Assembly (NCBI RefSeq): GCF_002161555.1
Contig: NZ_NFHZ01000001.1
Coordinates: 1-64,000, forward strand
Source: Barnesiella sp. An55
GTDB lineage: Bacteria; Bacteroidota; Bacteroidia; Bacteroidales; Barnesiellaceae
Reading direction: 5' to 3'
DNA length: 64,000 bases
This document shows positions 1 to 64,000 of the stretch, piece after piece; the first letter of the stretch is position 1, and each line of letters opens with the position of its first letter. The translations under genes were made by a program, and so were the position numbers. The notes beneath the pieces are model-generated. The model did not search any database and was not told where the DNA came from. It saw nothing but the letters and a program-made list of their open reading frames with translations.

Positions 1-60
1 GACCACATGTGAAGACCCACAGAAAAAGCATTTTTTGTGCCATATTTATAATAATCTTCA

Positions 61-68
61 CAAAGATA
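61..68 (-). promoter_or_regulatory. -7 box for a leftward gene outside the window
   Basis: The minus strand reads TATCTTTG, a perfect TAnnTTTG Bacteroidetes -7 element. It lies just beyond the terminator of the subtilisin gene and points out of the window to the left. No TTG is seen at the ideal distance upstream. It may serve the next leftward gene, which is not visible. Confidence 0.35.
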
Positions 69-156
69 TTAAAATCAATGCTTTACTGAGGTTTCATCCT
101 GAATTTTGTCGACTAGGCCGATGATTCAGATTCGGACCATTTGCGATAGAATACAA

Positions 157-187
157 ACAGGGGGCTGGAAATTTTCCAGCCCCCTGT
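157..187 (-). terminator. Terminator of the S8 protease gene
   Basis: A perfect 14-bp inverted repeat (157-170 with 174-187) has a 3-nt loop and is very GC-rich. It lies 30 nt past the protease stop codon. In the leftward direction only a weak T-rich stretch follows. Confidence 0.75.
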
Positions 188-217
188 CGTTATGGTGTAG
201 AACCCGGTGTGAGCTCT

Positions 218-2419
218 TTACTTAACCGTCAGTTTGGTGGTGATATGATTTTTCTCACCGATGATGCGCATGACATAGATGCCCGGAGCTATACCGTTCA
301 GCGATACGGGCGTCTGTTCACCAGCCTGTATGTCGCCGGCATATTGACTGTACACCTCGGCACCGTTGAGGGCATAGAGGGCAACCGTCACGTGCTGGTC
401 GTCGCTGGGCAGCAGGAAATAGCAACTCTCTGCGGCCGGGTTGGGATAGACCATCGGGCGGGTAGGAGCTCCCACCTCTTCGATACCCGAGAGTTCGAGA
501 CAATCGACCAAACCGTTGTAGGCATCGATTTTACCATAGCCCCACAGGTTGTTGCCCACGCCGGCAATGTCGCCCGTGTAGTTGTCGGTCTTGGCCGACT
601 GGGCAAAGATTTCGCGCACCTGCTCGGGTGTGAGAGTAGGTCGGGCCTGCAACCAGGTAGCCAATACACCGGTGACTACCGGCGAGGCCATCGAGGTACC
701 TTCCATCGAACCAAAATAATAGCTCTTGCCGTTGACACTTTCCTCTTCGACTACAAAGTCGTAGTACTCACCTCGGCGGTTGTTGCAGGTTGAGGCGTTG
801 AACGACGATACGATCATCGTACCCGGTGCGGAGATATCGGGCTTCATGCGGCCATCGGCCGTGGGGCCATGGCTCGAGAAGGTGGCCAGTTGATTGATCG
901 TTTGGTATGAGTTGTCATACATCGAACTGTTTTTGTGCGAGATATGATTGCTGCTGGTATAGGCTCCTACGGAGATGATTCGTTTACCGGTACCGCCAAT
1001 TTCTCCCATGCTGGAGTCGTTGTCGCCGTTGGTAAATCCACTCAATCCGAGGTTGGAGAATGAGGTGTAGGGCGTGTTAGTCCAGGCGTTGATCGTAGTC
1101 CCTTCGGTGGACGACACTTCAAATCCTACATAGTAGTTACTTATCGAGAACACATTTTCTATATCGATTGTAATATTCCCTTTGTCGTTGTTGGGATCTT
1201 TGGCTGTAGCGATATAGATGTTGCCATAGACACCTGCGGGATTGGATATCTTTTGGCTGGTACTGGTTGCCGTCGAAAAGGCATTGGAAGTATAGACCTT
1301 TTTGTTGTTGCGGGGATCGTAAACGATTATTTTAATCGAGAGGGTTTTGTCGGCATCACCCCAGATATCGATGGCCGTACTTTGTTGTTGGCCCAAATCG
1401 ACCAACGTCTTCAAGGTGTCATTGCTGCTCGATAGAGTCTTTTTTACATGCATGTTGTCTTCGGCTTCGTTACCGGCAGCTCCTACCAGCAAGCGGCCTT
1501 CACCTTGCAGCGAGTCGCAGATGCGGTCGAAGGTCGATGTGCCGTCGTGTGGCCCGATGTGGTAACCGAGGCTCATGTTGATGACACAAGGTTTACCCAC
1601 CGACTCGGCATAGTCGTAGATGTATTTGATACCGTCGCTGATGCTGGTGTTGCTGCTGCTGGTATCGTAGAGGTTGTAGCTTACAAATACCAGGTCGGCA
1701 TCGGGGGCTATGCCGTAGTATTCGTTACCGTGGTAGGCACCTGCAGCAATACCGGCCACATGGGTGGCGTGACAGTCGTTCATGTCTTGTTGAGCCGCTT
1801 CAATCGATTCGGCAGTGGTATATTCGCGGCCGTAGTAGTAGCCCGAAGGAGGTGTACCTGTTGCATTTTGGTTCCATACACGTTTTACACGCAGGGTCTC
1901 ACCTGCCGTGTCGTAAAAGTTGATGTGGTTGTACTGGAAACCGCCATCGATGATACCGACCACGACATCTTTACCCGTGTAGGCTTGTGTGAGTCCGGTA
2001 CCGGCGTGCAGGGCATCGACGTTGGAGAAGGTGGCGCTGCGCACATTATCCATGAGTTTGTGTACCGGACGCCCGATTTCGATATATTTGACCGAAGGCA
2101 GTTGCGATACGGCTTCCAGACTCTCGGCCGGGATGCGCACCGAGAGGATGGTACCATATTGGGCATTGATGGTCACATTGTTTTCGGCGAGACCTTCGAG
2201 GTTGTTCTCGTCGTTGAGGTGGAGAAAGGCCGAGACTATCGTCCGGTTATTCTCTTGAGTTACGGCATAGGTCGATTTCAGCTTTGAGCGTTGAACCGTG
2301 GGAGTCGATTCGTAACTGCGCAAAAAGTTCTGAGTCGATGGCGACATCTTCTCTTCGGCATGCAGGCCAAGTTGGCAGAAGAGGGCCAATAAACAAACTG
2401 AAAGTAATACTTTTTTCAT
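218..2419 (-). CDS. Secreted subtilisin-family (S8) serine protease with type IX-like C-terminal sorting domain
   Basis: This is a 733-aa exported endopeptidase. A Sec signal peptide covers residues 1-21. A propeptide-like region (about 48-125) precedes the S8 catalytic domain (about 150-630). The triad is visible: Asp158 in GIIDGG, His217 in HATHVAG and Ser575 in GTSMASP, with oxyanion Asn316 in GAAGNE. An insertion at about 330-480 lies between Asn316 and Ser575 and is probably a beta-rich domain. The last 80 residues (YPNPA...GIYVMRI...TTKLTVK) match the type A C-terminal domain of T9SS substrates, so surface anchoring or release through that system is inferred. A small lipoprotein gene lies 36 nt upstream on the same strand and resembles the propeptide region. 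A strong hairpin follows the stop. The substrate is unknown. Confidence 0.93.
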   Translation of the reverse strand: MKKVLLSVCLLALFCQLGLHAEEKMSPSTQNFLRSYESTPTVQRSKLKSTYAVTQENNRTIVSAFLHLNDENNLEGLAENNVTINAQYGTILSVRIPAESLEAVSQLPSVKYIEIGRPVHKLMDNVRSATFSNVDALHAGTGLTQAYTGKDVVVGIIDGGFQYNHINFYDTAGETLRVKRVWNQNATGTPPSGYYYGREYTTAESIEAAQQDMNDCHATHVAGIAAGAYHGNEYYGIAPDADLVFVSYNLYDTSSSNTSISDGIKYIYDYAESVGKPCVINMSLGYHIGPHDGTSTFDRICDSLQGEGRLLVGAAGNEAEDNMHVKKTLSSSNDTLKTLVDLGQQQSTAIDIWGDADKTLSIKIIVYDPRNNKKVYTSNAFSTATSTSQKISNPAGVYGNIYIATAKDPNNDKGNITIDIENVFSISNYYVGFEVSSTEGTTINAWTNTPYTSFSNLGLSGFTNGDNDSSMGEIGGTGKRIISVGAYTSSNHISHKNSSMYDNSYQTINQLATFSSHGPTADGRMKPDISAPGTMIVSSFNASTCNNRRGEYYDFVVEEESVNGKSYYFGSMEGTSMASPVVTGVLATWLQARPTLTPEQVREIFAQSAKTDNYTGDIAGVGNNLWGYGKIDAYNGLVDCLELSGIEEVGAPTRPMVYPNPAAESCYFLLPSDDQHVTVALYALNGAEVYSQYAGDIQAGEQTPVSLNGIAPGIYVMRIIGEKNHITTKLTVK

Positions 2420-2455
2420 CTATTTAGTTATTAAAATGTAAGATTCAAGAAACGG

Positions 2456-2908
2456 TTATCGGGGTTGTACGGGCGACGAAGCCTCGATATAGACAATACC
2501 CGGCAGGTTCACGAAACTGGCGAGGCTACGCAACGGCATGCCGAAGCTGTAGGTCGTGTCGTTGTACTTTACGCAGTGGCCTCCCAATTGGGTGAGGCTC
2601 TCGGTTGTAAAGCCGGGTGTCGTCTGGAGGAATCCCGTCACGAGATATTCCCCGTTTTGGTTACGCAGGGAGAAGCGTTTGATCAGTTGGGCCGAGGGGG
2701 TATATTGCTCGGCCGGTTTCCCCGATTGTGCAACTTCGTCTTTCCAGGCATCCCAAAGCATACGGAATGAGGTAGATACAGATATATCTTTGGGTAGAGT
2801 GTAGTTGGTCGTCTCGACCATGTTTTCTGTTTTCGACATATTCTTGTTTGTGTGGCATCCAGCCAGGGCAAAGGCCACCAATAGGGCCATACATGTAAAT
2901 CTCCACAT
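2456..2908 (-). CDS. Lipoprotein resembling a stand-alone subtilisin propeptide (I9-like)
   Basis: This is a 150-aa protein with a lipoprotein signal (lipobox LAGC, Cys at 17), so it is probably anchored in the envelope. Residues about 73-148 align with the propeptide region of the protease encoded just downstream. Shared positions include a VxxFL strand, a PxxSL helix start and the ending LPxxxYIExxxPV. Protease propeptides act as folding chaperones and tight inhibitors, so an inhibitor or chaperone acting in trans is a reasonable inference. There is no catalytic domain, and the gap to the protease start is 36 nt, which suggests one transcript. The alternative is an unrelated small alpha/beta lipoprotein. 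Confidence 0.7.
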   Translation of the reverse strand: MWRFTCMALLVAFALAGCHTNKNMSKTENMVETTNYTLPKDISVSTSFRMLWDAWKDEVAQSGKPAEQYTPSAQLIKRFSLRNQNGEYLVTGFLQTTPGFTTESLTQLGGHCVKYNDTTYSFGMPLRSLASFVNLPGIVYIEASSPVQPR

Positions 2909-2935
2909 AGTGATAAATAGTTATCATTAGGCGGG

Positions 2936-2943
2936 CAAATATA
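2936..2943 (-). promoter_or_regulatory. -7 box upstream of the propeptide-like lipoprotein
   Basis: The minus strand reads TATATTTG (TAnnTTTG) 28 nt before the lipoprotein start. No clear TTG sits 19-20 bp upstream. It is the best candidate promoter for the lipoprotein-protease unit. Confidence 0.4.
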
Positions 2944-3068
2944 AAAAATTTTTGGTCTGAATGTTATTTTTTTAGACTGAAAATATTGTCATTTGCAAAT
3001 TTTTAGCTCAAGAATTGCATCAATTGGAGCTTTGATAAATGATTCTGGTAACCGGGATTTACATCCGG

Positions 3069-4181
3069 TCATTTTGATTTCAGACGCGATGATAGCAACG
3101 AGTTCAACTCCTCTTCCGAGGGGTTGTTGGCTACGATGGTACCGTCGGGGCCGAGGAGTACGAAGTGGGGGATACCTTGAATCACATACGACAGAATGGC
3201 GTCGGAGTCCCAACCCTTGGGGTCGCCCAGTTGGGGCCACTCCATCTGGTTCTCGTGTACATAGTCGAGCCAGGCCTGGGTATCGGTGTCGAGTGAAATG
3301 CCTATGATTGACAGCTGGTTCTTGCCATATCGATTGTAGAGTTGTTTCAGAAAGGGCGTTTGCCGTTGGCAGGGCGGGCACCACGAGGCCCAAAAGTCGA
3401 GCAGTACATACTGGCTGTGCCCGATGTATTGCGACAGTGTTACCTCTCGGCCTTCGGGGGTCTGCAGGGTAAGGTCGGTATAGGGCATGTTGGGGGCTAC
3501 GTTTTTCATGCGGGAGAGCATGCGGGAGAATTTCTGGATGGCCGGATTTTTTTTGAATTCTTTAGCCGCGTTGTCAATGAGTCGCCGTTGTTCGTCTGGA
3601 GAAAACAGAAAACTGTTTTGCAGGAACAGATAAACCGAGGTCACGTTGTCGGTATTGGCTGCGATATATTCACGAGTGAGTTGGCCGAGCCCCTCCTGCT
3701 CTTTTTCGAACGCCTGTTTCAAGGCCGTGAAGGTACTGTTGGTGAGTCGCCCCGTGAGATAGTCGCTCAAGTAGAGCCGGGTGATGGCCTGAATGTGTTT
3801 GTCGAACGTTTGCCGTTGCTCCTCGTAGGCTTGCAGACGGTTGTTGAGCGGAGTCCCCGACAGGTGAGTGGTCGAGTCGAACACGACCTCTATCGTGCCG
3901 GGCTCGAGAGCGAGGAGCAGGGGTGGCACTTGTGAGGCCCGTTCGTCGCGCGGTACCAGTATGGCAATGGCCGGTTCGTGTTGGTATCCATTGAATGTAA
4001 AGTACCCGTTCTTGACTGTAGCGCTGTCGATGATTTCGAAACGCTGGTCGTTCAGGCGTTGCAGGAATAGGGTCGTGCCATCGGGGAAGAGGTGGGTCTG
4101 TCCGTCGATTCTGTATTGGTCGGAACAGTTGACCAGACACGTTGCCAGGGTTATATATCCTATCAGTCGTACTAATTTCAT
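3069..4181 (-). CDS. TlpA-like thioredoxin lipoprotein with DUF4369-type N-terminus
   Basis: This is a 370-aa envelope thiol-disulfide oxidoreductase. I chose the start at 4181 because it gives a lipoprotein signal (MKLVRLIGY, lipobox LVNC); the frame is open further upstream but lacks a signal there. Residues about 25-230 form the DUF4369-like beta domain and helical linker common in Bacteroidetes. Residues about 235-365 form an AhpC/TSA-TlpA thioredoxin fold with the active site WCPPC (Cys268, Cys271) and a cis-Pro region near GIPHFVL. The likely role is reduction of disulfides or of a cytochrome or other partner on the periplasmic side; the partner cannot be told. It lies 160 nt upstream of the lipoprotein-protease pair and may be a separate unit. 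Confidence 0.88.
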   Translation of the reverse strand: MKLVRLIGYITLATCLVNCSDQYRIDGQTHLFPDGTTLFLQRLNDQRFEIIDSATVKNGYFTFNGYQHEPAIAILVPRDERASQVPPLLLALEPGTIEVVFDSTTHLSGTPLNNRLQAYEEQRQTFDKHIQAITRLYLSDYLTGRLTNSTFTALKQAFEKEQEGLGQLTREYIAANTDNVTSVYLFLQNSFLFSPDEQRRLIDNAAKEFKKNPAIQKFSRMLSRMKNVAPNMPYTDLTLQTPEGREVTLSQYIGHSQYVLLDFWASWCPPCQRQTPFLKQLYNRYGKNQLSIIGISLDTDTQAWLDYVHENQMEWPQLGDPKGWDSDAILSYVIQGIPHFVLLGPDGTIVANNPSEEELNSLLSSRLKSK

Positions 4182-4361
4182 GGTTGTCTTGAATTTCCGT
4201 TTATGTATAAACAGAAGATTTTCAACAAGGTTTAACCGACGGGTAGGATTAACAATTGGCCGCCAGGCCGGGTTGACGGTAGGAAGTTGCCCTTGGAGAG
4301 CCGATGATTTGAAAGGAAAAGTTATGACATGGACCGGGAGCCGGCCATGTGGCATGAGTCG

Positions 4362-4625
4362 TCAACGAAACCGCTTGAACATGCGGAATATGCGCGACAT
4401 GAGCCGGAAGCCCCATATGGCACTTTCGAGCAGAGTGACACCACTGAGCAGGTTGCTCCCGATGTACTTGGTGACCGATCGGGCCTCGGTAAAGGGAGCA
4501 ATGGCTTGGCGATAGGCCTCATCGACATTTTTTCGCTGTTCGGCGATGGCGGCTTTCAAAGCCTGCCGTCGGGCGGTAATCTCTTCAAGAGTAAGCCCTT
4601 GTGAATGGGTTCGCGGGTTATTCAT
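4362..4625 (-). CDS. Small conserved protein of the envelope cluster
   Basis: This is an 87-aa protein starting at 4625, one nucleotide past the stop of the holin-like gene, so the two are probably translationally coupled. A charged helical N-terminal half (LTLEEITARRQALKAAIAEQ) is followed by a hydrophobic stretch (about 55-75) and a basic tail ending in MFKRFR. I do not recognise a named family. Its place behind YtxH-like and holin-like genes suggests a small membrane-associated role. An in-frame start further upstream (4757) would overlap the neighbour and is unlikely. Confidence 0.65.
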   Translation of the reverse strand: MNNPRTHSQGLTLEEITARRQALKAAIAEQRKNVDEAYRQAIAPFTEARSVTKYIGSNLLSGVTLLESAIWGFRLMSRIFRMFKRFR

Positions 4626-4626
4626 G

Positions 4627-4986
4627 TTATTGAGGCGTTTTGTCGTTATCGAGTAATACACGTGAGATAAATCGGGTAATTGGGGCCAGTATAAGCCGTT
4701 GCTTGAAAATGACAACAATAGCGATAAGCAACAGGAACAGCCCACCGAGCAGGGCATAGCTCCCTACGATTCCCACCAGAGGCTCCAGCAGATAGACCAG
4801 GGCAAACGACAGGTATATGCCGGCTCCTACGGCAAGAACCAAAATGATGATGAACAGGACCGACATGCCCAGGATAACCGATATTTTCTCGGTCGCTGTC
4901 AACTTGGCATAGTCGATTTGCAGCGAGATGTATTTTTTACTTTCGTCGAAGAGGCGCTTGAATGTATTGTCGGGGGTATCGGACAT
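4627..4986 (-). CDS. Holin-superfamily-III-like membrane protein
   Basis: This is a 119-aa protein with an amphipathic N-terminal helix (residues 1-35) and two long hydrophobic hairpin segments (about 38-65 and 70-95), then a short positive tail. The layout matches the small 'phage holin family' (Phage_holin_3_6-like) proteins that sit in Bacteroidetes chromosomes next to YtxH genes. They are not tied to a prophage here, since no phage genes are near. A membrane-organising or stress role is inferred from context only. Confidence 0.7.
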   Translation of the reverse strand: MSDTPDNTFKRLFDESKKYISLQIDYAKLTATEKISVILGMSVLFIIILVLAVGAGIYLSFALVYLLEPLVGIVGSYALLGGLFLLLIAIVVIFKQRLILAPITRFISRVLLDNDKTPQ

Positions 4987-5082
4987 AACGGTATGGAATT
5001 AGAGGAGAAACAGATACATACCGATGAGAGTATCAAAGCCCCTTGGGAGTACCTTGATATTCTCATCGTTACAGGGGCGTAG

Positions 5083-5286
5083 CTATTTTACGCCTTTTAC
5101 CTCTTCGGCAATCTGGTCCACGAGTTGCTCCATCTCTTCTTTTTTCAGGTGGATACCTTTGTCGTGAAGCATTTTGCAGATGCGAGCTCTGGTGTCGGAA
5201 CCTTTTTCGGGCGCGAACAAGATACCGGCTACAGCACCCACGGCGGCTCCGCCGAGGAATGCAAACAGTAAATTAAGACCTTTCAT
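5083..5286 (-). CDS. YtxH-domain small membrane protein
   Basis: This is a 67-aa protein. The N-terminal glycine/alanine-rich transmembrane helix with GGAAVGAVAGILFAPEKG is the hallmark of the YtxH (general-stress) family. The charged helical tail contains EEMEQLVDQIAEEV. It is the first gene of the leftward set YtxH-like, holin-like, 87-aa protein. The function of YtxH proteins is poorly known; a cell-envelope stress role is family knowledge rather than something visible here. Confidence 0.85.
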   Translation of the reverse strand: MKGLNLLFAFLGGAAVGAVAGILFAPEKGSDTRARICKMLHDKGIHLKKEEMEQLVDQIAEEVKGVK

Positions 5287-5313
5287 AGTTGTTACATTTT
5301 AGATGTGACTATA

Positions 5314-5321
5314 CAAAGATA
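5314..5321 (-). promoter_or_regulatory. -7 box upstream of the YtxH-like gene
   Basis: The minus strand reads TATCTTTG (TAnnTTTG) 28 nt before the YtxH start codon, in a 285-bp divergent gap with uvrA. No TTG is seen at the right distance. Confidence 0.45.
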
Positions 5322-5438
5322 ACAAAACAAACGAAATATTGTTAGCCTGCGATGAGAATAATTTCGCTTTTATGAATTGTTTTACAAAAAATTATAAAGG
5401 ATAAAAGAGGAGCCGAGTCATGTATCGTTAAAGTTGCT

Positions 5439-5446
5439 ATCTTTGC
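5439..5446 (+). promoter_or_regulatory. -7 box upstream of uvrA
   Basis: TATCTTTG matches TAnnTTTG and implies a leader of roughly 115-120 nt before the uvrA start. No TTG is found 19-20 bp upstream. No SOS-like operator was recognised. Confidence 0.4.
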
Positions 5447-5571
5447 AGTCGCTTTGTGGAGAGAGGCTTTTTTTAGCACTGTCGGTCACGATTGACAGGA
5501 GTGCATGAGGGCTCGATACTCCAAGGTTTTGAGAACAAAGCGAAGATACCAAAAAAGATTTTCGGGAAACT

Positions 5572-8361
5572 ATGTCTGAAGAGTCTATTTTCATTAAAGG
5601 GGCACGAGTCAATAACCTCAAGAATATCGATGTAGAGATACCTCGCAACCGGTTTATTGTGATTACGGGGCTGTCGGGGTCGGGTAAATCGTCGTTGGCA
5701 TTCGATACCCTCTATGCCGAGGGGCAGCGCCGTTATGTAGAGAGCCTGTCGGCTTATGCTCGCCAGTTCTTGGGACGAATGAGTAAGCCCGAGTGTGACT
5801 ATATCAAAGGCATTCCCCCGGCAATCGCCATCGAACAGAAGGTCAATACCCGCAATCCCCGCTCGACCGTAGGAACCTCGACCGAGATATATGATTACCT
5901 GCGTATGCTTTATGCCCGCATTGGCAAGACCTACTCGCCTGTATCGGGTGCGTTGGTCAAGAAACACCAGGTCGAGGATGTGGTCAACTGTGCTCTCGGT
6001 TTTCCCGATGGCACCCGGTTTGCTCTGCTCACCAATTTGATTTTGCCCGAGGGTCGCGACTTGAAAACCCATTTGCAGATTTTGCAGAAGGAGGGTTTCC
6101 CGCGGGTTGAGGTCGAGGGCCGTTTTGTGGCGATAGAGGATCTGTTGGCCGGTGACACGTTGTCCGATGCCGATCGGGTGCGCCTGGTTATCGACCGCTT
6201 GAGTGTGTCGCACGAGAACGATACGATTAGTCGGCTCTCCGATTCGGTCGAGACCGCCTTCTTCGAAGGGGGAGGGGAGTGTATCGTACAGATGCATGCG
6301 ACCGATGGGGTGAAGGAGTTCAATTTCTCGAAACGTTTCGAGGCCGACGGCATTACTTTCAACGAACCGAGCGACCTGATGTTCAACTTCAACAATCCCG
6401 TGGGGGCCTGCCCCAAATGCGAAGGCTTCGGCAGTGTGATTGGTATCGACGAAGATCTGGTGATTCCCAATAAAACCCTCTCGGTCTATGACGATGCCGT
6501 GATGTGCTGGCGGGGTGAGAAGATGAGCGAGTGGAAGAGAGACCTTATTCGCCAAGCCGAGTCGCTGCATTTCCCCATACATCGGCCCTACTTCAAACTG
6601 ACCGACCGCGAGAAAGATATCCTGTGGCATGGGGCTGGCGACTTTGAGGGAATCGACGGCTTCTTTGCCATGCTCGAGGCCAACCAATATAAGATACAGT
6701 ATCGGGTGATGCTTGCCCGCTACCGGGGCAAGACTACCTGTCCAGTGTGCAAGGGGAGCCGATTGAAACCCGAGGCCGAATATGTGAAGGTGGGAGGGCG
6801 ATCCATCACCGAGCTGGTGAACTTGCCTATCGGGGAACTGAAAGACTTTTTCGACAAGCTGCAACTTGATGAGCACGATACAGCCGTTGCCAAACGGTTG
6901 TTGACCGAGATTAAAAACCGCATACGTTTCTTGCAGGAAGTGGGTCTCGACTACCTCACGCTCAATCGGTTGTCATCGACCCTATCGGGTGGTGAGAGTC
7001 AGCGCATCAATCTGGCCACCTCGTTGGGCAGCAGCCTGGTAGGGTCGCTCTATATCCTCGATGAACCCAGCATAGGACTACATTCGCGCGATACGCACCT
7101 GCTCATCAAGGTGCTTCGCGAGTTGCAGGAGCTGGGCAACACGGTCGTGGTCGTAGAACACGACGAAGAGATTATTCGGGCTGCCGACTACATCATCGAC
7201 ATAGGTCCGCTGGCCGGTAGGCTGGGGGGCGAGGTCGTATATCAGGGCACTCTTGCGCGGTTACCCAAGGCCACCCGCAGCTATACCATGCGCTATTTGA
7301 CGGGCGAGTGCAAAATCGAACTGCCGGCCGTGCGCCGCAAGTGGAACCAGTATATCGAAGTCGAGGGCGCTGCACAGAACAACCTGAAATCGGTCAATGT
7401 GCGTTTCCCGCTCCATGTAATGACCGTGGTCACGGGAGTGAGCGGTTCGGGCAAATCGTCGCTGGTGCGCGATGTCTTTTACCGGGGCCTCTTGCGCTAT
7501 TATGGCGAGGGAGGGGAGATGCCGGGAACCTATTCCCGCTTCACGGGCGATATGGATCGTATCAAAGCCGTCGAGTTTGTCGATCAGAACCCTATTGGCA
7601 AATCGACTCGATCCAACCCCGCCACCTATTTGAAGGCGTTCGACGAGATACGCAAACTCTTTGCCGACCAGCAAGGAGCCAAGCAGATGGGATTCTCACC
7701 GTCGTACTTCTCGTTCAACTCCGAGGGCGGTCGTTGCGAGGAGTGCAAGGGCGAGGGTTCCATTACCGTCGAGATGCAGTTCATGGCCGATATCGTGCTC
7801 GAGTGCGAAGCCTGTCACGGGAAACGTTACAAGCAAGAGGTGCTCGAGATTGAGTATCGGGGCAAGAACATTAGCGATGTGCTCGACATGACCATCAATC
7901 AGGCCATCGAGTTCTTCTCGGAGGTGGACGGCAGCCAGGAGAAACGCATTGTCAAGCGGCTGAAACCCTTGCAGGATGTGGGGCTGGGATATATCAAACT
8001 GGGGCAGTCGTCATCGACTCTCTCGGGCGGTGAGAACCAGCGGGTGAAACTGGCCTATTTCCTCAGCAACGAGCGTCAGGATCCCACGCTCTTCATCTTC
8101 GACGAACCCACCACCGGTTTGCACTTCCACGATATCAATACTTTGCTCAAGTCGTTCAACCAACTCATCGACCGGGGGCACACCGTGCTGATCATCGAGC
8201 ATAACATGGACGTGATCAAATGTGCCGATCACATTATCGACATGGGGCCCGAAGGCGGTAAAGAGGGCGGATATGTCGTATGTACAGGTACGCCCGAAGA
8301 GGTGGCCCGTTGCGAGGCCTCCTATACGGGTAAATTCCTGCGTGAGAAATTGGGACTTTAG
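5572..8361 (+). CDS. uvrA: UvrA-family excinuclease ATPase, first zinc-finger pair lost
   Basis: This is a 929-aa DNA damage-recognition ATPase of nucleotide excision repair, acting with UvrB. Two ABC modules are complete: Walker [10 protein letters not shown] (33-41) and GVSGSGKSS (about 622), with LSGGE signatures and EPS/DEPTTGL Walker B regions. The DNA-binding zinc module is intact (Cys722, Cys725, Cys745, Cys748). At the other zinc site only the second pair remains (Cys280, Cys283); the preceding CPxC pair of E. coli UvrA is replaced by EADGI. The UvrB-binding region (about 120-250) is present, unlike in UvrA2 proteins that lack it. A second, canonical UvrA may exist elsewhere in the genome. 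The stop overlaps the convergent membrane-protein gene by 4 nt. Confidence 0.93.
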
Positions 8362-8864
8362 CGGATGCGGTCCATGCTGCGCACCAGCTGCTCGTCTTTG
8401 TTGATGGCTTTATAGGCCAGAATATCGAGCACGAGTGCCACGAAAGGCATGATGTCGTAGGCTGTCCACGAGGTGTGTGTGGCCGACAGGTCTTTCTGGA
8501 AAGTATATCCACTCAGGAAAATAATGATGTAGAAGGTTACCAGAAAGAACGCATTGATCATGCAGATTCGGGCCTGTGTGGGCCGGTTCTTATAGAGGAA
8601 GATGGCAACGAGCGACAACACGGTGATGACTATTCCCAAAACGAAGACTCCCCATGTAGGCGTGAAGACCGTGGTTTTCGTGACCGTAGCAGCCGCTTCG
8701 GCAACATCGGTGGAGGCCGGTTCGGCTATTACGGTAGAGACACCTTGTGAGGTAAAGCTGTAAAGCCCGTCGGGCGTGTCGAACTGGGCAATGGGGCAGA
8801 ACAGGAATGTGGCCATCAGTGCGGCAGCCAAAAACAGATAGATCGATTGAATACGTTGTATCAT
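8358..8864 (-). CDS. DUF4293-like four-helix membrane protein
   Basis: This is a 168-aa protein with four predicted membrane helices (about 6-24, 70-90, 100-120, 130-150). A short Thr/Ala-rich loop lies between the first two. The start MIQRIQSIYL and the overall plan match the Bacteroidetes DUF4293 family, whose function is unknown. The gene converges on uvrA and the stop codons overlap. It has its own near-consensus promoter upstream. Confidence 0.82.
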   Translation of the reverse strand: MIQRIQSIYLFLAAALMATFLFCPIAQFDTPDGLYSFTSQGVSTVIAEPASTDVAEAAATVTKTTVFTPTWGVFVLGIVITVLSLVAIFLYKNRPTQARICMINAFFLVTFYIIIFLSGYTFQKDLSATHTSWTAYDIMPFVALVLDILAYKAINKDEQLVRSMDRIR

Positions 8865-8913
8865 AGCTTCTTTTGTATAATTCGTTGAGTATATTTGAGG
8901 TTACAATCTCTCG

Positions 8914-8944
8914 CAAAGATAGTGTAAAGCCGGGGTAGAAACAA
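8914..8944 (-). promoter_or_regulatory. Bacteroidetes-type promoter for the DUF4293-like gene
   Basis: On the minus strand a TTG (8942-8944) lies 20 bp before TATCTTTG (8914-8921), a full match to the -33/-7 consensus. The start codon is 50 nt downstream of the -7 box. Confidence 0.7.
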
Positions 8945-9014
8945 ATTTTATCTGTTCGAGATTGGGGCAAAAGTTGTCGCTCGGGCAGAACCGGCCATGT
9001 AAAAAACGATTGGG

Positions 9015-9059
9015 AACTCCCTTTCGGGGGGGATGAAGCGGCTTGTAAAGGACAAGCCG
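9015..9059. other. Two adjacent hairpins between divergent promoters
   Basis: A CTCCC/GGGGG hairpin at about 9017-9031 is followed by a perfect 8-bp stem CGGCTTGT/ACAAGCCG (9039-9046 with 9052-9059). They lie in the short stretch between the leftward and rightward promoters. No T-run follows on either side, so they do not look like terminators. The function is unknown. Confidence 0.4.
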
Positions 9060-9070
9060 TGAAATACGTT

Positions 9071-9101
9071 TTTGCGGCACACTATTTGCAGGTTAAGTTT
9101 G
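9071..9101 (+). promoter_or_regulatory. Bacteroidetes-type promoter for the TPR gene
   Basis: TTTG (9071-9074), a 19-bp spacer and TAAGTTTG (9094-9101) match the consensus. The start codon is 50 nt downstream. Confidence 0.7.
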
Positions 9102-9151
9102 TTATATTGGAGAAAGCTCCTTAAATTTACTACGAATTTAGAACAGAACAG

Positions 9152-11377
9152 ATGATTACGACCGAAATTGTAAAACGGCAATACGAGATATATGCCCTCC
9201 TGGCCGAACGCAGGCTCAAGGATGCCTTTGGTAAAATAGCTACACTCATCAACGAGTTGCAAGACTGGCTCAGTCGCGATAAACTCAACGAGATGGAGAT
9301 GTCGTACAAGTATATGATACAGTATATGCTCGACGGCGTGGAGGATCCCGAGCGCAAACGCATCTATGACCATCTGGTGGTATCGGCCTATGCACTCACC
9401 GACCGGGTGTCCGACGAGCTGTCTGCGCAGGTTTCGCCGGCCCAGTACTACGGTTGGCGACGCTATGTGAAGGCCAGTAGAGCCGATGCGACTCTTGCTT
9501 CGCAGTGTGACCGTTGCGACCAGGCTCTCAACGATCTTTCGCTTGCCTCGCTGTTGAGCGAACAGGAGCAGGATGCCACCAAAATCAAGTCGTTGAAGCA
9601 TCAGGTCGAGGATGAGGCGGGAACTCTTTTCATGGATGTGTGGACCAACTATCCCGCCCGTGAGGAGGATTATGCCACCCTGCGTGATGCGCTGTATTCG
9701 GGTCGTTTCCCCGACGACCTGGTGGCGCTGTTGATTTCGGCCCTGTTGCTGAATCTGCTGCACCGTTTCGACGAAGAGAAGCTGTTGGTACTGCTCGACG
9801 GTTACCGGCAGACTTCGCCCGAGATACAACTGCGCTCATTGTGCGCCGCCCTTATCGTGATGTATATGTATCGGGAGCGACTGCCGCTGTTCAAGAGTGT
9901 GCAGCATCGCATCGATGCCCTGGGCGAGGAACCCGGGTTCAAGAGCGATGTGCGCAACATATTCCTGCAATTCATCAAGACTCAGGAGACCGAGAAGATT
10001 ACTCGCAAGATGACCGAGGAGCTGCTCCCCGAGATGATGAAACTGGGGCCGTCGCTCTACAAGAAAATCAAACAGGAAGACCTCATGAACGATATCAATG
10101 CCCTCGAGGAGAATCCCGAGTGGCAGGAAATGCTCGACAAAACGGGCATCGCCGATAAATTGAAAGAGCTCACCGACCTGCAAATGGAGGGGGCCGATGT
10201 CTTCATGAGTACCTTCTCTCACCTCAAGAGTTTCCCCTTCTTCCAGTTGATACAAAACTGGTTCATGCCGTTTACGCCCCAACATACTGCTTTGGCCGGG
10301 ATGCTCGACGGCAAGGGGGGCGAGATGTTCAAGAAGATGCTCTCGGCCTCGTCGCTGCTGTGCAACTCCGACAAGTATTCGTTCTGTCTGAGCTTGTCGC
10401 AGGTGCCTGAGGCGCAGCGCCAGGTGATGATGGGGCAGTTTGGAGCCGAGAATGCAGCCCTGCAGGAGATGGCCAACGAGGAACTCTTGAAGAAAGAGCA
10501 TACCCGCGAGAACATATCCAACCGCTATATTCAGGATCTATATCGGTTCTTCAAACTCTATATCCGCCGGTCGGAGTTTATCGACCCCTTTGCCCAGCAC
10601 ATCAACCTGCTGCATGTATCTGTTCTCGAGCCGCTGTTGAGCGGGCAGGATAGCCTGCGTCTTATTGGCGAGTACTACTTCCGCCGCGGTTATTACGACG
10701 ATGCCCTCGAACTGTTTGAACGGCTTTCGGCTACCTATCACTCCGATACCGAAATATACCAGAAGATAGGCTTCTGCTACCAGAAGAGGGGAGAGTATGC
10801 CGAGGCACTCGAGGCTTTCCTCAAGGCCGAAATCATTGCTCCCGACAACTTCTGGACCATCAGGCGCATCGCTACCTGTTACCGCAACCTGAAGAAACCC
10901 GAGATGGCCCTCTCGTATTATCATCGGGCCGAGAAGATACAGCCCGACAACCTGTCGGTACAGATGAACATAGGCCACTGCTATGTCGAGCAGAAAGATT
11001 ATGAAGAGGCGCTTAAATACTATTTCAAGGTCGATTACCTCGACCCCGACGGCGGAAAAGCCTGGCGACCCATTGCCTGGTGTTCGTTCCTGGTAGGGAA
11101 GAAAGAGCAGGCACAGCGCTATTATGCAAAAATCCTGACGGCAAAACCTACGGCACTCGACTATCTCAATGCCGGGCATGTGGAGTTTTCGTTGGGACAC
11201 ATCAGGCAGGCCATCGACTACTATCGTCGCAGCATCGAACTCGACGGGGGCGATACCGGCAAGTTTATCGCCAACTTCAAGCAGGATGTCCCCGACCTGG
11301 TGGCCTCCGGTATCTCGTCGAGCGATATTCCCATCCTGCTCGACCAACTCATGTATGGGATTACCGATGCCCGTTAA
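9152..11377 (+). CDS. Large cytoplasmic tetratricopeptide-repeat protein
   Basis: This is a 741-aa protein without a signal peptide or membrane segment. Residues 1-about 500 are helical and not assignable. About six TPRs follow between residues 515 and 705, for example DTEIYQKIGFCYQKRGEYAE and LSVQMNIGHCYVEQKDYEEA, with the usual A/G-Y-A spacing. TPRs mediate protein-protein contacts, so a scaffold role is inferred. It is a stand-alone gene with its own promoter; the next gene, another TPR-like protein, follows after about 90 nt behind its own -7 box. No enzyme motif was seen. Confidence 0.8.
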   Translation: MITTEIVKRQYEIYALLAERRLKDAFGKIATLINELQDWLSRDKLNEMEMSYKYMIQYMLDGVEDPERKRIYDHLVVSAYALTDRVSDELSAQVSPAQYYGWRRYVKASRADATLASQCDRCDQALNDLSLASLLSEQEQDATKIKSLKHQVEDEAGTLFMDVWTNYPAREEDYATLRDALYSGRFPDDLVALLISALLLNLLHRFDEEKLLVLLDGYRQTSPEIQLRSLCAALIVMYMYRERLPLFKSVQHRIDALGEEPGFKSDVRNIFLQFIKTQETEKITRKMTEELLPEMMKLGPSLYKKIKQEDLMNDINALEENPEWQEMLDKTGIADKLKELTDLQMEGADVFMSTFSHLKSFPFFQLIQNWFMPFTPQHTALAGMLDGKGGEMFKKMLSASSLLCNSDKYSFCLSLSQVPEAQRQVMMGQFGAENAALQEMANEELLKKEHTRENISNRYIQDLYRFFKLYIRRSEFIDPFAQHINLLHVSVLEPLLSGQDSLRLIGEYYFRRGYYDDALELFERLSATYHSDTEIYQKIGFCYQKRGEYAEALEAFLKAEIIAPDNFWTIRRIATCYRNLKKPEMALSYYHRAEKIQPDNLSVQMNIGHCYVEQKDYEEALKYYFKVDYLDPDGGKAWRPIAWCSFLVGKKEQAQRYYAKILTAKPTALDYLNAGHVEFSLGHIRQAIDYYRRSIELDGGDTGKFIANFKQDVPDLVASGISSSDIPILLDQLMYGITDAR

Positions 11378-11434
11378 GGAACGATAATAGGCGTTTTTTG
11401 CCCATACACGTATTCTCGTTCGTCGTTTATTGCC

Positions 11435-11442
11435 TATCTTTG
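11435..11442 (+). promoter_or_regulatory. -7 box upstream of the exported TPR-like gene
   Basis: TATCTTTG matches TAnnTTTG 30 nt before the preferred start at 11472. No TTG is seen at the ideal spacing. Confidence 0.45.
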
Positions 11443-11471
11443 CACACCCATAGAGAAATGGGTAGATGCAT

Positions 11472-12227
11472 ATGAAACGAATAACTTGTTTTTTGGTCTT
11501 TTGGATTGCCTTCGTACAGCTGCCTGTATGGGGAGCTTCGCTGGCCGATTATCGAGAGAAACTATACGACTTGTTTATCGAGCAGAAAATTCCCCAATGG
11601 GGAGCCGTGCTGTCGCAGATGAGTGCCGATCAGTCGTGTGCCACACTCGAGGGGCGGCACGAAATCCTGTGCGGATATTATGGTCTGGTGGGCCACTTGG
11701 TCGATAAGAAGCGGAAAACCGAAGCGCAGAACTATCTGAAAACGGCCTTGGCTCTTGCCGACAAATATAAAAAACAGTATCCCCGAGATGCCCGTTTCAA
11801 GGCTTTATATTCCAATCTGCTGGGCCTCAAAATAGCCCTTTCGCCTTTGAAGGCTACCACGCTGGCATCCAATATGCTTTCGACCGCTCGTGAAGCTTAC
11901 CGGATAGCGCCCAACGACAGTTGGGTATCCATCCTGTATGGCAACATACTCTTTTACATGCCCGGCATGTTTGGGGGCGACAAGGCCAAGGGCCTCGAGT
12001 GTTATCGGCATGCCCGGCAGACGATGGAGAAGAATCTCTCGACCAATTCGCACCACTGGCTCTATGTGCAGTTGCTGGTGACCATAGGCGTGGTCTATGA
12101 GCATGACGGGAATTACGAACAGGCTCTTTCCATGTATAAGAACATAATGAACAAATATCCCGACTATGCATTTGTGCGCGAGGTGCTCTATCCTCGAGCC
12201 CAAAAAGCAGTGCGGGAGAAACAGTAA
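11472..12227 (+). CDS. Exported TPR-like protein, first gene of a prmA-mtgA unit
   Basis: This is a 251-aa protein. The start at 11472 gives a clean Sec signal peptide (MKRITCFLVFWIAFVQLPVWG, cleavage after about residue 21); an ATG 6 nt earlier is possible. The mature part is helical, with repeats resembling TPRs (NYLKTALALADKY near 80; NYEQALSMYKNIMNKYPDY near 215) and a conserved-looking loop MPGMFGGDKAKG (about 158). Periplasmic location is inferred. It ends 3 nt before prmA, so co-transcription is likely, but its function is unknown. Confidence 0.75.
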   Translation: MKRITCFLVFWIAFVQLPVWGASLADYREKLYDLFIEQKIPQWGAVLSQMSADQSCATLEGRHEILCGYYGLVGHLVDKKRKTEAQNYLKTALALADKYKKQYPRDARFKALYSNLLGLKIALSPLKATTLASNMLSTAREAYRIAPNDSWVSILYGNILFYMPGMFGGDKAKGLECYRHARQTMEKNLSTNSHHWLYVQLLVTIGVVYEHDGNYEQALSMYKNIMNKYPDYAFVREVLYPRAQKAVREKQ

Positions 12228-12230
12228 GCT

Positions 12231-13076
12231 ATGAACGATTATATGCAGGTGCGGCTCGATGTGAAGCCGTGTAGCGAGGTAGCTACCGATGTGTTGGCTG
12301 CCATGTTGGGCGAAATCGGTTACGAGAGTTTTGTTCCCGACGGAGAGGGGGTAACCGCCTTTGTACCTCAGGGAAAATATGATGAGGAGCAACTCAAGTC
12401 GATACTGAACCGGTTCCCTCTCGAGGGGGTATCGGTCGAGTGGCAAGTATCCTTTGTCCCGGGGCAGGACTGGAACGAAGAGTGGGAGAAAAATTATTTC
12501 AAACCCATTGTCGTGGGCGACGAATGTGTGATACACAGTACATTCCATAAAGATGTGCCCCAGGCCCGATACGATGTGCTCATCGATCCCAAGATGGCCT
12601 TCGGTACCGGCCATCACGAAACAACCACTCTCATGTTGCAGGCTATTTTGGCCACCGATTTCACGGGGCGGTCGGTACTCGATATGGGATGTGGCACGGC
12701 CGTACTGGCCATATTGGCCGGCATGAAGGGGGCTTCGCCCGTGGTGGCAGTCGATATCGACGAGTTTGCGACCGAGAATGCCCAGGAAAACGTGCGGCTG
12801 AATCGTGTGCCCGATATTGAGATACGCCTGGGTGGTGTCGAGGTCCTGAAACAAGAGACGTTCGATTTTATTTTTGCCAACATCAACCGCAACATACTGC
12901 TGGCCGATATGCACGCCTATGTCGATCGCATGACGAGCGGGTCGCGCCTGTTCATGAGTGGATTCTATGTGGAGGATATCCCGGCTATACAGGCCGAGGC
13001 CGAGCGGTTGGGATTGCGAATGGCCGGGCATGCCGAGAAAAATCGGTGGGCCCGGGTAGAGTGTGTGAAAGATTAA
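12231..13076 (+). CDS. prmA: Ribosomal protein L11 methyltransferase
   Basis: This is a 281-aa SAM-dependent enzyme that methylates ribosomal protein L11. The N-terminal L11-recognition domain (1-about 90) leads to the catalytic domain. It shows MAFGTGHHETT (about 124), motif I VLDMGCGTAVLAILA (about 148) and FANINRNILL (about 213) in place of the usual NIL motif. Length fits the family. It starts 3 nt after the exported TPR gene and ends 6 nt before mtgA. Confidence 0.95.
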   Translation: MNDYMQVRLDVKPCSEVATDVLAAMLGEIGYESFVPDGEGVTAFVPQGKYDEEQLKSILNRFPLEGVSVEWQVSFVPGQDWNEEWEKNYFKPIVVGDECVIHSTFHKDVPQARYDVLIDPKMAFGTGHHETTTLMLQAILATDFTGRSVLDMGCGTAVLAILAGMKGASPVVAVDIDEFATENAQENVRLNRVPDIEIRLGGVEVLKQETFDFIFANINRNILLADMHAYVDRMTSGSRLFMSGFYVEDIPAIQAEAERLGLRMAGHAEKNRWARVECVKD

Positions 13077-13082
13077 CGAGTC

Positions 13083-13769
13083 ATGATGCGCAAAGTTTGG
13101 CATTGGACAAAACGTATAGTTTTGTTCTTTTTTCTCTCGACGATGATAGTCGTGCTGCTATACCGGTTTATACCGGTGTATGTCACCCCGTTGATGCTCA
13201 TTCGATCGGTTGAACAGTTGGCCAGCGGACAAAAAGTCGAGTGGCACCACCATTGGGTACCCATCGAAAAGATGTCGCGGTATATGCCCATGGCTGTCAT
13301 TGCCTCGGAGGATAACCGGTACATGACCCATCACGGTTTTGATTTCGAGGAACTGAAGAAGGTAATCAAGAAGAACAAGCACCGCAAGCGTCCTCGTGGA
13401 GCCAGCACCATTACGCAACAAACCGCCAAGAACGTGTTTCTGTGGCCCGGGCACTCCTATGTGCGCAAGGGCCTCGAGGCCTATTTCACCGTACTCATCG
13501 AGCTGTTTTGGGGAAAAGAGCGCATCATGGAGGTCTATCTCAACTCCATAGAGACAGGCAAAGGTATCTATGGGGTAGAGGCGGTAGCCCAGCAACACTT
13601 TCATAAGACAGCTGCTCGCCTCACACGGTCGCAGTGCGCGCTCATTGCCGCCACGCTACCCAATCCCAGGCGTTTTAATTCAGCAGCACCATCGGGGTAT
13701 ATGTTGAGGCGCCAGTCACAAATCGTATCGTTGATGGGGAAGATTGCACCGGTCGATTTTACAAAATGA
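13083..13769 (+). CDS. mtgA: Monofunctional biosynthetic peptidoglycan transglycosylase
   Basis: This is a 228-aa GT51 glycosyltransferase that polymerises lipid II into glycan strands at the outer face of the inner membrane. One N-terminal membrane helix (about 9-28) anchors it. The catalytic Glu sits in [14 protein letters not shown] (about 77-90). Further GT51 motifs are [13 protein letters not shown] (about 105) and [15 protein letters not shown] (about 156). There is no transpeptidase domain, as expected for MtgA. Two adjacent ATG codons (13083, 13086) could start it. Confidence 0.95.
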
Positions 13770-13794
13770 AAAGGGGAGGGTGTGTCTTTCGAGG

Positions 13795-14256
13795 TTAATC
13801 CAATTGCGATTGTTCCATCTCTTGTCGCAGCACTTCTATTCTCTTTTGATAATTTTTGATGAGTTCTTGCAGTAGTTCAATTTCTTGCTGTTTCGAATTA
13901 TGTAAAGCGGTCTTGTTGTTTGATATATTTTTAATATTTTTATAAGTTTTAACAGGCTCAAGAGCGGTAAAATTATTATCCGCTTTATCGATGATATAGG
14001 GATTTGGACTAATAAAATAGGACTCTTGGCACTCGTTGTCGCTGACCAGCGTAAAGAAATCGGAGATGGGAAGATTCCAATGGTTGGCAATGTTCAACAG
14101 AACATTGATATTCATGTTTCCTCCTCTTACGGCTTTGCCTATCGTATTCTTGTCCAATCCCAGCTCTTTAGCTGCATCTTTGTAGGTTAGGCCTTTCCGA
14201 TGCAAAAATTTTCGCAGCAAGTCTCCAGAATAAACAAGCTTTTTACCCTCTTTCAT
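13795..14256 (-). CDS. XRE-type helix-turn-helix regulator with C-terminal coiled coil
   Basis: This is a 153-aa DNA-binding protein. I prefer the start at 14256 (MKEGKKLVYSG). A start at 14286 lies only 2 nt downstream of the -7 box TAGGTTTG (14289-14296), so that ATG would fall at or before the transcript start. Residues about 10-65 form the HTH: GLTYKDAAKELGLDKNTIGK. The tail (about 118-150) is a heptad-like helix (QQEIELLQELIKNYQKRIEVL), which suggests oligomerisation. The gene is more AT-rich than its neighbours, which may reflect recent transfer. Its targets are unknown; it faces mtgA and lies divergent to mutA. Confidence 0.82.
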   Translation of the reverse strand: MKEGKKLVYSGDLLRKFLHRKGLTYKDAAKELGLDKNTIGKAVRGGNMNINVLLNIANHWNLPISDFFTLVSDNECQESYFISPNPYIIDKADNNFTALEPVKTYKNIKNISNNKTALHNSKQQEIELLQELIKNYQKRIEVLRQEMEQSQLD

Positions 14257-14288
14257 AGGAACAAAAGTGTAAACAGTTAAATCCAATT

Positions 14289-14296
14289 CAAACCTA
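14289..14296 (-). promoter_or_regulatory. -7 box of the XRE regulator gene
   Basis: The minus strand reads TAGGTTTG (TAnnTTTG). It supports the downstream start codon at 14256. Confidence 0.45.
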
Positions 14297-14468
14297 TTAT
14301 GTTAGTTTGTTCTCTACTAATATATAAAAAAAAATCGACAACTGTGCTGTAATGCTTGTTGTATGGGATATTTTAGGCGATGAAACGACATGGACAAGGG
14401 GTTAATTCAATGCTTTACAGTATGCATAAAAATTACAGAAAAAATTCTTTATTTCGAACTATTTGTAC

Positions 14469-14476
14469 TATTTTTG
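14469..14476 (+). promoter_or_regulatory. -7 box upstream of mutA
   Basis: TATTTTTG matches TAnnTTTG in the AT-rich gap before mutA and implies a leader of about 100 nt. No TTG lies at the ideal distance, and no cobalamin riboswitch features were recognised. Confidence 0.35.
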
Positions 14477-14580
14477 TTGGCAAATGTCGGGCACAAGAAA
14501 TTTAATCTGTGCTTGACCTTATTTTGTGAACAATCCAATCAATAAATAGTTTGGCTTAAACAACTTAACTAATAACAACT

Positions 14581-16452
14581 ATGGCAGAAAGTAAAGAAAA
14601 ACTGTTTGACCAGTTCCCGCCGGTCTCCACGCAAGAATGGAAAGACAAGGTCATCGCCGACCTGAAAGGAGCTGATTTTGACAAAAAACTCGTATGGAGG
14701 ACAAACGAAGGGTTTAACGTAAACCCCATGTATCGTGCCGAGGATATTGCGAATTTGCATACCACCGATTCGCTTCCCGGTGAGTATCCTTTCGTGCGGG
14801 GAACCCGTACCGACAACAACTGGCTGGTGCGTCAGGATATCAAGGTTACCGATGTCAAAGAGGCTAATGCCAAGGCTTTGGACATCCTCACAAAAGGAGT
14901 AGAGTCGCTGGGCTTTGAGATTTCGAAAGATTTGATTTCGGTAGAGAATCTGGAAACTTTGCTGCATGGTATCGATGTGGAGAAAGTCGAACTGAACTTC
15001 TCCTCTTGCATGAAAAGCACGGTGAAACTTGCCGAGACGGTAGCCGCCTATCTCAAAACGACAGGCGCCGATCTGACGAAAGTATCGGGATCTATCCGTT
15101 TCAATCCGTTCAAGCGCATGTTGACCAAGGGTCGCGATTTTGCCGACTATGCCGATGAGGCAGTGGCTGTCATCAATGCCGTGAAGGAGTTACCTCGGTT
15201 CAGAGTGCTGGCTGTCGATGCCGTGATGCTGAACAACGCAGGCTCTTTCATCACCCAGGAATTGGGCTTTGCTCTGGCCTGGGGTAACGAGTGGCTGGCC
15301 GCTCTCACCGAGAAGGGTCTGACCATTGACGAAGTAGCCAACCGGGTAAAATTCAACTTTGGTATATCGTCCAACTATTTTATGGAACTGGCCAAATTCC
15401 GGGCTGCTCGTATGCTGTGGGCTCAGATTGTAAAACAATACAATCCTGCTTGCGACTGCGCTTGCAAGATGGTCGCTCACGCACAAACCTCGGAGTTCAA
15501 TCAAACCGTTTTCGATGCATATGTCAATCTGCTCCGTTCACAGACCGAGACTATGTCGGCAGCCTTGGCCGGTGTAGATTCAATCACCACGACTCCCTTC
15601 GACAAGGCCTACAAAGAGCCCGATGAATTTTCGGAGCGTATCGCCCGCAACCAGCAACTGTTGCTCAAGGAAGAGTCGCATATCAACCGCATTACCGACC
15701 CGGGAGCCGGTTCGTACTATGTCGAGACCCTTACGGTATCGATTGCCGAGCAGGCTTGGAAACTCTTCCTCGAGGTCGAGGAAAAAGGCGGTTTCTACAA
15801 AGCCGTGAAAGAGGGCTTCGTTCAGAACCAGGTAAACGCTTCGGCCGAGACTCGTCATACTAATGTAGCTCGCCGCAAAGAGATTCTGTTGGGTACCAAC
15901 CAATACCCCAACTTCAACGAGGTAGCTGGTGACAAGATAGTCAAAGGCGAGGCCTGCGGTTGCGGTTGCAGCAAACACGAAGGCGAACACCACTGCGAAC
16001 CCGAATTCCCCGTATTGAATACCAAGCGTGCCGCCAGCGACTTTGAAGCCTTGCGCCTGGCCACCGAGCGTTCGGGCAAACGTCCTTCGGTATTCATGCT
16101 CACTATCGGCAACCTGGCCATGCGTCTGGCCCGTTCGCAATTCTCGGCCAACTTCTTTGCTTGTGCCGGATACAAGATTATCGACAACCTCGGTTTCGAA
16201 ACCGTACAGGCCGGTATCGATGCAGCTATCGAAGCTAAAGCCGATATCGTGGTACTCTGCTCGAGCGACGACGAATATGCACAATATGCTCCCGAAGCCT
16301 TCAAGCTGCTCGACGGGCGTGCTCTCTTTGTCGTAGCCGGTGCTCCTGCATGTATGGACGACTTGAAAGCTCAGGGCATCACCGAGTTTATCCATGTTCG
16401 TTCCAATGTACTTGATACGTTGAGATCGTTTAACGAAAAACTTTCGATCTGA
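14581..16452 (+). CDS. mutA: Methylmalonyl-CoA mutase small subunit
   Basis: This is the 623-aa non-catalytic small subunit of the B12-dependent mutase that interconverts succinyl-CoA and methylmalonyl-CoA for propionate formation. It has a TIM-barrel-like domain (about 50-440) and a degenerate B12-binding-like C-terminal domain (about 480-620) lacking the DxHxxG motif, as usual for small subunits. Odd feature: the linker at residues 459-472 holds a dense Cys/His cluster ([14 protein letters not shown]). It lies 43 nt upstream of mutB. Confidence 0.95.
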
Positions 16453-16495
16453 GAAAGTCGTTCAATTTTGTATCACTCAAGAAAAACAAAAAACA

Positions 16496-18631
16496 ATGAG
16501 ACCTAATTTTAAGAATATAGATATTACAAAGGATGCTTTCGCTCACTCGGCAGGGAAAGTAGCCAGCGAGGGTGAGAACTGGATAACTCCAGAACAGATT
16601 CCCGTTAAACCCATTTATACCAAAGAAGACCTCGAGGGTCTTGAACACCTCAATTATGTAGCCGGTATCCCGCCTTTCCTGCGTGGCCCGTACAGCGGCA
16701 TGTATGCAATTCGTCCCTGGACCATCCGTCAGTATGCAGGTTTCTCCACGGCCGAAGAGTCCAACGCCTTCTATCGCCGCAACCTGGCTTCGGGTCAGAA
16801 AGGTCTTTCAGTAGCCTTCGACCTCCCCACACACCGTGGCTACGATGCCGATCACGAACGTGTAGTAGGCGATGTGGGTAAAGCCGGTGTATCTATCTGC
16901 TCGCTCGAGGATATGAAAGTGCTCTTCGACGGTATCCCCTTGAACAAGATGTCGGTATCGATGACGATGAACGGTGCCGTACTTCCCATCCTGGCCTTCT
17001 ATATCAACGCCGGTCTGGAACAGGGAGCCAAACTCGAAGAGATGGCCGGTACGATCCAGAACGATATCCTCAAGGAGTTCATGGTGCGTAACACCTACAT
17101 CTATCCGCCCGAATTCTCGATGCGTATCATTGCCGATATCTTCGAGTTCACCTCGCAGTATATGCCCAAGTTCAACTCGATTTCGATTTCGGGTTACCAC
17201 ATGCAAGAGGCTGGTGCCACGGCCGATATCGAGTTGGCCTATACGCTGGCCGACGGTCTCGAGTACTTGCGTGCCGGTATCAATGCCGGTATGGACATCG
17301 ACTCGTTTGCACCGCGTTTGTCGTTCTTCTGGGCCATCGGTATGAACTTCTTCATGGAGATTGCCAAGATGCGTGCCGCCCGTATGTTGTGGGCCAAGAT
17401 TGTAAAACAGTTCAATCCCAAGAACCCCAAATCGCTTGCTCTGCGCACACACTCGCAAACGTCGGGTTGGTCGCTCACCGAGCAAGACCCCTTCAACAAC
17501 GTGGGCCGTACTTGTATCGAGGCTATGGGTGCCGCACTGGGTCACACCCAATCGTTGCACACCAACGCTCTCGACGAAGCCATTGCGCTGCCTACCGACT
17601 TCTCGGCACGTATCGCCCGTAACACGCAGATCTACATCCAGGAAGAGACCTACATTACCAAGGAGATTGACCCCTGGGCCGGTTCATACTATGTAGAGGC
17701 TCTTACCAACGAGCTCGCACACAAAGCTTGGGAGCACATCCAGGAAATCGAGAAACTGGGTGGTATGGCCAAGGCTATCGAGACCGGTATTCCCAAACTC
17801 CGTATCGAGGAGGCTGCCGCTCGCACGCAGGCTCGTATCGACTCGGGCAAACAGACTATCGTGGGTGTGAACAAATACCGTCTCGAGAAAGAGGAGCCCA
17901 TCGATATTCTCGAAGTCGATAATACCGCTGTTCGTAAAGAGCAGATCGAGCGTTTGCAGTATCTGAAATCGCACCGCGACAACGACGCCGTCAAAGCCGC
18001 CCTCGATGCCATCACCGAGTGTGTGAAGACCAAGCAGGGCAACTTGCTCGACTTGGCAGTCAAGGCTGCCAAAGTTCGCGCTACGTTGGGCGAAATCTCC
18101 TATGCTTGCGAGAAGGTAGTAGGTCGTTATAAAGCAGTAATCAGAACAATATCAGGCGTGTATTCATCAGAAACCAAAAAAGATGCCGATTTCGTTCGGG
18201 CAACGGAATTGTGCGAAAAATTTGCCAAGAAAGAAGGTCGTCAACCGCGTATCATGATTGCGAAGATGGGTCAGGACGGACACGACCGTGGTGCTAAAGT
18301 AGTTGCTACGGGTTATGCCGACTGCGGTTTCGACGTAGATATGGGTCCGTTGTTCCAGACTCCGGCCGAGGCTGCTCGCCAGGCTGTCGAGAACGACGTA
18401 CATGTGTTGGGTGTCTCTTCATTGGCTGCCGGTCACAAGACTTTGATTCCCCAGGTAATCGAGGAGTTGAAGAAGTTGGGCCGCGAAGATATCGTAGTGA
18501 TTGCCGGTGGTGTTATTCCCCCGCAAGATTACGACTTCCTCTACAAGGCCGGTGTGGCTGCCATCTTTGGTCCTGGTACCTCGGTAGCCAAAGCCGCTTG
18601 TCAAATTCTCGAAATTCTTCTCGACGAATAA
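16496..18631 (+). CDS. mutB: Methylmalonyl-CoA mutase large (catalytic) subunit
   Basis: This is the 711-aa adenosylcobalamin-dependent catalytic subunit. The substrate barrel (about 40-560) includes [16 protein letters not shown]. The C-terminal B12 domain (about 575-705) carries DGHDRGAK with the cobalt-ligating His596 and the downstream GGVIPPQDY loop. It forms a heterodimer with the product of mutA just upstream. A strong terminator follows, so mutA-mutB appears to be the whole transcription unit. Confidence 0.97.
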
Positions 18632-18658
18632 TCTTTTGACAGAAGATATAAACTCAGG

Positions 18659-18694
18659 CAGGGCGCGACCTTATTGGGTTGCGCCCTGTTTTTT
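18659..18694 (+). terminator. Terminator of mutAB
   Basis: A 12-bp GC-rich stem (18659-18670 with 18677-18688, one G-U pair) has a 6-nt loop and is followed directly by TTTTTT. Confidence 0.93.
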
Positions 18695-18743
18695 ATCTGG
18701 GGAGACAACTTGACGGTTGAACGATAGCGCCCTATTTTTTCGA

Positions 18744-18751
18744 TAACTTTG
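18744..18751 (+). promoter_or_regulatory. -7 box upstream of the M6 protease gene
   Basis: TAACTTTG matches TAnnTTTG. TTG triplets at 18710 and 18717 are farther upstream than ideal (24 bp or more). The start codon is about 100 nt downstream. Confidence 0.4.
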
Positions 18752-18850
18752 TCTATACCAAAACACAGGGTAATAAAAATTTTTTACCGCTGGATAATAG
18801 AAATCGATTGTATATATATTATATTTACCCATCTTTCTAAACCTGATAAT

Positions 18851-21460
18851 ATGAATAAAAATTTTATCTCATTGATTGCGAGTGTATTGTTTGGGATAAC
18901 CTCGCTGTATGCCATACCGGCAAGGTCTGTTCCCGAGACCATAATCCAACCCGATGGGACGGTGGTTACCGTTAGAATGGTCGGTGATGAGTTTTATCAT
19001 TATCGAGTAACAGCCGATGGTATTCCAGTCGTGCGTTGTGCCGATGGTTATTATCGGTATGCCGAGTTGTTGCCCGACGGTACTGCTCAGGCCGGTCAAG
19101 TGATAGCCCGTGATGCCCAGTTGCGCACGGCATCGGATAAAGTCTATCTCGAGCAGTTGGCAGCCCAGAAGGTATCGCAGGGTATGGTTGCCCAGCACAG
19201 ACTGAAGAAACAGCAGAAACAGCGTAGCATTGCCCGGAAGGCGACACAGGCGACCACGGGCAGCGATATCCATGGCTTGGTACTGTTGGTCGAGTTTAGC
19301 GACAAGAAATTTAATGCGGCAAATACTCGCGACGATTTCGAAGAGATGATGAACAAGGAGGGGTATAACTATCAAGGCGCCATAGGTAGTGCACGCGATT
19401 ATTTCATCGCACAGTCCGATGGCAAGTTCCAGCCCACCTTCGATGTGGTGGGACCCATTACCCTTGACAAGACGATGGCCTATTATGGAGGTAACGACCG
19501 ATATACCGGCAATGATGCCCGTCCCGAGGAGATGATAATCGATGCTTGTCGGAAGGTAGAGTCAACGGTCGATTTTACCATCTACGATCGCGACAACGAC
19601 GGCTTTATCGATTTGGTCTATGTCATTTATGCCGGTTATGGCGAGTCGGCCAACGATGAGGCCGGTTCGCTCGACGATACCATTTGGCCCCATGCCTGGT
19701 ATGTATATCAAGGAGCCGGGAAGTCGGTATCGGTCGATGGAAAATATATCGACGCCTATGCCTGCTCGGCCGAGTTGCAGGGAAATACCGGGACCTATCG
19801 TGATGGCATCGGTTCGTTCTGCCATGAGTATAGCCACACGTTGGGCTTGCCCGACTTCTACGATACCGGCGGTTCCAATTATGGTATGAGCACCTGGAGT
19901 TTGATGGACTATGGTTGCTACAACGGTCCCGATATGAACGACGACGGTCACAGCGACGGCTCTGTACCCGTAGGTTATACGGCTTATGAGCGTGAATTCT
20001 GCGGCTGGATTACAATCGAGGAACTGACCTCGCCGGCTACCATCACGCTCGAAAATCTGGCCGACAGTAAAAAAGCCTACAAGATTGTATCGAGTGACAA
20101 GGATCAGTACTTTACTCTCGAGAATCGTCAGCAGATGGGGTGGGACCAGTATATGGCCGCTTCGGGTTTGATGATTTTGAAGGTCGATTACGACCAGACG
20201 ATTTGGGATAACAATATCGTCAATTGTGAGCCTACTCGCCAATGCATGACTATCATGCCGGCCGATAATCACCGCAGCTTCTACGACGAGGCCGGTGACC
20301 TTTATCCCTACAAGGGTAACAACTCGTTTACCGACGAGAGTACACCTGCGGCACGAACCAATGACGGGTTGTTGCTGGGTAAGCCGGTTACCAACATCAC
20401 TCAGGAAAATGGTGTGATTACCTTCGATTTTATGGGTGGAGGGACCTTGGTTGAAGCGCCTGTGGCCAATGAGGCAACGGGGGTAACCACGACTGGCTTT
20501 ACCGCCAACTGGTCGCCGGTTGAGGGTGCCACCAGCTATACGCTTTATGTCGATCGCAAGCAGCCGTCGGCCGGGGGCGATATCCTGTTGTCGGAAGATT
20601 TTGGCAAATGTACCACGGCCGGTACAGCTAATTTGGGTGGAACCACCTCGTTTAAAGAGGTAGATGCCCAATATTTCCAACAGTCGGGTTGGAGTGGCAA
20701 GTATCTCTATCCCGAGGTTGGAATGATGAAACTGGGCAACTCGTCCAACGGTGGTGCCTTGTGTACGCCCGCTCTCGATTTGTCGTCGTGCGATGGTACA
20801 TTTACCGTTCGATTCGATGCTTCGCGATACGACAACGATAAGGAGAAAAGTGTCATGAAGGTTTATCTCGAAGGCGACGAAGCCAATGCCCAATCGACCG
20901 AACTGCTTTTGCTCGATCCCATCACCTATGAGATGACTTTTACCGGCGGAACGGCCAATAGCAAGATTGTGCTTGAATCGACATCCAGCAGTGGTAAGAA
21001 GAGAGCCTATATCGATAATATCGTGGTGTATAGCGGTGATGTTCAGCTCGACACCCAGGCCAAACCGGCTGCTGTTACAGCCGAGTGGCCCATGGAGGTG
21101 ACGGGGATTACCGAGACCTCTTATCCGCTGACGAATCTCGAGCCGGGCTATATCTATTCCTATAAGGTAAAAGCGGTTACAGCCGAGAACGAGGAGAGTA
21201 ACTACTCCAATACGGTGAAGGTCGATTTAACCGGCTCGTCGGGCATCTGCGGCATCCTTGAGGTCAATCATCGCATCTATGCTGCCGAAGGTGGTATAGT
21301 GGTTGAGTGTGAGACCACACAGCCCGTCGAGGTGGTCAATCTTGCCGGCCAGGTGGTAACCTCTACCACGATACGTGGTCGTGCCATATTGCCGGTGCCT
21401 GTGGCAGGGGTCTATATCGTGCGTTGCGGTACGGCCGTAGCCCGTGTAATGGTTCGATAG
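18851..21460 (+). CDS. Secreted M6-family metalloprotease with split FN3 domain and C-terminal sorting-like domain
   Basis: This is an 869-aa exported zinc endopeptidase. The start at 18851 gives a signal peptide (MNKNFISLIASVLFGITSLYA); the frame stays open upstream but gives no signal. An N-terminal pro-region (about 20-130) precedes the M6 catalytic domain. The zinc motif is HEYSHTLGLPDFYD, with His325, Glu326 and His329. After the peptidase (to about 530), one half of a fibronectin type III domain (about 534-571) is followed by an EDF...IDNIVV jelly-roll-like domain (about 580-730). The other FN3 half follows (about 747-792). The last 70 residues (PVEVVNLAGQVV...AGVYIVR...VMVR) look like a T9SS-type sorting tail. 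The natural substrate is unknown. Confidence 0.92.
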   Translation: MNKNFISLIASVLFGITSLYAIPARSVPETIIQPDGTVVTVRMVGDEFYHYRVTADGIPVVRCADGYYRYAELLPDGTAQAGQVIARDAQLRTASDKVYLEQLAAQKVSQGMVAQHRLKKQQKQRSIARKATQATTGSDIHGLVLLVEFSDKKFNAANTRDDFEEMMNKEGYNYQGAIGSARDYFIAQSDGKFQPTFDVVGPITLDKTMAYYGGNDRYTGNDARPEEMIIDACRKVESTVDFTIYDRDNDGFIDLVYVIYAGYGESANDEAGSLDDTIWPHAWYVYQGAGKSVSVDGKYIDAYACSAELQGNTGTYRDGIGSFCHEYSHTLGLPDFYDTGGSNYGMSTWSLMDYGCYNGPDMNDDGHSDGSVPVGYTAYEREFCGWITIEELTSPATITLENLADSKKAYKIVSSDKDQYFTLENRQQMGWDQYMAASGLMILKVDYDQTIWDNNIVNCEPTRQCMTIMPADNHRSFYDEAGDLYPYKGNNSFTDESTPAARTNDGLLLGKPVTNITQENGVITFDFMGGGTLVEAPVANEATGVTTTGFTANWSPVEGATSYTLYVDRKQPSAGGDILLSEDFGKCTTAGTANLGGTTSFKEVDAQYFQQSGWSGKYLYPEVGMMKLGNSSNGGALCTPALDLSSCDGTFTVRFDASRYDNDKEKSVMKVYLEGDEANAQSTELLLLDPITYEMTFTGGTANSKIVLESTSSSGKKRAYIDNIVVYSGDVQLDTQAKPAAVTAEWPMEVTGITETSYPLTNLEPGYIYSYKVKAVTAENEESNYSNTVKVDLTGSSGICGILEVNHRIYAAEGGIVVECETTQPVEVVNLAGQVVTSTTIRGRAILPVPVAGVYIVRCGTAVARVMVR

Positions 21461-21481
21461 TGTAAAGAACGATGATACTGT

Positions 21482-21520
21482 AAGACCGGGGCCTGTTTTT
21501 CAACGGCCCCGGTCTTTTTT
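21482..21520 (+). terminator. Terminator of the M6 protease gene
   Basis: A perfect 12-bp stem (21482-21493 with 21505-21516) is followed by a T-run. Confidence 0.93.
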
Positions 21521-21635
21521 GTGCGCGTACATGCCAGTTTTTGTGAGAGGCTGAGACCGATATTCTAATTTTTGTTAGCGTTATTGGGAGAAAAGGAAGG
21601 AATCGCTATATTTACTCCTCAAAAGCAGGACTTTT

Positions 21636-22175
21636 ATGGCACAGAGCTATTGGCGTGACATAGTGGCAAGGCCACTGAAAAAAGAGAAGTTGGAAGAGTG
21701 TGTAGCCGAGCGGCTGCAATACGACCCGACTCTCGACGAATTGATGGCTTTGGCGTTGGGCAATACCCCCGAAGCCTTTCGGGCATCGCGTTGTGTAGCT
21801 CTTGTTTATGAATGGGAGAGGCCCCTGTTTTTGAAGTACAAGAGCCGGTTTGTGACCGACTTCGCACAAGTGGTTCATCCCGGGGTGCGTCGTATATATG
21901 CCCGCTTGTTGCAACACTTGTTGGCGCGAGGCGAATATAATCCCGACAGGGAGTCGGCCGAGCATCTGGCCGAGGTCGTTTGCGACTGGAGCGTTGAACC
22001 GGGAGTAAAGCTATCGACACTGGTATGGACCCTCTCGATACTGAACGATTTGGCGTCGCAAGTCGAGTGGGCCGAGGCGATGATGTGGCAACTGGTCGAG
22101 TTGAACGACGTGGACCGCTCACCAGGCATGAGAGCTTTGTTGCGTAGGGTGCGCCAATCATTTAAAATAGCTTAA
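21636..22175 (+). CDS. Uncharacterised all-helical protein
   Basis: This is a 179-aa protein without a signal peptide. It is predicted to be all-helical, with repeated amphipathic helices reminiscent of HEAT-like arrays, for example FVTDFAQVVHPGVRRIYARL and TLVWTLSILNDLA. Similar proteins in Bacteroidetes are annotated only as hypothetical, and I cannot name a family. It is flanked by the M6 terminator upstream and a lipoprotein gene about 80 nt downstream. Confidence 0.6.
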   Translation: MAQSYWRDIVARPLKKEKLEECVAERLQYDPTLDELMALALGNTPEAFRASRCVALVYEWERPLFLKYKSRFVTDFAQVVHPGVRRIYARLLQHLLARGEYNPDRESAEHLAEVVCDWSVEPGVKLSTLVWTLSILNDLASQVEWAEAMMWQLVELNDVDRSPGMRALLRRVRQSFKIA

Positions 22176-22254
22176 ATGGACTCTGTCACTCTCGAGAACT
22201 TGTGGATATGATTACATTTGTAGAGAGAATCCTGTGGGAAAAGGAGGTTTTTAT

Positions 22255-23295
22255 ATGAGAAAGTTTTTGTTTTATATCGTAGTGGCAGCCTTGTCGCTGA
22301 CAGGGTGCCGGTCGGTATCGGTACTTTCGTTTGATGTGTGGCGGCCGGCCAAAGTGACCTTCCCGCCTACCATTCAGCGGGTAACTGTTGTAAGTAATTC
22401 GGCAGAACCCAGCGAGAAGGAAGGGAATAGGTATAAGGACGTATCGGGTAAGGAATATACACTGGTTGTTCCGCATGACAGCACAACCTACCGGTTGGCC
22501 GAATGTATAGCCCTCGACTTGGCCGACGCACACTATTTCCCCGAGATTACCATTTTTTATGACGATTCAATCACTCTGCCCAAGGGGCTCTATCCGTTGT
22601 TGAACGATACTCAGTTGGCTGCAATACGGGGGGGGGCCGATCACACGGCTGTCGTTTCGCTCGATCGCACCGATATGGCCGTGAATATGGAAGATCAGAT
22701 TCTGCAAGACGATTGGGGTGGGACAGCTCTTGTGACCAACCTGTCTGTGGCTACGACGTTGGTTTTGCGGGTTTATTGGCCCGATAAGGTAGAACCTACT
22801 ACTCAAATTGTGAACGATACGGTTTCATGGCAGGCTTTTGGCTATACGCCCGGTGATACCCATGGCAGGTTGCCCCAGACCTCAGAGTTTATTCAGGAGG
22901 TCATGACTCATATCTCTCGTCGGGTGCGCGACCTGTTTATTCCTCACGAAGATAGTGTAGAGCGTTATATCTACACCTCGACCGAACCGGCCATGAGCGA
23001 TGCCTATGATTATTGGCAACAGCAGAAGTTCACCGAGGCTTCGTACTTGTGGGAGTATGTATATGAAGAGATGAAAAACAAGACCAATCGGGCCATGGCC
23101 GCAGCCAATCTGGCAGTATATAACGAGTTGTTCGACCGCTACGACGAGGCTATTGGGTGGGCCGATAAGGCAATAACGCTTTTCCAGGAGAAATCGAAAG
23201 GAAACGAATCGGTCGATGTGGCCATGCTCGAGGAGTACCTGCATCAATTGCGGGTGCGGAAGAACGACAATTCGACACTTCAGCTTCAGATGTAA
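22255..23295 (+). CDS. DUF6340-like lipoprotein with C-terminal helical repeats
   Basis: This is a 346-aa lipoprotein. The start at 22255 is set by a strong ribosome-binding site (AAGGAGG at 22241-22247) and gives the lipobox LTGC. The N-terminal two thirds match the beta-rich DUF6340 pattern of Bacteroidetes lipoproteins. Residues about 240-330 form TPR-like helices (AYDYWQQQKFTEASYLWEYV, AAANLAVYNELFDRYDEAIG). It is probably anchored in the envelope. No enzymatic motif was seen and the function is unknown. Confidence 0.78.
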   Translation: MRKFLFYIVVAALSLTGCRSVSVLSFDVWRPAKVTFPPTIQRVTVVSNSAEPSEKEGNRYKDVSGKEYTLVVPHDSTTYRLAECIALDLADAHYFPEITIFYDDSITLPKGLYPLLNDTQLAAIRGGADHTAVVSLDRTDMAVNMEDQILQDDWGGTALVTNLSVATTLVLRVYWPDKVEPTTQIVNDTVSWQAFGYTPGDTHGRLPQTSEFIQEVMTHISRRVRDLFIPHEDSVERYIYTSTEPAMSDAYDYWQQQKFTEASYLWEYVYEEMKNKTNRAMAAANLAVYNELFDRYDEAIGWADKAITLFQEKSKGNESVDVAMLEEYLHQLRVRKNDNSTLQLQM

Positions 23296-23320
23296 TGAGG
23301 CTTGACTTGATGCAATAAGA

Positions 23321-23363
23321 AAATCGGCAGAGAATAACATACATGTCTATTCTCTGCCGATTT
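23321..23363. terminator. Bidirectional terminator between convergent genes
   Basis: A perfect 16-bp inverted repeat (23321-23336 with 23348-23363) carries A-runs and T-runs on both flanks. It can end both the rightward lipoprotein transcript and the leftward acetyltransferase/cyclophilin-like transcript. Confidence 0.9.
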
Positions 23364-23385
23364 CTTTATGGAAACGATTCGCCTT

Positions 23386-23878
23386 TCAGCGTTCGAATGT
23401 TATGGTCACATTGCCCGAACCTACCGCGGCAGCCAGCCCCGAGGGGTTGTCCACGCGACCTATGCGGGTGTAGCGGTAGGAAGTAGAAAAGCTCTTGTAG
23501 AACAAGACAACGCACGACGAGCCGTATAGCATGAGGTCTCCCTCTTGTATGGTACCCGGCGATATGGCTTGGGTAGGCAGACTTTGGTCGAGATAGACAT
23601 ACTTTTCGTTACCATTCAGTTCGCTCATGGCTAAACGCATGGGCAGCATGGCTGCAAAGGCTTGTGCCGTAGAGTTGTCTTCGAGAGTAGCGGTAAAAGA
23701 GGCATTGCCTATGGTTAATTTCAGAGTCATAAGATCAATGTTTTCGGGGTTATCGTTATCATTGTCTTCGTTGTCCGGGGAGGATAGCCACTGGGCCATC
23801 GTTACGGTCACAAGCGGTGAGTATGGGACTGAAGGACGTGGCAACGAGTAGGATGATGATCAGGAGGCGCCGTTTCAT
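23386..23878 (-). pseudogene. Cyclophilin-like lipoprotein interrupted by a frameshift
   Basis: The reading frame starting at 23878 encodes a clear lipoprotein signal (MKRRLLIIILLVATSFSP, lipobox LTAC) but stops after about 39 codons. The +1 frame from roughly 23780 to 23386 encodes the rest: an acidic linker, then a cyclophilin-like beta domain (LKLTIGNASFTATLEDN...AMLPMRLAMSELNGNEKY...YGSSCVVLFYKSF). A one-base change near 23770-23800, around a CCCC run, would restore one protein of about 163 aa. It is therefore either a recently broken gene or a sequencing error. It lies 2 nt past the acetyltransferase gene in a leftward unit that also includes an alpha/beta hydrolase. An uninterrupted version would be an envelope lipoprotein of unknown ligand. 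Confidence 0.75.
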
Positions 23879-23880
23879 AT

Positions 23881-24468
23881 TTATTTCGATTGGGTTTCGT
23901 CGTCGGTTTCGATAACATGAATCAGTCGGGCCGGTACCCCACCCACAACCGTGTTTGCGGCAACATCTTTGGTTACTACGGCTCCGGCAGCCACTACCGC
24001 ATTGTCGCCTATGGTGACACCTTGCAAAATGGTGGCATTGGCACCCACCCACACGTTTCGGCCCAGTACGATGGGGGCGGGGTAGGTCGTCTTGCGGTCT
24101 TGAGGAGCGAGCCCATGGTTGAGGGTGGCAAATACGACCCCATGACCTATTTGGCAACCGTCGCCGAGGGTAATGCCTCCGTGGTCCTGGAAGTGACAGC
24201 AGTCGTTAATGAATACATCTTCGCCCAGGTGGATATTCTTTCCAAAGTCGGCATAGATGGGCGGGAAGAGCCGTACCGTAGCCGGTATGGGCTGGCCGGT
24301 GAGTTGAGCGAGCAGTTCGCGTATTTCGTCGGGGGTATGGTACGAGCCGTTCAACTGGCAGGTGATGCGTCGGGCCTCGTCACTCATCCTGTTCATGAAT
24401 TCACCGATTTCGGGACCGCAGAGCGGTTTACGGGCGGCCGTATGTTTGAGAAATTCTTCGAGAGTCAT
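23881..24468 (-). CDS. Sugar O-acetyltransferase (maltose/galactoside type, left-handed beta helix)
   Basis: This is a 195-aa cytoplasmic acetyl-CoA-dependent enzyme. A short N-terminal helical Mac domain (MTLEEFLKHTAARKP... to about 60) leads into hexapeptide repeats (about 75-180): IHLGEDVFINDCCHFQDHGGITLGD, IVLGRNVWVGANATILQGVTIGD. The presumed catalytic His is in TLNHGL (about 117). The likely role is acetylation of a sugar or similar hydroxyl; the true acceptor is unknown. It lies 7 nt downstream of the alpha/beta hydrolase and 2 nt upstream of the frameshifted lipoprotein, so the three are probably one operon. Confidence 0.88.
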   Translation of the reverse strand: MTLEEFLKHTAARKPLCGPEIGEFMNRMSDEARRITCQLNGSYHTPDEIRELLAQLTGQPIPATVRLFPPIYADFGKNIHLGEDVFINDCCHFQDHGGITLGDGCQIGHGVVFATLNHGLAPQDRKTTYPAPIVLGRNVWVGANATILQGVTIGDNAVVAAGAVVTKDVAANTVVGGVPARLIHVIETDDETQSK

Positions 24469-24475
24469 CGTGTTT

Positions 24476-25489
24476 TTATTTTAAGTATTTACGGAAGAAT
24501 GCTTCGATCTTGTCGAAGGGGATGATATCGGTGCGGTCGTAGAGATCGACATGAGAAGCTCCGGGAATAATCATCAGTTCCTTGTTGTCGCCGGTGAGTT
24601 TCTTGAAGGCGTCTTGGCTGAAGTATAACGAGTGAGCCTTTTCGCCGTGAATCATGAGCACGGCGCTTCGTATCTCGTTGCTGTAGGTCAACAGCGGAGT
24701 ATTGATGAACGAGAGGGCCGAAGTGACATTCCAGCCGCCATTGGAGTTGAGCGAGCGTTTGTGATAGCCGCGTGGTGTCTTGTAGTAGGCATAGTAATCC
24801 TTGACGAACTGGGGCGCGTCGTCGGGTAGTGGATCGACGACACCACCGGCCAGAGCATAGGAGCCGTTGCAGGCATCGATGGTGCGCTGGGCGTTGAGTT
24901 TCTGGCGCAATGCATAGCGTTGGTCGGCGTCCATCGAGTCGAAATAGCCGTTGGCATTGACCCGGCTCATGTCGTACATGGTCGAGGTGACCGTGGCCTT
25001 GATGCGGGTGTCGATAGCTGCTGCGTTGAGTGCCATGCCGCCCCAACCGCAGATGCCCAGGATACCAATGCGCTCGGGATCTACATTGTCGCGTATCGAC
25101 AGGAAATCGACAGCGGCGCAAAAGTCCTCGGTGTTGATGTCGGGCGATGCCACATAGCGAGGCTCGCCGCTGCTCTCGCCCGTGTAAGAGGGGTCAAAGG
25201 CGATGGTAAGGAATCCGCGTTCGGCCAGTGTTTGGGCATAAAGCCCCGAAGCCTGTTCTTTTACGGCACCGAAGGGGCCCGAGATAGCGATGGCCGGCAA
25301 TTTGCCTTCGGCATTTTTAGGGATATACATATCGGCAGCCAAGGTGATGCCGAACCGGTTTTTGAAATACACGCGCTCGACGGTGACCCGATCGCTTGGG
25401 GCAAACGTCTTGTCGTTTTCTTGTGCTTGAATCGTATTCATTGTCATACAAATTAAAAACAGGGTGAAGATAAAATTTTTCGTATTCAT
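24476..25489 (-). CDS. Exported alpha/beta hydrolase with Cys at the nucleophile elbow
   Basis: This is a 337-aa protein with a Sec signal peptide (MNTKNFIFTLFLICMTMNTIQA). The hydrolase fold shows an oxyanion region ISGPFGAVKEQ (about 70), a nucleophile elbow GICGWGG (about 145) and C-terminal acid/His motifs HGEKAHS and PGASHVDLYD (about 315). Family members often have Ser in the elbow; here no Ser is present and Cys is the likely nucleophile, as in dienelactone hydrolases. This is inference. It is the first gene of the leftward three-gene set. Substrate unknown; similar genes travel with redox or detoxification genes in Bacteroidetes. Confidence 0.82.
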   Translation of the reverse strand: MNTKNFIFTLFLICMTMNTIQAQENDKTFAPSDRVTVERVYFKNRFGITLAADMYIPKNAEGKLPAIAISGPFGAVKEQASGLYAQTLAERGFLTIAFDPSYTGESSGEPRYVASPDINTEDFCAAVDFLSIRDNVDPERIGILGICGWGGMALNAAAIDTRIKATVTSTMYDMSRVNANGYFDSMDADQRYALRQKLNAQRTIDACNGSYALAGGVVDPLPDDAPQFVKDYYAYYKTPRGYHKRSLNSNGGWNVTSALSFINTPLLTYSNEIRSAVLMIHGEKAHSLYFSQDAFKKLTGDNKELMIIPGASHVDLYDRTDIIPFDKIEAFFRKYLK

Positions 25490-25640
25490 GACTATTCTGG
25501 TATAGGCCCGCTTTCGTGGCCGATTTATCGACTACAAACATAGTGGGAGTTGGGGAAGTGAGTTGTATATAAATTACAGAATTTCATACCCAAATCCCGG
25601 GTTGGTCTCTTAAATGGTGACGATAAGGGGACGTAAAAGA

Positions 25641-25670
25641 AAACGCCCGGAGAATCATCTCCGGGCGTTT
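25641..25670 (-). terminator. Terminator of pgk
   Basis: A perfect 13-bp stem (25641-25653 with 25658-25670) has a 4-nt loop, with an A-rich flank that reads as a T-tract in the leftward direction. It lies 22 nt past the pgk stop. Confidence 0.93.
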
Positions 25671-25692
25671 CCCTTATGATTTATGCGGGGTA

Positions 25693-26955
25693 TTAGCCTT
25701 GGATAGCGGCGATACCGGGCAATACTTTTCCTTCGATAGCCTCGAGCAGAGCACCACCGCCTGTCGAAACGTAGGAAACCTGATCGGCCAGACCGAACTT
25801 GTTGACACAAGCTACCGAGTCGCCACCACCTACGAGCGAGAAGGCACCGTTCTTGGTAGCCTCTACGATAGCCTCGGCAACGGCACGAGAACCGGCAGTG
25901 AAGTTGTCGAACTCGAATACACCCGTCGGGCCATTCCAGAGGATGGTTTTCGATTTCTTGATTACATCGGCAAAGAGAGCTTCCGATTTGGGACCGATGT
26001 CCATACCCTCCCAACCGTCGGGAATTTTGTCCACGTCGCAGAAGTCGGTGTGAGCATCGTTCGAGAAGTCATCGGCGATTTTGGCATCGACAGCCAGCAC
26101 GAGGTTTACGTGGTTGGCTTTGGCTTTTTCGATCAGTTCGAGAGCCAGGTCGAGTTTGTCGTCTTCACAGATGGAGTTACCGATTTTGCCACCCAGAGCT
26201 TTGGTGAACGTATAGGTCATACCGCCGGCGATGATGAGGTTATCGACTTTGGTCAAGAGGTTTTCGATGATATCGATCTTCGACGAAACCTTCGAGCCAC
26301 CCATGATGGCGGTGAAGGGACGTACCATCTCTTTCATTACTTTGTTTACGGCAGCAACCTCTTTACCCATGAGGTAACCAAACATTTTGTTCTCGGGGGT
26401 AAAGTATTCGGCCATCAGAGCCGTAGAAGCGTGAGCACGGTGAGCCGTACCGAAGGCGTCGTTTACATATACGTCGGCCAGGCTGGCGAGTTCTTTGGTA
26501 AACTCTTTCTGGCTGGCTTTGATAGCCTTCTTGGCAGCAGCTTTCTCTTCGTCGCTGGCATCTTCGGCCAAGCCTCTGGGTTTGCCCTCTTCCTCGGCGT
26601 GGAAGCGGAGGTTCTCAAGCAACAGCACTTCGCCCGGTTTCAGAGCAGCGGCAGCGGCTTTTACCTTGTCGCCTACACAGTCATCGACAAATTTTACTTC
26701 GGTGCCCAGCAGTTCGCTCAGGTGAGCTACGATGTGACGCAACGAGAATTTATCTTCGGGACCTTTTTTGGGACGGCCCAGGTGCGAACCGATAATGAGG
26801 CTGCCGCCATCGGCCAGGATCTTTTTCAACGTAGGCAAAGCCTTTACCATACGAGTGTCGTCGGTGATATTAAAGTTCTCGTCGAGGGGAACATTAAAAT
26901 CTACGCGTACAAATGCCTTTTTACCGGCAAAATTGTAATTGTCAATTGTTTGCAT
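25693..26955 (-). CDS. pgk: Phosphoglycerate kinase
   Basis: This is a 420-aa glycolytic enzyme converting 1,3-bisphosphoglycerate and ADP to 3-phosphoglycerate and ATP. Family landmarks are RVDFNVPL (18-25), SHLGRPK (about 57), [10 protein letters not shown] (about 208) and [13 protein letters not shown] near the C-terminus. Length is typical. It is flanked by its own terminator and preceded by a -7-like box, so it is probably monocistronic. Confidence 0.98.
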
Positions 26956-26993
26956 ATCGTTTAATATTTAGTATGTAACTCGTTTCTGTTTGG

Positions 26994-27001
26994 CAAATTT
27001 A
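26994..27001 (-). promoter_or_regulatory. -7 box upstream of pgk
   Basis: The minus strand reads TAAATTTG (TAnnTTTG) 39 nt before the pgk start. No clear TTG upstream at the right distance. Confidence 0.35.
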
Positions 27002-27050
27002 GGTAAAAATCGATTATCTTTTTACTATTAAATGCTATTTTCTCTAAAAA

Positions 27051-27881
27051 TCAGAGTAATCCCTTGCTGTGCAACAGATGTTCCATCTCGTATTGCACCT
27101 TGAGGGCCTCTTCGCGGGCGGATGCGGCAAACGATTCGTCGGTTGCGGCATAGATGATTTTGCGCGAAGAGTTAACAAGCAGACCACACTCGCTGTTCAT
27201 TCCATAGGTGGCTACCTCTTCGAGGCTGCCGCCTTGGGCACCTACGCCCGGCACGAGCAGAAAATTGTGGGGGGCAATGCGGCGAACGTCTTCAAACAGC
27301 TTGCCTTGCGTGGCTCCTACGACAAACATCAGTTGCTCGTCGGTAGCCCAGGTCTGTGCCACACGCATTACCTTCTCAAACAGGCGTTCGCCGTTGGCAT
27401 CGGTTGTCAGCTGGAAGTCGTGCGACCCTTTGTTGGAGGTGAGCCCCAGCAGGATGACCCATTTGTCGGGATATCCGAGGAAGGGTTTCACGCTGTCTTC
27501 ACCCATATAGGGGGCCACGGTCACGGCGTCGAGATCGAGGTGGCAGAAGAAGCTGCGGGCATAGAGCTCCGAGGTATTGCCTATGTCGCCTCGCTTGGCA
27601 TCGGCGATAATGAACTGGTCGGGATAGTTCTCGCGCAGATAGCTCACGGTCTTTTCGAAGGCTGTCCAACCCATCACGCCCAGACTTTCGTAGAAAGCCA
27701 GATTGGGTTTGTAGGCTACGCACAGGTCGGCCGTGGCATCGATAATGGCTTTGTTGAAGGCAAAGATAGGGTCTTCGTCCGATTTCAGATGCTCGGGAAT
27801 CTTTTGAATGTCGGTATCCAGTCCCACGCAGAGGAAGGATTTTTTCCGCTTGATATTTTCGAATAGCTGTTTCTTGTTCAT
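27051..27881 (-). CDS. pyrF: Orotidine 5'-phosphate decarboxylase (type 2)
   Basis: This is a 276-aa enzyme for the last step of UMP synthesis. The active-site signature [11 protein letters not shown] (about 93-103) with Lys96 is intact, and GVGAQGG lies near residue 217. The length fits the longer group 2 (UMPS-like bacterial) form. It follows prfA by 11 nt and is probably co-transcribed with it. Confidence 0.96.
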
Positions 27882-27892
27882 GATATAGGGGA

Positions 27893-29005
27893 TTATAGTT
27901 CACTCTCTTTCATTCGCTCGGCATTTTCGGCCACGATGAGGTGGTCTATGCAGTCTTGTATATCGCCGTCCATAAAGGCTGCCAGGTTGTAGATGGTATA
28001 GTTGATGCGGTGGTCGGTGATGCGCCCCTGCGGGTAGTTGTAGGTGCGAATTTTGGCCGATCGGTCGCCGGTCGATACCATGGTCTTGCGTCGGCTGGCA
28101 ATATCGTCGATATACTTCTGGTGCTCTTTGTCGTAGATAAACGAGCGTAACCTCGAGAGGGCTCGCTCTTTGTTTTTGGGTTGGTCGCGGGTTTCGGTAC
28201 ACTCGATGAGTATCTCCTCGGTCACGCCGGTAATGGGATTTTTCCAGTTGTACCGCAGCCGCACGCCCGATTCTACCTTGTTCACGTTCTGGCCGCCGGC
28301 ACCACTCGAGCGGAAGGTATCCCATTTGATTTCACCCTCGTTGATCTCTACATCAAACTCTTCGGCCTCGGGCAGCACGGCTACTGTGGCGGCTGAGGTG
28401 TGTACACGCCCCTGGGTCTCAGTGGCGGGTACCCGTTGCACGCGGTGTACACCCGATTCATATTTGAGGGTGCCATACACGTTGTCGCCTGTCACGGTGA
28501 AGATAATCTCTTTGTATCCGCCCGAGGCACCCTCGCTGTAACTGCTCACCTCGGTTTTCCATCCCTTGGTCTCGCAATACTTGGTGTACATGCGGAAGAG
28601 GTCGCCGGCAAAGATGGCAGCCTCGTCGCCGCCCGTTCCGCCTCGTATCTCGACAATGGCATTCTTGCTGTCTTCGGGGTCGGCCGGTACAAGCAGCAGC
28701 TTTATCTCTTCTTCGAGTTGTGGCAGCTGGGCCGTGCACGATTCGAGTTCTTCTTTGGCCATCTCGCGCATCTCGGGGTCGCTCTCGGTTTCGAGTAGCT
28801 GGCGCGATTCGTCAATGCCGTTCAGCAGTTGTTTGTAGCGTTTGGCCGCTTCGGATATTTTTTCAAGTTCCCTGTATTCTTTGGTGAGTTTTACAAACCG
28901 TTTCATGTCGCCGATGACGGCAGGGTCGGTAATCAATGTTCCTATTTCTTCAAATCGGATAAGCAATCCTTCCAATTTTTCCAATAGTGAATTGTGTTCG
29001 CTCAT
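27893..29005 (-). CDS. prfA: Peptide chain release factor 1
   Basis: This is a 370-aa translation terminator recognising UAA/UAG. The GGQ motif that triggers peptide release is at 237-239 (GAGGQNVNK). The codon-recognition loop PATETQ (about 194) fits the PxT anticodon tripeptide of RF1. Length is normal. It is the upstream gene of a prfA-pyrF pair. Gln239 is probably methylated by PrmC, whose gene is not in this window. Confidence 0.97.
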
Positions 29006-29028
29006 TAGGACAATATTTGCTTTTGGGG

Positions 29029-29036
29029 CAAAGATA
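29029..29036 (-). promoter_or_regulatory. -7 box upstream of prfA
   Basis: The minus strand reads TATCTTTG (TAnnTTTG) 24 nt before the prfA start. No -33 TTG is seen. Confidence 0.45.
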
Positions 29037-29082
29037 CGAAATTCGCTCGATTTATTTTAACAGTAGGGTTGAAAAGATGACT

Positions 29083-29120
29083 CGGTGCAGAACGAGTGGT
29101 TTTTCACCATGTCTGCACCG
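29083..29120. other. Unassigned 9-bp hairpin in the prfA-glgP gap
   Basis: CGGTGCAGA (29083-29091) pairs perfectly with TCTGCACCG (29112-29120), with a possible inner GTGG/CCAC-like pairing. There is no obvious T-run or gene of its own. It could be a second terminator or part of an RNA. Confidence 0.35.
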
Positions 29121-29215
29121 GGCCATCTGATATACAGAGTAGTAGTTTGGGGATAAAACGTCTGTGAGGAAAGATTGTTTGTGGGGGTAGGAAACTTAAC
29201 GTGTTTTAACAACAA

Positions 29216-29250
29216 AATCGCCAGATTCCCATAGAGGGAGTCTGGCGATT
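29216..29250 (-). terminator. Terminator of the glycogen operon
   Basis: A 14-bp stem (29216-29229 with 29237-29250, one G-T pair) has a 7-nt loop, 25 nt past the phosphorylase stop. The leftward flank is T-rich. Confidence 0.85.
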
Positions 29251-29274
29251 GATGATTTTTTATGGTTACCCGAA

Positions 29275-31830
29275 TTAGAACCAGCGAACGTAGGCCAAAT
29301 CTTGACGATGGGGCAGGTCGGGGTTCTGGGGGAACATACGGAACGAGTAGCGGAATACGCCCGAGTCGTTGAGCAGGTAACGCAGTTTGTAGGTTACCTT
29401 GGTTCCGTCGGTTTGAACCGGTTTCATTTCGAGAGTCTTGTACGGCTCGGTGTTGCCATCTTCGACACTGGCGATAACAAGCTCTACACCCAGGCAGTTG
29501 CCCAGACCCTTGTTGTCGAGTACGACAGTCATTTCATACTCTTCGCCTACATGGGGGTTGTAGAGCAACCCGTCGGGAATCGATACCGAGTAGATTTCGA
29601 TGTCGTTCCATTTCGATACGAACTCCTCTTTCCAGGCGGCAATCTCTTTGGCTTTGGCAAAGTGGTCGGCCTTGAGTAGTTTGGTGCGTTTGCCCTCTTT
29701 CATGTAGAAGCGGTCGATGTAGTCGTGCAACATGCGCTCCATGGTGAAGTTGGGTGCAATCTTGGCAATCGAGTTCTTGATGTATTGTATCCACTCGGGA
29801 GAGTAGCCCTTGCTGTTCTTGGCGAAGTAGAGGGGTACGATTTGGTTCTCGAGCATCGAGTAGATGGTAGCGGCATCGAGTTTGTCTTGTTGGCTTTGAT
29901 CCTGGAAGGTGCGTTTGTCGGTGAGCGCCCAGCCGGCACCTTCGCGGTAGCCTTCGTACCACCAGCCGTCGAGTACCGAGAAGTTGAGCACACCGTTCAT
30001 CTCGGCCTTTTCGCCCGATGTACCCGATGCTTCGAGCGGACGGGTAGGAGTGTTCAGCCAGATATCTACACCCGAGATGAGTCGTTTGGCTACCTTCATG
30101 TCGTAGTTCTCGAGGAAGATAATCTTGCCGAGGAACTCGGGCATGCGCGAAATTTCGACAATCCGTTTGATCAGACCTTGACCGGCGCCGTCGGCAGGGT
30201 GGGCCTTACCCGAGAAGATGAACTGTACCGGGTAGTTGGGGTTGTTGACAATCTTCGAGAGACGGTCGAGGTCGGTGAAGAGCAGGTGTGCGCGCTTGTA
30301 GGTGGCAAAACGACGGGCAAAACCGATGAGCAGGGCGTTGGGGTTGATTTTCTCGAGAACCGAAACGATGCGCGAGGGGTCGCCCTGGTTTTTCAGCCAG
30401 GTTTCGCGGAAGTCGTCTTTCACGAACTTCACGAATTTGTTCTTCAACGTTTGACGGATGTTCCAGATAATCTCGTCATCGACGTCGTAAATCTTCTCCC
30501 ACATCTTGGGATCGGATTGATGGCCCATGAATTCGGGCCCGAAGGTCTTTACATAGAACTCTTTCCACTCCGATGCGGCCCAGGTAGGCATGTGTACGCC
30601 ATTGGTCACATAGCCCACGTGCAGTTCGTCGGGGCTGTATCCTTTCCAGATGGGTTGGAACATCTTTTGCGAAACCTTGCCGTGCAGCCAGCTCACACCG
30701 TTTACCTCCTGGCAGGTGTTGCAGGCAAATACACTCATCGAGAATTTCTCGTTGGTATCGGGGTTTTCACGACCCATGTTCATGAGGTCTTTCCATTCGA
30801 TACCCAGTTTGGCGGGGAACTCACCCATATACTTGCCGAAGAGCGACTCGTCGAAATAGTCGTGACCGGCCGGTACGGGAGTGTGCACCGTGTAGAGCGA
30901 CGAGGCACGTACTACCTCGAGGGCTTCGCTGAATTTGAGGTGCTCGTTCTGTACATAGTCCACCAGACGTTGCACGTTCAGCAGGGCGGCGTGACCTTCG
31001 TTGCAGTGGTAGAGGTCGGTTTTAATACCCAGTTTGTTCAACATCAAGATACCGCCAATACCCAGCAGGTACTCTTGTTTCATGCGGTTTTCCCAGTCAC
31101 CACCGTAGAGCTGATAGGTGATGGAACGGTCCCACTCGCTGTTGGAGTCGAGGTCGGTATCGAGCAGATACAGGCTGATGCGGCCCACGTTTACCCGCCA
31201 GATGTGGGCATAGACGATGCGGCCGGGATAGGGAACCTCGAGTACCATGGGACGGCCGTCTTTCTCGGTCATCTGCTCGATAGGCAACTGATTGAAGTTT
31301 TGAGCTTCGTAGTTGGCAATTTGCTGACCGTCGATTGAGAGGGTTTGGGTGAAGTATCCATATCGGTAGAGGAAACCTACGCCTGTCATATCTACGTTGC
31401 TGTCGCTGGCCTCTTTCAAGTAGTCGCCGGCAAGAATACCGAGACCGCCCGAGTAGATTTTCAGCACATGGGTCAAACCATACTCCATGCTGAAGTAGGA
31501 GATCGAGGGAATATCCTTGCGTTTCTCTACATGAAGGTATTTTTCGAAATGCTCATACACTTCCTTGATGTCGTGCATGATTTGTTTATCCTTGGTTATC
31601 TCTTCGAGTCTTTCATACCCGATGCGTTGCAGGAATAGAACGGGGTTCTCGTGAACCGCTTTCCATAAATCTTTATCTATCGTTTTAAACAAGTTTTTGG
31701 CCTCACTGTTCCATGACCACCATAGATTTTTTGCTAAGACTGCCAGGCAGTTCAACTCTGCCGGAACTTGCGATTTAACAGTAATATCACGCCAGTTAGG
31801 AGTGTTTGTGTTGCTTACTTGTACTTTCAT
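29275..31830 (-). CDS. glgP: Alpha-glucan (glycogen) phosphorylase, short form
   Basis: This is an 851-aa PLP enzyme releasing glucose 1-phosphate from alpha-1,4-glucans. A DUF3417-like N-terminal helical segment (about 15-125) precedes the GT35 fold. The PLP-lysine region is visible as [14 protein letters not shown] (about 605), and the glucan/phosphate site includes [10 protein letters not shown] (about 520). The layout fits the single-family alpha-glucan phosphorylases of Bacteroidetes and archaea rather than the longer E. coli type. It lies 39 nt downstream of the GT3 synthase gene, so synthesis and breakdown of the same polymer are probably co-transcribed. Confidence 0.94.
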
Positions 31831-31869
31831 AATAGAATATTGAATTTATTATTAAGTCTTATTCTGATG

Positions 31870-33546
31870 TTAGTATTCCGAGTCTTTTTCTACGGGCTTG
31901 CGTTGTGATGCTTTTTCCAATGCCAGGTGAAAAGCCTGCGAGTAGTATTCGATGAAGTTTTTCCATTCGGCTTCGAGCGAAACGGCCGTGGCTGCCTGTG
32001 CTATCTTCTCGCGTTGTGCCTTGCTGCAGTGGCTCAGGGCGAGAACGGCATCGGCCAGTTCTTCCGAAACCTCTACAAAGTTGAAGTCGCTGCGGTGCAG
32101 CACCTTTACGCCCGATTTCCTCAGCCCTTGTTCCTTGCGGCTGTTGATCCATTGACCGAATCCCGAAAGGTCGGTCGTGATGGTGGGTACCCCAAACGCA
32201 ATACTCTCGAGCGGGGTGTAGCCCCACGGTTCGTAGTACGAGGGGAACGCTGTGGCGTCGAGGCCGATGAGCAGGTCGTAGTACGATAGATTTACAATGC
32301 CGTCGTCGCCTGTCAGATAGGAGGGTATGAAGACAATCTTCAACTCATTCCCGGTGGGGTTGTCGAGGTGCAGGTAATGTATTTGGTTCACCACACTGTC
32401 CTGATCGTAGTTGTGGAGCGTGTGGGTGATAAAGGGCTCGGGCAGGGGAGTCGTCTCGTGATTCTGTCGCTTCAGCCGGTCTTGCAAATCGGCACGGGGC
32501 ACGTCAACCCATGCGGGCACCAAAACGAAAGCGACAACTTCGCGGCCCAGGTCGGAACTTTGTGCTACTCGTTTGATGGCATCGACAAAGAGATCGATAC
32601 CTTTGTTTTTGTATTCATATCGTCCCGAGGTGGCAATGAGGAATGCATTCTTGTTGGGACGTTCGCCCGTGAGGGCTTCGGTAATATCGAAGAGCTGCTG
32701 GCGGGCTGTCTTACGACGCTCGTTATAAATATCTTCTGCCGGGACGAAGTTGCGTTCAAAACCGTTGGGGGTCACAATATCGGGTTTGCGGTCGAGCAAT
32801 TGTGTGCACTCTTTGGCGGTGATTTCGCTCACTGTCGTGAAGCAGTCGGCCTCGATAGCTGCCGTTTTTTCCAACGAGTGTTTCGATACGATGTTCAGTT
32901 GTTCGGCCATCTGGTCGCCATTGTATCCGGCCAGGTAGTCATACAGAGGTTTGCCGTTGCCGGCAATCGACCGCCCTATCGAGGTAGCGTGAGTCGTGAA
33001 GAGCGTAGCCACCTGCGGCAGTGTGTATTTGATATGCAGCAGTCCCATACCGGTCATCCACTCGTCGAAGTGGGCCACCACGTTGTACTTCTCGCCATGG
33101 ATAAATTTGTAGAAACTCTCGATGACCAGTGCGGAGGCATAAGCAAAGGCACACGATTCGTCGTAGTCGCCATAGGCCGGCAGTGAGTTCACGCCATAGC
33201 GGTTCCACATCTCACCGTAAAGGTCGTTTTTGTAGGCATAGAGCGGTTTGAAATCTACCAGAATCACGATAGGGCGACCCGGCACATTCCAGCGGCCCAC
33301 CTTAACCTTCATGTTTTGAGGCAGACAGGCTTCGCGTTGCCACTCTTTCAAAAGCGTTTTCGAGCGAGTAAAATAGGGTGAGGGTTTATCGCCCCAAATG
33401 TCGGGACCGATAAAGATGATTTTATCTTTATATTGTTTCTGTAAAGTCTTTGCCTTGGTCGAAAGTACCGTGTAGATACCGCCTACCTTGTTGCAAACTT
33501 CCCAGCTAACTTCAAAAATATAATCTGGTGTGAGTCGTTTTTCCAT
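31870..33546 (-). CDS. GT3-type glycogen synthase
   Basis: This is a 558-aa glycosyltransferase that extends alpha-1,4-glucan chains. I chose the start at 33546 (MEKRLTPDYIFEVSWEVCNK) because the further upstream in-frame Met adds a segment without similarity. Landmarks are the N-terminal donor-site region KVGGIYTVLSTKAKT, the central TPNGFERNFVP (about 255) and the E-x7-E element in SYYEPWGYTPLESIAFG (about 455). These place it in GT3, the family of eukaryotic glycogen synthases, which prefer UDP-glucose, rather than the GT5 GlgA family. The pair synthase-phosphorylase is followed by a terminator. A -7-like box lies at 33591. Confidence 0.92.
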   Translation of the reverse strand: MEKRLTPDYIFEVSWEVCNKVGGIYTVLSTKAKTLQKQYKDKIIFIGPDIWGDKPSPYFTRSKTLLKEWQREACLPQNMKVKVGRWNVPGRPIVILVDFKPLYAYKNDLYGEMWNRYGVNSLPAYGDYDESCAFAYASALVIESFYKFIHGEKYNVVAHFDEWMTGMGLLHIKYTLPQVATLFTTHATSIGRSIAGNGKPLYDYLAGYNGDQMAEQLNIVSKHSLEKTAAIEADCFTTVSEITAKECTQLLDRKPDIVTPNGFERNFVPAEDIYNERRKTARQQLFDITEALTGERPNKNAFLIATSGRYEYKNKGIDLFVDAIKRVAQSSDLGREVVAFVLVPAWVDVPRADLQDRLKRQNHETTPLPEPFITHTLHNYDQDSVVNQIHYLHLDNPTGNELKIVFIPSYLTGDDGIVNLSYYDLLIGLDATAFPSYYEPWGYTPLESIAFGVPTITTDLSGFGQWINSRKEQGLRKSGVKVLHRSDFNFVEVSEELADAVLALSHCSKAQREKIAQAATAVSLEAEWKNFIEYYSQAFHLALEKASQRKPVEKDSEY

Positions 33547-33923
33547 TACTTTAAAATCATTTCCTGTTGTTCCTTGGGAAATGGAGAGTGCAAATTTAGA
33601 GAAAATATTTTGTAACACAGCGATAAAATAATTTTTTTGCAAATTCTTGGTCGGCCGAGTAAATGAACTTTATAGATAAAAGCAGCTTTTTGCTCCCTTT
33701 GCTCAAGGCTATCTTTTCATTCTGTTTTTCTTGTAATCAGAAAAGGTGTATTAAATTCTTCGGATACACGGGCCTGGTGCCGTTAAGTGATTGGAGTGGA
33801 GGCTCTCTTGTTCTTGGAAGAAGAAAATTTGATTAAAGAAGGTTGAGAAAACTTCTTTTTCGTTTGTCTCTGCGCTATCCTTTTGTTATCTTTGGCACAG
33901 TGTAAACTAAAAATAGATGAGCT
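33547..33923. other. Divergent gap between glycogen synthase and the 93-aa gene
   Basis: This 377-bp stretch has no convincing gene. It holds a leftward -7-like box TAAATTTG (minus strand, 33591-33598), a rightward hairpin with T-run (AAAGAAG/CTTCTTT, 33835-33858) and a full rightward promoter at 33863-33894. The middle part (33660-33830) shows nothing recognisable. Confidence 0.5.
33863..33894 (+). promoter_or_regulatory. Bacteroidetes-type promoter for the 93-aa/acyltransferase pair
   Basis: TTTG (33863-33866), a 20-bp spacer and TATCTTTG (33887-33894) give a full consensus match. The first start codon is 30 nt downstream. Confidence 0.75.
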
Positions 33924-34205
33924 ATGGCTAACAAAAGATCACTGAAAAAAGAGATTAACTACATCGCTGGCGAATTGCTGGCCGAGTGTCTGTTCAATAA
34001 ATATTATGTGCCCGGGATCGATGCCGGTAAGGTTGACGAGCTGATGGGTAAAATCGCCGGGATTCAGGACGATTTCCTGTGCCGGGTGAGCGCCAATGGC
34101 GACAAGGATGCCAAGAAGGTAAAGATATATTACAAAAAACTGCGTGCCGATTTCGACAAGGCAATCGACGGCGTCTTTGAAGAATTGGCTGCCCTTAACG
34201 GTTGA
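33924..34205 (+). CDS. Small conserved helical protein coupled to an acyltransferase
   Basis: This is a 93-aa, lysine-rich, probably all-helical cytoplasmic protein (MANKRSLKKEINYIAGELLAE...). Its stop codon overlaps the acyltransferase ATG (TGATG), so translation is likely coupled. It has a consensus promoter. I do not recognise a named family; similar short proteins occur in Bacteroidetes as hypothetical proteins. Confidence 0.75.
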   Translation: MANKRSLKKEINYIAGELLAECLFNKYYVPGIDAGKVDELMGKIAGIQDDFLCRVSANGDKDAKKVKIYYKKLRADFDKAIDGVFEELAALNG

Positions 34206-34762
34206 TGGCTGCCATGAAACGGGCCATAAGCCGCCTTGTGCTGAAGATATTGGGGTGGCAGGTCGTGGTTACGCAGCCCGACTATCCCAAGTGTGTCATT
34301 TGCGTGGCGCCCCACACGAGCAACTGGGATTTCTTCATCGGTAAGTTGGCCTATTTGTCGATAGGCCGTTTCGCCGGGTTCATGATGAAGAAAGAGTGGT
34401 TTTTCCCGCCGCTGGGCGCTCTGTTGCGTTCGATGGGCGGGGTGGCTGTGTCGCGCGACCGGCACACCGATATGGTGTCGCAACTGGTGTCGATATTCGA
34501 CTCGCGCGAGCGCTTCTCCATCGCCATTACTCCCGAGGCTACTCGTAAACCCAATGCCGACTGGAAGAAGGGCTTCTATTATATCGCACAAGGATCCCAT
34601 GTGCCTATCGTGCTGGCCTATATCGACTATAAGGAGAAGCGGGTAGGTATTGAACGTACATTTATCCCTACGGGCGATGTCGAGGCCGATATGCGGGAAA
34701 TCAAGTTGTATTACAAAGATTTCCACGCACTCAAGCCCGAGAATTTTGTAACCGGATTGTAA
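34205..34762 (+). CDS. PlsC-like phospholipid/glycerolipid acyltransferase
   Basis: This is a 185-aa member of the 1-acyl-glycerol-3-phosphate acyltransferase superfamily. The catalytic HX4D motif is in APHTSNWDF (about 36-41). The acyl-acceptor motif equivalent is ITPEATRKPNADWKKGFYYIA (about 110). The protein is shorter than E. coli PlsC (245 aa) and has no clear N-terminal membrane helix, so the acyl acceptor is uncertain. The start ATG overlaps the previous stop as TGATG; an in-frame TTG one codon earlier is less likely. Confidence 0.85.
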   Translation: MAAMKRAISRLVLKILGWQVVVTQPDYPKCVICVAPHTSNWDFFIGKLAYLSIGRFAGFMMKKEWFFPPLGALLRSMGGVAVSRDRHTDMVSQLVSIFDSRERFSIAITPEATRKPNADWKKGFYYIAQGSHVPIVLAYIDYKEKRVGIERTFIPTGDVEADMREIKLYYKDFHALKPENFVTGL

Positions 34763-34773
34763 GTATTCGTTTT

Positions 34774-34812
34774 GAGGTCGGGCAGACGGTTTGGTTTGCC
34801 CGACCTCTTTTA
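34774..34812 (+). terminator. Terminator of the acyltransferase unit
   Basis: A perfect 11-bp stem (34774-34784 with 34797-34807) is followed by TTTTA. It ends just before the nitrilase gene, so that gene must have another promoter or rely on read-through. Confidence 0.88.
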
Positions 34813-34825
34813 TATAATCGAGTGT

Positions 34826-35608
34826 ATGAATGAAATCCTGAGGGTCGCCCTGGTGCAGACCGATATTGTGTGGGAAGATAAAGAGCAGAATCTGTTGCAC
34901 TGCGCTGCGGTGTTGGAGGGGCTTTCGGGTCGTTGCGACCTGGCGGTACTCCCCGAGATGTTTACTACGGGGTTTTCGATGCGGGCCGAAGAGTTGTCCG
35001 AACCGGTATCGGGCCCTACGGTCGAAGCCCTGATGGGCTGGGCTCGTCGCTATAACCTGGCCTTGGCCGGTAGTTTCATGGCCCGGGAGGGCGAGGTGTG
35101 CTACAACCGGGGTTTTATGGTCATGCCCGATGGCGAGGTTCATTACTACGACAAGCGTCATCTCTTCCGCATGGGGGAGGAGGGGCGTCATTTTGCAGCT
35201 GGCGACCGGCGTCTCGTGGTGAACTATCGCGGGTGGAATATTGCCTTGCAGGTTTGCTACGACTTGCGTTTCCCGGTTTGGTGCCGCAATGTGAACAACG
35301 AATATGACTTGCTGCTGGTCGTGGCCAACTGGCCCCAGTCGCGAGCCTATGCCTGGAGCAGCCTGCTGGTGGCCCGGGCTATTGAAAATGCAGCCTATGT
35401 GTGCGGTGTGAATCGCACGGGGCACGATGCCACCTCGATGGTCTATCGGGGAGACACGATGGCTGTGGGGGTAAAGGGCGAAATTCTGGCCGAGGCCGAA
35501 CCTTTTACCGAGCAGGTGGTCGAGGTGGAGCTCGACCTGTCGAAGGTGCGCCGCTTCAGAGAGAAGTTTCCCGTATGGAAAGATGCCGACGATTTTCTGT
35601 TGCGGTGA
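34826..35608 (+). CDS. Nitrilase-superfamily omega-amidase-like hydrolase
   Basis: This is a 260-aa cytoplasmic carbon-nitrogen hydrolase. The start at 34826 (MNEILRVALVQTDIVWED) places the first beta strand correctly; the open frame upstream runs through a terminator. The catalytic triad is visible: Glu44 (LPEMFTTGF), Lys110 (YDKRHLF) and Cys144 (QVCYDLRFP). The motifs resemble YafV/Nit2-type omega-amidases that clear alpha-ketoglutaramate-like amides. The preceding terminator and the following hairpin suggest a separate unit. Confidence 0.9.
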   Translation: MNEILRVALVQTDIVWEDKEQNLLHCAAVLEGLSGRCDLAVLPEMFTTGFSMRAEELSEPVSGPTVEALMGWARRYNLALAGSFMAREGEVCYNRGFMVMPDGEVHYYDKRHLFRMGEEGRHFAAGDRRLVVNYRGWNIALQVCYDLRFPVWCRNVNNEYDLLLVVANWPQSRAYAWSSLLVARAIENAAYVCGVNRTGHDATSMVYRGDTMAVGVKGEILAEAEPFTEQVVEVELDLSKVRRFREKFPVWKDADDFLLR

Positions 35609-35642
35609 TTCTTGTTTAAGATTTAGAAGGTTTAAAAGGAAA

Positions 35643-35672
35643 GTGGCAGCGACCCTCTCGGGCCACTGCCAC
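35643..35672. terminator. Possible bidirectional terminator
   Basis: GTGGCAG (35643-35649) pairs with CTGCCAC (35666-35672), with an inner CCC/GGG pairing. It lies between the convergent nitrilase and lipoprotein genes. The T-runs are weak. Confidence 0.5.
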
Positions 35673-35706
35673 GCTTGTTATTGTGTGTAATCTGTAAAAG
35701 TCGTGT

Positions 35707-36114
35707 TTATGGACGGGTTTCAGGAGCATCCGTTTCGCGTAGCTTGCACTCCCAAATGACCCCTTTGTCGATGGCTCCTTCGAAAAACTGTCTGACCGCT
35801 TCCCGACGGGCCGGTGGCATGAGGCCGCCGTATTTGAGGCACATCTTGCCCTCGCTGTCATAGACCGTGGTGGTGTTCTTGTCGAAAGCTCCCGGTGTAG
35901 GCATATAGATTACATAGTAGAGAGCCCCCTCTTTCTCATAGAGGGTAATGCGGCACTCGGCTTGTGATAGTGCCTTTTTCCGTTCTTTCAACCAGGCGAT
36001 TTCATCGACGGGGTTGTGTCGGTTGGGATTCTTTTCGACTACATATTTGCTGCCGGCACAAGAGAGCAGCAGTACTCCGCAGAACAGAACGATGAGATTG
36101 CGAACCGTTTTCAT
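35707..36114 (-). CDS. Small lipoprotein ending the ABC exporter operon
   Basis: This is a 135-aa protein with a lipoprotein signal (lipobox LLSC, about residue 19). The mature part is small and mixed alpha/beta (KALSQAECRITLYEKEGALYYVIY...KCLRETD-like end). I do not recognise a named family. It starts 14 nt after the ABC permease gene, so it is probably the third gene of the ABC operon, though a functional link is only inferred. Confidence 0.75.
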   Translation of the reverse strand: MKTVRNLIVLFCGVLLLSCAGSKYVVEKNPNRHNPVDEIAWLKERKKALSQAECRITLYEKEGALYYVIYMPTPGAFDKNTTTVYDSEGKMCLKYGGLMPPARREAVRQFFEGAIDKGVIWECKLRETDAPETRP

Positions 36115-36128
36115 AGGGCATTTCCTTT

Positions 36129-37484
36129 TTAGGCTTTATAACGTATCCACTTGATCATCTCCTTGTAACTGGGTTTCTTGCCATACATGAGTATGCCTAC
36201 GCGATAGATTCGTCCGGCAACCCAGGCCAACCCAATGGCCGAACCGTAGAGAATAACCATCGAGAGAATGAGTTCCCACATCGATACCCCAAAGGGGATG
36301 CGCACCATCATGACAATGGGCGAGGTGAAGGGTATCATCGAACACCACATGGCCAGAGGTCCGTCGGGATTTTCGGCACTGAAAATGCCGGCATAGAGGG
36401 CAAAGATGATGATGAAGGTGATGGGCACCATGAATTGTTGCGTGTCCGACTCGTTATCGACGGCCGACCCGATGGCAGCAAAGAGCGAGGCGTAGAGGAT
36501 GTATCCGCCGATGAAGAAGAGCACGAAGCAGACGAGCAATTGGGTGATGTCGATGCTGCCCAACATTTGTTGAATCTCTTGCATGGCTCCCATTTCACTG
36601 GTTAACTGGGCCGTGTCGATACTGCCTACACCGCCGGTCATGGCAGCCATGTCGTTCATTTGCGAGGGATCGACACCTCCGCTAATCGAGAAGTAGGCTC
36701 CGGCCGAGAGGAATATGCCCACCAGGAAGATAATCCAGATACCCAACTGGGTGAGGCCCACCAACCCGATACTGGTAATTTTGCCAATCATCAGCTCAAA
36801 TGGTTTGACCGACGAAACCATCACCTCGACGATGCGGTTGGTCTTCTCTTGCATGACACTCGACATGACCTGTCCACCATAGAGCATGAGGAACATGTAG
36901 ATAACCAGTGTCATGACCATACCGATAATCATGACCATCTCGGTCGAAGTTTGGGTTTCGGCTCCGTCCTCCTCGAGTCGAATAGTATCGACCTGGAGGT
37001 TGATGTTCGACTCCTCGATCATGCGTTTGATATCGGGAATGTTGTAGGAGAGTAACTTCTCGTCCTTGAGGTAATCTTCCATTTGCGAAGTGATGGCCAA
37101 CTCGCAATTGGAGGTAATCTGCTTTTGCGAGTAGATGGTCATGGCTCGGGGATTGTTGAGCAGGTTGCCCTTGATGATGACGTAGGCATAGGGCATACTT
37201 TCGTCGTCTTTATTGCCCTCGGCCCGCATCTGCTCGGGGGTAAAGGTTCCTTGGGTGTAGGTAAAGTGGTATTCGTCGGTGTCGTGATAGATATCTTTGT
37301 AGAGACCCGTTTGGTCAATCACGGCAATAAGCCGAGTTTCGTCGCCCGAGAGCTTGGAGAGCCAGATGGGGGCAAAGACAAGAGCTACCATGATGATGGG
37401 AGAGAGAATCGTCATGAGGATGAACGATTTCTTTTGAACCCGGGTGAGGTATTCGCGTTCTATGATAAGCGGTATTTTACTCAT
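36129..37484 (-). CDS. ABC-2 type exporter permease (NatB-like)
   Basis: This is a 451-aa membrane protein. An N-terminal helix (about 20-42; REYLTRVQKKSFILMTILSPI is typical of the ABC-2 permease family) is followed by a large extracytoplasmic domain (about 45-180). Five or so further helices come after it. The length and plan fit NatB-type permeases, which act with a separate ATPase. The ATPase gene lies 16 nt upstream on the same strand. The substrate is not known; Na+ efflux is the namesake but cannot be assigned here. Confidence 0.9.
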   Translation of the reverse strand: MSKIPLIIEREYLTRVQKKSFILMTILSPIIMVALVFAPIWLSKLSGDETRLIAVIDQTGLYKDIYHDTDEYHFTYTQGTFTPEQMRAEGNKDDESMPYAYVIIKGNLLNNPRAMTIYSQKQITSNCELAITSQMEDYLKDEKLLSYNIPDIKRMIEESNINLQVDTIRLEEDGAETQTSTEMVMIIGMVMTLVIYMFLMLYGGQVMSSVMQEKTNRIVEVMVSSVKPFELMIGKITSIGLVGLTQLGIWIIFLVGIFLSAGAYFSISGGVDPSQMNDMAAMTGGVGSIDTAQLTSEMGAMQEIQQMLGSIDITQLLVCFVLFFIGGYILYASLFAAIGSAVDNESDTQQFMVPITFIIIFALYAGIFSAENPDGPLAMWCSMIPFTSPIVMMVRIPFGVSMWELILSMVILYGSAIGLAWVAGRIYRVGILMYGKKPSYKEMIKWIRYKA

Positions 37485-37500
37485 GATTCAGTGTGTTTAG

Positions 37501-38430
37501 CTAAACGTTTTGTTTTTCTTCGAGGGCCGATTCGCCCACGGTTTCGATAAAGATTTCGTTCATGGTGGGAAGTATCTCTTCAAACCCGGCGATTTGGCAT
37601 TGTTGGGTAATCAGGCCGATGAGTTCGTTGTTGCTCATGGTTGTGTCGCGTTTGCGCAGGGTATAGGCGTGTCCCCGGGCAAGAGCCTGTTCCCCGATTA
37701 TCTCGTAGAGATCGTTGCTTTGCAATTCTCCTTGTTGAACTTCGACCTGGAAGAGGTGTTTCTTGTGCTGTTGACGAATCTCGGCGACTTCGCCCTGTAA
37801 TACGACGTGAGAGCGGTTGATGAGGGTAATCTCGTCGCACAACTCCTCGACCGACGCCATGTTGTGGGTCGAAAAGATAATGGTTGCTCCCTTGTCGCGC
37901 ATCTCGAGAATCTCGCGTTTGAGCAGGTTGGCATTCACGGGGTCGAATCCGCTGAAGGGTTCGTCGAAGATGAGCAGTTGCGGGTTGTGCATCACCGTGG
38001 TGATAAACTGTATTTTCTGCTGCATGCCCTTGGAGAGCTCTTCGATTTTCTTTTTCTCCCAGCCTTTGATGTCAAATTTCCCAAGCCAGTAGTCCATGCT
38101 CTCTTTGGCAGCTTTTCGCGACAACCCTTTGAGTTGGGCCAGATAGAGAATCTGTTCGCCCACTTTCATCTTTTTATATAGGCCTCGCTCCTCGGGCAGG
38201 TAGCCTATGTGCTCGACATCCGAGGGGCACAGCGGACGCCCTTCGATGAGTACTTCACCTTCGTCGGGGGCGGTAATTTGATTGATGATACGGATTAAAG
38301 TCGTTTTACCGGCTCCGTTGGGCCCCAGCAATCCGTAAATTCCATTGCGCGGAACCCGCACGGTGACATCGTCGAGTGCCCGGTGAGAAGCATATTGTTT
38401 GACAATGTGATTGGCTTCGAGGTAATACAT
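37501..38430 (-). CDS. ABC transporter ATPase (NatA-like)
   Basis: This is a 309-aa ATPase partner of the adjoining permease. Walker A is LLGPNGAGKTTLIRI (about 33-47), the signature is LSKGMQQK (about 130) and Walker B is LLIFDEPFSGFDP (about 152). The C-terminal region (about 215-305) fits the DUF4162 extension seen in ABC-2 ATPases. It is the first gene of ATPase-permease-lipoprotein. It lies 118 bp from dnaG, which is a separate unit. Confidence 0.93.
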   Translation of the reverse strand: MYYLEANHIVKQYASHRALDDVTVRVPRNGIYGLLGPNGAGKTTLIRIINQITAPDEGEVLIEGRPLCPSDVEHIGYLPEERGLYKKMKVGEQILYLAQLKGLSRKAAKESMDYWLGKFDIKGWEKKKIEELSKGMQQKIQFITTVMHNPQLLIFDEPFSGFDPVNANLLKREILEMRDKGATIIFSTHNMASVEELCDEITLINRSHVVLQGEVAEIRQQHKKHLFQVEVQQGELQSNDLYEIIGEQALARGHAYTLRKRDTTMSNNELIGLITQQCQIAGFEEILPTMNEIFIETVGESALEEKQNV

Positions 38431-38548
38431 AGTGTTTTTAACAATAGGTATGTGATTGATGAGACAAAGAAAACTATATTTTCTGGATTGTACAAGTAAA
38501 ATGATAAAATTTTATTGTTTTTCGATAAAAAAATATTGAATATAATTT

Positions 38549-40804
38549 CTATCTGGGCGATATGATGCGATCGCCTATCTGTTTGGCCAAGGTGGTTCTC
38601 ACCCGGTTGAGCTCGACGTTTTGCTCGATGAGCTCGTTGACCCGCTGGTCGTCTTTGGCTTGCGTAGCCTCTTTGAGTTGCTCTTGTATCTGCTTGATCG
38701 ACTGCTCGAGTATGGCGTTTTTCAGCTCGTAAATGGCTCGGGGAATAAGTTCCCACAGGCGGTCGGTCTCGGTTTCGACTTTCTGGAACTTGGTGTGTAC
38801 CTTGCTGAGTTGGTACTTCTCGCTCACCAAATCGACAGCCAGCAGGCTGATCTCGCTATCGGGGTAGGTCGTGAAGTATCGTTCCAGGAAGTTTGTTTCG
38901 AAGGTTTGCAGCTCTTCGTCCATTGCACGGGTAATTTGTTCCTGAGCTTTGGCCTCTTTTTTCTGTTTCTCGGCTATGTCGCCACTTTCGAGTCGTATCT
39001 GTTCGATAGCCTCATCGATTTGCTGCCGGGCCTTTGCTTGCCATTCGCTTCTTAACTGCGACAGTTGCTGGGCTTCATGCTCACGCTGTGCAGCCGTAAG
39101 CTCGATGATTTTCCGGTACAGGGGATTGCTCAACTCGATGCTGTCGATCGAAAGTTCCTCGACGATATATTCCCATACTTTTTGCCACGAACCGTCGGCC
39201 GTCTCGAAAAGGTTGCGGTAGCCATAGCGCATGATGTAGCGGATAATTTCCCGCTCGTATTTCTCGAGAGGCGAGTAGCGTGCTATTTGTTGAGAGAAGG
39301 AGTCGCCGCCGGGATGGGACGTGGCCTCTGTATCGACCGGGGCCGGCACGTCGTCGAGCGCGTGGGGCGGGGGAGTCTCGGTCGAATCGGTAGCCGTATG
39401 CGCAGGTGGAACCTGGGTAGGTTGTGTGGCTGTTGTCGATTGCTGGGTCGAAGTCGCAGTGGTGGTATTATATCGACTGCGCGTTGCCTGTTGTTCGGCC
39501 CGGTGTTGCCGGCGTTTATTCAACTCCGACAGCAGTACCTGTTCGTCGATTTGCAACAACCGGCTGCACTCCTGCACATAGACCGAGCGCACAATGGCGT
39601 CGGGGATGAGCGAAATACTCTCGACGATATTCGAGATAATGGCTGCCCGCTTGATAGGATCTTCGCCGGCATCCTCGAGCAGAAGTTGGGTCTTGAACCG
39701 GATAAAGTCGGTTTCGTGTTCCTTGATGTATCGGGTGAACGATTCGGCGCTTTGGCTCTTGGAGAAAGAGTCGGGATCCTCGCCGTCGGGCAGGAGCACC
39801 ACTTTGATGTTGAGCCCCTCCTGGAGGATGAGGTCGATTCCCCGCAACGAAGCCTTGATGCCAGGAGCATCGCCGTCGTAGAGTACCGTGATGTTGTCGG
39901 TAAACCGGTGGATGAGTCGTATTTGCCCGTGAGTGAGTGCCGTGCCCGACGAGGCTACCACATTCTCGATACCCGACTGGTGCATCGACAGTACATCGGT
40001 ATAGCCCTCGACCAGGTAGCAGCACCGTTCCTTTTCGATAGCCCGTTTGGCTTGATAGATGCCATAAAGCTCGTCGCTCTTGTGGTAGATATCCGATTCG
40101 GGCGAATTGAAGTATTTGCTTATTTTTACTCCCGATTTGAGAATACGTCCGCCAAAGGCCACGACCTTGCCCGATACGCTGTAAACCGGGAACATGACAC
40201 GCCCCGAAAACAGGTCGTAGATGTTGTGGTTTTGATTTTCGCGGCATAGTCCCGTTTTAAGCAGATAATCGATTTTGTAGCCCCGTTTTTGGGCCTCCTG
40301 GGCCAAAGCATCGCGTTTCTCGGGAGAGTAACCCAATCCAAATTTACGGATGATGTCTTCGTTGAAGCCCCGTTCCTTGAAATAGGCCAGGCCCACGGTA
40401 CGGCCTTCGTCGGTCTCGAGTAACGATTTGCTGAAAAATTCTTGAGCGAAAGTGTTGATTACAAACATGTTTTCACGGTCGCTCCGCTTTTGTCGCTCCT
40501 CGTCGGTGAGCTCCTTTTCGTGGACTTCGATATTGTATTTCTTGGCCAGGTATTTCAGCGCTTCGTAGTAGGAGAGCTGCTCGTGTTCCATGATGAAGTG
40601 AATGGCACTGCCTCCCTTGCCGCAGCTGAAGCATTTGCACACCCCCTTCGACGGCGATACACTGAACGAGGGTGAGCGATCGTCGTGAAACGGGCACAAC
40701 CCCCAATAGTTGGCACCCCGTCGGCGCAGGCTGACGAAGTCGGAGACGACATCGACGATGTCGGTCGCGGCCATAATTTTATCGATGGTTGCCTGGTCTA
40801 TCAT
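38549..40804 (-). CDS. dnaG: DNA primase with a long Thr/Pro/Gln-rich linker
   Basis: This is a 751-aa primase that makes RNA primers at the replication fork. The CHC2 zinc finger is at Cys37, His40, Cys58 and Cys61. The catalytic TOPRIM motifs are EGYTD (about 265) and DGDAPG (about 310). The C-terminal helicase-interaction region (about 510-751) is long and helical. Residues about 430-498 form a low-complexity linker rich in Thr, Gln, Pro and Ala, longer than in E. coli DnaG (581 aa), which largely explains the extra length. A -7-like box lies at 40884. Confidence 0.96.
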   Translation of the reverse strand: MIDQATIDKIMAATDIVDVVSDFVSLRRRGANYWGLCPFHDDRSPSFSVSPSKGVCKCFSCGKGGSAIHFIMEHEQLSYYEALKYLAKKYNIEVHEKELTDEERQKRSDRENMFVINTFAQEFFSKSLLETDEGRTVGLAYFKERGFNEDIIRKFGLGYSPEKRDALAQEAQKRGYKIDYLLKTGLCRENQNHNIYDLFSGRVMFPVYSVSGKVVAFGGRILKSGVKISKYFNSPESDIYHKSDELYGIYQAKRAIEKERCCYLVEGYTDVLSMHQSGIENVVASSGTALTHGQIRLIHRFTDNITVLYDGDAPGIKASLRGIDLILQEGLNIKVVLLPDGEDPDSFSKSQSAESFTRYIKEHETDFIRFKTQLLLEDAGEDPIKRAAIISNIVESISLIPDAIVRSVYVQECSRLLQIDEQVLLSELNKRRQHRAEQQATRSRYNTTTATSTQQSTTATQPTQVPPAHTATDSTETPPPHALDDVPAPVDTEATSHPGGDSFSQQIARYSPLEKYEREIIRYIMRYGYRNLFETADGSWQKVWEYIVEELSIDSIELSNPLYRKIIELTAAQREHEAQQLSQLRSEWQAKARQQIDEAIEQIRLESGDIAEKQKKEAKAQEQITRAMDEELQTFETNFLERYFTTYPDSEISLLAVDLVSEKYQLSKVHTKFQKVETETDRLWELIPRAIYELKNAILEQSIKQIQEQLKEATQAKDDQRVNELIEQNVELNRVRTTLAKQIGDRIISPR

Positions 40805-40883
40805 GCTTTCTCTTTTTCGAACTACGAAGATAGCGATTTCTTGGCGATAATGATTCGCTGCATATCTACTTTTTTCGGTGTTG

Positions 40884-40891
40884 CAAATATA
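40884..40891 (-). promoter_or_regulatory. -7 box upstream of dnaG
   Basis: The minus strand reads TATATTTG (TAnnTTTG), giving a leader of about 70 nt. No -33 TTG is seen at the right distance. Confidence 0.4.
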
Positions 40892-40985
40892 GGGTAGAGT
40901 TATTGGCTTTTGAATCTATTTTACTAAAACTGTGTATTTAAATAATAAATAATGTTGTACATGAGAACTTTTTGAGTAAAATCTA

Positions 40986-41016
40986 TTGTCTTCAGCACGA
41001 AAAATACATATCTTTG
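40986..41016 (+). promoter_or_regulatory. Bacteroidetes-type promoter, distal
   Basis: TTG (40986-40988), a 20-bp spacer and TATCTTTG (41009-41016) match the consensus. The next protein gene begins about 370 nt downstream, far beyond a nearby hairpin. Confidence 0.65.
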
Positions 41017-41021
41017 TCATG

Positions 41022-41088
41022 TGTTTTTCATAGTATTAGATTTAAGGTTAATGAAGATTGGTTGTCGTGAGACAACCTTTCCTTTTTT
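41022..41088 (+). ncRNA. Candidate small RNA of about 65 nt
   Basis: It is delimited by the distal consensus promoter and an intrinsic terminator (GGTTGTC 41060-41066, GACAACC 41071-41077, then TTTCCTTTTTT). It overlaps the start of a 45-codon frame preceded by AAGG, so a leader peptide is an alternative. The proposal rests on promoter plus terminator only. Confidence 0.3.
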
Positions 41089-41184
41089 AAATTCAGTTGA
41101 TTTCCTTTTGAGTTGCCATTTTGGCTCATCGAGATGTCTGTTTTGCCGTGTGGAACGTGGAGTCGGGTGTATTCTACATAACTC

Positions 41185-41214
41185 TTGAAATAAATCAGGT
41201 GTGATATATCTTTG
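41185..41214 (+). promoter_or_regulatory. Bacteroidetes-type promoter, middle
   Basis: TTG (41185-41187), a 19-bp spacer and TATCTTTG (41207-41214) match the consensus. The bases around the -7 box resemble those of the distal promoter (ATATCTTTGT...TGTTT...CAT). Confidence 0.6.
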
Positions 41215-41340
41215 TGTTTCATCTTGTTACTCACTCTTTGGTCCCTGAGATAGGGCTTTTTATAATCTGTATGATATTTTCAAAATGAAGTTTTTTCTAT
41301 ATTCTTTTTGGAAAACTGTTTATATTCTTCAAAATATTAT

Positions 41341-41348
41341 TACATTTG
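41341..41348 (+). promoter_or_regulatory. -7 box proximal to the 41.4-kb gene
   Basis: TACATTTG matches TAnnTTTG 43 nt before the preferred start codon. No TTG is seen at the ideal spacing. Confidence 0.45.
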
Positions 41349-41391
41349 TATAAACATTTTTGAACCCAAAGTAGTAACTAAAAAAAATGGT

Positions 41392-42642
41392 ATGAAAAAA
41401 TTTACTTTTGTCTTGGCCGCTACGGCCTTGTGTGTAAATGTCGGCTTTGCCCGTACATTTGAACCGATGAATCGCTTGACTCCGGTTAAACAAGTAGCCA
41501 TCGAGAAGATTGAGAAATCCTCGTTGAGCAGAACTTTACCGGGTACTGTTGAAACCAAATTTGATTTTGTTAAGGAGAATCAAAAACGTATTGCCAAAAA
41601 ACCGGCACAAGTCGCTGCTTTGACGGCGCCTGAAGCTCTCCCTGCAACAAATGTAACCGCTTCTTATTTTGTAGCTAACTGGAATGCAGTGTCGGAAGCT
41701 AATTATTACGAAGTAGATACATATAGAACATTTACTACGGCTACCGATTCGGTTGAATATTGTGCTTTGTATGAAGATTTCTATTTTGCAAAGGCAAGCG
41801 ATGAGTCGATTACCAACTATCTTAATGGTAGTACCTACCGTTCTCAGTGGGTATTGATCGATGGTAAGTTGGGCGATCAGTCTGTTATTCTCCCTGCCGC
41901 AGCTGCAGAGGGTTGCGAGTTGGATACTCCCCCGTTGGATTTGAGAGCTGGTGGTGAAACCGGGTCTATCCATTTCAGTCTCAGTGTAGAGGGTACGACC
42001 GGTGATAAGGTTTATATAGGGTATTATTATGATGAAAATGGTTCAAGCAAAGCTTATGCTTTGGGAGCCCTGACTTTGGGCGATGGCGGGTTGAAAGGAA
42101 GTTATTCGGTTCCAGATCTTCCGTTGACTGAAGAATCGGGATTTTTCTTATATACGATGGCTTCGGAGAATACAGGTGATATAAAGGTTAATGGATTCGT
42201 TGTATCACAAACTCTTGCTCCCGGTCTTGAGTTTACGGCTTTCCATGATTATGCCACGACCACGGGTACATCGGCTCAGGTATTTACGATGGAGAGAGAT
42301 GTAATGTCCGAAGGCGTAACTGATAATTTCTTCTATGGTGTATTTGCCTTGAATGTCAATATGACCACAGGTCAAGTTACCGATGCTTCCAATGTTTCAA
42401 ATTTGATTGATGTAGATGGCCAAAGTGGTGTAGAAGGTGTACAAGTTAGCAATGACAAGATTTTCGTACACGACAATCTGCATGTTGTTCTTGAAAAACC
42501 GGCTACAATCGCTGTTTACAATATGGCCGGTGTATTGGTTATGAGTGTTGAGGGTGTGGAAGGTGAGAATGAAATCGCCTTGCCCGCTGCCGGTGCCTAC
42601 ATTGTAAAAGCCGGTAACACGGTAGCCAAAGTGATGAAATAA
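41392..42642 (+). CDS. Exported protein with split FN3, inserted jelly-roll-like domain and sorting-like tail
   Basis: This is a 416-aa secreted protein. The start at 41392 gives a signal peptide (MKKFTFVLAATALCVNVGFA); an open frame upstream adds an unlikely leader. Residues about 80-112 (NVTASYFVANWNAVSEANYYEV) look like the first strands of an FN3 domain. An EDF...VNGFVV jelly-roll-like part (about 128-272) follows, then the remaining FN3-like strands (about 285-330) and a C-terminal segment (PATIAVYNMAGVLVMS...AGAYIVKAG) resembling T9SS tails. The same order occurs in the M6 protease of this window, but here no peptidase is attached. Base composition is more AT-rich than that of neighbours. 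Confidence 0.8.
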   Translation: MKKFTFVLAATALCVNVGFARTFEPMNRLTPVKQVAIEKIEKSSLSRTLPGTVETKFDFVKENQKRIAKKPAQVAALTAPEALPATNVTASYFVANWNAVSEANYYEVDTYRTFTTATDSVEYCALYEDFYFAKASDESITNYLNGSTYRSQWVLIDGKLGDQSVILPAAAAEGCELDTPPLDLRAGGETGSIHFSLSVEGTTGDKVYIGYYYDENGSSKAYALGALTLGDGGLKGSYSVPDLPLTEESGFFLYTMASENTGDIKVNGFVVSQTLAPGLEFTAFHDYATTTGTSAQVFTMERDVMSEGVTDNFFYGVFALNVNMTTGQVTDASNVSNLIDVDGQSGVEGVQVSNDKIFVHDNLHVVLEKPATIAVYNMAGVLVMSVEGVEGENEIALPAAGAYIVKAGNTVAKVMK

Positions 42643-42667
42643 TCTTTTAATAGAAATCAATAAGACG

Positions 42668-42700
42668 AGGGGCTGCATCGACAGGATGCAGCCCCTTTTT
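42668..42700. terminator. Terminator between the 41.4-kb gene and lpdA
   Basis: A perfect 12-bp stem (42668-42679 with 42685-42696) is followed by TTTTT on the plus strand. It can also act on the leftward lpdA transcript. Confidence 0.9.
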
Positions 42701-42725
42701 GTGTAATGGAGAAAGAAGGATTCCC

Positions 42726-44075
42726 TTAAAACTCACGGGCACACTCTTGCAGTACCTCCGAGAGGGTGGGGTGTGCGTGTACCATCTCTTTCAACTGGGC
42801 TACGGTAGTAGCGCGGTTCATCAGGGCCGAAATCTCCTGCACCAGGTCGGCGGCGTGAGCCCCGAAGATATGGCCGCCGATGATGCTGCCGTTTTCGTCG
42901 GCAATGAGTTTGCACAAGCCGTCGGGTTCGCCCATGCTCACCGCCTTGCCGTTGGCCCGGAAGAGCGACTTCTTGGCCGTGAAGGCGATGCCCCGCTGTT
43001 TGCACTCCTCTTCGGTGAGTCCCACCATCCCGGCTTCGGGGTGGGTGAATACGGCCGAGGGTATGATATTGAGGTCGATATGGCTTTCTTCTCCCAGCAG
43101 GTGGTCGATAACCTTGCGACCCTGGAACGATGCGGCATGGGCCAGCATGCAGCGGCCGTTCACATCGCCTATGGCATAGACGTCGGGCACATTGGTCTGC
43201 AGGTTGTCGTCGGTCTCGATACCTTTAGGCGAGTAGTGTATGCCCACGGTGTCGAGTCCAAGCCCTTCGACTCGAGGTGCTCGGCCGGTAGCAATCAATA
43301 CGGTGTCGGCTTCGACCGTGTGCTCCTGGTTTTTCCAGGTGTAGTGTATGGTCATCCCCGAGCCGTTCGACTCGATAGAGTTTACCCCGGCCTGGTTGAA
43401 AAATTCGATGCCCCGCTTGGCGAGTACCTGTTTCAGTCGTTTGCTGATGTCGGTGTCGAAGTTGGGCAGTATCTCTTTGGCAAATTCGAGCATGGTGACC
43501 GTGCTGCCGAAGCTGCGGAAGATAGAGGCAAACTCGAGTCCGATGACTCCGGCCCCTATGATGCAGAGTCGCGAGGGGATATGGTCGATGTCGAGCAGTT
43601 GGGTTGAGGTGACTACCCCGGGCAGGTTACTCCCCGCGATGGGCGGAATCTTGGCCGTCGAGCCGGTGGCAATGAGTATGTGCCGGGCCGTGTAGGTCTC
43701 GCCCGAGGCGCTTTTTACGGTGTGGGCGTCAATCAGTTCGGCCCGCTCGGGCAGGTAGGTGATGAGTTTGTGTTTCAGCAGGAACTCGATGCCGGCGGTG
43801 AGTTGGCCCACCACTTCGTTCTTGCGGGCTACGACACGTGCCATGTCTATGGTAGGGGTGGCAGTGCTTATGCCCATCGCTTCGCAGTGGGCGATGGTGT
43901 CGGCCACCTCGGCACTGCGGCAGAAACATTTGGTGGGGATGCATCCCTCTTGCAGGCAGGTGCCTCCGGCTCGGCGTTCTTCAAACAGGATGACACTCAA
44001 TCCCTTTTTGGCCGCATAGAGGGCCGTTTCATATCCGCCAGGGCCAGCTCCTATGATGATAATATCGCTGTTCAT
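42726..44075 (-). CDS. lpdA: Dihydrolipoyl dehydrogenase
   Basis: This is a 449-aa FAD enzyme that reoxidises lipoamide, here most likely on GcvH (the L protein of glycine cleavage). The FAD motif is GAGPGGYETALYA (9-21). The redox disulfide is Cys40/Cys45 in GGTCLQEGCIPTK. The NAD site GAGVIGLEFASIF lies at about 173. The C-terminal His-Glu pair is in HAHPTLSEVL. It is the last gene of the gcv cluster, and a hairpin lies between it and gcvPB. Confidence 0.95.
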   Translation of the reverse strand: MNSDIIIIGAGPGGYETALYAAKKGLSVILFEERRAGGTCLQEGCIPTKCFCRSAEVADTIAHCEAMGISTATPTIDMARVVARKNEVVGQLTAGIEFLLKHKLITYLPERAELIDAHTVKSASGETYTARHILIATGSTAKIPPIAGSNLPGVVTSTQLLDIDHIPSRLCIIGAGVIGLEFASIFRSFGSTVTMLEFAKEILPNFDTDISKRLKQVLAKRGIEFFNQAGVNSIESNGSGMTIHYTWKNQEHTVEADTVLIATGRAPRVEGLGLDTVGIHYSPKGIETDDNLQTNVPDVYAIGDVNGRCMLAHAASFQGRKVIDHLLGEESHIDLNIIPSAVFTHPEAGMVGLTEEECKQRGIAFTAKKSLFRANGKAVSMGEPDGLCKLIADENGSIIGGHIFGAHAADLVQEISALMNRATTVAQLKEMVHAHPTLSEVLQECAREF

Positions 44076-44093
44076 GTGTATAGGAAATAAAAA

Positions 44094-44136
44094 AACGGAG
44101 CAGGGGAAGACGCCATGCGCCTTCCCTGTCTCCGTA
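44094..44136 (-). terminator. Hairpin with T-run between gcvPB and lpdA
   Basis: ACGGAG...CTCCGT arms (44095-44100 and 44130-44135) with a mostly paired interior are followed, leftward, by TTTTTT. The interior has mismatches. It may end most gcv transcripts before lpdA or only reduce lpdA expression. Confidence 0.6.
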
Positions 44137-44147
44137 AAGGTGAGGTT

Positions 44148-45605
44148 TTAATAATTCAAATCTTTGTAGCGCAAGATAGGATTCTTGGCTGCGGTCGTTT
44201 CGTCGAGGCGGCGTACGGGAGTCACATGCGGTGCGCTCTTGACCATTTCGGGGTCGTCGATGGCTTCGCGGGCCACGGTGCGCATGGCTTCGATAAACTC
44301 GTCGAGCGTCTCTTTCGACTCGGTCTCGGTAGGCTCGATCATGATCGACTGATGGAACAGCAGCGGGAAGTAGATGGTAGGTGCATGGTATCCATAGTCG
44401 AGCAGGCGTTTGGCTACGTCGAGCGTAGTGACGCCAGTCGATTTATCGAGCAAGCCGTCGAATACGAACTCGTGTTTGCAGATTCCCTCGATAGGGAGGT
44501 AGTAGCAATCCTTGAGCGATTCCTTCACATAGTTGGCGTTGAGTGTAGCCAGCTCTCCGGCGTGTTTGAGGTTCTCTTTACCCAGGGAGAGGATATAGGC
44601 ATAGGCCCGCATCATCACCCCGAAGTTGCCGAAGAATCCCGACACGCTGCCCAGGCTGTCGTCACTACCTTCGACCGCATAACGGTCGCCGTGTTTCACC
44701 ACGTGTGGACGGGGCAGATAATCGACCAGTGCGGCTGCCACACCTACGGGGCCGCTACCGGGACCGCCGCCACCGTGAGGCGTCGAGAAGGTCTTGTGCA
44801 GATTGATGTGCATGATGTCGAATCCCATATCGCCGGGACGGCAACGACCCAGCAGCGGGTTGAGGTTGGCTCCGTCGTAGTAGAGCAGACCACCGCAACC
44901 GTGTACCAGCTTGGCAATCTGGGGAATCTCTTTTTCAAAGATACCCAGCGTATTGGGGTTGGTCATCATGATACCGGCAATAGTATCGTCGAGCAGCGGT
45001 TCGAGTTTGGTCACATCGATGGTACCTTCGGGGGTAGAGGGAACCTCGACAATCTCGAGGCCGCACACGGCCGCACTGGCGGGATTGGTACCGTGGGCAC
45101 TGTCGGGTACGATGACCTTGGTGCGTTTCAAGTCACCCCGTTTGATGTGGTACTGGCGCATGAGCATCAGACCGGTCAACTCGCCGTGAGCTCCGGCAAA
45201 GGGGTTGAGCGTGAATTCGGCCAGACCCGAAATCTCGGCCAGAGCATGAGCCAACTCGTAGTAGAGTCGCAGGGCACCCTGTACCGACTCTTCGCTCTGC
45301 CGCGGGTGCAGCGAGGTGAAGGCCGGCAGAGCCGCCATCTCTTCGTTGATTTTGGGGTTATACTTCATGGTGCAGGAGCCCAGCGGATAGAAGCCGGTCT
45401 CGACACCGAAATTTTTGTTGGACACGTTGGTATAGTGGCGCACCACATCGAGTTCGCTCACCTCGGGCAATTCGGCCGGAGTCTCCCGCTTGAGCGATTG
45501 GGGAAGGTCGGCCAGCGAATAGTTGCCGAAATCGGATTGGGGCAGGGAGTAGCCTACACGTCCCGGTTTTGAAATTTCGAATATCAGTTTGTTGTAATAT
45601 TTCAT
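44148..45605 (-). CDS. gcvPB: Glycine dehydrogenase (decarboxylating) subunit 2
   Basis: This is the 485-aa PLP-carrying half of the two-subunit glycine decarboxylase (P protein). The PLP-lysine is Lys271 in NLHKTFSTPHGGG, followed by the glycine-rich GGGPGSGPVGV stretch. It acts with GcvPA, encoded 3 nt upstream, and passes the aminomethyl group to lipoyl-GcvH. Length fits split-type GcvPB proteins. Confidence 0.97.
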   Translation of the reverse strand: MKYYNKLIFEISKPGRVGYSLPQSDFGNYSLADLPQSLKRETPAELPEVSELDVVRHYTNVSNKNFGVETGFYPLGSCTMKYNPKINEEMAALPAFTSLHPRQSEESVQGALRLYYELAHALAEISGLAEFTLNPFAGAHGELTGLMLMRQYHIKRGDLKRTKVIVPDSAHGTNPASAAVCGLEIVEVPSTPEGTIDVTKLEPLLDDTIAGIMMTNPNTLGIFEKEIPQIAKLVHGCGGLLYYDGANLNPLLGRCRPGDMGFDIMHINLHKTFSTPHGGGGPGSGPVGVAAALVDYLPRPHVVKHGDRYAVEGSDDSLGSVSGFFGNFGVMMRAYAYILSLGKENLKHAGELATLNANYVKESLKDCYYLPIEGICKHEFVFDGLLDKSTGVTTLDVAKRLLDYGYHAPTIYFPLLFHQSIMIEPTETESKETLDEFIEAMRTVAREAIDDPEMVKSAPHVTPVRRLDETTAAKNPILRYKDLNY

Positions 45606-45608
45606 GGC

Positions 45609-46937
45609 TTATCCCTCCTGTTCGATTAGTGAAACCAAATTGTCAATCTCTTCGCGGGTGCGTTTCTCGGTCACGCAGAACAGAATTGCATCGTTGGTTC
45701 CCTCGACGGGGATACCGGCCAGGAAGCCTTTCGCCTCGAGATGTTTCATCAGCTGTTCGCGGTTGAGGGTGGTGCGCACGGCAAACTCCTTCAGGAAGGG
45801 TTTGTCGAAGCAGAGCGAGAATTTGCCTGTTGCCAGCAGTTTGTCGCACAGATAGTGGGCACCGGCATAGGATTTCTCGTTGACCTCTTGCATGCCCCGT
45901 TTACCCATGAGGGCCATATAGATGGTTACATACAGTGCCATGAGCGACTGGTTGGAACAGATGTTGCTGTTGGCCTTCTGGCGGCGTATGTGTTGCTCGC
46001 GGGCTTGCAGCGTGAGCACGAAGGCCCGTTTGCCATCGACATCTTTCGTGGCGCCTACGATACGGCCGGGCAACTTGCGCATCAGGTCGTGGGTTGAAGC
46101 CAGATAACCTACATAGGGACCGCCGAAATTGAGCGGCATACCCAGCGACTGACCGTCGCCGCAGGCAATGTCGGCACCCCATTCGCCGGGCGTCTTCAGT
46201 ACGGCCAATGCCGAGGGGTCGGCATAGACGATGAAGAGGGTCTTGTGGGCGTGCAGGCTGTCGGCAAAACCGGTGTAGTCTTCGATAATGCCGTAGCGGT
46301 TGGGCGAGCTCACGATTACGCCGGCCACATCGTTGGCCTCGATCATCTGCTCCATGGCGGCCTTGTCGGTGACACCCTCTTTTTCGGGGATGAACTCGAG
46401 TGTCACGCCGTGGAACCGGGCATAGGTCTCGACAACGGCAATCACCCGCTCGCTCAAGGTGCGCGACACAAGCACTTTGTTGCGCTTCTTGGCATGAGCC
46501 ACGGCCATGAGCATGGCTTCGGCCGTAGCGGTGGCACCGTCGTACATCGAGGCGTTGCAGCACTCCATGCCGGTGAGTTCGCACATCATGCTCTGGAACT
46601 CAAAGATGTATTGCAGGGTACCTTGCGAGATTTCGGGTTGGTAGGGGGTATAGGCGGTGAGGTACTCCGAGCGGGCGATGAGTTGTCCTACGACCGACGG
46701 GGCATAGTGGTCATAGGCTCCGCCGCCGGCAAAGACGGTGAGCGGGTGGTTCAGGCTGCCCAACTCCTTGAAATAGCTTCGTACCTCGTCTTCCGACATC
46801 GATTTTCTCAAGTTGTAATCTTTGTCGAAGCGGATGCTTTCGGGAATTTCGGCGTAAAGGTCGTCGAGCGACGATACACCTATCCGTTCCAGCATCTCGG
46901 CGATATCCGATTCGGTATGCGGGAAATACTTGTACAT
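45609..46937 (-). CDS. gcvPA: Glycine dehydrogenase (decarboxylating) subunit 1
   Basis: This is the 442-aa non-PLP-lysine half of split glycine decarboxylase. Typical stretches are YKYFPHTESDIAEML at the start, YTPYQPEISQGTLQ (about 95-108) and NASMYDGATATAEA (about 128). It lies 18 nt downstream of gcvH and directly before gcvPB, matching the usual order. Confidence 0.97.
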   Translation of the reverse strand: MYKYFPHTESDIAEMLERIGVSSLDDLYAEIPESIRFDKDYNLRKSMSEDEVRSYFKELGSLNHPLTVFAGGGAYDHYAPSVVGQLIARSEYLTAYTPYQPEISQGTLQYIFEFQSMMCELTGMECCNASMYDGATATAEAMLMAVAHAKKRNKVLVSRTLSERVIAVVETYARFHGVTLEFIPEKEGVTDKAAMEQMIEANDVAGVIVSSPNRYGIIEDYTGFADSLHAHKTLFIVYADPSALAVLKTPGEWGADIACGDGQSLGMPLNFGGPYVGYLASTHDLMRKLPGRIVGATKDVDGKRAFVLTLQAREQHIRRQKANSNICSNQSLMALYVTIYMALMGKRGMQEVNEKSYAGAHYLCDKLLATGKFSLCFDKPFLKEFAVRTTLNREQLMKHLEAKGFLAGIPVEGTNDAILFCVTEKRTREEIDNLVSLIEQEG

Positions 46938-46955
46938 GATATCCTCCTTCGTCGG

Positions 46956-47333
46956 TTATTCGCAAATTGCTTTATAAGCCTCGGCGTCCATGAGGTTTTT
47001 CAACTCTTCGGGGTCGCTTATCTTTACTTTGCAAATCCAGTTGTTGAAAGCGTCTTCGTTCAACAGTTCGGGTTTGTCTTCCAGGGCTTCGTTAATCTCC
47101 ACGACTGTTCCGCTGATGGGCGACAGAAGGTCGCTGGCGGCTTTTACGCTCTCGACGGCTCCGAACTCTTCGCCTTGGTTCAGTTCATCGTCCACTTCGG
47201 GCAGATCGACATATACAACGCTACCCAGTTGATGTTGGGCATAGTCGGTGATACCGATATAACCGAATTCGCCTTCAACTTTTAACCACTCGTGTGATTC
47301 GGAATAATAAAGTCCGTCCAATACTGTACTCAT
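46956..47333 (-). CDS. gcvH: Glycine cleavage system H protein
   Basis: This is the 125-aa lipoyl carrier protein. The lipoylation site is Lys64 in GAVESVKAASDLLSP, inside the hammerhead fold of biotinyl/lipoyl domains. It shuttles the aminomethyl and dihydrolipoyl forms between GcvP, GcvT and LpdA. The lipoate ligase encoded in the same cluster is its likely modifying enzyme. Confidence 0.97.
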   Translation of the reverse strand: MSTVLDGLYYSESHEWLKVEGEFGYIGITDYAQHQLGSVVYVDLPEVDDELNQGEEFGAVESVKAASDLLSPISGTVVEINEALEDKPELLNEDAFNNWICKVKISDPEELKNLMDAEAYKAICE

Positions 47334-47363
47334 AATCTTGTTATTTTTAGGTTTGTCAATAAA

Positions 47364-48458
47364 TCATTTTTTATAGTTCTTTTCGTAGAAGCGCTTTTTA
47401 ACAACCGTTCCCTTGAAGAATTTCTTGCGGATGTGAATCTCTACTTCGGTACCCAGTGCGGCATAGGCACTGTCGATGAGAGCCATGCACACGCTCTTGC
47501 CGGTCGATATCGAGTTGTAGCCGGTAGTTACATGGCCTATCACTTTACCGTCGGCATACACTTCGTAGCCGCTGCGGGGGATGGCTTTGTCGGCCAGTTC
47601 GATACCCACGATTTTGCGTTTGGCCCCTTCGGCTTTCTGTCGGGCAATAGCCTCTTTTCCGATGAAATCGTCTTTATCGAGTTTGACAAACATACCCAAA
47701 CCGGCTTCGATAGGGGTGATGTCTTTTTCGAGTTCGTGGCCATAGAGCGGCAAACCTACCTCGAACCGCAGCGTGTCGCGGCAGCCCAGTCCGCAGGGAA
47801 GCACCTGTTTCGAACCTACCAGCACATCCCATACCCGGTTGATGAAGGCATGGCTGCCATAAATCTCGAAACCGTCTTCACCGGTATATCCCGTGCGCGA
47901 TACGATGATGGTCTCGCCGTCGCACTCGATCTCCTTGCAGGTGTAGAATTGCAAATCCTTTACCTCGAGGTGAAGCAGCTCTTCGATACAAGCCTCGGCC
48001 CGGGGACCCTGCACGGCTACCTCGCCGTAGTAGTCCGACTGGTTTTCGATGTTGAGGTTATAGCCGGCGCTGTGCTCGACAATCCACTGGTAGTCTTTGG
48101 CTATGTTCGAGGCATTTACCACCAGGAAGAATCGCTCTTCGCCCATCTTATAGACCAGCAGGTCATCGACGGTGCCACCGTCGGGGTAGAGCAGCATGCC
48201 GTAGAAGATTTTCCCCGGCTCGGCACCCCGTATGTTGTTGGTGAAAATGTAGTTGATGTAACGCTCGCTGTCGGGCCCGGTAATGAGTATTTCGCCCATG
48301 TGCGACACGTCGAATATACCGGCGGCATGACGCACGGCATTGTGTTCCTCGATAATCGAGGTATATTCAATAGGCATATCGAATCCGCCGAAAGGCATCA
48401 TCTTGGCACCTAGGTCGAGATGCTTCTGGTGCAGACAGGTTTTTAAGATATCTTCCAT
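47364..48458 (-). CDS. gcvT: Glycine cleavage aminomethyltransferase (T protein)
   Basis: This is a 364-aa tetrahydrofolate-dependent enzyme giving 5,10-methylene-THF and ammonia. I set the start at 48458 (MEDILKTCLHQKHLDLGAKM) since the frame upstream runs into lplA. Landmarks are PFGGFDMPIEY, FDVSHMGEI (about 52-60), SRTGYTGEDGFEIY (about 185) and the C-terminal GHVTTGYNSISTGKSVCMAL. Length is typical. Confidence 0.97.
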   Translation of the reverse strand: MEDILKTCLHQKHLDLGAKMMPFGGFDMPIEYTSIIEEHNAVRHAAGIFDVSHMGEILITGPDSERYINYIFTNNIRGAEPGKIFYGMLLYPDGGTVDDLLVYKMGEERFFLVVNASNIAKDYQWIVEHSAGYNLNIENQSDYYGEVAVQGPRAEACIEELLHLEVKDLQFYTCKEIECDGETIIVSRTGYTGEDGFEIYGSHAFINRVWDVLVGSKQVLPCGLGCRDTLRFEVGLPLYGHELEKDITPIEAGLGMFVKLDKDDFIGKEAIARQKAEGAKRKIVGIELADKAIPRSGYEVYADGKVIGHVTTGYNSISTGKSVCMALIDSAYAALGTEVEIHIRKKFFKGTVVKKRFYEKNYKK

Positions 48459-48486
48459 AGTCAACTGGTGTTTTTTATGATAAAAT

Positions 48487-49464
48487 CTATGTATGATCGT
48501 TGAACAGAATATCGGTGAAGGCGGCCCGGTCGAGCCGGTGAATGTAATGTTCGATGGGAGTTTCGTCGAGTACACGGTCGAAAGCTTCGCGGGTGAAGGG
48601 CACGTCGCGGAACCGATTGAGAAACTCGTCGATTTCGCCCACCGGAAAATAGTCGCCCATGAGATTCAGAGTCTTGACGATACCGTTTTTGATTTCGATG
48701 CGGGCCTCTATCTCGCCGGCCGAGCCGTAGCCCCGGCGCACCAGCGTATAGCGCGGGTTGTTGCCCAGGATCCACTCTTCCTTGAGATACTCTTTTTCGA
48801 TTTCGCCGATGCGGTCGATGTCGTCGGGGGTGAGGCACTCTTCACTGTCGCAGAGCGATGTGCGCATGAAGCGCTTGAATTCCTCGATGTCGATGTCGAG
48901 ATACTCCTTGAGGTTGGTCACGCGCTTGCGCACCGATTCTACTCCTTTGGTAATGAGTTTCTCGTTGCTGGGGGTGATGGAGAGTACCAGATTCTCGAGG
49001 TCGGTATCGAAGAGCATGGTGCCGTGTACGATACTGCGGCCCCCCACGCGGTAGAAGGCGTTGCCCGATACCTTCTTGCCCTCGACCGTGATGTCGTTCC
49101 GTCCCGAAGCCATGGCCTGCACGCCCAGTTTGTTCAGCGTGCGGGCGATGAGTTGCAGGTAGCGGTCGAAGGTGAAACTTACGTTGAAGTCGTCGGTAAT
49201 GTAGGAGAACATGATGTTGCTGAAATCGGCATAGACACATCCTCCGCCCGATTTGCGCCGATAGTATTCGATACCGTGTGAGCGAACGTAGTCCATGTTG
49301 ATTTCATTTTCCATCAACTGATTACGGCCAAAAATAACGGTGGGGTTTACCTGCCACATGAAGAAGCAATCTTCACCGCTTCGCGTGCGGGCTATGTATT
49401 CTTCCATAGCCAGATAAAACGATAGGCGGCGGACTGTCGAGTCCGGCAGGGCGATATATCTCAT
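48487..49464 (-). CDS. lplA: Lipoate-protein ligase heading the gcv cluster
   Basis: This is a 325-aa enzyme that attaches lipoate to carrier lysines. The family motif RRKSGGGCVYADFSN (about 70-84) and the lysine region GKKVSGNAFYRVGGRSIVHG (about 128) are intact. The C-terminal accessory domain (about 240-325) is present, as in full-length LplA. It is the first gene of the leftward lplA-gcvT-gcvH-gcvPA-gcvPB-lpdA run, which suggests a dedicated role for GcvH. Confidence 0.94.
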   Translation of the reverse strand: MRYIALPDSTVRRLSFYLAMEEYIARTRSGEDCFFMWQVNPTVIFGRNQLMENEINMDYVRSHGIEYYRRKSGGGCVYADFSNIMFSYITDDFNVSFTFDRYLQLIARTLNKLGVQAMASGRNDITVEGKKVSGNAFYRVGGRSIVHGTMLFDTDLENLVLSITPSNEKLITKGVESVRKRVTNLKEYLDIDIEEFKRFMRTSLCDSEECLTPDDIDRIGEIEKEYLKEEWILGNNPRYTLVRRGYGSAGEIEARIEIKNGIVKTLNLMGDYFPVGEIDEFLNRFRDVPFTREAFDRVLDETPIEHYIHRLDRAAFTDILFNDHT

Positions 49465-49494
49465 AGGTATCAGGTCAACAGTAAATATACCTTA

Positions 49495-49502
49495 CAAATT
49501 TA
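49495..49502 (-). promoter_or_regulatory. -7 box of the gcv operon
   Basis: The minus strand reads TAAATTTG (TAnnTTTG) 31 nt before the lplA start. No TTG is found 19-20 bp upstream, so an activator may be needed; candidate sites lie just upstream (49529-49565). Confidence 0.45.
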
Positions 49503-49528
49503 TATATTCTTTTGTAAAGGACGATAGA

Positions 49529-49565
49529 TTGTCCCGAAAATTTCTCGAATTTTCTTGTTGTCCCG
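49529..49565. promoter_or_regulatory. Direct repeats flanking a palindrome upstream of the gcv operon
   Basis: TTGTCCCG occurs at 49529-49536 and again at 49558-49565, 29 bp apart, or close to three helical turns. Between them lies GAAAATT-N5-AATTTTC (49536-49554). The block sits about 40-80 bp upstream of the expected start of transcription. It looks like a binding site for a regulator; no glycine riboswitch fold was seen. Confidence 0.45.
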
Positions 49566-49665
49566 GTTTTGATGCTTTCAAATTGTACAGGGTGAGCAGC
49601 GGTAGTCTTGTGGGTGTGTGGCGGTTTGGCTCTGTTGGCCTGTGAGTATGGTTGGGTAAATATGT

Positions 49666-49707
49666 AAAAAGCCCGCATCTCACGCGGGGTGAGCAAGCAG
49701 GCTTTTT
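49666..49707 (-). terminator. Terminator of the lon/hydroxyacid dehydrogenase unit
   Basis: AAAAAGCC (49666-49673) pairs with GGCTTTTT (49700-49707), with an inner CTCAC/GTGAG hairpin. It lies 18 nt past the dehydrogenase stop. Confidence 0.85.
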
Positions 49708-49725
49708 ATGTTGTTCGAGGACCGA

Positions 49726-50790
49726 TTAGCGATTCACTTGATTGATAATGTTCCCATCGATATATTGGCGTATGTTGTCGGCGGCAATCTGCATCAGTCG
49801 TTCGCGCGCTTCGAGGGTGGCCCAGGCGATGTGCGGGGTGATGTAGCAGTTGCGGGCGGCGACGAGCGGGTTGTCGGGCCGCGGCGGTTCCTGCGACAAC
49901 ACATCGACTCCGGCAGCTTTGATGCGTCCGTTGTTCAGGGCTTCGGCCAGGTCGTGCTCGTTGACGAGCGGGCCGCGTCCCGTGTTGATGACGATGGCCG
50001 TCGGTTTCATGCGGGCAATGGAGTCGGCATTAATCAGGTTGCGGGTCGAGTCGGTGAGGGGACAGTGCAGAGTGATGACGTCACTCTCGGCCAACAGAGA
50101 CTCCCAAGTGACAGGCGAGACATAGTCGGGCAGCTCTTCGCGGCTCTTGGAGGTTTTGGCCAGTACCTTCATGCCAAAGGCATGGGCAATGCGGGCCACG
50201 GCACTGCCAATGTGTCCGAATCCTACGATGCCGATGGTCTTACCGGCCAGTTCGAATACCGGGCTCTTCAGGTAGCAGAAGTCTTTGCAGCGGGCCCACT
50301 CACCGGCCTTTACGCTTTGTGAGTGGGTGGCCACATCGCTGGCTATGTTGAGCAGGTGGGCAAATACCATTTGTGCTACCGAATTGGTGCTGTATGAGGG
50401 GATGTTGGTCACTACGATACCCCGCTCTTTGGCAGCCTCGATATCGACAATGTTGTATCCTGTTGCCAATACTCCGATGTAACGCAATTGCGGCAGCTGG
50501 TCCAGCGTGGCGGCACTGAGCGGAGTCTTGTTGGTGAGCACAATGCCGGCACCGGCAGCCCGCTCTACGATTTCATCAACGGCGGTGCGGTCATAGACGG
50601 TGAGCTTGCCCAAACGCTCGATTCCCTCCCATGACAGGTCGCCGGGGTTCAGACCGTACCCGTCGAGGGTCACAATGCGGTGTGCCTGGCGATGCTCTTC
50701 GGTGGCTTTTTCGGTCGTTCGTTTCAGCTCTTCCCAAGAGACTTCACCCTCTTTTACTTTATAGCCTTCGGTAATTTTCCACTCTTTCAT
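49726..50790 (-). CDS. D-2-hydroxyacid dehydrogenase with duplicated-looking N-terminal extension
   Basis: This is a 354-aa NAD-dependent oxidoreductase, perhaps a glycerate/hydroxypyruvate reductase. The Rossmann motif is GIVGFGHIGSAVA (about 188-200). Catalytic Arg, Glu and His lie in NTGRGPLVNE (about 270), near Glu294-Pro (SQEPPRP), and in TPHIAWAT. About 37 residues precede the usual start RIVTLDGYGLNPGDLSWEG; they contain GYKVKEGEVSWEELKR, which repeats the pattern of GYGLNPGDLSWEGIER. No other Met is available, though a GTG near residue 40 could start a shorter form. The gene follows lon by 8 nt. Confidence 0.88.
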   Translation of the reverse strand: MKEWKITEGYKVKEGEVSWEELKRTTEKATEEHRQAHRIVTLDGYGLNPGDLSWEGIERLGKLTVYDRTAVDEIVERAAGAGIVLTNKTPLSAATLDQLPQLRYIGVLATGYNIVDIEAAKERGIVVTNIPSYSTNSVAQMVFAHLLNIASDVATHSQSVKAGEWARCKDFCYLKSPVFELAGKTIGIVGFGHIGSAVARIAHAFGMKVLAKTSKSREELPDYVSPVTWESLLAESDVITLHCPLTDSTRNLINADSIARMKPTAIVINTGRGPLVNEHDLAEALNNGRIKAAGVDVLSQEPPRPDNPLVAARNCYITPHIAWATLEARERLMQIAADNIRQYIDGNIINQVNR

Positions 50791-50798
50791 TTGTATGC

Positions 50799-53273
50799 TT
50801 ATTTTATCTCTATGGCATTTTTTACCTTTTCGTCGGTGAGGGCAATCTTCAACACGTCTTCGATATTCTTGACATAGTGGAAGGTGAGTCCTTTCAAGTA
50901 GGTATCTTTAATCTCTTCGATATCTTTGCGGTTCTCTTCCGAGAGGATAATATCGCGTATGCCTGCACGTTTGGCAGCCAGTATCTTCTCTTTGATACCG
51001 CCCACGGGCAGCACTTTGCCCCGCAGAGTGATTTCGCCAGTCATGGCCAAGTGGTCTTTCACCTTGCGTTGCGTGAAGGTCGAAGCCAGCGAGGTGACCA
51101 TGGTAATACCGGCCGAGGGTCCGTCTTTGGGGATGGCACCTTCGGGTACATGGATGTGCACGGCCCATTTGTCGAATACGTCTTCGTTGATACCCAGCAG
51201 CGAGGCATGCGACTTGATGTATTGCAAGGCGATGATGGCCGACTCTTTCATCACGTCGCCCAAGTTGCCGGTGAGGGTGAGCTTCTCGCCCTTCGATTTG
51301 CTCAGGCTCGATTCGACAAAGAGTATCTCGCCGCCAACAGCCGTCCACGCCAGGCCGGTAACTACGCCGGCATAGTCGTTGTTCTCGTATTTGTCGCGGT
51401 TATACTCTTGGGCTCCCAGATACTCGTGCAGATCGTCGAGGGTAATGTGGGGATTGTATTCCTTGCCCGATGCTTTCATGCGGGCAATCTTGCGCATGAT
51501 GCGGGCAATCTTCTTGTCGAGTTCGCGCACGCCCGACTCGCGGGTGTATTGATCGACGATAGCCGCCATCACTTTCTTGGAAATGACCACGTCGCCCTCT
51601 TTCAACCCGTGATTTTCGAGCTGTTTGGGCACCAGGTGGCGACGACCAATCTCTACCTTCTCTTCGAGTATGTAACCGCTGATGTCAATCAGCTCCATAC
51701 GGTCGAGCAGGGGTTGCGATATGGTGTTGAGGTTGTTGGCCGTGGCGATGAACAGAATCTTCGACAGGTCGTAATCGATGTCGATATAGTTGTCGTGGAA
51801 GGCATTGTTTTGCTCGGGGTCGAGTACTTCGAGCAAAGCCGAAGCCGGGTCGCCCTTGAAGTCGTTACCTATCTTGTCGATTTCGTCGAGCACGAATACC
51901 GGGTTGGAACTCTTTGCCTTGATGAGTCCCTGGATGATACGTCCCGGCATGGCGCCGATGTAGGTGCGACGGTGTCCTCTGATTTCGGCTTCGTCGTGCA
52001 AGCCGCCCAATGAAACACGTATGTACTTGCGGTTCAGAGCCTCGGCAATCGATTTGCCCAGCGAGGTTTTACCTACACCCGGGGGACCGTAGAGGCAGAT
52101 GATGGGCGACTTCATATCCCCCCGCAACTTCAGCACGGCCAGGTGTTCGATAATACGCTCTTTCACTTTGTCAAGACCGTAGTGATCTTTGTCGAGTTGC
52201 TTTTGCACATGGTTCAGGTTGAAGTTGTCCTGCGTGTATTCGTTCCACGGCAACTCGAGCAGCGTGTCGAGGTAGGTATATTGTACCGAGAAGTCGGGCG
52301 ACTGAGGGTGCAACCGCTCGAGTTTGCGCATCTCTTTCTCAAAGATTTCGGCCGTCTTGGCATCCCATTTCTTTTTCTCGGCCCGTTCGCGCAACTCCTG
52401 TATGTCCTGGTCCTGCATGTTGCCGCCCAACTCCTCCTGGATGGTGCGGATCTGTTGTTGCAGGAAGTGCTCCCGCTGTTGCTGGTTGAGGTCTTCGCGA
52501 GTCTTGGACTGGATGTCGGCCTTGATTTGCAGCAACTGCGCCTCCTGGGTGAGCATCTCGTAGAGTTTGAAGAGCCGCTCCTTAATGTTGTCGATCGAGA
52601 GCAACTCCTGTTTCTGAGCGGCCGACAAGGGGATGTTGGCTCCCAGGAAATTAATCAGATAGTGGGCGTTGTCGATATTGCGGATGGCAAAAATCAACTC
52701 TTTGGCCTGGTCTCCGATATTCTTCAGCAACTCGAAGGTGAGGTCTTTCAATGCCGATACCAGCGCCTCGAACTCCTTGTCGTTGGGCTCGGGCAGTATT
52801 TCGTTTTCGAGCGACACATTGGCACGCATATAGGGGAATGTTTCGGTCACTTCGTCGATTTTGAACCGTTTCATTTTCCCTTGCAGAATTACCGTTGTGC
52901 TGTCGTCGGGCATCTCGAGTATCTTGATGATTTCGCCGATTACGCCCACCTCGTAGAGGTCGTCGCGGCCCGGATCTTCCACAGCGGCATCACGCTGGCA
53001 AACCACCCCGATGGGAGTATGGTTGTTCTGTGCGTCCTTGACCAGTTGCAGCGATTTGGGCCGTCCCACATTCACCGGGATGGCTACTCCCGGGAATAAT
53101 ACCATGTTGCGCAGGGCAAGAATGGGCAAACCTTTGGTGTCCAACGTCTTGCACTCCGAGTCGTTTTGCCCGGATATTTCGGTAAACAGAGGCATAATCG
53201 AAGGGGTATTTTCGTCGTTTTCGCAAATCATAAATTTGTTCTTATTCTTAGGTGTATATTTCAATATTGACAT
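50799..53273 (-). CDS. lon: ATP-dependent Lon protease
   Basis: This is an 824-aa AAA+ protease degrading misfolded and regulatory proteins. The N-terminal LON substrate domain (about 45-240) leads to a coiled-coil part and the AAA+ domain with Walker [15 protein letters not shown]. The protease domain has the Ser-Lys dyad: Ser720 in [10 protein letters not shown] and Lys763 in GGIKEKI, exactly 43 apart as in E. coli Lon. The start at 53273 is supported by AAGGAG 11 nt upstream, although this site sits in a hairpin loop. Starts at 53231 (MICENDEN) and later are possible. Confidence 0.97.
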
Positions 53274-53275
53274 TT

Positions 53276-53299
53276 TGGCAGAGACTCCTTGTCTCTACG
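53276..53299 (-). promoter_or_regulatory. Hairpin holding the lon ribosome-binding site
   Basis: The leader of lon reads GTAGAGAC-AAGGA-GTCTCTGC followed by CAAA and the ATG. The 8-bp stem (one G-U pair) presents most of the AAGGAG ribosome-binding site in a 5-nt loop. Such a fold could modulate lon translation, possibly with temperature. Confidence 0.45.
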
Positions 53300-53352
53300 G
53301 ACAAAAAGTTTACCGATTTGTCTTATTTTTTATAATCCTACAACAGGCGTGC

Positions 53353-53385
53353 CAAAGTTACGCAAATAAGGTCGCAATGTCGCAA
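53353..53385 (-). promoter_or_regulatory. lon promoter with 8-bp tandem repeat
   Basis: On the minus strand TAACTTTG (53353-53360) is preceded at 22 bp by TTG (53383-53385). The spacer holds GTCGCAAT twice in tandem (53371-53386, plus strand). The leader before lon would be about 75 nt. Confidence 0.5.
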
Positions 53386-53431
53386 TTATTATGTTTTTTT
53401 GTTTATTTTGCACGGTAAACCGTGAATCTAT

Positions 53432-54145
53432 ATGGCAAACTCTTTTTTCAAATTCAAACAGTTTACAATATACCAGGAGCGCGCGGCTATGCGAGTGGGT
53501 ACCGATGGCGTTTTGCTCGGGGCCTGGTGCCGGTTGGAGGGGGCTTCGCGTATTCTCGACGTAGGCACCGGCACGGGGCTGATTGCCATCATGGCGGCTC
53601 AACGTTCGGCTGCTCGTATCGATGCGGTGGAACTCGACTTTGGGGCCGCATGCGATGCCGCTCAAAATGCTGGATTGTCGCCATGGAGTGACCGGATAAC
53701 GGTCTATGGCACCGATTTCGGCAGTTGCTATAGTCGCTATTCCCATCCGTTGTATGATCATATTCTGTCCAACCCTCCCTATTTTGTACAGTCGTTGTTG
53801 CCTCCCGATCGCAAGCGTGAACGGGCTCGACATACCGGCTCGCTCGACTACGAGACCCTTTTCGAAGGAGCCTCGGCATTGCTTTTGCCCGGGGGGCGCT
53901 TGTCGATTATCTCGCCGGCCGACCTGGAGGAGCATCTTGTTTTTGTGGCCATGCTATATGGTTTTTATCCTGCCCGCTTTACCTATGTGTCGGGTATTGC
54001 CGGGCGGGCACCCAAACGATTGCTGTCGGAGTGGAGTAGGGAGCGCAAACCGTTGGAAACAAACGTCTTGGCTGTCGAATGTCGCGGCACCGGTTATACC
54101 CCCGACTATGTGGCGCTCACCCACGATTTTTATTTGAAGATGTAG
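53432..54145 (+). CDS. trmN6: tRNA1(Val) adenine-37 N6-methyltransferase-like enzyme
   Basis: This is a 237-aa SAM-dependent methyltransferase. SAM motif I is ILDVGTGTGLIAIMAA (about 41-56) and the adenine-N6 motif NPPYF is at about 114. The N-terminal KFKQFTIYQERAAMRVGTDGVLLGAW is typical of the YfiC/TrmN6 family, which methylates A37 of tRNA1(Val). It diverges from lon. Related HemK-like enzymes are possible but fit less well. Confidence 0.92.
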   Translation: MANSFFKFKQFTIYQERAAMRVGTDGVLLGAWCRLEGASRILDVGTGTGLIAIMAAQRSAARIDAVELDFGAACDAAQNAGLSPWSDRITVYGTDFGSCYSRYSHPLYDHILSNPPYFVQSLLPPDRKRERARHTGSLDYETLFEGASALLLPGGRLSIISPADLEEHLVFVAMLYGFYPARFTYVSGIAGRAPKRLLSEWSRERKPLETNVLAVECRGTGYTPDYVALTHDFYLKM

Positions 54146-54219
54146 AACACGGAACAAATGCGGTATCCCGACTGTTATAGTAGTAATTTGTGTAAACCAT
54201 AACATTAATTACAATCATT

Positions 54220-54777
54220 ATGAAGGATATTGCAACTATGTATTTCTGGGGCAAAACCAAGTATTGGTGGGCCCTGATTGTCGTGGGACTGTTGATGATT
54301 CCCTGCGGATTGTGGCTTTGGTCGCAGCCTGCACTGGGCTACGAGATACTCTCGATGCTGTTGGGGTGGATGTTGATTCTTTTCGGGATTGTGCAGCTCA
54401 TTGTCTCGAATAACGTGAAGCAAAAAGTGCGCGGGTGGGGCTGGTGGCTTGCCGGTGGTGTAATCGATATACTCATCGGGTTTATCCTGGTGGGCAACCT
54501 TTCGTTCAGCGAAACGGTACTGCCATTCTTTTTTGCCTTTATCTTCTTGTACAAAGGGGTTTCCAACCTTACCTCGGCCTTTTACATGACCTCGACGCAC
54601 AGATACTGGTGGGTCTATCTTGTCAATGCCATTCTGTTGCTCATTCTTGGATTCCTGTTCCTGTCGATGCCTTTTATGGCTACCTTTTCAATTGTATTTT
54701 TGTGTGCGGCTGCATTCCTGTATTGGGGTATTACTCTCATTCTTTTCGGCTATTCGCTACGTCCCGGAACAAAATAG
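54220..54777 (+). CDS. HdeD-like (DUF308) membrane protein
   Basis: This is a 185-aa integral membrane protein with about six helices in three hairpins, matching the DUF308/HdeD repeat pattern (WWALIVVGLLMIPCGLWLW, LGWMLILFGIVQLIVS, WWVYLVNAILLLILGFLFLS). E. coli HdeD is linked to acid resistance, but a role here is only inferred. A terminator follows. Confidence 0.88.
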   Translation: MKDIATMYFWGKTKYWWALIVVGLLMIPCGLWLWSQPALGYEILSMLLGWMLILFGIVQLIVSNNVKQKVRGWGWWLAGGVIDILIGFILVGNLSFSETVLPFFFAFIFLYKGVSNLTSAFYMTSTHRYWWVYLVNAILLLILGFLFLSMPFMATFSIVFLCAAAFLYWGITLILFGYSLRPGTK

Positions 54778-54803
54778 TCGTACAGCCGCAATCTTGTATA
54801 TGC

Positions 54804-54836
54804 AAAGCGCTCTCTTTTCACGGAGAGCGCTTTTTG
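54804..54836 (+). terminator. Terminator of the DUF308 gene
   Basis: A perfect 11-bp stem (54804-54814 with 54823-54833) is followed by a T-run. Confidence 0.9.
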
Positions 54837-54887
54837 TTTAAGTGAGTTAAAACCTTTTGCAAGTGTGCCGTATAAACAGGAAAAGAG

Positions 54888-54895
54888 TATATTTG
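54888..54895 (+). promoter_or_regulatory. -7 box upstream of the Trp/Tyr/Ser-rich protein gene
   Basis: TATATTTG matches TAnnTTTG. The -33 TTTG (54856-54859) is farther upstream than usual (28 bp). It implies a leader of about 135 nt with a small AATGGT/ACCATT hairpin (54952-54969). Confidence 0.35.
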
Positions 54896-55036
54896 TAGAA
54901 ATTTAAGGAAATTGGGCGCAGTATTTACCGGCATTTCCGTTTCATTAATAAAATGGTCATTAAACCATTGTGCAAAAGAGAAGTCTAATAGATAAAATAT
55001 AATTTCAATAGAGTAATAAAACAAGGAGAAGTGGTT

Positions 55037-56473
55037 ATGAAAATAAGAAGATTTGCCCTGTTGATTATATTGTCGATGTTTGTAGGGAGCTTTGCCAGGG
55101 CGAGCTCGTATGTAATTGAAGACGATATTTATTATAACCCCGATGATAAAAATCCCATTGTGGAGAAAAAGGAGAAGGAGAAAGCTGCTCAACAGGCTGC
55201 ACAGCAGGTTCAGCAGGCTGCTGCTCAGGATACGGTCGTTAAAAAGACGTTGATGATGACGAGCGACCAGCACTTCCGTGATGTCGATGAATACAACCGC
55301 CGGGGTGGTTCGTCAGAGATGACCCTCGAGCAGGTGGCTGCCAATCAGACCGAGAATCATATCGAATATAACATTGTCGATGAGAATGGCGACGACGGGT
55401 ATTACCTGAATGGTTTTACGGGTTCCGACTCTGATTATGAATATGCCATGCGCATACGCCGGTTCCACAATCCCAAGTTTGTCGTTTCGTTGAGCGATCC
55501 CTATTATTCCGATATCTATTTCCTCGACAATAACGACTGGAATGTGTATATCACCGACAATTATGCGTGGGTAACTCCTACCTGGACCAATCCTTGGTAC
55601 TGGGACTATATGTGGACCCCTTATTCCTACACCAGCTGGTCGTGGCGTTGGTCGTTCAGCCCGTGGGGGTTCTCGTTTGGGTATAGCCCCTATTACTATG
55701 GATGGGGCGGTTACTGGGGTGGCTATTGGGGATGGAACTCGTGGTATAGTCCTTACTACTTCCACCATCATCATCATCATCACTATTATTCGCCCTATTA
55801 CTATCATCGGCCCTATTATGGGTGGAATCATTCACGTCCGCAATACACGCCCAACGGTCGTCAGCCCAATCGCTACGGAGGCAGTGCCGTTTCGTCGGGC
55901 AGTTCGGTATCGACCAACGTTCGTCGTGCAACGGTAGGTACCGCATCGGCATCGAGCACGCCGGGACGTCGCGCTGCAACCAGTGTCACCTCGACTTCCA
56001 ATGGCACCAGCTCGATTAACGGGGTTCGTACCAACCGGGGTACGGTGATCAGCAATAGCACCAATTCAAGTTCGAACAGAGGTTACAGTTTCGGCAGTGC
56101 CAATACTTCGCGCCGGGGCAGCAGCTCGTCGTCGAGTTCGATTTCGGTCCCCTCGACTACACAGAGTCGCCGACAGACCACAATCAATAGTGGAACAAAC
56201 AACTCTTCGCGAAATAGCTACAATAGCAGCGTAGGGACTACTCGTCGAGGTAGCAGCAGCTCTTCGTTCAACCGGGGTTCTTCGACATCGGGCCGTTCGT
56301 CGGGGTTCTCGAGTGGTTCATCGTCGAGTCGTCGCTCGTCGGGATTCTCAAGCGGTTCATCAAGTCGTCGCTCGTCGAGCAGCTATTCGGCACCTTCTTC
56401 CTCTTCGTCGCGCCGAAGCAGTGGAACAACCTCGCGTGGTTCCAGTGGAGGTGGCCGTGGTGGACGCAGATAA
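55037..56473 (+). CDS. Exported low-complexity protein: Trp/Tyr-rich core, His run, Ser/Arg repeat tail
   Basis: This is a 478-aa protein. The start at 55037 is set by AAGGAG (55023-55028) and gives a signal peptide (MKIRRFALLIILSMFVGSFA). An acidic/Gln-rich segment (about 30-70) is followed by a globular-looking region to about 180. A Trp/Tyr/Gly-rich block (about 180-262) includes seven consecutive His (243-249). The C-terminal 200 residues are Ser/Arg/Gly/Thr-rich, with near-identical GFSSGSSS-SRRSS repeats and a GGGRGGRR end. The composition suggests a surface or matrix protein that binds metals or polyanions; this is inference. It lies 23 nt upstream of a FadL-like gene and is probably co-transcribed. 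No named family was recognised. Confidence 0.8.
   Translation: MKIRRFALLIILSMFVGSFARASSYVIEDDIYYNPDDKNPIVEKKEKEKAAQQAAQQVQQAAAQDTVVKKTLMMTSDQHFRDVDEYNRRGGSSEMTLEQVAANQTENHIEYNIVDENGDDGYYLNGFTGSDSDYEYAMRIRRFHNPKFVVSLSDPYYSDIYFLDNNDWNVYITDNYAWVTPTWTNPWYWDYMWTPYSYTSWSWRWSFSPWGFSFGYSPYYYGWGGYWGGYWGWNSWYSPYYFHHHHHHHYYSPYYYHRPYYGWNHSRPQYTPNGRQPNRYGGSAVSSGSSVSTNVRRATVGTASASSTPGRRAATSVTSTSNGTSSINGVRTNRGTVISNSTNSSSNRGYSFGSANTSRRGSSSSSSSISVPSTTQSRRQTTINSGTNNSSRNSYNSSVGTTRRGSSSSSFNRGSSTSGRSSGFSSGSSSSRRSSGFSSGSSSRRSSSSYSAPSSSSSRRSSGTTSRGSSGGGRGGRR
56300..56374 (+). repeat. Two-copy tandem repeat in the Ser-rich tail
   Basis: A 39-bp unit (56300-56338) is followed by a 36-bp copy (56339-56374) lacking one codon. 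They encode SGFSSGSSSSRRS and SGFSSGSSSRRS. Such repeats can change copy number by slippage. Confidence 0.8.
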
Positions 56474-56496
56474 ACCGGGTGTAATTATATTCAAGA

Positions 56497-58137
56497 ATGA
56501 AACATATGAAAACTGTAAAATATGCTTTGGCTGGAGTTGCTCTTTGCAGCAGCTCCATGCTCTTTGGTCAAGGCGTAGTCGATGCCTTGAAATACTCTCA
56601 GCAAGACATACGGGGTACAGCCCGGTATATGGGAATGGCTGGAGCTTTCGGAGCGTTGGGTGGCGATATTACCACATTGAGTCAGAACCCTGCGGGAATA
56701 GGAGTGTATCGTAACTCGGATGTGGCGGCAACTATCGATTTTTCAAATCAGGTGAGTACGGTAAATACGGCTGGTGAGAAATATACCGATAATAAATTCA
56801 AGTTTGCCTGCAACAACTTTGGGCTTGTATGGACCGTTCGGTTCAATCAGGAGGCCTTGAGAAACGTCAATTTCGGGTTTGCCTATAACAAGCAGAAGTC
56901 GTTTGATCGCTCCTACAAGACCAGTTATTCGGGTATTACGGGTGCCAGTTCATTGTCTGGCTATATTGCCCAAATGTCCAATGGTTATACGACAAATGAT
57001 TTGGCTTATAACGATAACTCGAGTTACGACCCCTATAACAGCAACCCTTGGCTGAATGTGCTGGGTTATCAATCTTATTTGATTAACTCGAAAGGAAACG
57101 ACACGTGGAACAGTATTGTGGGTACCGGCAGTACGGCTACCGGCGATTTGTTTGTGCGTGAGAAAGGTTCTATCGACGAGTACAACTTCAATATCGGGGG
57201 TAATATTTATGATGTGTTCTATTGGGGGTTAGGTATTACCGTGACCGACTTTTCTTATGACCTCCAAAGCGGATATGGCGAAAACTTTACCAACGGTTAT
57301 ATGCCCAACGACGATGGCACGGTTGGTACGGCCAATACCAACGGATGGTATCTCATGCAAAATCTGTTGCATACCAATGGCTCGGGCGTGAAGTTCAACG
57401 TGGGGGCCATCATGAGAGTGACCAATAGTTTCAGGTTGGGTTTGGCTTTCCATACCCCCAATTACTATAAAATGACCGATACTTATGCAGCTTCTGTAGC
57501 CTACAATTTCGATCGCAGTGGTACCTCATACAACGATCGGGCCGAGACGCCGAGCGGTAGTTACAGCTATGAATTCCGTTCGCCCTGGCGTGTTATTGCC
57601 AGTGCAGCCTATGTATTTGGCAAAGGGGGTATCTTGAGTTTTGATTATGAATATACGGCCAACGATGATATGACGTTCGACGATCCCTATTCGATTGACA
57701 TGTTCTACAAGACCAATCAAGAGATACCTCAAATTGTTTCGCCCATGCACACCTTTAAGGTGGGAGGTGAGTTCCGTATATCGCCACAATTCAGTGCCCG
57801 GTTGGGATATGCCTATCAGACCTCGCCGGTGAAATCGACCTATCGGTCGGGACACGAGATTCCTACCGCAGGTACCGTGACATCGTTTACGCTTGATCGG
57901 GCAACCAACTATTTTACGGTAGGATTGGGATACCGTTTTTCCAATATCTATGCCGATATTGCCTATGTGCATCGGTATCGTAGCAGTGAGTTGTTCCCCT
58001 TCTCGCCGATACCCGACCCGGATGCCGTGCTTAATCCCAATGAAATGGATACACCTTCACTGCTTATCTCGCCTCAAATATCGACTCTTACCGATCATAA
58101 CAACTCTTTTGTACTGACGATGGGGGTGAAGTTCTGA
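56497..58137 (+). CDS. FadL/OmpP1-like outer-membrane beta-barrel
   Basis: This is a 546-aa outer-membrane protein. The signal peptide (MKTVKYALAGVALCSSSMLFG) suggests the second Met (56506) may be used. The N-terminal plug region RYMGMAGAFGALGGDITTLSQNPAGIGVY matches the OmpP1/FadL transporter family of hydrophobic-compound channels. Alternating beta strands follow to a C-terminal aromatic residue (GVKF), as in barrel proteins. The substrate is unknown. It follows the Ser-rich protein gene by 23 nt; a terminator follows. Confidence 0.9.
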   Translation: MKHMKTVKYALAGVALCSSSMLFGQGVVDALKYSQQDIRGTARYMGMAGAFGALGGDITTLSQNPAGIGVYRNSDVAATIDFSNQVSTVNTAGEKYTDNKFKFACNNFGLVWTVRFNQEALRNVNFGFAYNKQKSFDRSYKTSYSGITGASSLSGYIAQMSNGYTTNDLAYNDNSSYDPYNSNPWLNVLGYQSYLINSKGNDTWNSIVGTGSTATGDLFVREKGSIDEYNFNIGGNIYDVFYWGLGITVTDFSYDLQSGYGENFTNGYMPNDDGTVGTANTNGWYLMQNLLHTNGSGVKFNVGAIMRVTNSFRLGLAFHTPNYYKMTDTYAASVAYNFDRSGTSYNDRAETPSGSYSYEFRSPWRVIASAAYVFGKGGILSFDYEYTANDDMTFDDPYSIDMFYKTNQEIPQIVSPMHTFKVGGEFRISPQFSARLGYAYQTSPVKSTYRSGHEIPTAGTVTSFTLDRATNYFTVGLGYRFSNIYADIAYVHRYRSSELFPFSPIPDPDAVLNPNEMDTPSLLISPQISTLTDHNNSFVLTMGVKF

Positions 58138-58167
58138 ACAACGTTAAGTATATAATATATAGATTTA

Positions 58168-58200
58168 GAAAGAGCGGCTCAAAATTCGAGCCGCTCTTTC
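58168..58200 (+). terminator. Terminator of the FadL-like gene
   Basis: A perfect 13-bp stem (58168-58180 with 58188-58200) has a 7-nt loop. Confidence 0.88.
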
Positions 58201-58201
58201 G

Positions 58202-58230
58202 TTGTTTATAAAAAGAAATCGTTACCTTTG
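58202..58230 (+). promoter_or_regulatory. Promoter of the PIF1-TPR/AsmA unit
   Basis: TTG (58202-58204), an 18-bp spacer and TACCTTTG (58223-58230) fit the Bacteroidetes pattern. The start codon is 25 nt downstream. Confidence 0.6.
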
Positions 58231-58255
58231 AAAATAGCCGAAAACATTGCGACTA

Positions 58256-60274
58256 ATGGAGAATCAGGGAAAAATAGATACCGGGAACAAAGAGTTTCAA
58301 GACGCTTTAAGTCTGGTGCAATATACCTCCCAGTCGGTTTTTCTCACGGGGAAAGCCGGTACGGGGAAATCGACATTCTTGAAGTATGTATGTGAACATG
58401 TAAAAAAGAAACATGTGGTGCTGGCACCCACTGGCGTGGCCGCTATCAATGTGGGCGGCAGCACGATACATTCGTTTTTCAAGATGCCGTTCAGGCCCAT
58501 GTTGCCCGACGATCCCGATTTGAGTCTCACCGGTGGTCGCATCTACGACCTGCTCAAGTATAACAAGAAGCAGCGACAACTCTTGCGTGAGGTCGAGCTG
58601 ATAATCATCGACGAGATATCGATGGTGCGAGCCGATATGATCGATTTTATCGACCGGGTTCTGCGGGTCTATTCGGGCAATATGCGGTTGCCGTTTGGCG
58701 GGAAACAGCTCTTGCTGGTGGGCGACGTGTATCAGTTGGAGCCTGTGGTTACGGCCGATATGCGCGATATTCTCAGCCGATTCTATGCCAATGCCTATTT
58801 CTTCTCGGCCCGGGTGTTTCGCGAAATTACGTTGGTGCCCATTGAGCTGCAGACCGTCTATCGACAGCAGGATGCCCGGTTTGTAGATATCTTGGATAAG
58901 ATACGCAACAATACCGCCACACGCGAAGAGCTTACCCTGTTGAACAGTCGCTATATTCCACACTATGAATGCGACAAGGACGATTTTTCGATAACGCTGG
59001 CCACTCGTCGCGACCAGGTCGATTACATCAACGAGAACCGTTTGGCCGGTTTGCCGGGTGAGGAGCATACCTTTCACGGTGAAATCAAAGGCGATTTTCC
59101 CGAGGGGAGTCTGCCCACGCCGCTCGATTTGGTCCTCAAGAAGGGGGCACAGGTCATGTTTATCAAGAACGACCCCGATCGCCGTTGGGTGAACGGGACC
59201 ATAGGAATCGTGTCGGACATTACTCCCGACGAGAAGATAGAGGTAGTACTCGAGTCGGGCGAACTTCATGAACTGGAGCGTTGTGTATGGGAAAATATCA
59301 AATACACCTACAACGAAAAAGAAAAGACCATCGAAGAGAATGTGCTGGGTACTTTCGTGCAGTTCCCCATCCGGTTGGCGTGGGCGATTACCGTGCACAA
59401 GAGTCAAGGGCTCACCTTCAATAAGGTAATCATCGATTTTACGGGAGGGGCCTTTGCCGGCGGGCAGACCTATGTGGCGTTGAGCCGATGCAAGTCGCTC
59501 GAGGGTATCGTGTTGAAGAAGCCCATCATGCATCGCGATATCTTTGTCAACCCCGATATCGTTCGTTTCAGTCGCGAGTTCAACAACCCGGTCCTTATCG
59601 AGCAGTCGCTCAAGTTGGCACAGGCCGACCGCCTGTATGCCGATACCGTAAAGGCGTTTGACCGAGGCGATTTCGACCACATGTTGCAGTCGTTTTTCAA
59701 GGCGATACACACGAGATACGATATAGAGAAACCGGTGATACAGCGCTATATACGTCGCAAGTTGGGCGTAATAAATCAATTGAAAGCCAAGAACCGGGAG
59801 TTGCAACAGGCTTTGGCCGATAAAGATGCGGTGCTGCGCAAGTATGCCCGGGAGTACTATCTGCTGGGGAACGAGTGTATCACCAAGGCCAAAGACGTGC
59901 GGGCGGCGTTGGCCAACTTCGACAAGGCCCTGTCGCTCGATCCTACGATGGTCGATGCTTGGGTGCGCAAAGGTATCACGCTCGAAGATCGAGGCGATGA
60001 ACACGAAGCCATGGCCTGCTACAACGAAGCGGTACGATTGAGTCCACTCAATTTCAAGGCTCTTTATAACCGTGGCAAATTGCGCTACAAGCAGGCCGAT
60101 TATGATGCGGCACTCTCCGATTTTGCCAAAGCCGTAAAGCAAAAACCCGGTCATGCCACGGCACACGACCGCTTGGGCGACACCTTTATAAAACTCGATA
60201 TGCCCGATATGGCGGCCCGCCACTGGGCTATTGCCGAGGAGCTGCGCGAACAACGACAAAAGAACAACCCATAA
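58256..60274 (+). CDS. PIF1-like SF1 helicase fused to C-terminal TPRs
   Basis: This is a 672-aa cytoplasmic protein. I chose ATG 58256 over an upstream TTG. The helicase part (about 15-440) has Walker A GKAGTGKST (32-40), DEISM (Asp119-Glu120), GDVYQLEPV (about 160), VHKSQGLTF (about 380) and QTYVALSRC (about 400), the order of PIF1/RecD-like helicases. A charged helical linker (about 440-540) precedes about four TPRs (545-660; KALYNRGKLRYKQADYDAAL is clear). DNA unwinding coupled to protein recruitment is inferred. It lies 8 nt before an AsmA-like gene. Confidence 0.9.
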   Translation: MENQGKIDTGNKEFQDALSLVQYTSQSVFLTGKAGTGKSTFLKYVCEHVKKKHVVLAPTGVAAINVGGSTIHSFFKMPFRPMLPDDPDLSLTGGRIYDLLKYNKKQRQLLREVELIIIDEISMVRADMIDFIDRVLRVYSGNMRLPFGGKQLLLVGDVYQLEPVVTADMRDILSRFYANAYFFSARVFREITLVPIELQTVYRQQDARFVDILDKIRNNTATREELTLLNSRYIPHYECDKDDFSITLATRRDQVDYINENRLAGLPGEEHTFHGEIKGDFPEGSLPTPLDLVLKKGAQVMFIKNDPDRRWVNGTIGIVSDITPDEKIEVVLESGELHELERCVWENIKYTYNEKEKTIEENVLGTFVQFPIRLAWAITVHKSQGLTFNKVIIDFTGGAFAGGQTYVALSRCKSLEGIVLKKPIMHRDIFVNPDIVRFSREFNNPVLIEQSLKLAQADRLYADTVKAFDRGDFDHMLQSFFKAIHTRYDIEKPVIQRYIRRKLGVINQLKAKNRELQQALADKDAVLRKYAREYYLLGNECITKAKDVRAALANFDKALSLDPTMVDAWVRKGITLEDRGDEHEAMACYNEAVRLSPLNFKALYNRGKLRYKQADYDAALSDFAKAVKQKPGHATAHDRLGDTFIKLDMPDMAARHWAIAEELREQRQKNNP

Positions 60275-60282
60275 TAACTACC

Positions 60283-62931
60283 ATGATGAACAAAAGTCTG
60301 AAAAAAGGTTTGAAAATTACCGGTATAACCATAGCGGTTATTTTGGTATTGATGCTTGTCTTGCCCTTTGCATTTCAAGACAAAGTGATGAATATTGTAA
60401 AAAAGGAGGCCAACGAGATGTTGAATGCTAAGCTCGATTTTGAGTCGCTACACATCAGTTTCTTCTCTCATTTCCCGAGTGCATCGATCGAATTGGATGG
60501 ACTCTCGATTTCGGGTGTAGGCGATTTTGAGGGCGACACACTGGTATCGGCTCGGTCGATTGATGTGGCGGTCAATGTGATGAGCCTGTTTGGTGACGAG
60601 GGTTTCGATGTGAATTACATCGTTCTCGATAAGCCATCGGTCAAAGCCATGAAGTTGGCCGATGGTCGGGTCAACTGGGATATTATGAAACCCGATACTT
60701 TGGCCAAGGAAGAAACGAAAGAGGAGGAGAGTACCTCGTCGTTCCGATTGAAATTGAAACATTTCAAGATTGCCGATGCTACACTCGTCTATATGGACGA
60801 TTCTACTCAAATGCAATTCTATACCGACAAGTTGAACTTGAAGCTCTCGGGCGACATGAGTGCCGACGTGACCGATATCGACAGCAAGCTATCGTGCGAG
60901 AATATCTATCTGGCCATGGATGGAGTCTCTTATTTGAAGCAGGCGCAAGCCCATGCAAAACTGACCGTGTCGGCCGATTTGAAGAACAACAAGTTCACGC
61001 TGAAGGAAAATACATTGAGCCTTAATGCAATTGCTCTGAATCTTGATGGTTGGGTGGCTCTTCTCGACAATGGAGCCATGGATATGGATTTGAAGATAAA
61101 TACTCCAGATATTAATTTCAAAGAGATTCTTTCGCTCATACCGGCCATCTATCAAAACAATTTCGACAAGTTGCGTACCACGGGCAATATGTCGCTCACA
61201 GCCTTTGCCAAGGGGCGTATGGAGGGCGACACGGTACCCCAGTTTGGTGTTACTCTTGGGGTAAAGGACGCCACATTCAATTACGAAGGAATGCCTGCGG
61301 CGGTTAATGGCATTAATATCTCTACTACGGTGAGCAACCCGGGTGGCGATTTGGACAAGACGATAATCGATGTATCGGAGTTCCGACTCAATATGGCCGG
61401 TAATCCGTTCAAGGCTACCCTATATGCGGCTACTCCCATCTCCGATTTGAACTTCAAGGCTACAGCCAATGGAACGATTCATTTGGGCAAGATCAAGGAT
61501 ATCTATCCGCTGGGCGACTCGATAAGTTTGAGCGGTATAGTTACTGCCGATTTGCGATTGGCCGGACGCATGTCTGATATCGAGAAAGAGAATTACGAGA
61601 AGATACAGGGCGAAGGAACCTTCTCGATTGCCGATATGGATTTGACCATGAAAGGGATGCCGGCTGTGGCCGTGAAAAAGGCACAGGCTTCGATTTCGGC
61701 CAAGGCCATGACCCTCTCGCAACTCGATGTGAAGGTAGGGCAGAGCGATTTGCAGGCTCAAGGTTCGTTGTCGAACTACATGGCTTATGTCTTGAAAAAT
61801 GAAACCATCAAGGGAACACTCACGCTAACCTCGTCGTTGCTAGATTTGAATGAACTGATGGGCGAGAGCGAGACGTCTGACAGTACGACCGTCAAGAGCG
61901 ATACGACCTCACTTTCGGCCATCGAGGTCCCCAAAAACATCGATATGACCTTGAACGCTTCGTTCAAGAAGATTCTTTTCCAGAAGATGGTGCTTGACAA
62001 TGTGAAGGGCAAGCTCGTGGTGGCCGACGGTACTGTGCGCATGACGCCCCTCAGTCTGAATGCTTTCGGCGGGTCGATGGTGGCCAACGGCTCATACTCT
62101 ACGGCCGAGAATGTTTTGCGTCCACAAGTCAATTTCGATTTGGATATCCAGAAGGCCTCTTTTGGCAAGACCTTCGAGCAGCTCGATATGGTGAAACAGA
62201 TTGTACCTATCTTTGAAAAAACAGGCGGAACCTATTCCATTAAATTGGATTTGAAATCGACTCTCGATAGCCAGATGTCGCCCGATTTGAATTCGCTGAC
62301 GGCACAAGGGGTTATCCAGTCCAACGATATCCAGTTGCAGAATGTCGAGGTATTCAACCAGTTGGCTACGTTACTGAAAAACGACAAACTGAAAAATATC
62401 GAGGCTAAGGATTTGAAAATCTCCTTTGCTATTGTCGATGGTAAAGTGAAGACTTCGCCATTTGATATCAAGATGGGTAACATTACGATGAATCTGTCGG
62501 GAGTTACCGGGCTCGACCAGACTATCGATTACACGGCAAAAATCAATCTCCCCGGTGCGGGTGCGTTGAGCAATGTATCGGCTACGATAGGAGGCACATT
62601 TACCAAACCATCGATTAAACTCAATACCGAGGAGGTGGTGAAGAATGTAGTAACCAGTACTGTCGCCTCGAAAGTCTTGGGCGTCGATGCCGAGGATGTA
62701 GAGGCACAGAAAGCCGCCATTCGCAAACAGGCCGAGGATGCCGGCAATAAACTCATTGCCACGGCTCAGGCCGAGAGTGACAAACTGGTGGCCAAAGCCT
62801 CGAACCCGTTGGCCAAGGTAGCCGCCCAGGCTGCGGGCAAAAAACTGGTTGAGGAGGCCGAGAAACAGGCTCAGAACTTGAAAAACGAGGCTGAAAAATT
62901 GATTGAAAAGCAGTATGGCAGTGGCGAATAA
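60283..62931 (+). CDS. AsmA-family envelope protein
   Basis: This is an 882-aa protein with one N-terminal membrane helix (about 10-31). A long periplasmic beta-rich part follows, starting with LDFESLHISFFSHFPSASIE, typical of AsmA-like proteins. The AsmA C-terminal-like domain lies at about 560-770. The last 80 residues are an Ala/Lys/Glu-rich helix (QKAAIRKQAEDAGNKLIATA...). AsmA-like proteins form bridge-like lipid conduits and affect outer-membrane lipid supply; this role is family knowledge. Why it shares a unit with a helicase is unclear. Confidence 0.88.
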   Translation: MMNKSLKKGLKITGITIAVILVLMLVLPFAFQDKVMNIVKKEANEMLNAKLDFESLHISFFSHFPSASIELDGLSISGVGDFEGDTLVSARSIDVAVNVMSLFGDEGFDVNYIVLDKPSVKAMKLADGRVNWDIMKPDTLAKEETKEEESTSSFRLKLKHFKIADATLVYMDDSTQMQFYTDKLNLKLSGDMSADVTDIDSKLSCENIYLAMDGVSYLKQAQAHAKLTVSADLKNNKFTLKENTLSLNAIALNLDGWVALLDNGAMDMDLKINTPDINFKEILSLIPAIYQNNFDKLRTTGNMSLTAFAKGRMEGDTVPQFGVTLGVKDATFNYEGMPAAVNGINISTTVSNPGGDLDKTIIDVSEFRLNMAGNPFKATLYAATPISDLNFKATANGTIHLGKIKDIYPLGDSISLSGIVTADLRLAGRMSDIEKENYEKIQGEGTFSIADMDLTMKGMPAVAVKKAQASISAKAMTLSQLDVKVGQSDLQAQGSLSNYMAYVLKNETIKGTLTLTSSLLDLNELMGESETSDSTTVKSDTTSLSAIEVPKNIDMTLNASFKKILFQKMVLDNVKGKLVVADGTVRMTPLSLNAFGGSMVANGSYSTAENVLRPQVNFDLDIQKASFGKTFEQLDMVKQIVPIFEKTGGTYSIKLDLKSTLDSQMSPDLNSLTAQGVIQSNDIQLQNVEVFNQLATLLKNDKLKNIEAKDLKISFAIVDGKVKTSPFDIKMGNITMNLSGVTGLDQTIDYTAKINLPGAGALSNVSATIGGTFTKPSIKLNTEEVVKNVVTSTVASKVLGVDAEDVEAQKAAIRKQAEDAGNKLIATAQAESDKLVAKASNPLAKVAAQAAGKKLVEEAEKQAQNLKNEAEKLIEKQYGSGE

Positions 62932-63002
62932 GCCATCTGCTTGCGATAGCGTGTTAAATTCTCGGCTGTAGTAACCGATGATTCTATTTATCAAACAAAT
63001 GT

Positions 63003-63050
63003 GAGAAGAGAAAAACGGGTTATATCATCTGTTTTTCCCTTCTCTTGTTT
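63003..63050 (+). terminator. Likely terminator of the AsmA gene
   Basis: GAGAAG-A-GAAAAAC (63003-63016) pairs with GTTTTTC-CC-TTCTC (63031-63044) with a small bulge; TTGTTT follows. No gene lies in 62932-63151. Confidence 0.65.
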
Positions 63051-63098
63051 GGTGTAAGGACTTACTCATTAACAGTACTACACAAAATATAAATTGAA

Positions 63099-63130
63099 TT
63101 TGCATTATTGAGACCTACTACTTACCTTTG
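63099..63130 (+). promoter_or_regulatory. Bacteroidetes-type promoter for the alpha-L-fucosidase gene
   Basis: TTTG (63099-63102), a 20-bp spacer and TACCTTTG (63123-63130) match the full consensus. The start codon is 21 nt downstream. Confidence 0.75.
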
Positions 63131-63151
63131 TAAGGTTAAATATATAATATT

Positions 63152-64000
63152 ATGAGACATATCTGTAAAAGATTAACATTAGCCTCGCTTGTTATAGGAA
63201 TGACAAGTATGACATTTTCTGTAAAATCGCAAGACTTTACAAAACAAAATCTCCCAAATCCCGATAATATTCCGGCGCCTGTTTTCCCGGTGCCGACCCA
63301 GCGTCAATTGAACTGGATGGAGACGGAGTTTTATGGATTTTCGCACTACGGTCCCAATACCTTTATGGGTACGGAGTGGGGTAACGACCGTTATCCCGAT
63401 CCCACAGACTATAATCCTCAAACCATACCCGATTGTGACCAATGGGTCGAGTCGATGCATGCCGCCGGTATGAAGGGGGCTGTGGTTATTTGCAAACACC
63501 ACGATGGTTTCTGCTTGTGGCCTACCAAGAGTACCGACTTCTGTGTAACGAATGGTGGTGGTGTGAGTGCACAGGTCGATATTCCGGGCCTTTTCTCCGA
63601 AGCTTGTAAAAAATATGGTATGAAATTCGGCGTATATCTTTCGCCATGGGATGCCAGCAACAAGTATTATTCTACCAGCACCTATGTAACCGACGTGTTC
63701 TTGAAACAGATTACCGAACTTTGTACCAACTATGGCGAACTGTTCGAAATTTGGTTCGATGGTGCCAATGGAGGTAACGGTTATTATGGGGGTTCTTACC
63801 TGACTACCCGTACAATCGATAAAAAGACCTATTACGACTGGGATAACCTCATGCAACGTATCCACGAAATGCAGCCCAATTGTGTAGTTTGGGGTCGTGA
63901 GTTCCGCTGGTGTGGTAACGAAGATGGTTATTCGGGAAAGACTTGTTGGTCTAATTTCGATGTAAACGCCGTCAATACCGAAACCACCAATAATGTAGGT
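63152..64000 (+). CDS. GH29 alpha-L-fucosidase, N-terminal part (cut by window end)
   Basis: The first 283 codons are visible and the frame is open at the window end. A signal peptide (MRHICKRLTLASLVIGMTSM) leads into the GH29 catalytic domain: FGFSHYGPNTF-like FSHYGPNTFMGTEWG (about 60-74), CKHHDGFCLWPTKST (about 112) and the nucleophile Asp203 in EIWFDGANGG. The acid/base residue would lie near or beyond the window end. GH29 enzymes release alpha-linked fucose from host glycans such as mucins. Export to periplasm or surface is likely. No SusC/D-like genes are visible upstream. Confidence 0.93.
   Translation, partial: MRHICKRLTLASLVIGMTSMTFSVKSQDFTKQNLPNPDNIPAPVFPVPTQRQLNWMETEFYGFSHYGPNTFMGTEWGNDRYPDPTDYNPQTIPDCDQWVESMHAAGMKGAVVICKHHDGFCLWPTKSTDFCVTNGGGVSAQVDIPGLFSEACKKYGMKFGVYLSPWDASNKYYSTSTYVTDVFLKQITELCTNYGELFEIWFDGANGGNGYYGGSYLTTRTIDKKTYYDWDNLMQRIHEMQPNCVVWGREFRWCGNEDGYSGKTCWSNFDVNAVNTETTNNVG

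Follow-up and report, generated by a model that had tools for sequence, protein, structure and literature searches.

Why would a bacterium make a free-standing, membrane-anchored relative of a protease propeptide when the protease encoded beside it already has a propeptide of its own? The question is raised by two adjacent genes in a 64,000-nucleotide stretch of the genome of Barnesiella sp. An55 (NZ_NFHZ01000001.1, positions 1 to 64,000; hereafter the window). P0001 encodes a small putative lipoprotein and P0002 a subtilase of family S8 with a sorting domain of the type IX secretion system (T9SS). An initial annotation had proposed that the lipoprotein would be an unusual control or immunity module, restraining the protease while it crosses the envelope.

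The lipoprotein gene and its neighbour

P0001 lies directly upstream of P0002, on the same strand, with a gap of 36 nt (Table 1). The initial annotation had given it a lipid anchor of its own and no catalytic domain; both points stand, since the chain has a putative lipobox at Cys18 and a Pfam scan of its 150 residues found no catalytic domain. No Pfam or NCBIfam family matched P0001 above its cut-off. The catalytic triad of P0002 (D158, H217, S576) is in place and conserved among the partner proteases described below, and from the sorting domain we infer that P0002 is exported by the T9SS. The predicted model of the protease had a pLDDT of 38 and was left unused.

The -7 promoter element of Bacteroidetes has the consensus TAnnTTTG. 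A candidate, TATATTTG, precedes P0001, and inspection by eye found no -7 element in the spacer between the two genes; the position of TATATTTG is consistent with a single promoter serving both. Upstream of P0001 lies a gene that by eye encodes a thioredoxin-like lipoprotein (window 3069-4355, (-) strand). Such a gene is also upstream in eight other loci of the genus, with one opposite-strand gene in between in locus L022.

Table 1. Features of the locus, with positions in the window, and of the one-chain relatives, with positions in their own loci.
Feature	Position	Strand	Basis
P0002, S8 subtilase (733 aa) carrying its own propeptide and a T9SS sorting domain	218..2419	(-)	ORF, Pfam
Own propeptide of P0002, residues 22-122 (putative end)	2054..2356	(-)	Profile-profile comparison, tail alignment
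Peptidase_S8 catalytic domain of P0002	572..1975	(-)	Pfam, 2.6e-43
Por_Secre_tail T9SS sorting domain of P0002	224..451	(-)	Pfam, 1.4e-7
P0001, free-standing propeptide-like lipoprotein, 150 aa	2456..2908	(-)	ORF; relatives; purifying selection
Putative signal peptide and lipobox ALAGC, Cys18 (P0001)	2855..2908	(-)	Sequence
Propeptide-like domain of P0001, residues 44-150	2459..2779	(-)	Profile-profile comparison, AlphaFold model, Foldseek, VIA-align
Glu142 and 8-residue C-terminal tail ASSPVQPR of P0001	2459..2485	(-)	Analogy with BPN'; tail of low confidence in the model
TATATTTG, candidate Bacteroidetes -7 promoter element	2936..2943	(-)	35 nt before the P0001 ATG
One-chain subtilase L079	2222-4261	(-)	Profile match
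One-chain subtilase L106	4065-6110	(+)	Profile match

Homology and predicted fold of the lipoprotein

The motifs VxxFL, PxxSL and LPxxxYIExxxPV had been noticed as common to the lipoprotein and the protease propeptide at matching spacing, and the spacing is identical. They fall at V90-FL94, P125-SL129 and L135-P-YIE-PV147 in P0001 and at V62-FL66, P97-SL101 and L107-P-YIE-PV119 in P0002; in each protein the second and third motifs start 35 and 45 residues after the initial V. A two-sequence BLASTP alignment covered 82 aa at 27% (E 3e-5). This similarity is not an artefact of choosing the neighbour, because a search of the genome with P0001 (E up to 10) returned, besides P0001 itself, only two subtilase propeptides: that of an S8 protease on C34 (E 8.7e-4), which is the best match, and that of P0002 (E 0.043). 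A single profile-profile comparison, between nine lipoproteins of the genus and eight partner propeptides, gave a probability of 97.1% and an E of 5.5e-11 over 78 columns. On these sequence comparisons, residues ~44-150 of P0001 are homologous to the propeptide of P0002.

The structural similarity anticipated by the initial annotation was also found, in a predicted model. The AlphaFold2 model of P0001, built from two sequences, has a mean pLDDT of 59.7, with ten-residue blocks between 51 and 140 at 58-80 and values below 50 in residues 1-43 and in the tail (144-150). The predicted order of elements is helix, helix, and then the beta-alpha-beta-beta-alpha-beta arrangement of a propeptide fold. 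In a Foldseek search of PDB structures, every hit at ranks 1-23 is a subtilisin propeptide or a pro-subtilisin (probability 0.94-1.00); against this, the best E is 7.2e-3 and none is below 0.001. VIA-align, which re-scored Foldseek's own list, placed subtilase propeptides at ranks 1-19 (Z 9.2 to 6.8); the first unrelated protein comes in at rank 20 (Z 6.6), and others are then interspersed with further propeptides and POIA1.

Searches of PDB sequences with P0001 and with the family profile gave no significant match, and no relatives of P0001 were found in the viral contigs searched. Inhibitor_I9, which we take to be the Pfam profile for subtilase propeptides and inhibitors, matched neither P0001 (E up to 10) nor 14 members of the family (E up to 1), and we therefore class P0001 as propeptide-like rather than as an I9 member.

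Association with subtilases across genomes

Lipoproteins of the P0001 type are present in all nine genomes examined from the window's own family group, which represent one genus. Farther away the module is sporadic: full-length free-standing forms occur in at least 10 of 393 genomes of the order, and free-standing forms in at least 5 of 395 of the class and at least 2 of 395 of the phylum. These three draws overlap and each includes the window's own genome; the counts are lower bounds because the large surveys scored 9 or 10 candidates per genome. Other family groups have free-standing forms in 3/5 (f61), 1/28 (f8) and 1/5 genomes (f79), the last with one-chain forms in a further 2/5.

Before the free-standing loci were counted, matches within long frames were left out, among them propeptides of S8-sized frames, a 2077-aa frame in G511 and a 388-aa frame in G505. 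Short-frame matches confined to the N-terminus were also left out (among them G270, G074, G070, G038, G330, G267, G1088, G927, G1061). The one in G270 (locus L082) was rejected as a relative, being by eye an FKBP-like lipoprotein, and the rest were assumed to be signal-peptide matches.

Nineteen free-standing loci were inspected. In 15 of them the lipoprotein gene immediately precedes an S8 gene in the same orientation: the nine of the genus and six in four other family groups. The S8 frame is complete in 14; the contig end cuts that of L020, whose remaining 188-aa frame still has a propeptide match. Intergenic gaps in the complete loci range from -4 to 42 nt, with a 4-nt overlap in four. Pfam confirmed the S8 domain in all six partners scanned from the 13 complete ones other than P0002, and found Por_Secre_tail above its cut-off in five and below it in L078.

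The four remaining relatives lack an S8 neighbour, which counts against strict pairing. Three come from as many genomes of a single genus outside the order, and the fourth from G825 (L153:3352-3831, L154:1891-2361 and L155:3144-3677 on the (+) strand; L156:900-1364 on the (-) strand). The link to subtilases is therefore strong and non-universal: the co-occurrence expected by the initial annotation holds throughout the genus and at six loci of four other family groups, and fails in 4 of 19.

In the genus outside the order, the gene before that of the lipoprotein is PorP/SprF-like by eye, and no subtilase gene adjoins the lipoprotein gene. This would suit a propeptide-fold lipoprotein with another job, for example as a general T9SS helper, whose link with subtilases is historical, and the unrelated ferredoxin-like folds in the VIA-align list from rank 20 agree with such a role. 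We find it very improbable given that subtilase genes adjoin 15 of the 19 loci, spread over five family groups, and that the C-terminal end lies at or just past the putative scissile position (see below). By eye, a large sorting-tail protein also precedes the lipoprotein in the same three genomes.

Two side observations concern the subtilase genes of the genus. In one species a transposase-like gene pair (IS3-like by eye; L019:976-2270, (-) strand) lies just downstream of the subtilase. The S8 proteins of two species (L023:2231-4456 and L025:2494-4716, both (-) strand) are 92-100% identical per 50 columns in columns 101-600 and about 64-86% identical outside them, and their lipoproteins differ; this suggests that the catalytic domain has passed from one species to the other, unless the sequences were mixed up in assembly or binning.

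Where the lipoprotein ends

In subtilisin BPN', Glu69 and Asp71 of the propeptide serve as caps for enzyme helices, and the tails of propeptides occupy the active-site groove like a substrate (PMC6993865). By analogy, Glu142 of P0001 would correspond to Glu69, Val147 to P4 and Arg150 to P1. In the VIA-align superposition on the BPN' prosegment the final aligned pair is model residue 150 with chain residue 77, in a region of low confidence.

We counted tail positions from the Glu142 equivalent; because nine of the 15 S8-linked lipoproteins share a genus, the 15 cannot be treated as independent. The Glu142 equivalent is E in all 15, compared with 10 of 14 partner propeptides. The P4 equivalent is V in 11, I in two and A in two, and the P1 equivalent is R or K in 13. 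The Asp71 equivalent is S, T or D in 10 and A in five, the latter a point against inhibition in trans. Beyond P1 the two kinds differ: [MLI][DN] follows in 24 of 24 S8-borne propeptides (14 of partners, 8 others and 2 of one-chain forms) and in none of the 15 lipoproteins. Eight of these end exactly at the P1 equivalent and none earlier; the other seven extend 2-11 residues beyond it, again a point against inhibition in trans. Three of the four unlinked relatives likewise have, by eye, 8 residues beyond the corresponding acidic position (Asp); the remaining one has 4. The C-terminus of the S8-linked lipoproteins, as aligned, is at or shortly past the propeptide's own putative end.

We also considered whether each lipoprotein tail mimics its cognate propeptide, as the ends PIFKR of the L074 lipoprotein and PIYKR of its protease's propeptide might suggest. 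Permutation over six representative loci (of the 14 complete pairs) did not bear this out: arrangements as good as the cognate one numbered 400 of 720 for the tail, 43 of 720 for the entire domain and 33 of 720 once the tail was removed. Similarity between cognates does not clearly exceed that between non-cognates, which also counts against inhibition in trans.

Selection and evolutionary origin

The lipoprotein gene is under purifying selection, yet a looser one than the protease's own propeptide. Whole-gene dN/dS is 0.11-0.26 in six comparisons, of which four involve the window and two are between relatives. Compared with the window, the domain by itself gives 0.11-0.34; the range for the protease's propeptide, from three comparisons, is 0.09-0.14, and dS is high in some cases. 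The faster evolution of the lipoprotein is a point against reading it as an inhibitor in trans. The same values bear on the idea that P0001 descends from a duplicate of a subtilase gene, has lost the catalytic domain and is now decaying, as its homology to the propeptide and the one-chain forms of related genomes could suggest. We find a remnant hardly credible in view of the dN/dS of 0.11-0.26, an open frame in 9/9 genomes of the genus, a lipobox Cys invariant in the 15 aligned S8-linked lipoproteins and a relative in another class.

The one-chain forms are two subtilases, in G344 (L079) and G278 (L106), that have a P0001-kind prodomain from the N-terminus and whose genus group also includes G086, which has the two-gene form. 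The prodomains match the profile over positions 5-145 (E 1.4e-18) and 5-144 (E 2.1e-16), respectively, and Pfam found no Por_Secre_tail in either protein. L106 has a plausible lipobox and that of L079 is atypical, with Q before the Cys; both are apparently lipid-anchored. The P0001-kind domain thus seems to serve here as a propeptide in cis, and these prodomains therefore suggest that it is able to act as a true propeptide. Their grouping with two lipoproteins in the tree (support 90/89) points the same way, with the caveat that it joins long branches.

In the tree, the lipoproteins cluster together, apart from their own partners' propeptides (3 label changes, compared with 12.3 after shuffling). 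Support for the deep branches is low (39/94), and a program warning flags long branches that meet, including those of the one-chain forms with the L105 lipoprotein. A recent, repeated origin from the neighbour's propeptide is disfavoured: a clade of the lipoproteins and propeptides of the genus, a group named post hoc, has a p-AU of 0.019. Neither a clade of the lipoproteins (0.398) nor one of the lipoproteins with the one-chain subtilases (0.501) was rejected, and a single old origin of the lipoproteins is allowed, not proven.

Cellular side and proposed mechanism

Surface lipoproteins of Bacteroidetes have acidic residues just after the Cys (PMC5080379). In P0001 this place reads HTNKN, without an acidic export signal. 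None of the 15 S8-linked lipoproteins has D or E at +2 to +6 (L074, CISC-NTTKH, is likewise without), compared with 8 of 11 SusD proteins picked from the window's genome; the other three picks are L119, L120 and L122, of which L120 reads CTDEDL. These sequences favour a periplasmic side for P0001, the missing signal being a weak locator. The lipoprotein might instead be located at the outer membrane and, like a potempin, protect its own cell, or neighbouring ones, against subtilase after secretion, instead of acting during export. Its gene order is that of the potempin-KLIKK operons (PMC7296668 and PMC4404884), but the contrast of 0/15 with 8/11 makes us regard this as unlikely.

A predicted periplasmic location would also suit a foldase in trans, that is, a tethered domain that templates the catalytic domain in the periplasm and inhibits it incidentally. 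Propeptides aid the folding of the catalytic domain in most subtilases (PMC6993865), and the gene precedes that of the protease, overlapping it in four of 14 loci. All 14 complete partners nonetheless retain their own propeptide, so a second foldase looks redundant, and the four other subtilases of the window's genome have no such lipoprotein neighbour; a foldase role appears rather unlikely to us. The presence of a propeptide in P0002 itself also makes a second one seem surplus, which is a point against inhibition in trans as well.

We judge it reasonably probable that P0001 is a lipid-anchored propeptide that acts in trans and inhibits the subtilase encoded with it, the periplasm being the likely side of action. 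It would be a ferredoxin-like propeptide domain without its enzyme, held at the membrane by its lipid and encoded with a subtilase that the T9SS would export. We infer that it would bind the folded protease in trans, as a cleaved propeptide does, and hence inhibit it. Glu142 would lie near the helix ends and Ser-Pro-Val-X-X-Arg in the non-prime subsites, with Val147 in S4 and Arg150 in S1. Cargo of the T9SS is folded in the periplasm and exported afterwards (PMC11285876). With less certainty, P0001 facing the periplasm could form a second lock on protease that has matured too early; passage through the translocon would then detach the protease from the tethered inhibitor. We hold only tentatively, and with some doubt, the full picture of a bacterial control module in which a periplasm-facing, lipid-anchored propeptide is a tethered second lock on a T9SS-bound subtilase, the translocon frees the enzyme, and the one-chain forms are the evolutionary counterpart.

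Comparison with known systems

Potempins are beta-barrels. By description P0001 appears to differ, its predicted fold being of the alpha/beta propeptide type and its sequence propeptide-related. No potempin chain is among the Foldseek and VIA-align matches listed, an absence with which a relation would still be compatible. The arrangement is alike: in Tannerella forsythia, potempins are small lipoproteins encoded directly upstream of T9SS proteases (KLIKK, including the subtilisin-like mirolase) and are reported to inhibit the co-expressed protease specifically (PMC7296668 and PMC4404884).

In predicted fold, P0001 resembles the free-standing subtilisin propeptides SUB1-ProM (Plasmodium), POIA1 (Pleurotus), the yeast proteinase B inhibitor and SPI-1 (Arabidopsis). 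Unlike P0001, all four are eukaryotic, and we know of no lipid anchor in any of them. POIA1 superposes on the model with a Z of 5.8 (rank 37), among unrelated folds of similar Z. The CspB prodomain of Clostridium germination subtilases is a weak Pfam match of the P0002 propeptide (E 0.028, below the cut-off) and superposes on model residues 49-150, including the N-terminal helix (Z 6.8); unlike the free-standing P0001, it is made as part of the protease chain. SUB1-ProM adjoins subtilase genes and inhibits one of them, and the remark of the initial annotation that free propeptide-like inhibitors of subtilases are known elsewhere is correct for eukaryotes (PMC6993865). Among bacteria, Spi of Streptococcus is a propeptide-analogue inhibitor encoded beside its protease SpeB, and Bfi1B and Bfi4 are predicted lipoproteins beside C10 proteases of Bacteroides, proposed to inhibit them. 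The targets of Spi and Bfi are cysteine proteases, and the Bfi proteins resemble staphostatins, not propeptides (PMC2873492).

Was the module rightly called unusual? In the literature searched, with most subscription papers and preprints outside reach, we found no description of a lipid anchor, a propeptide fold and a T9SS subtilase in combination; lipoprotein inhibitors before T9SS proteases are themselves familiar from Tannerella (PMC7296668 and PMC4404884). Our results suggest a potempin-like arrangement, a lipoprotein inhibitor before a T9SS protease, with a different fold. How bacteria with a T9SS spare their own periplasm from folded proteases is, to our knowledge, poorly understood, and the pair of P0001 and P0002 would offer a simple device for restraining such a protease there. 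Propeptide-like inhibitors of subtilases, best known from eukaryotes, may thus occur in bacteria as lipoproteins.
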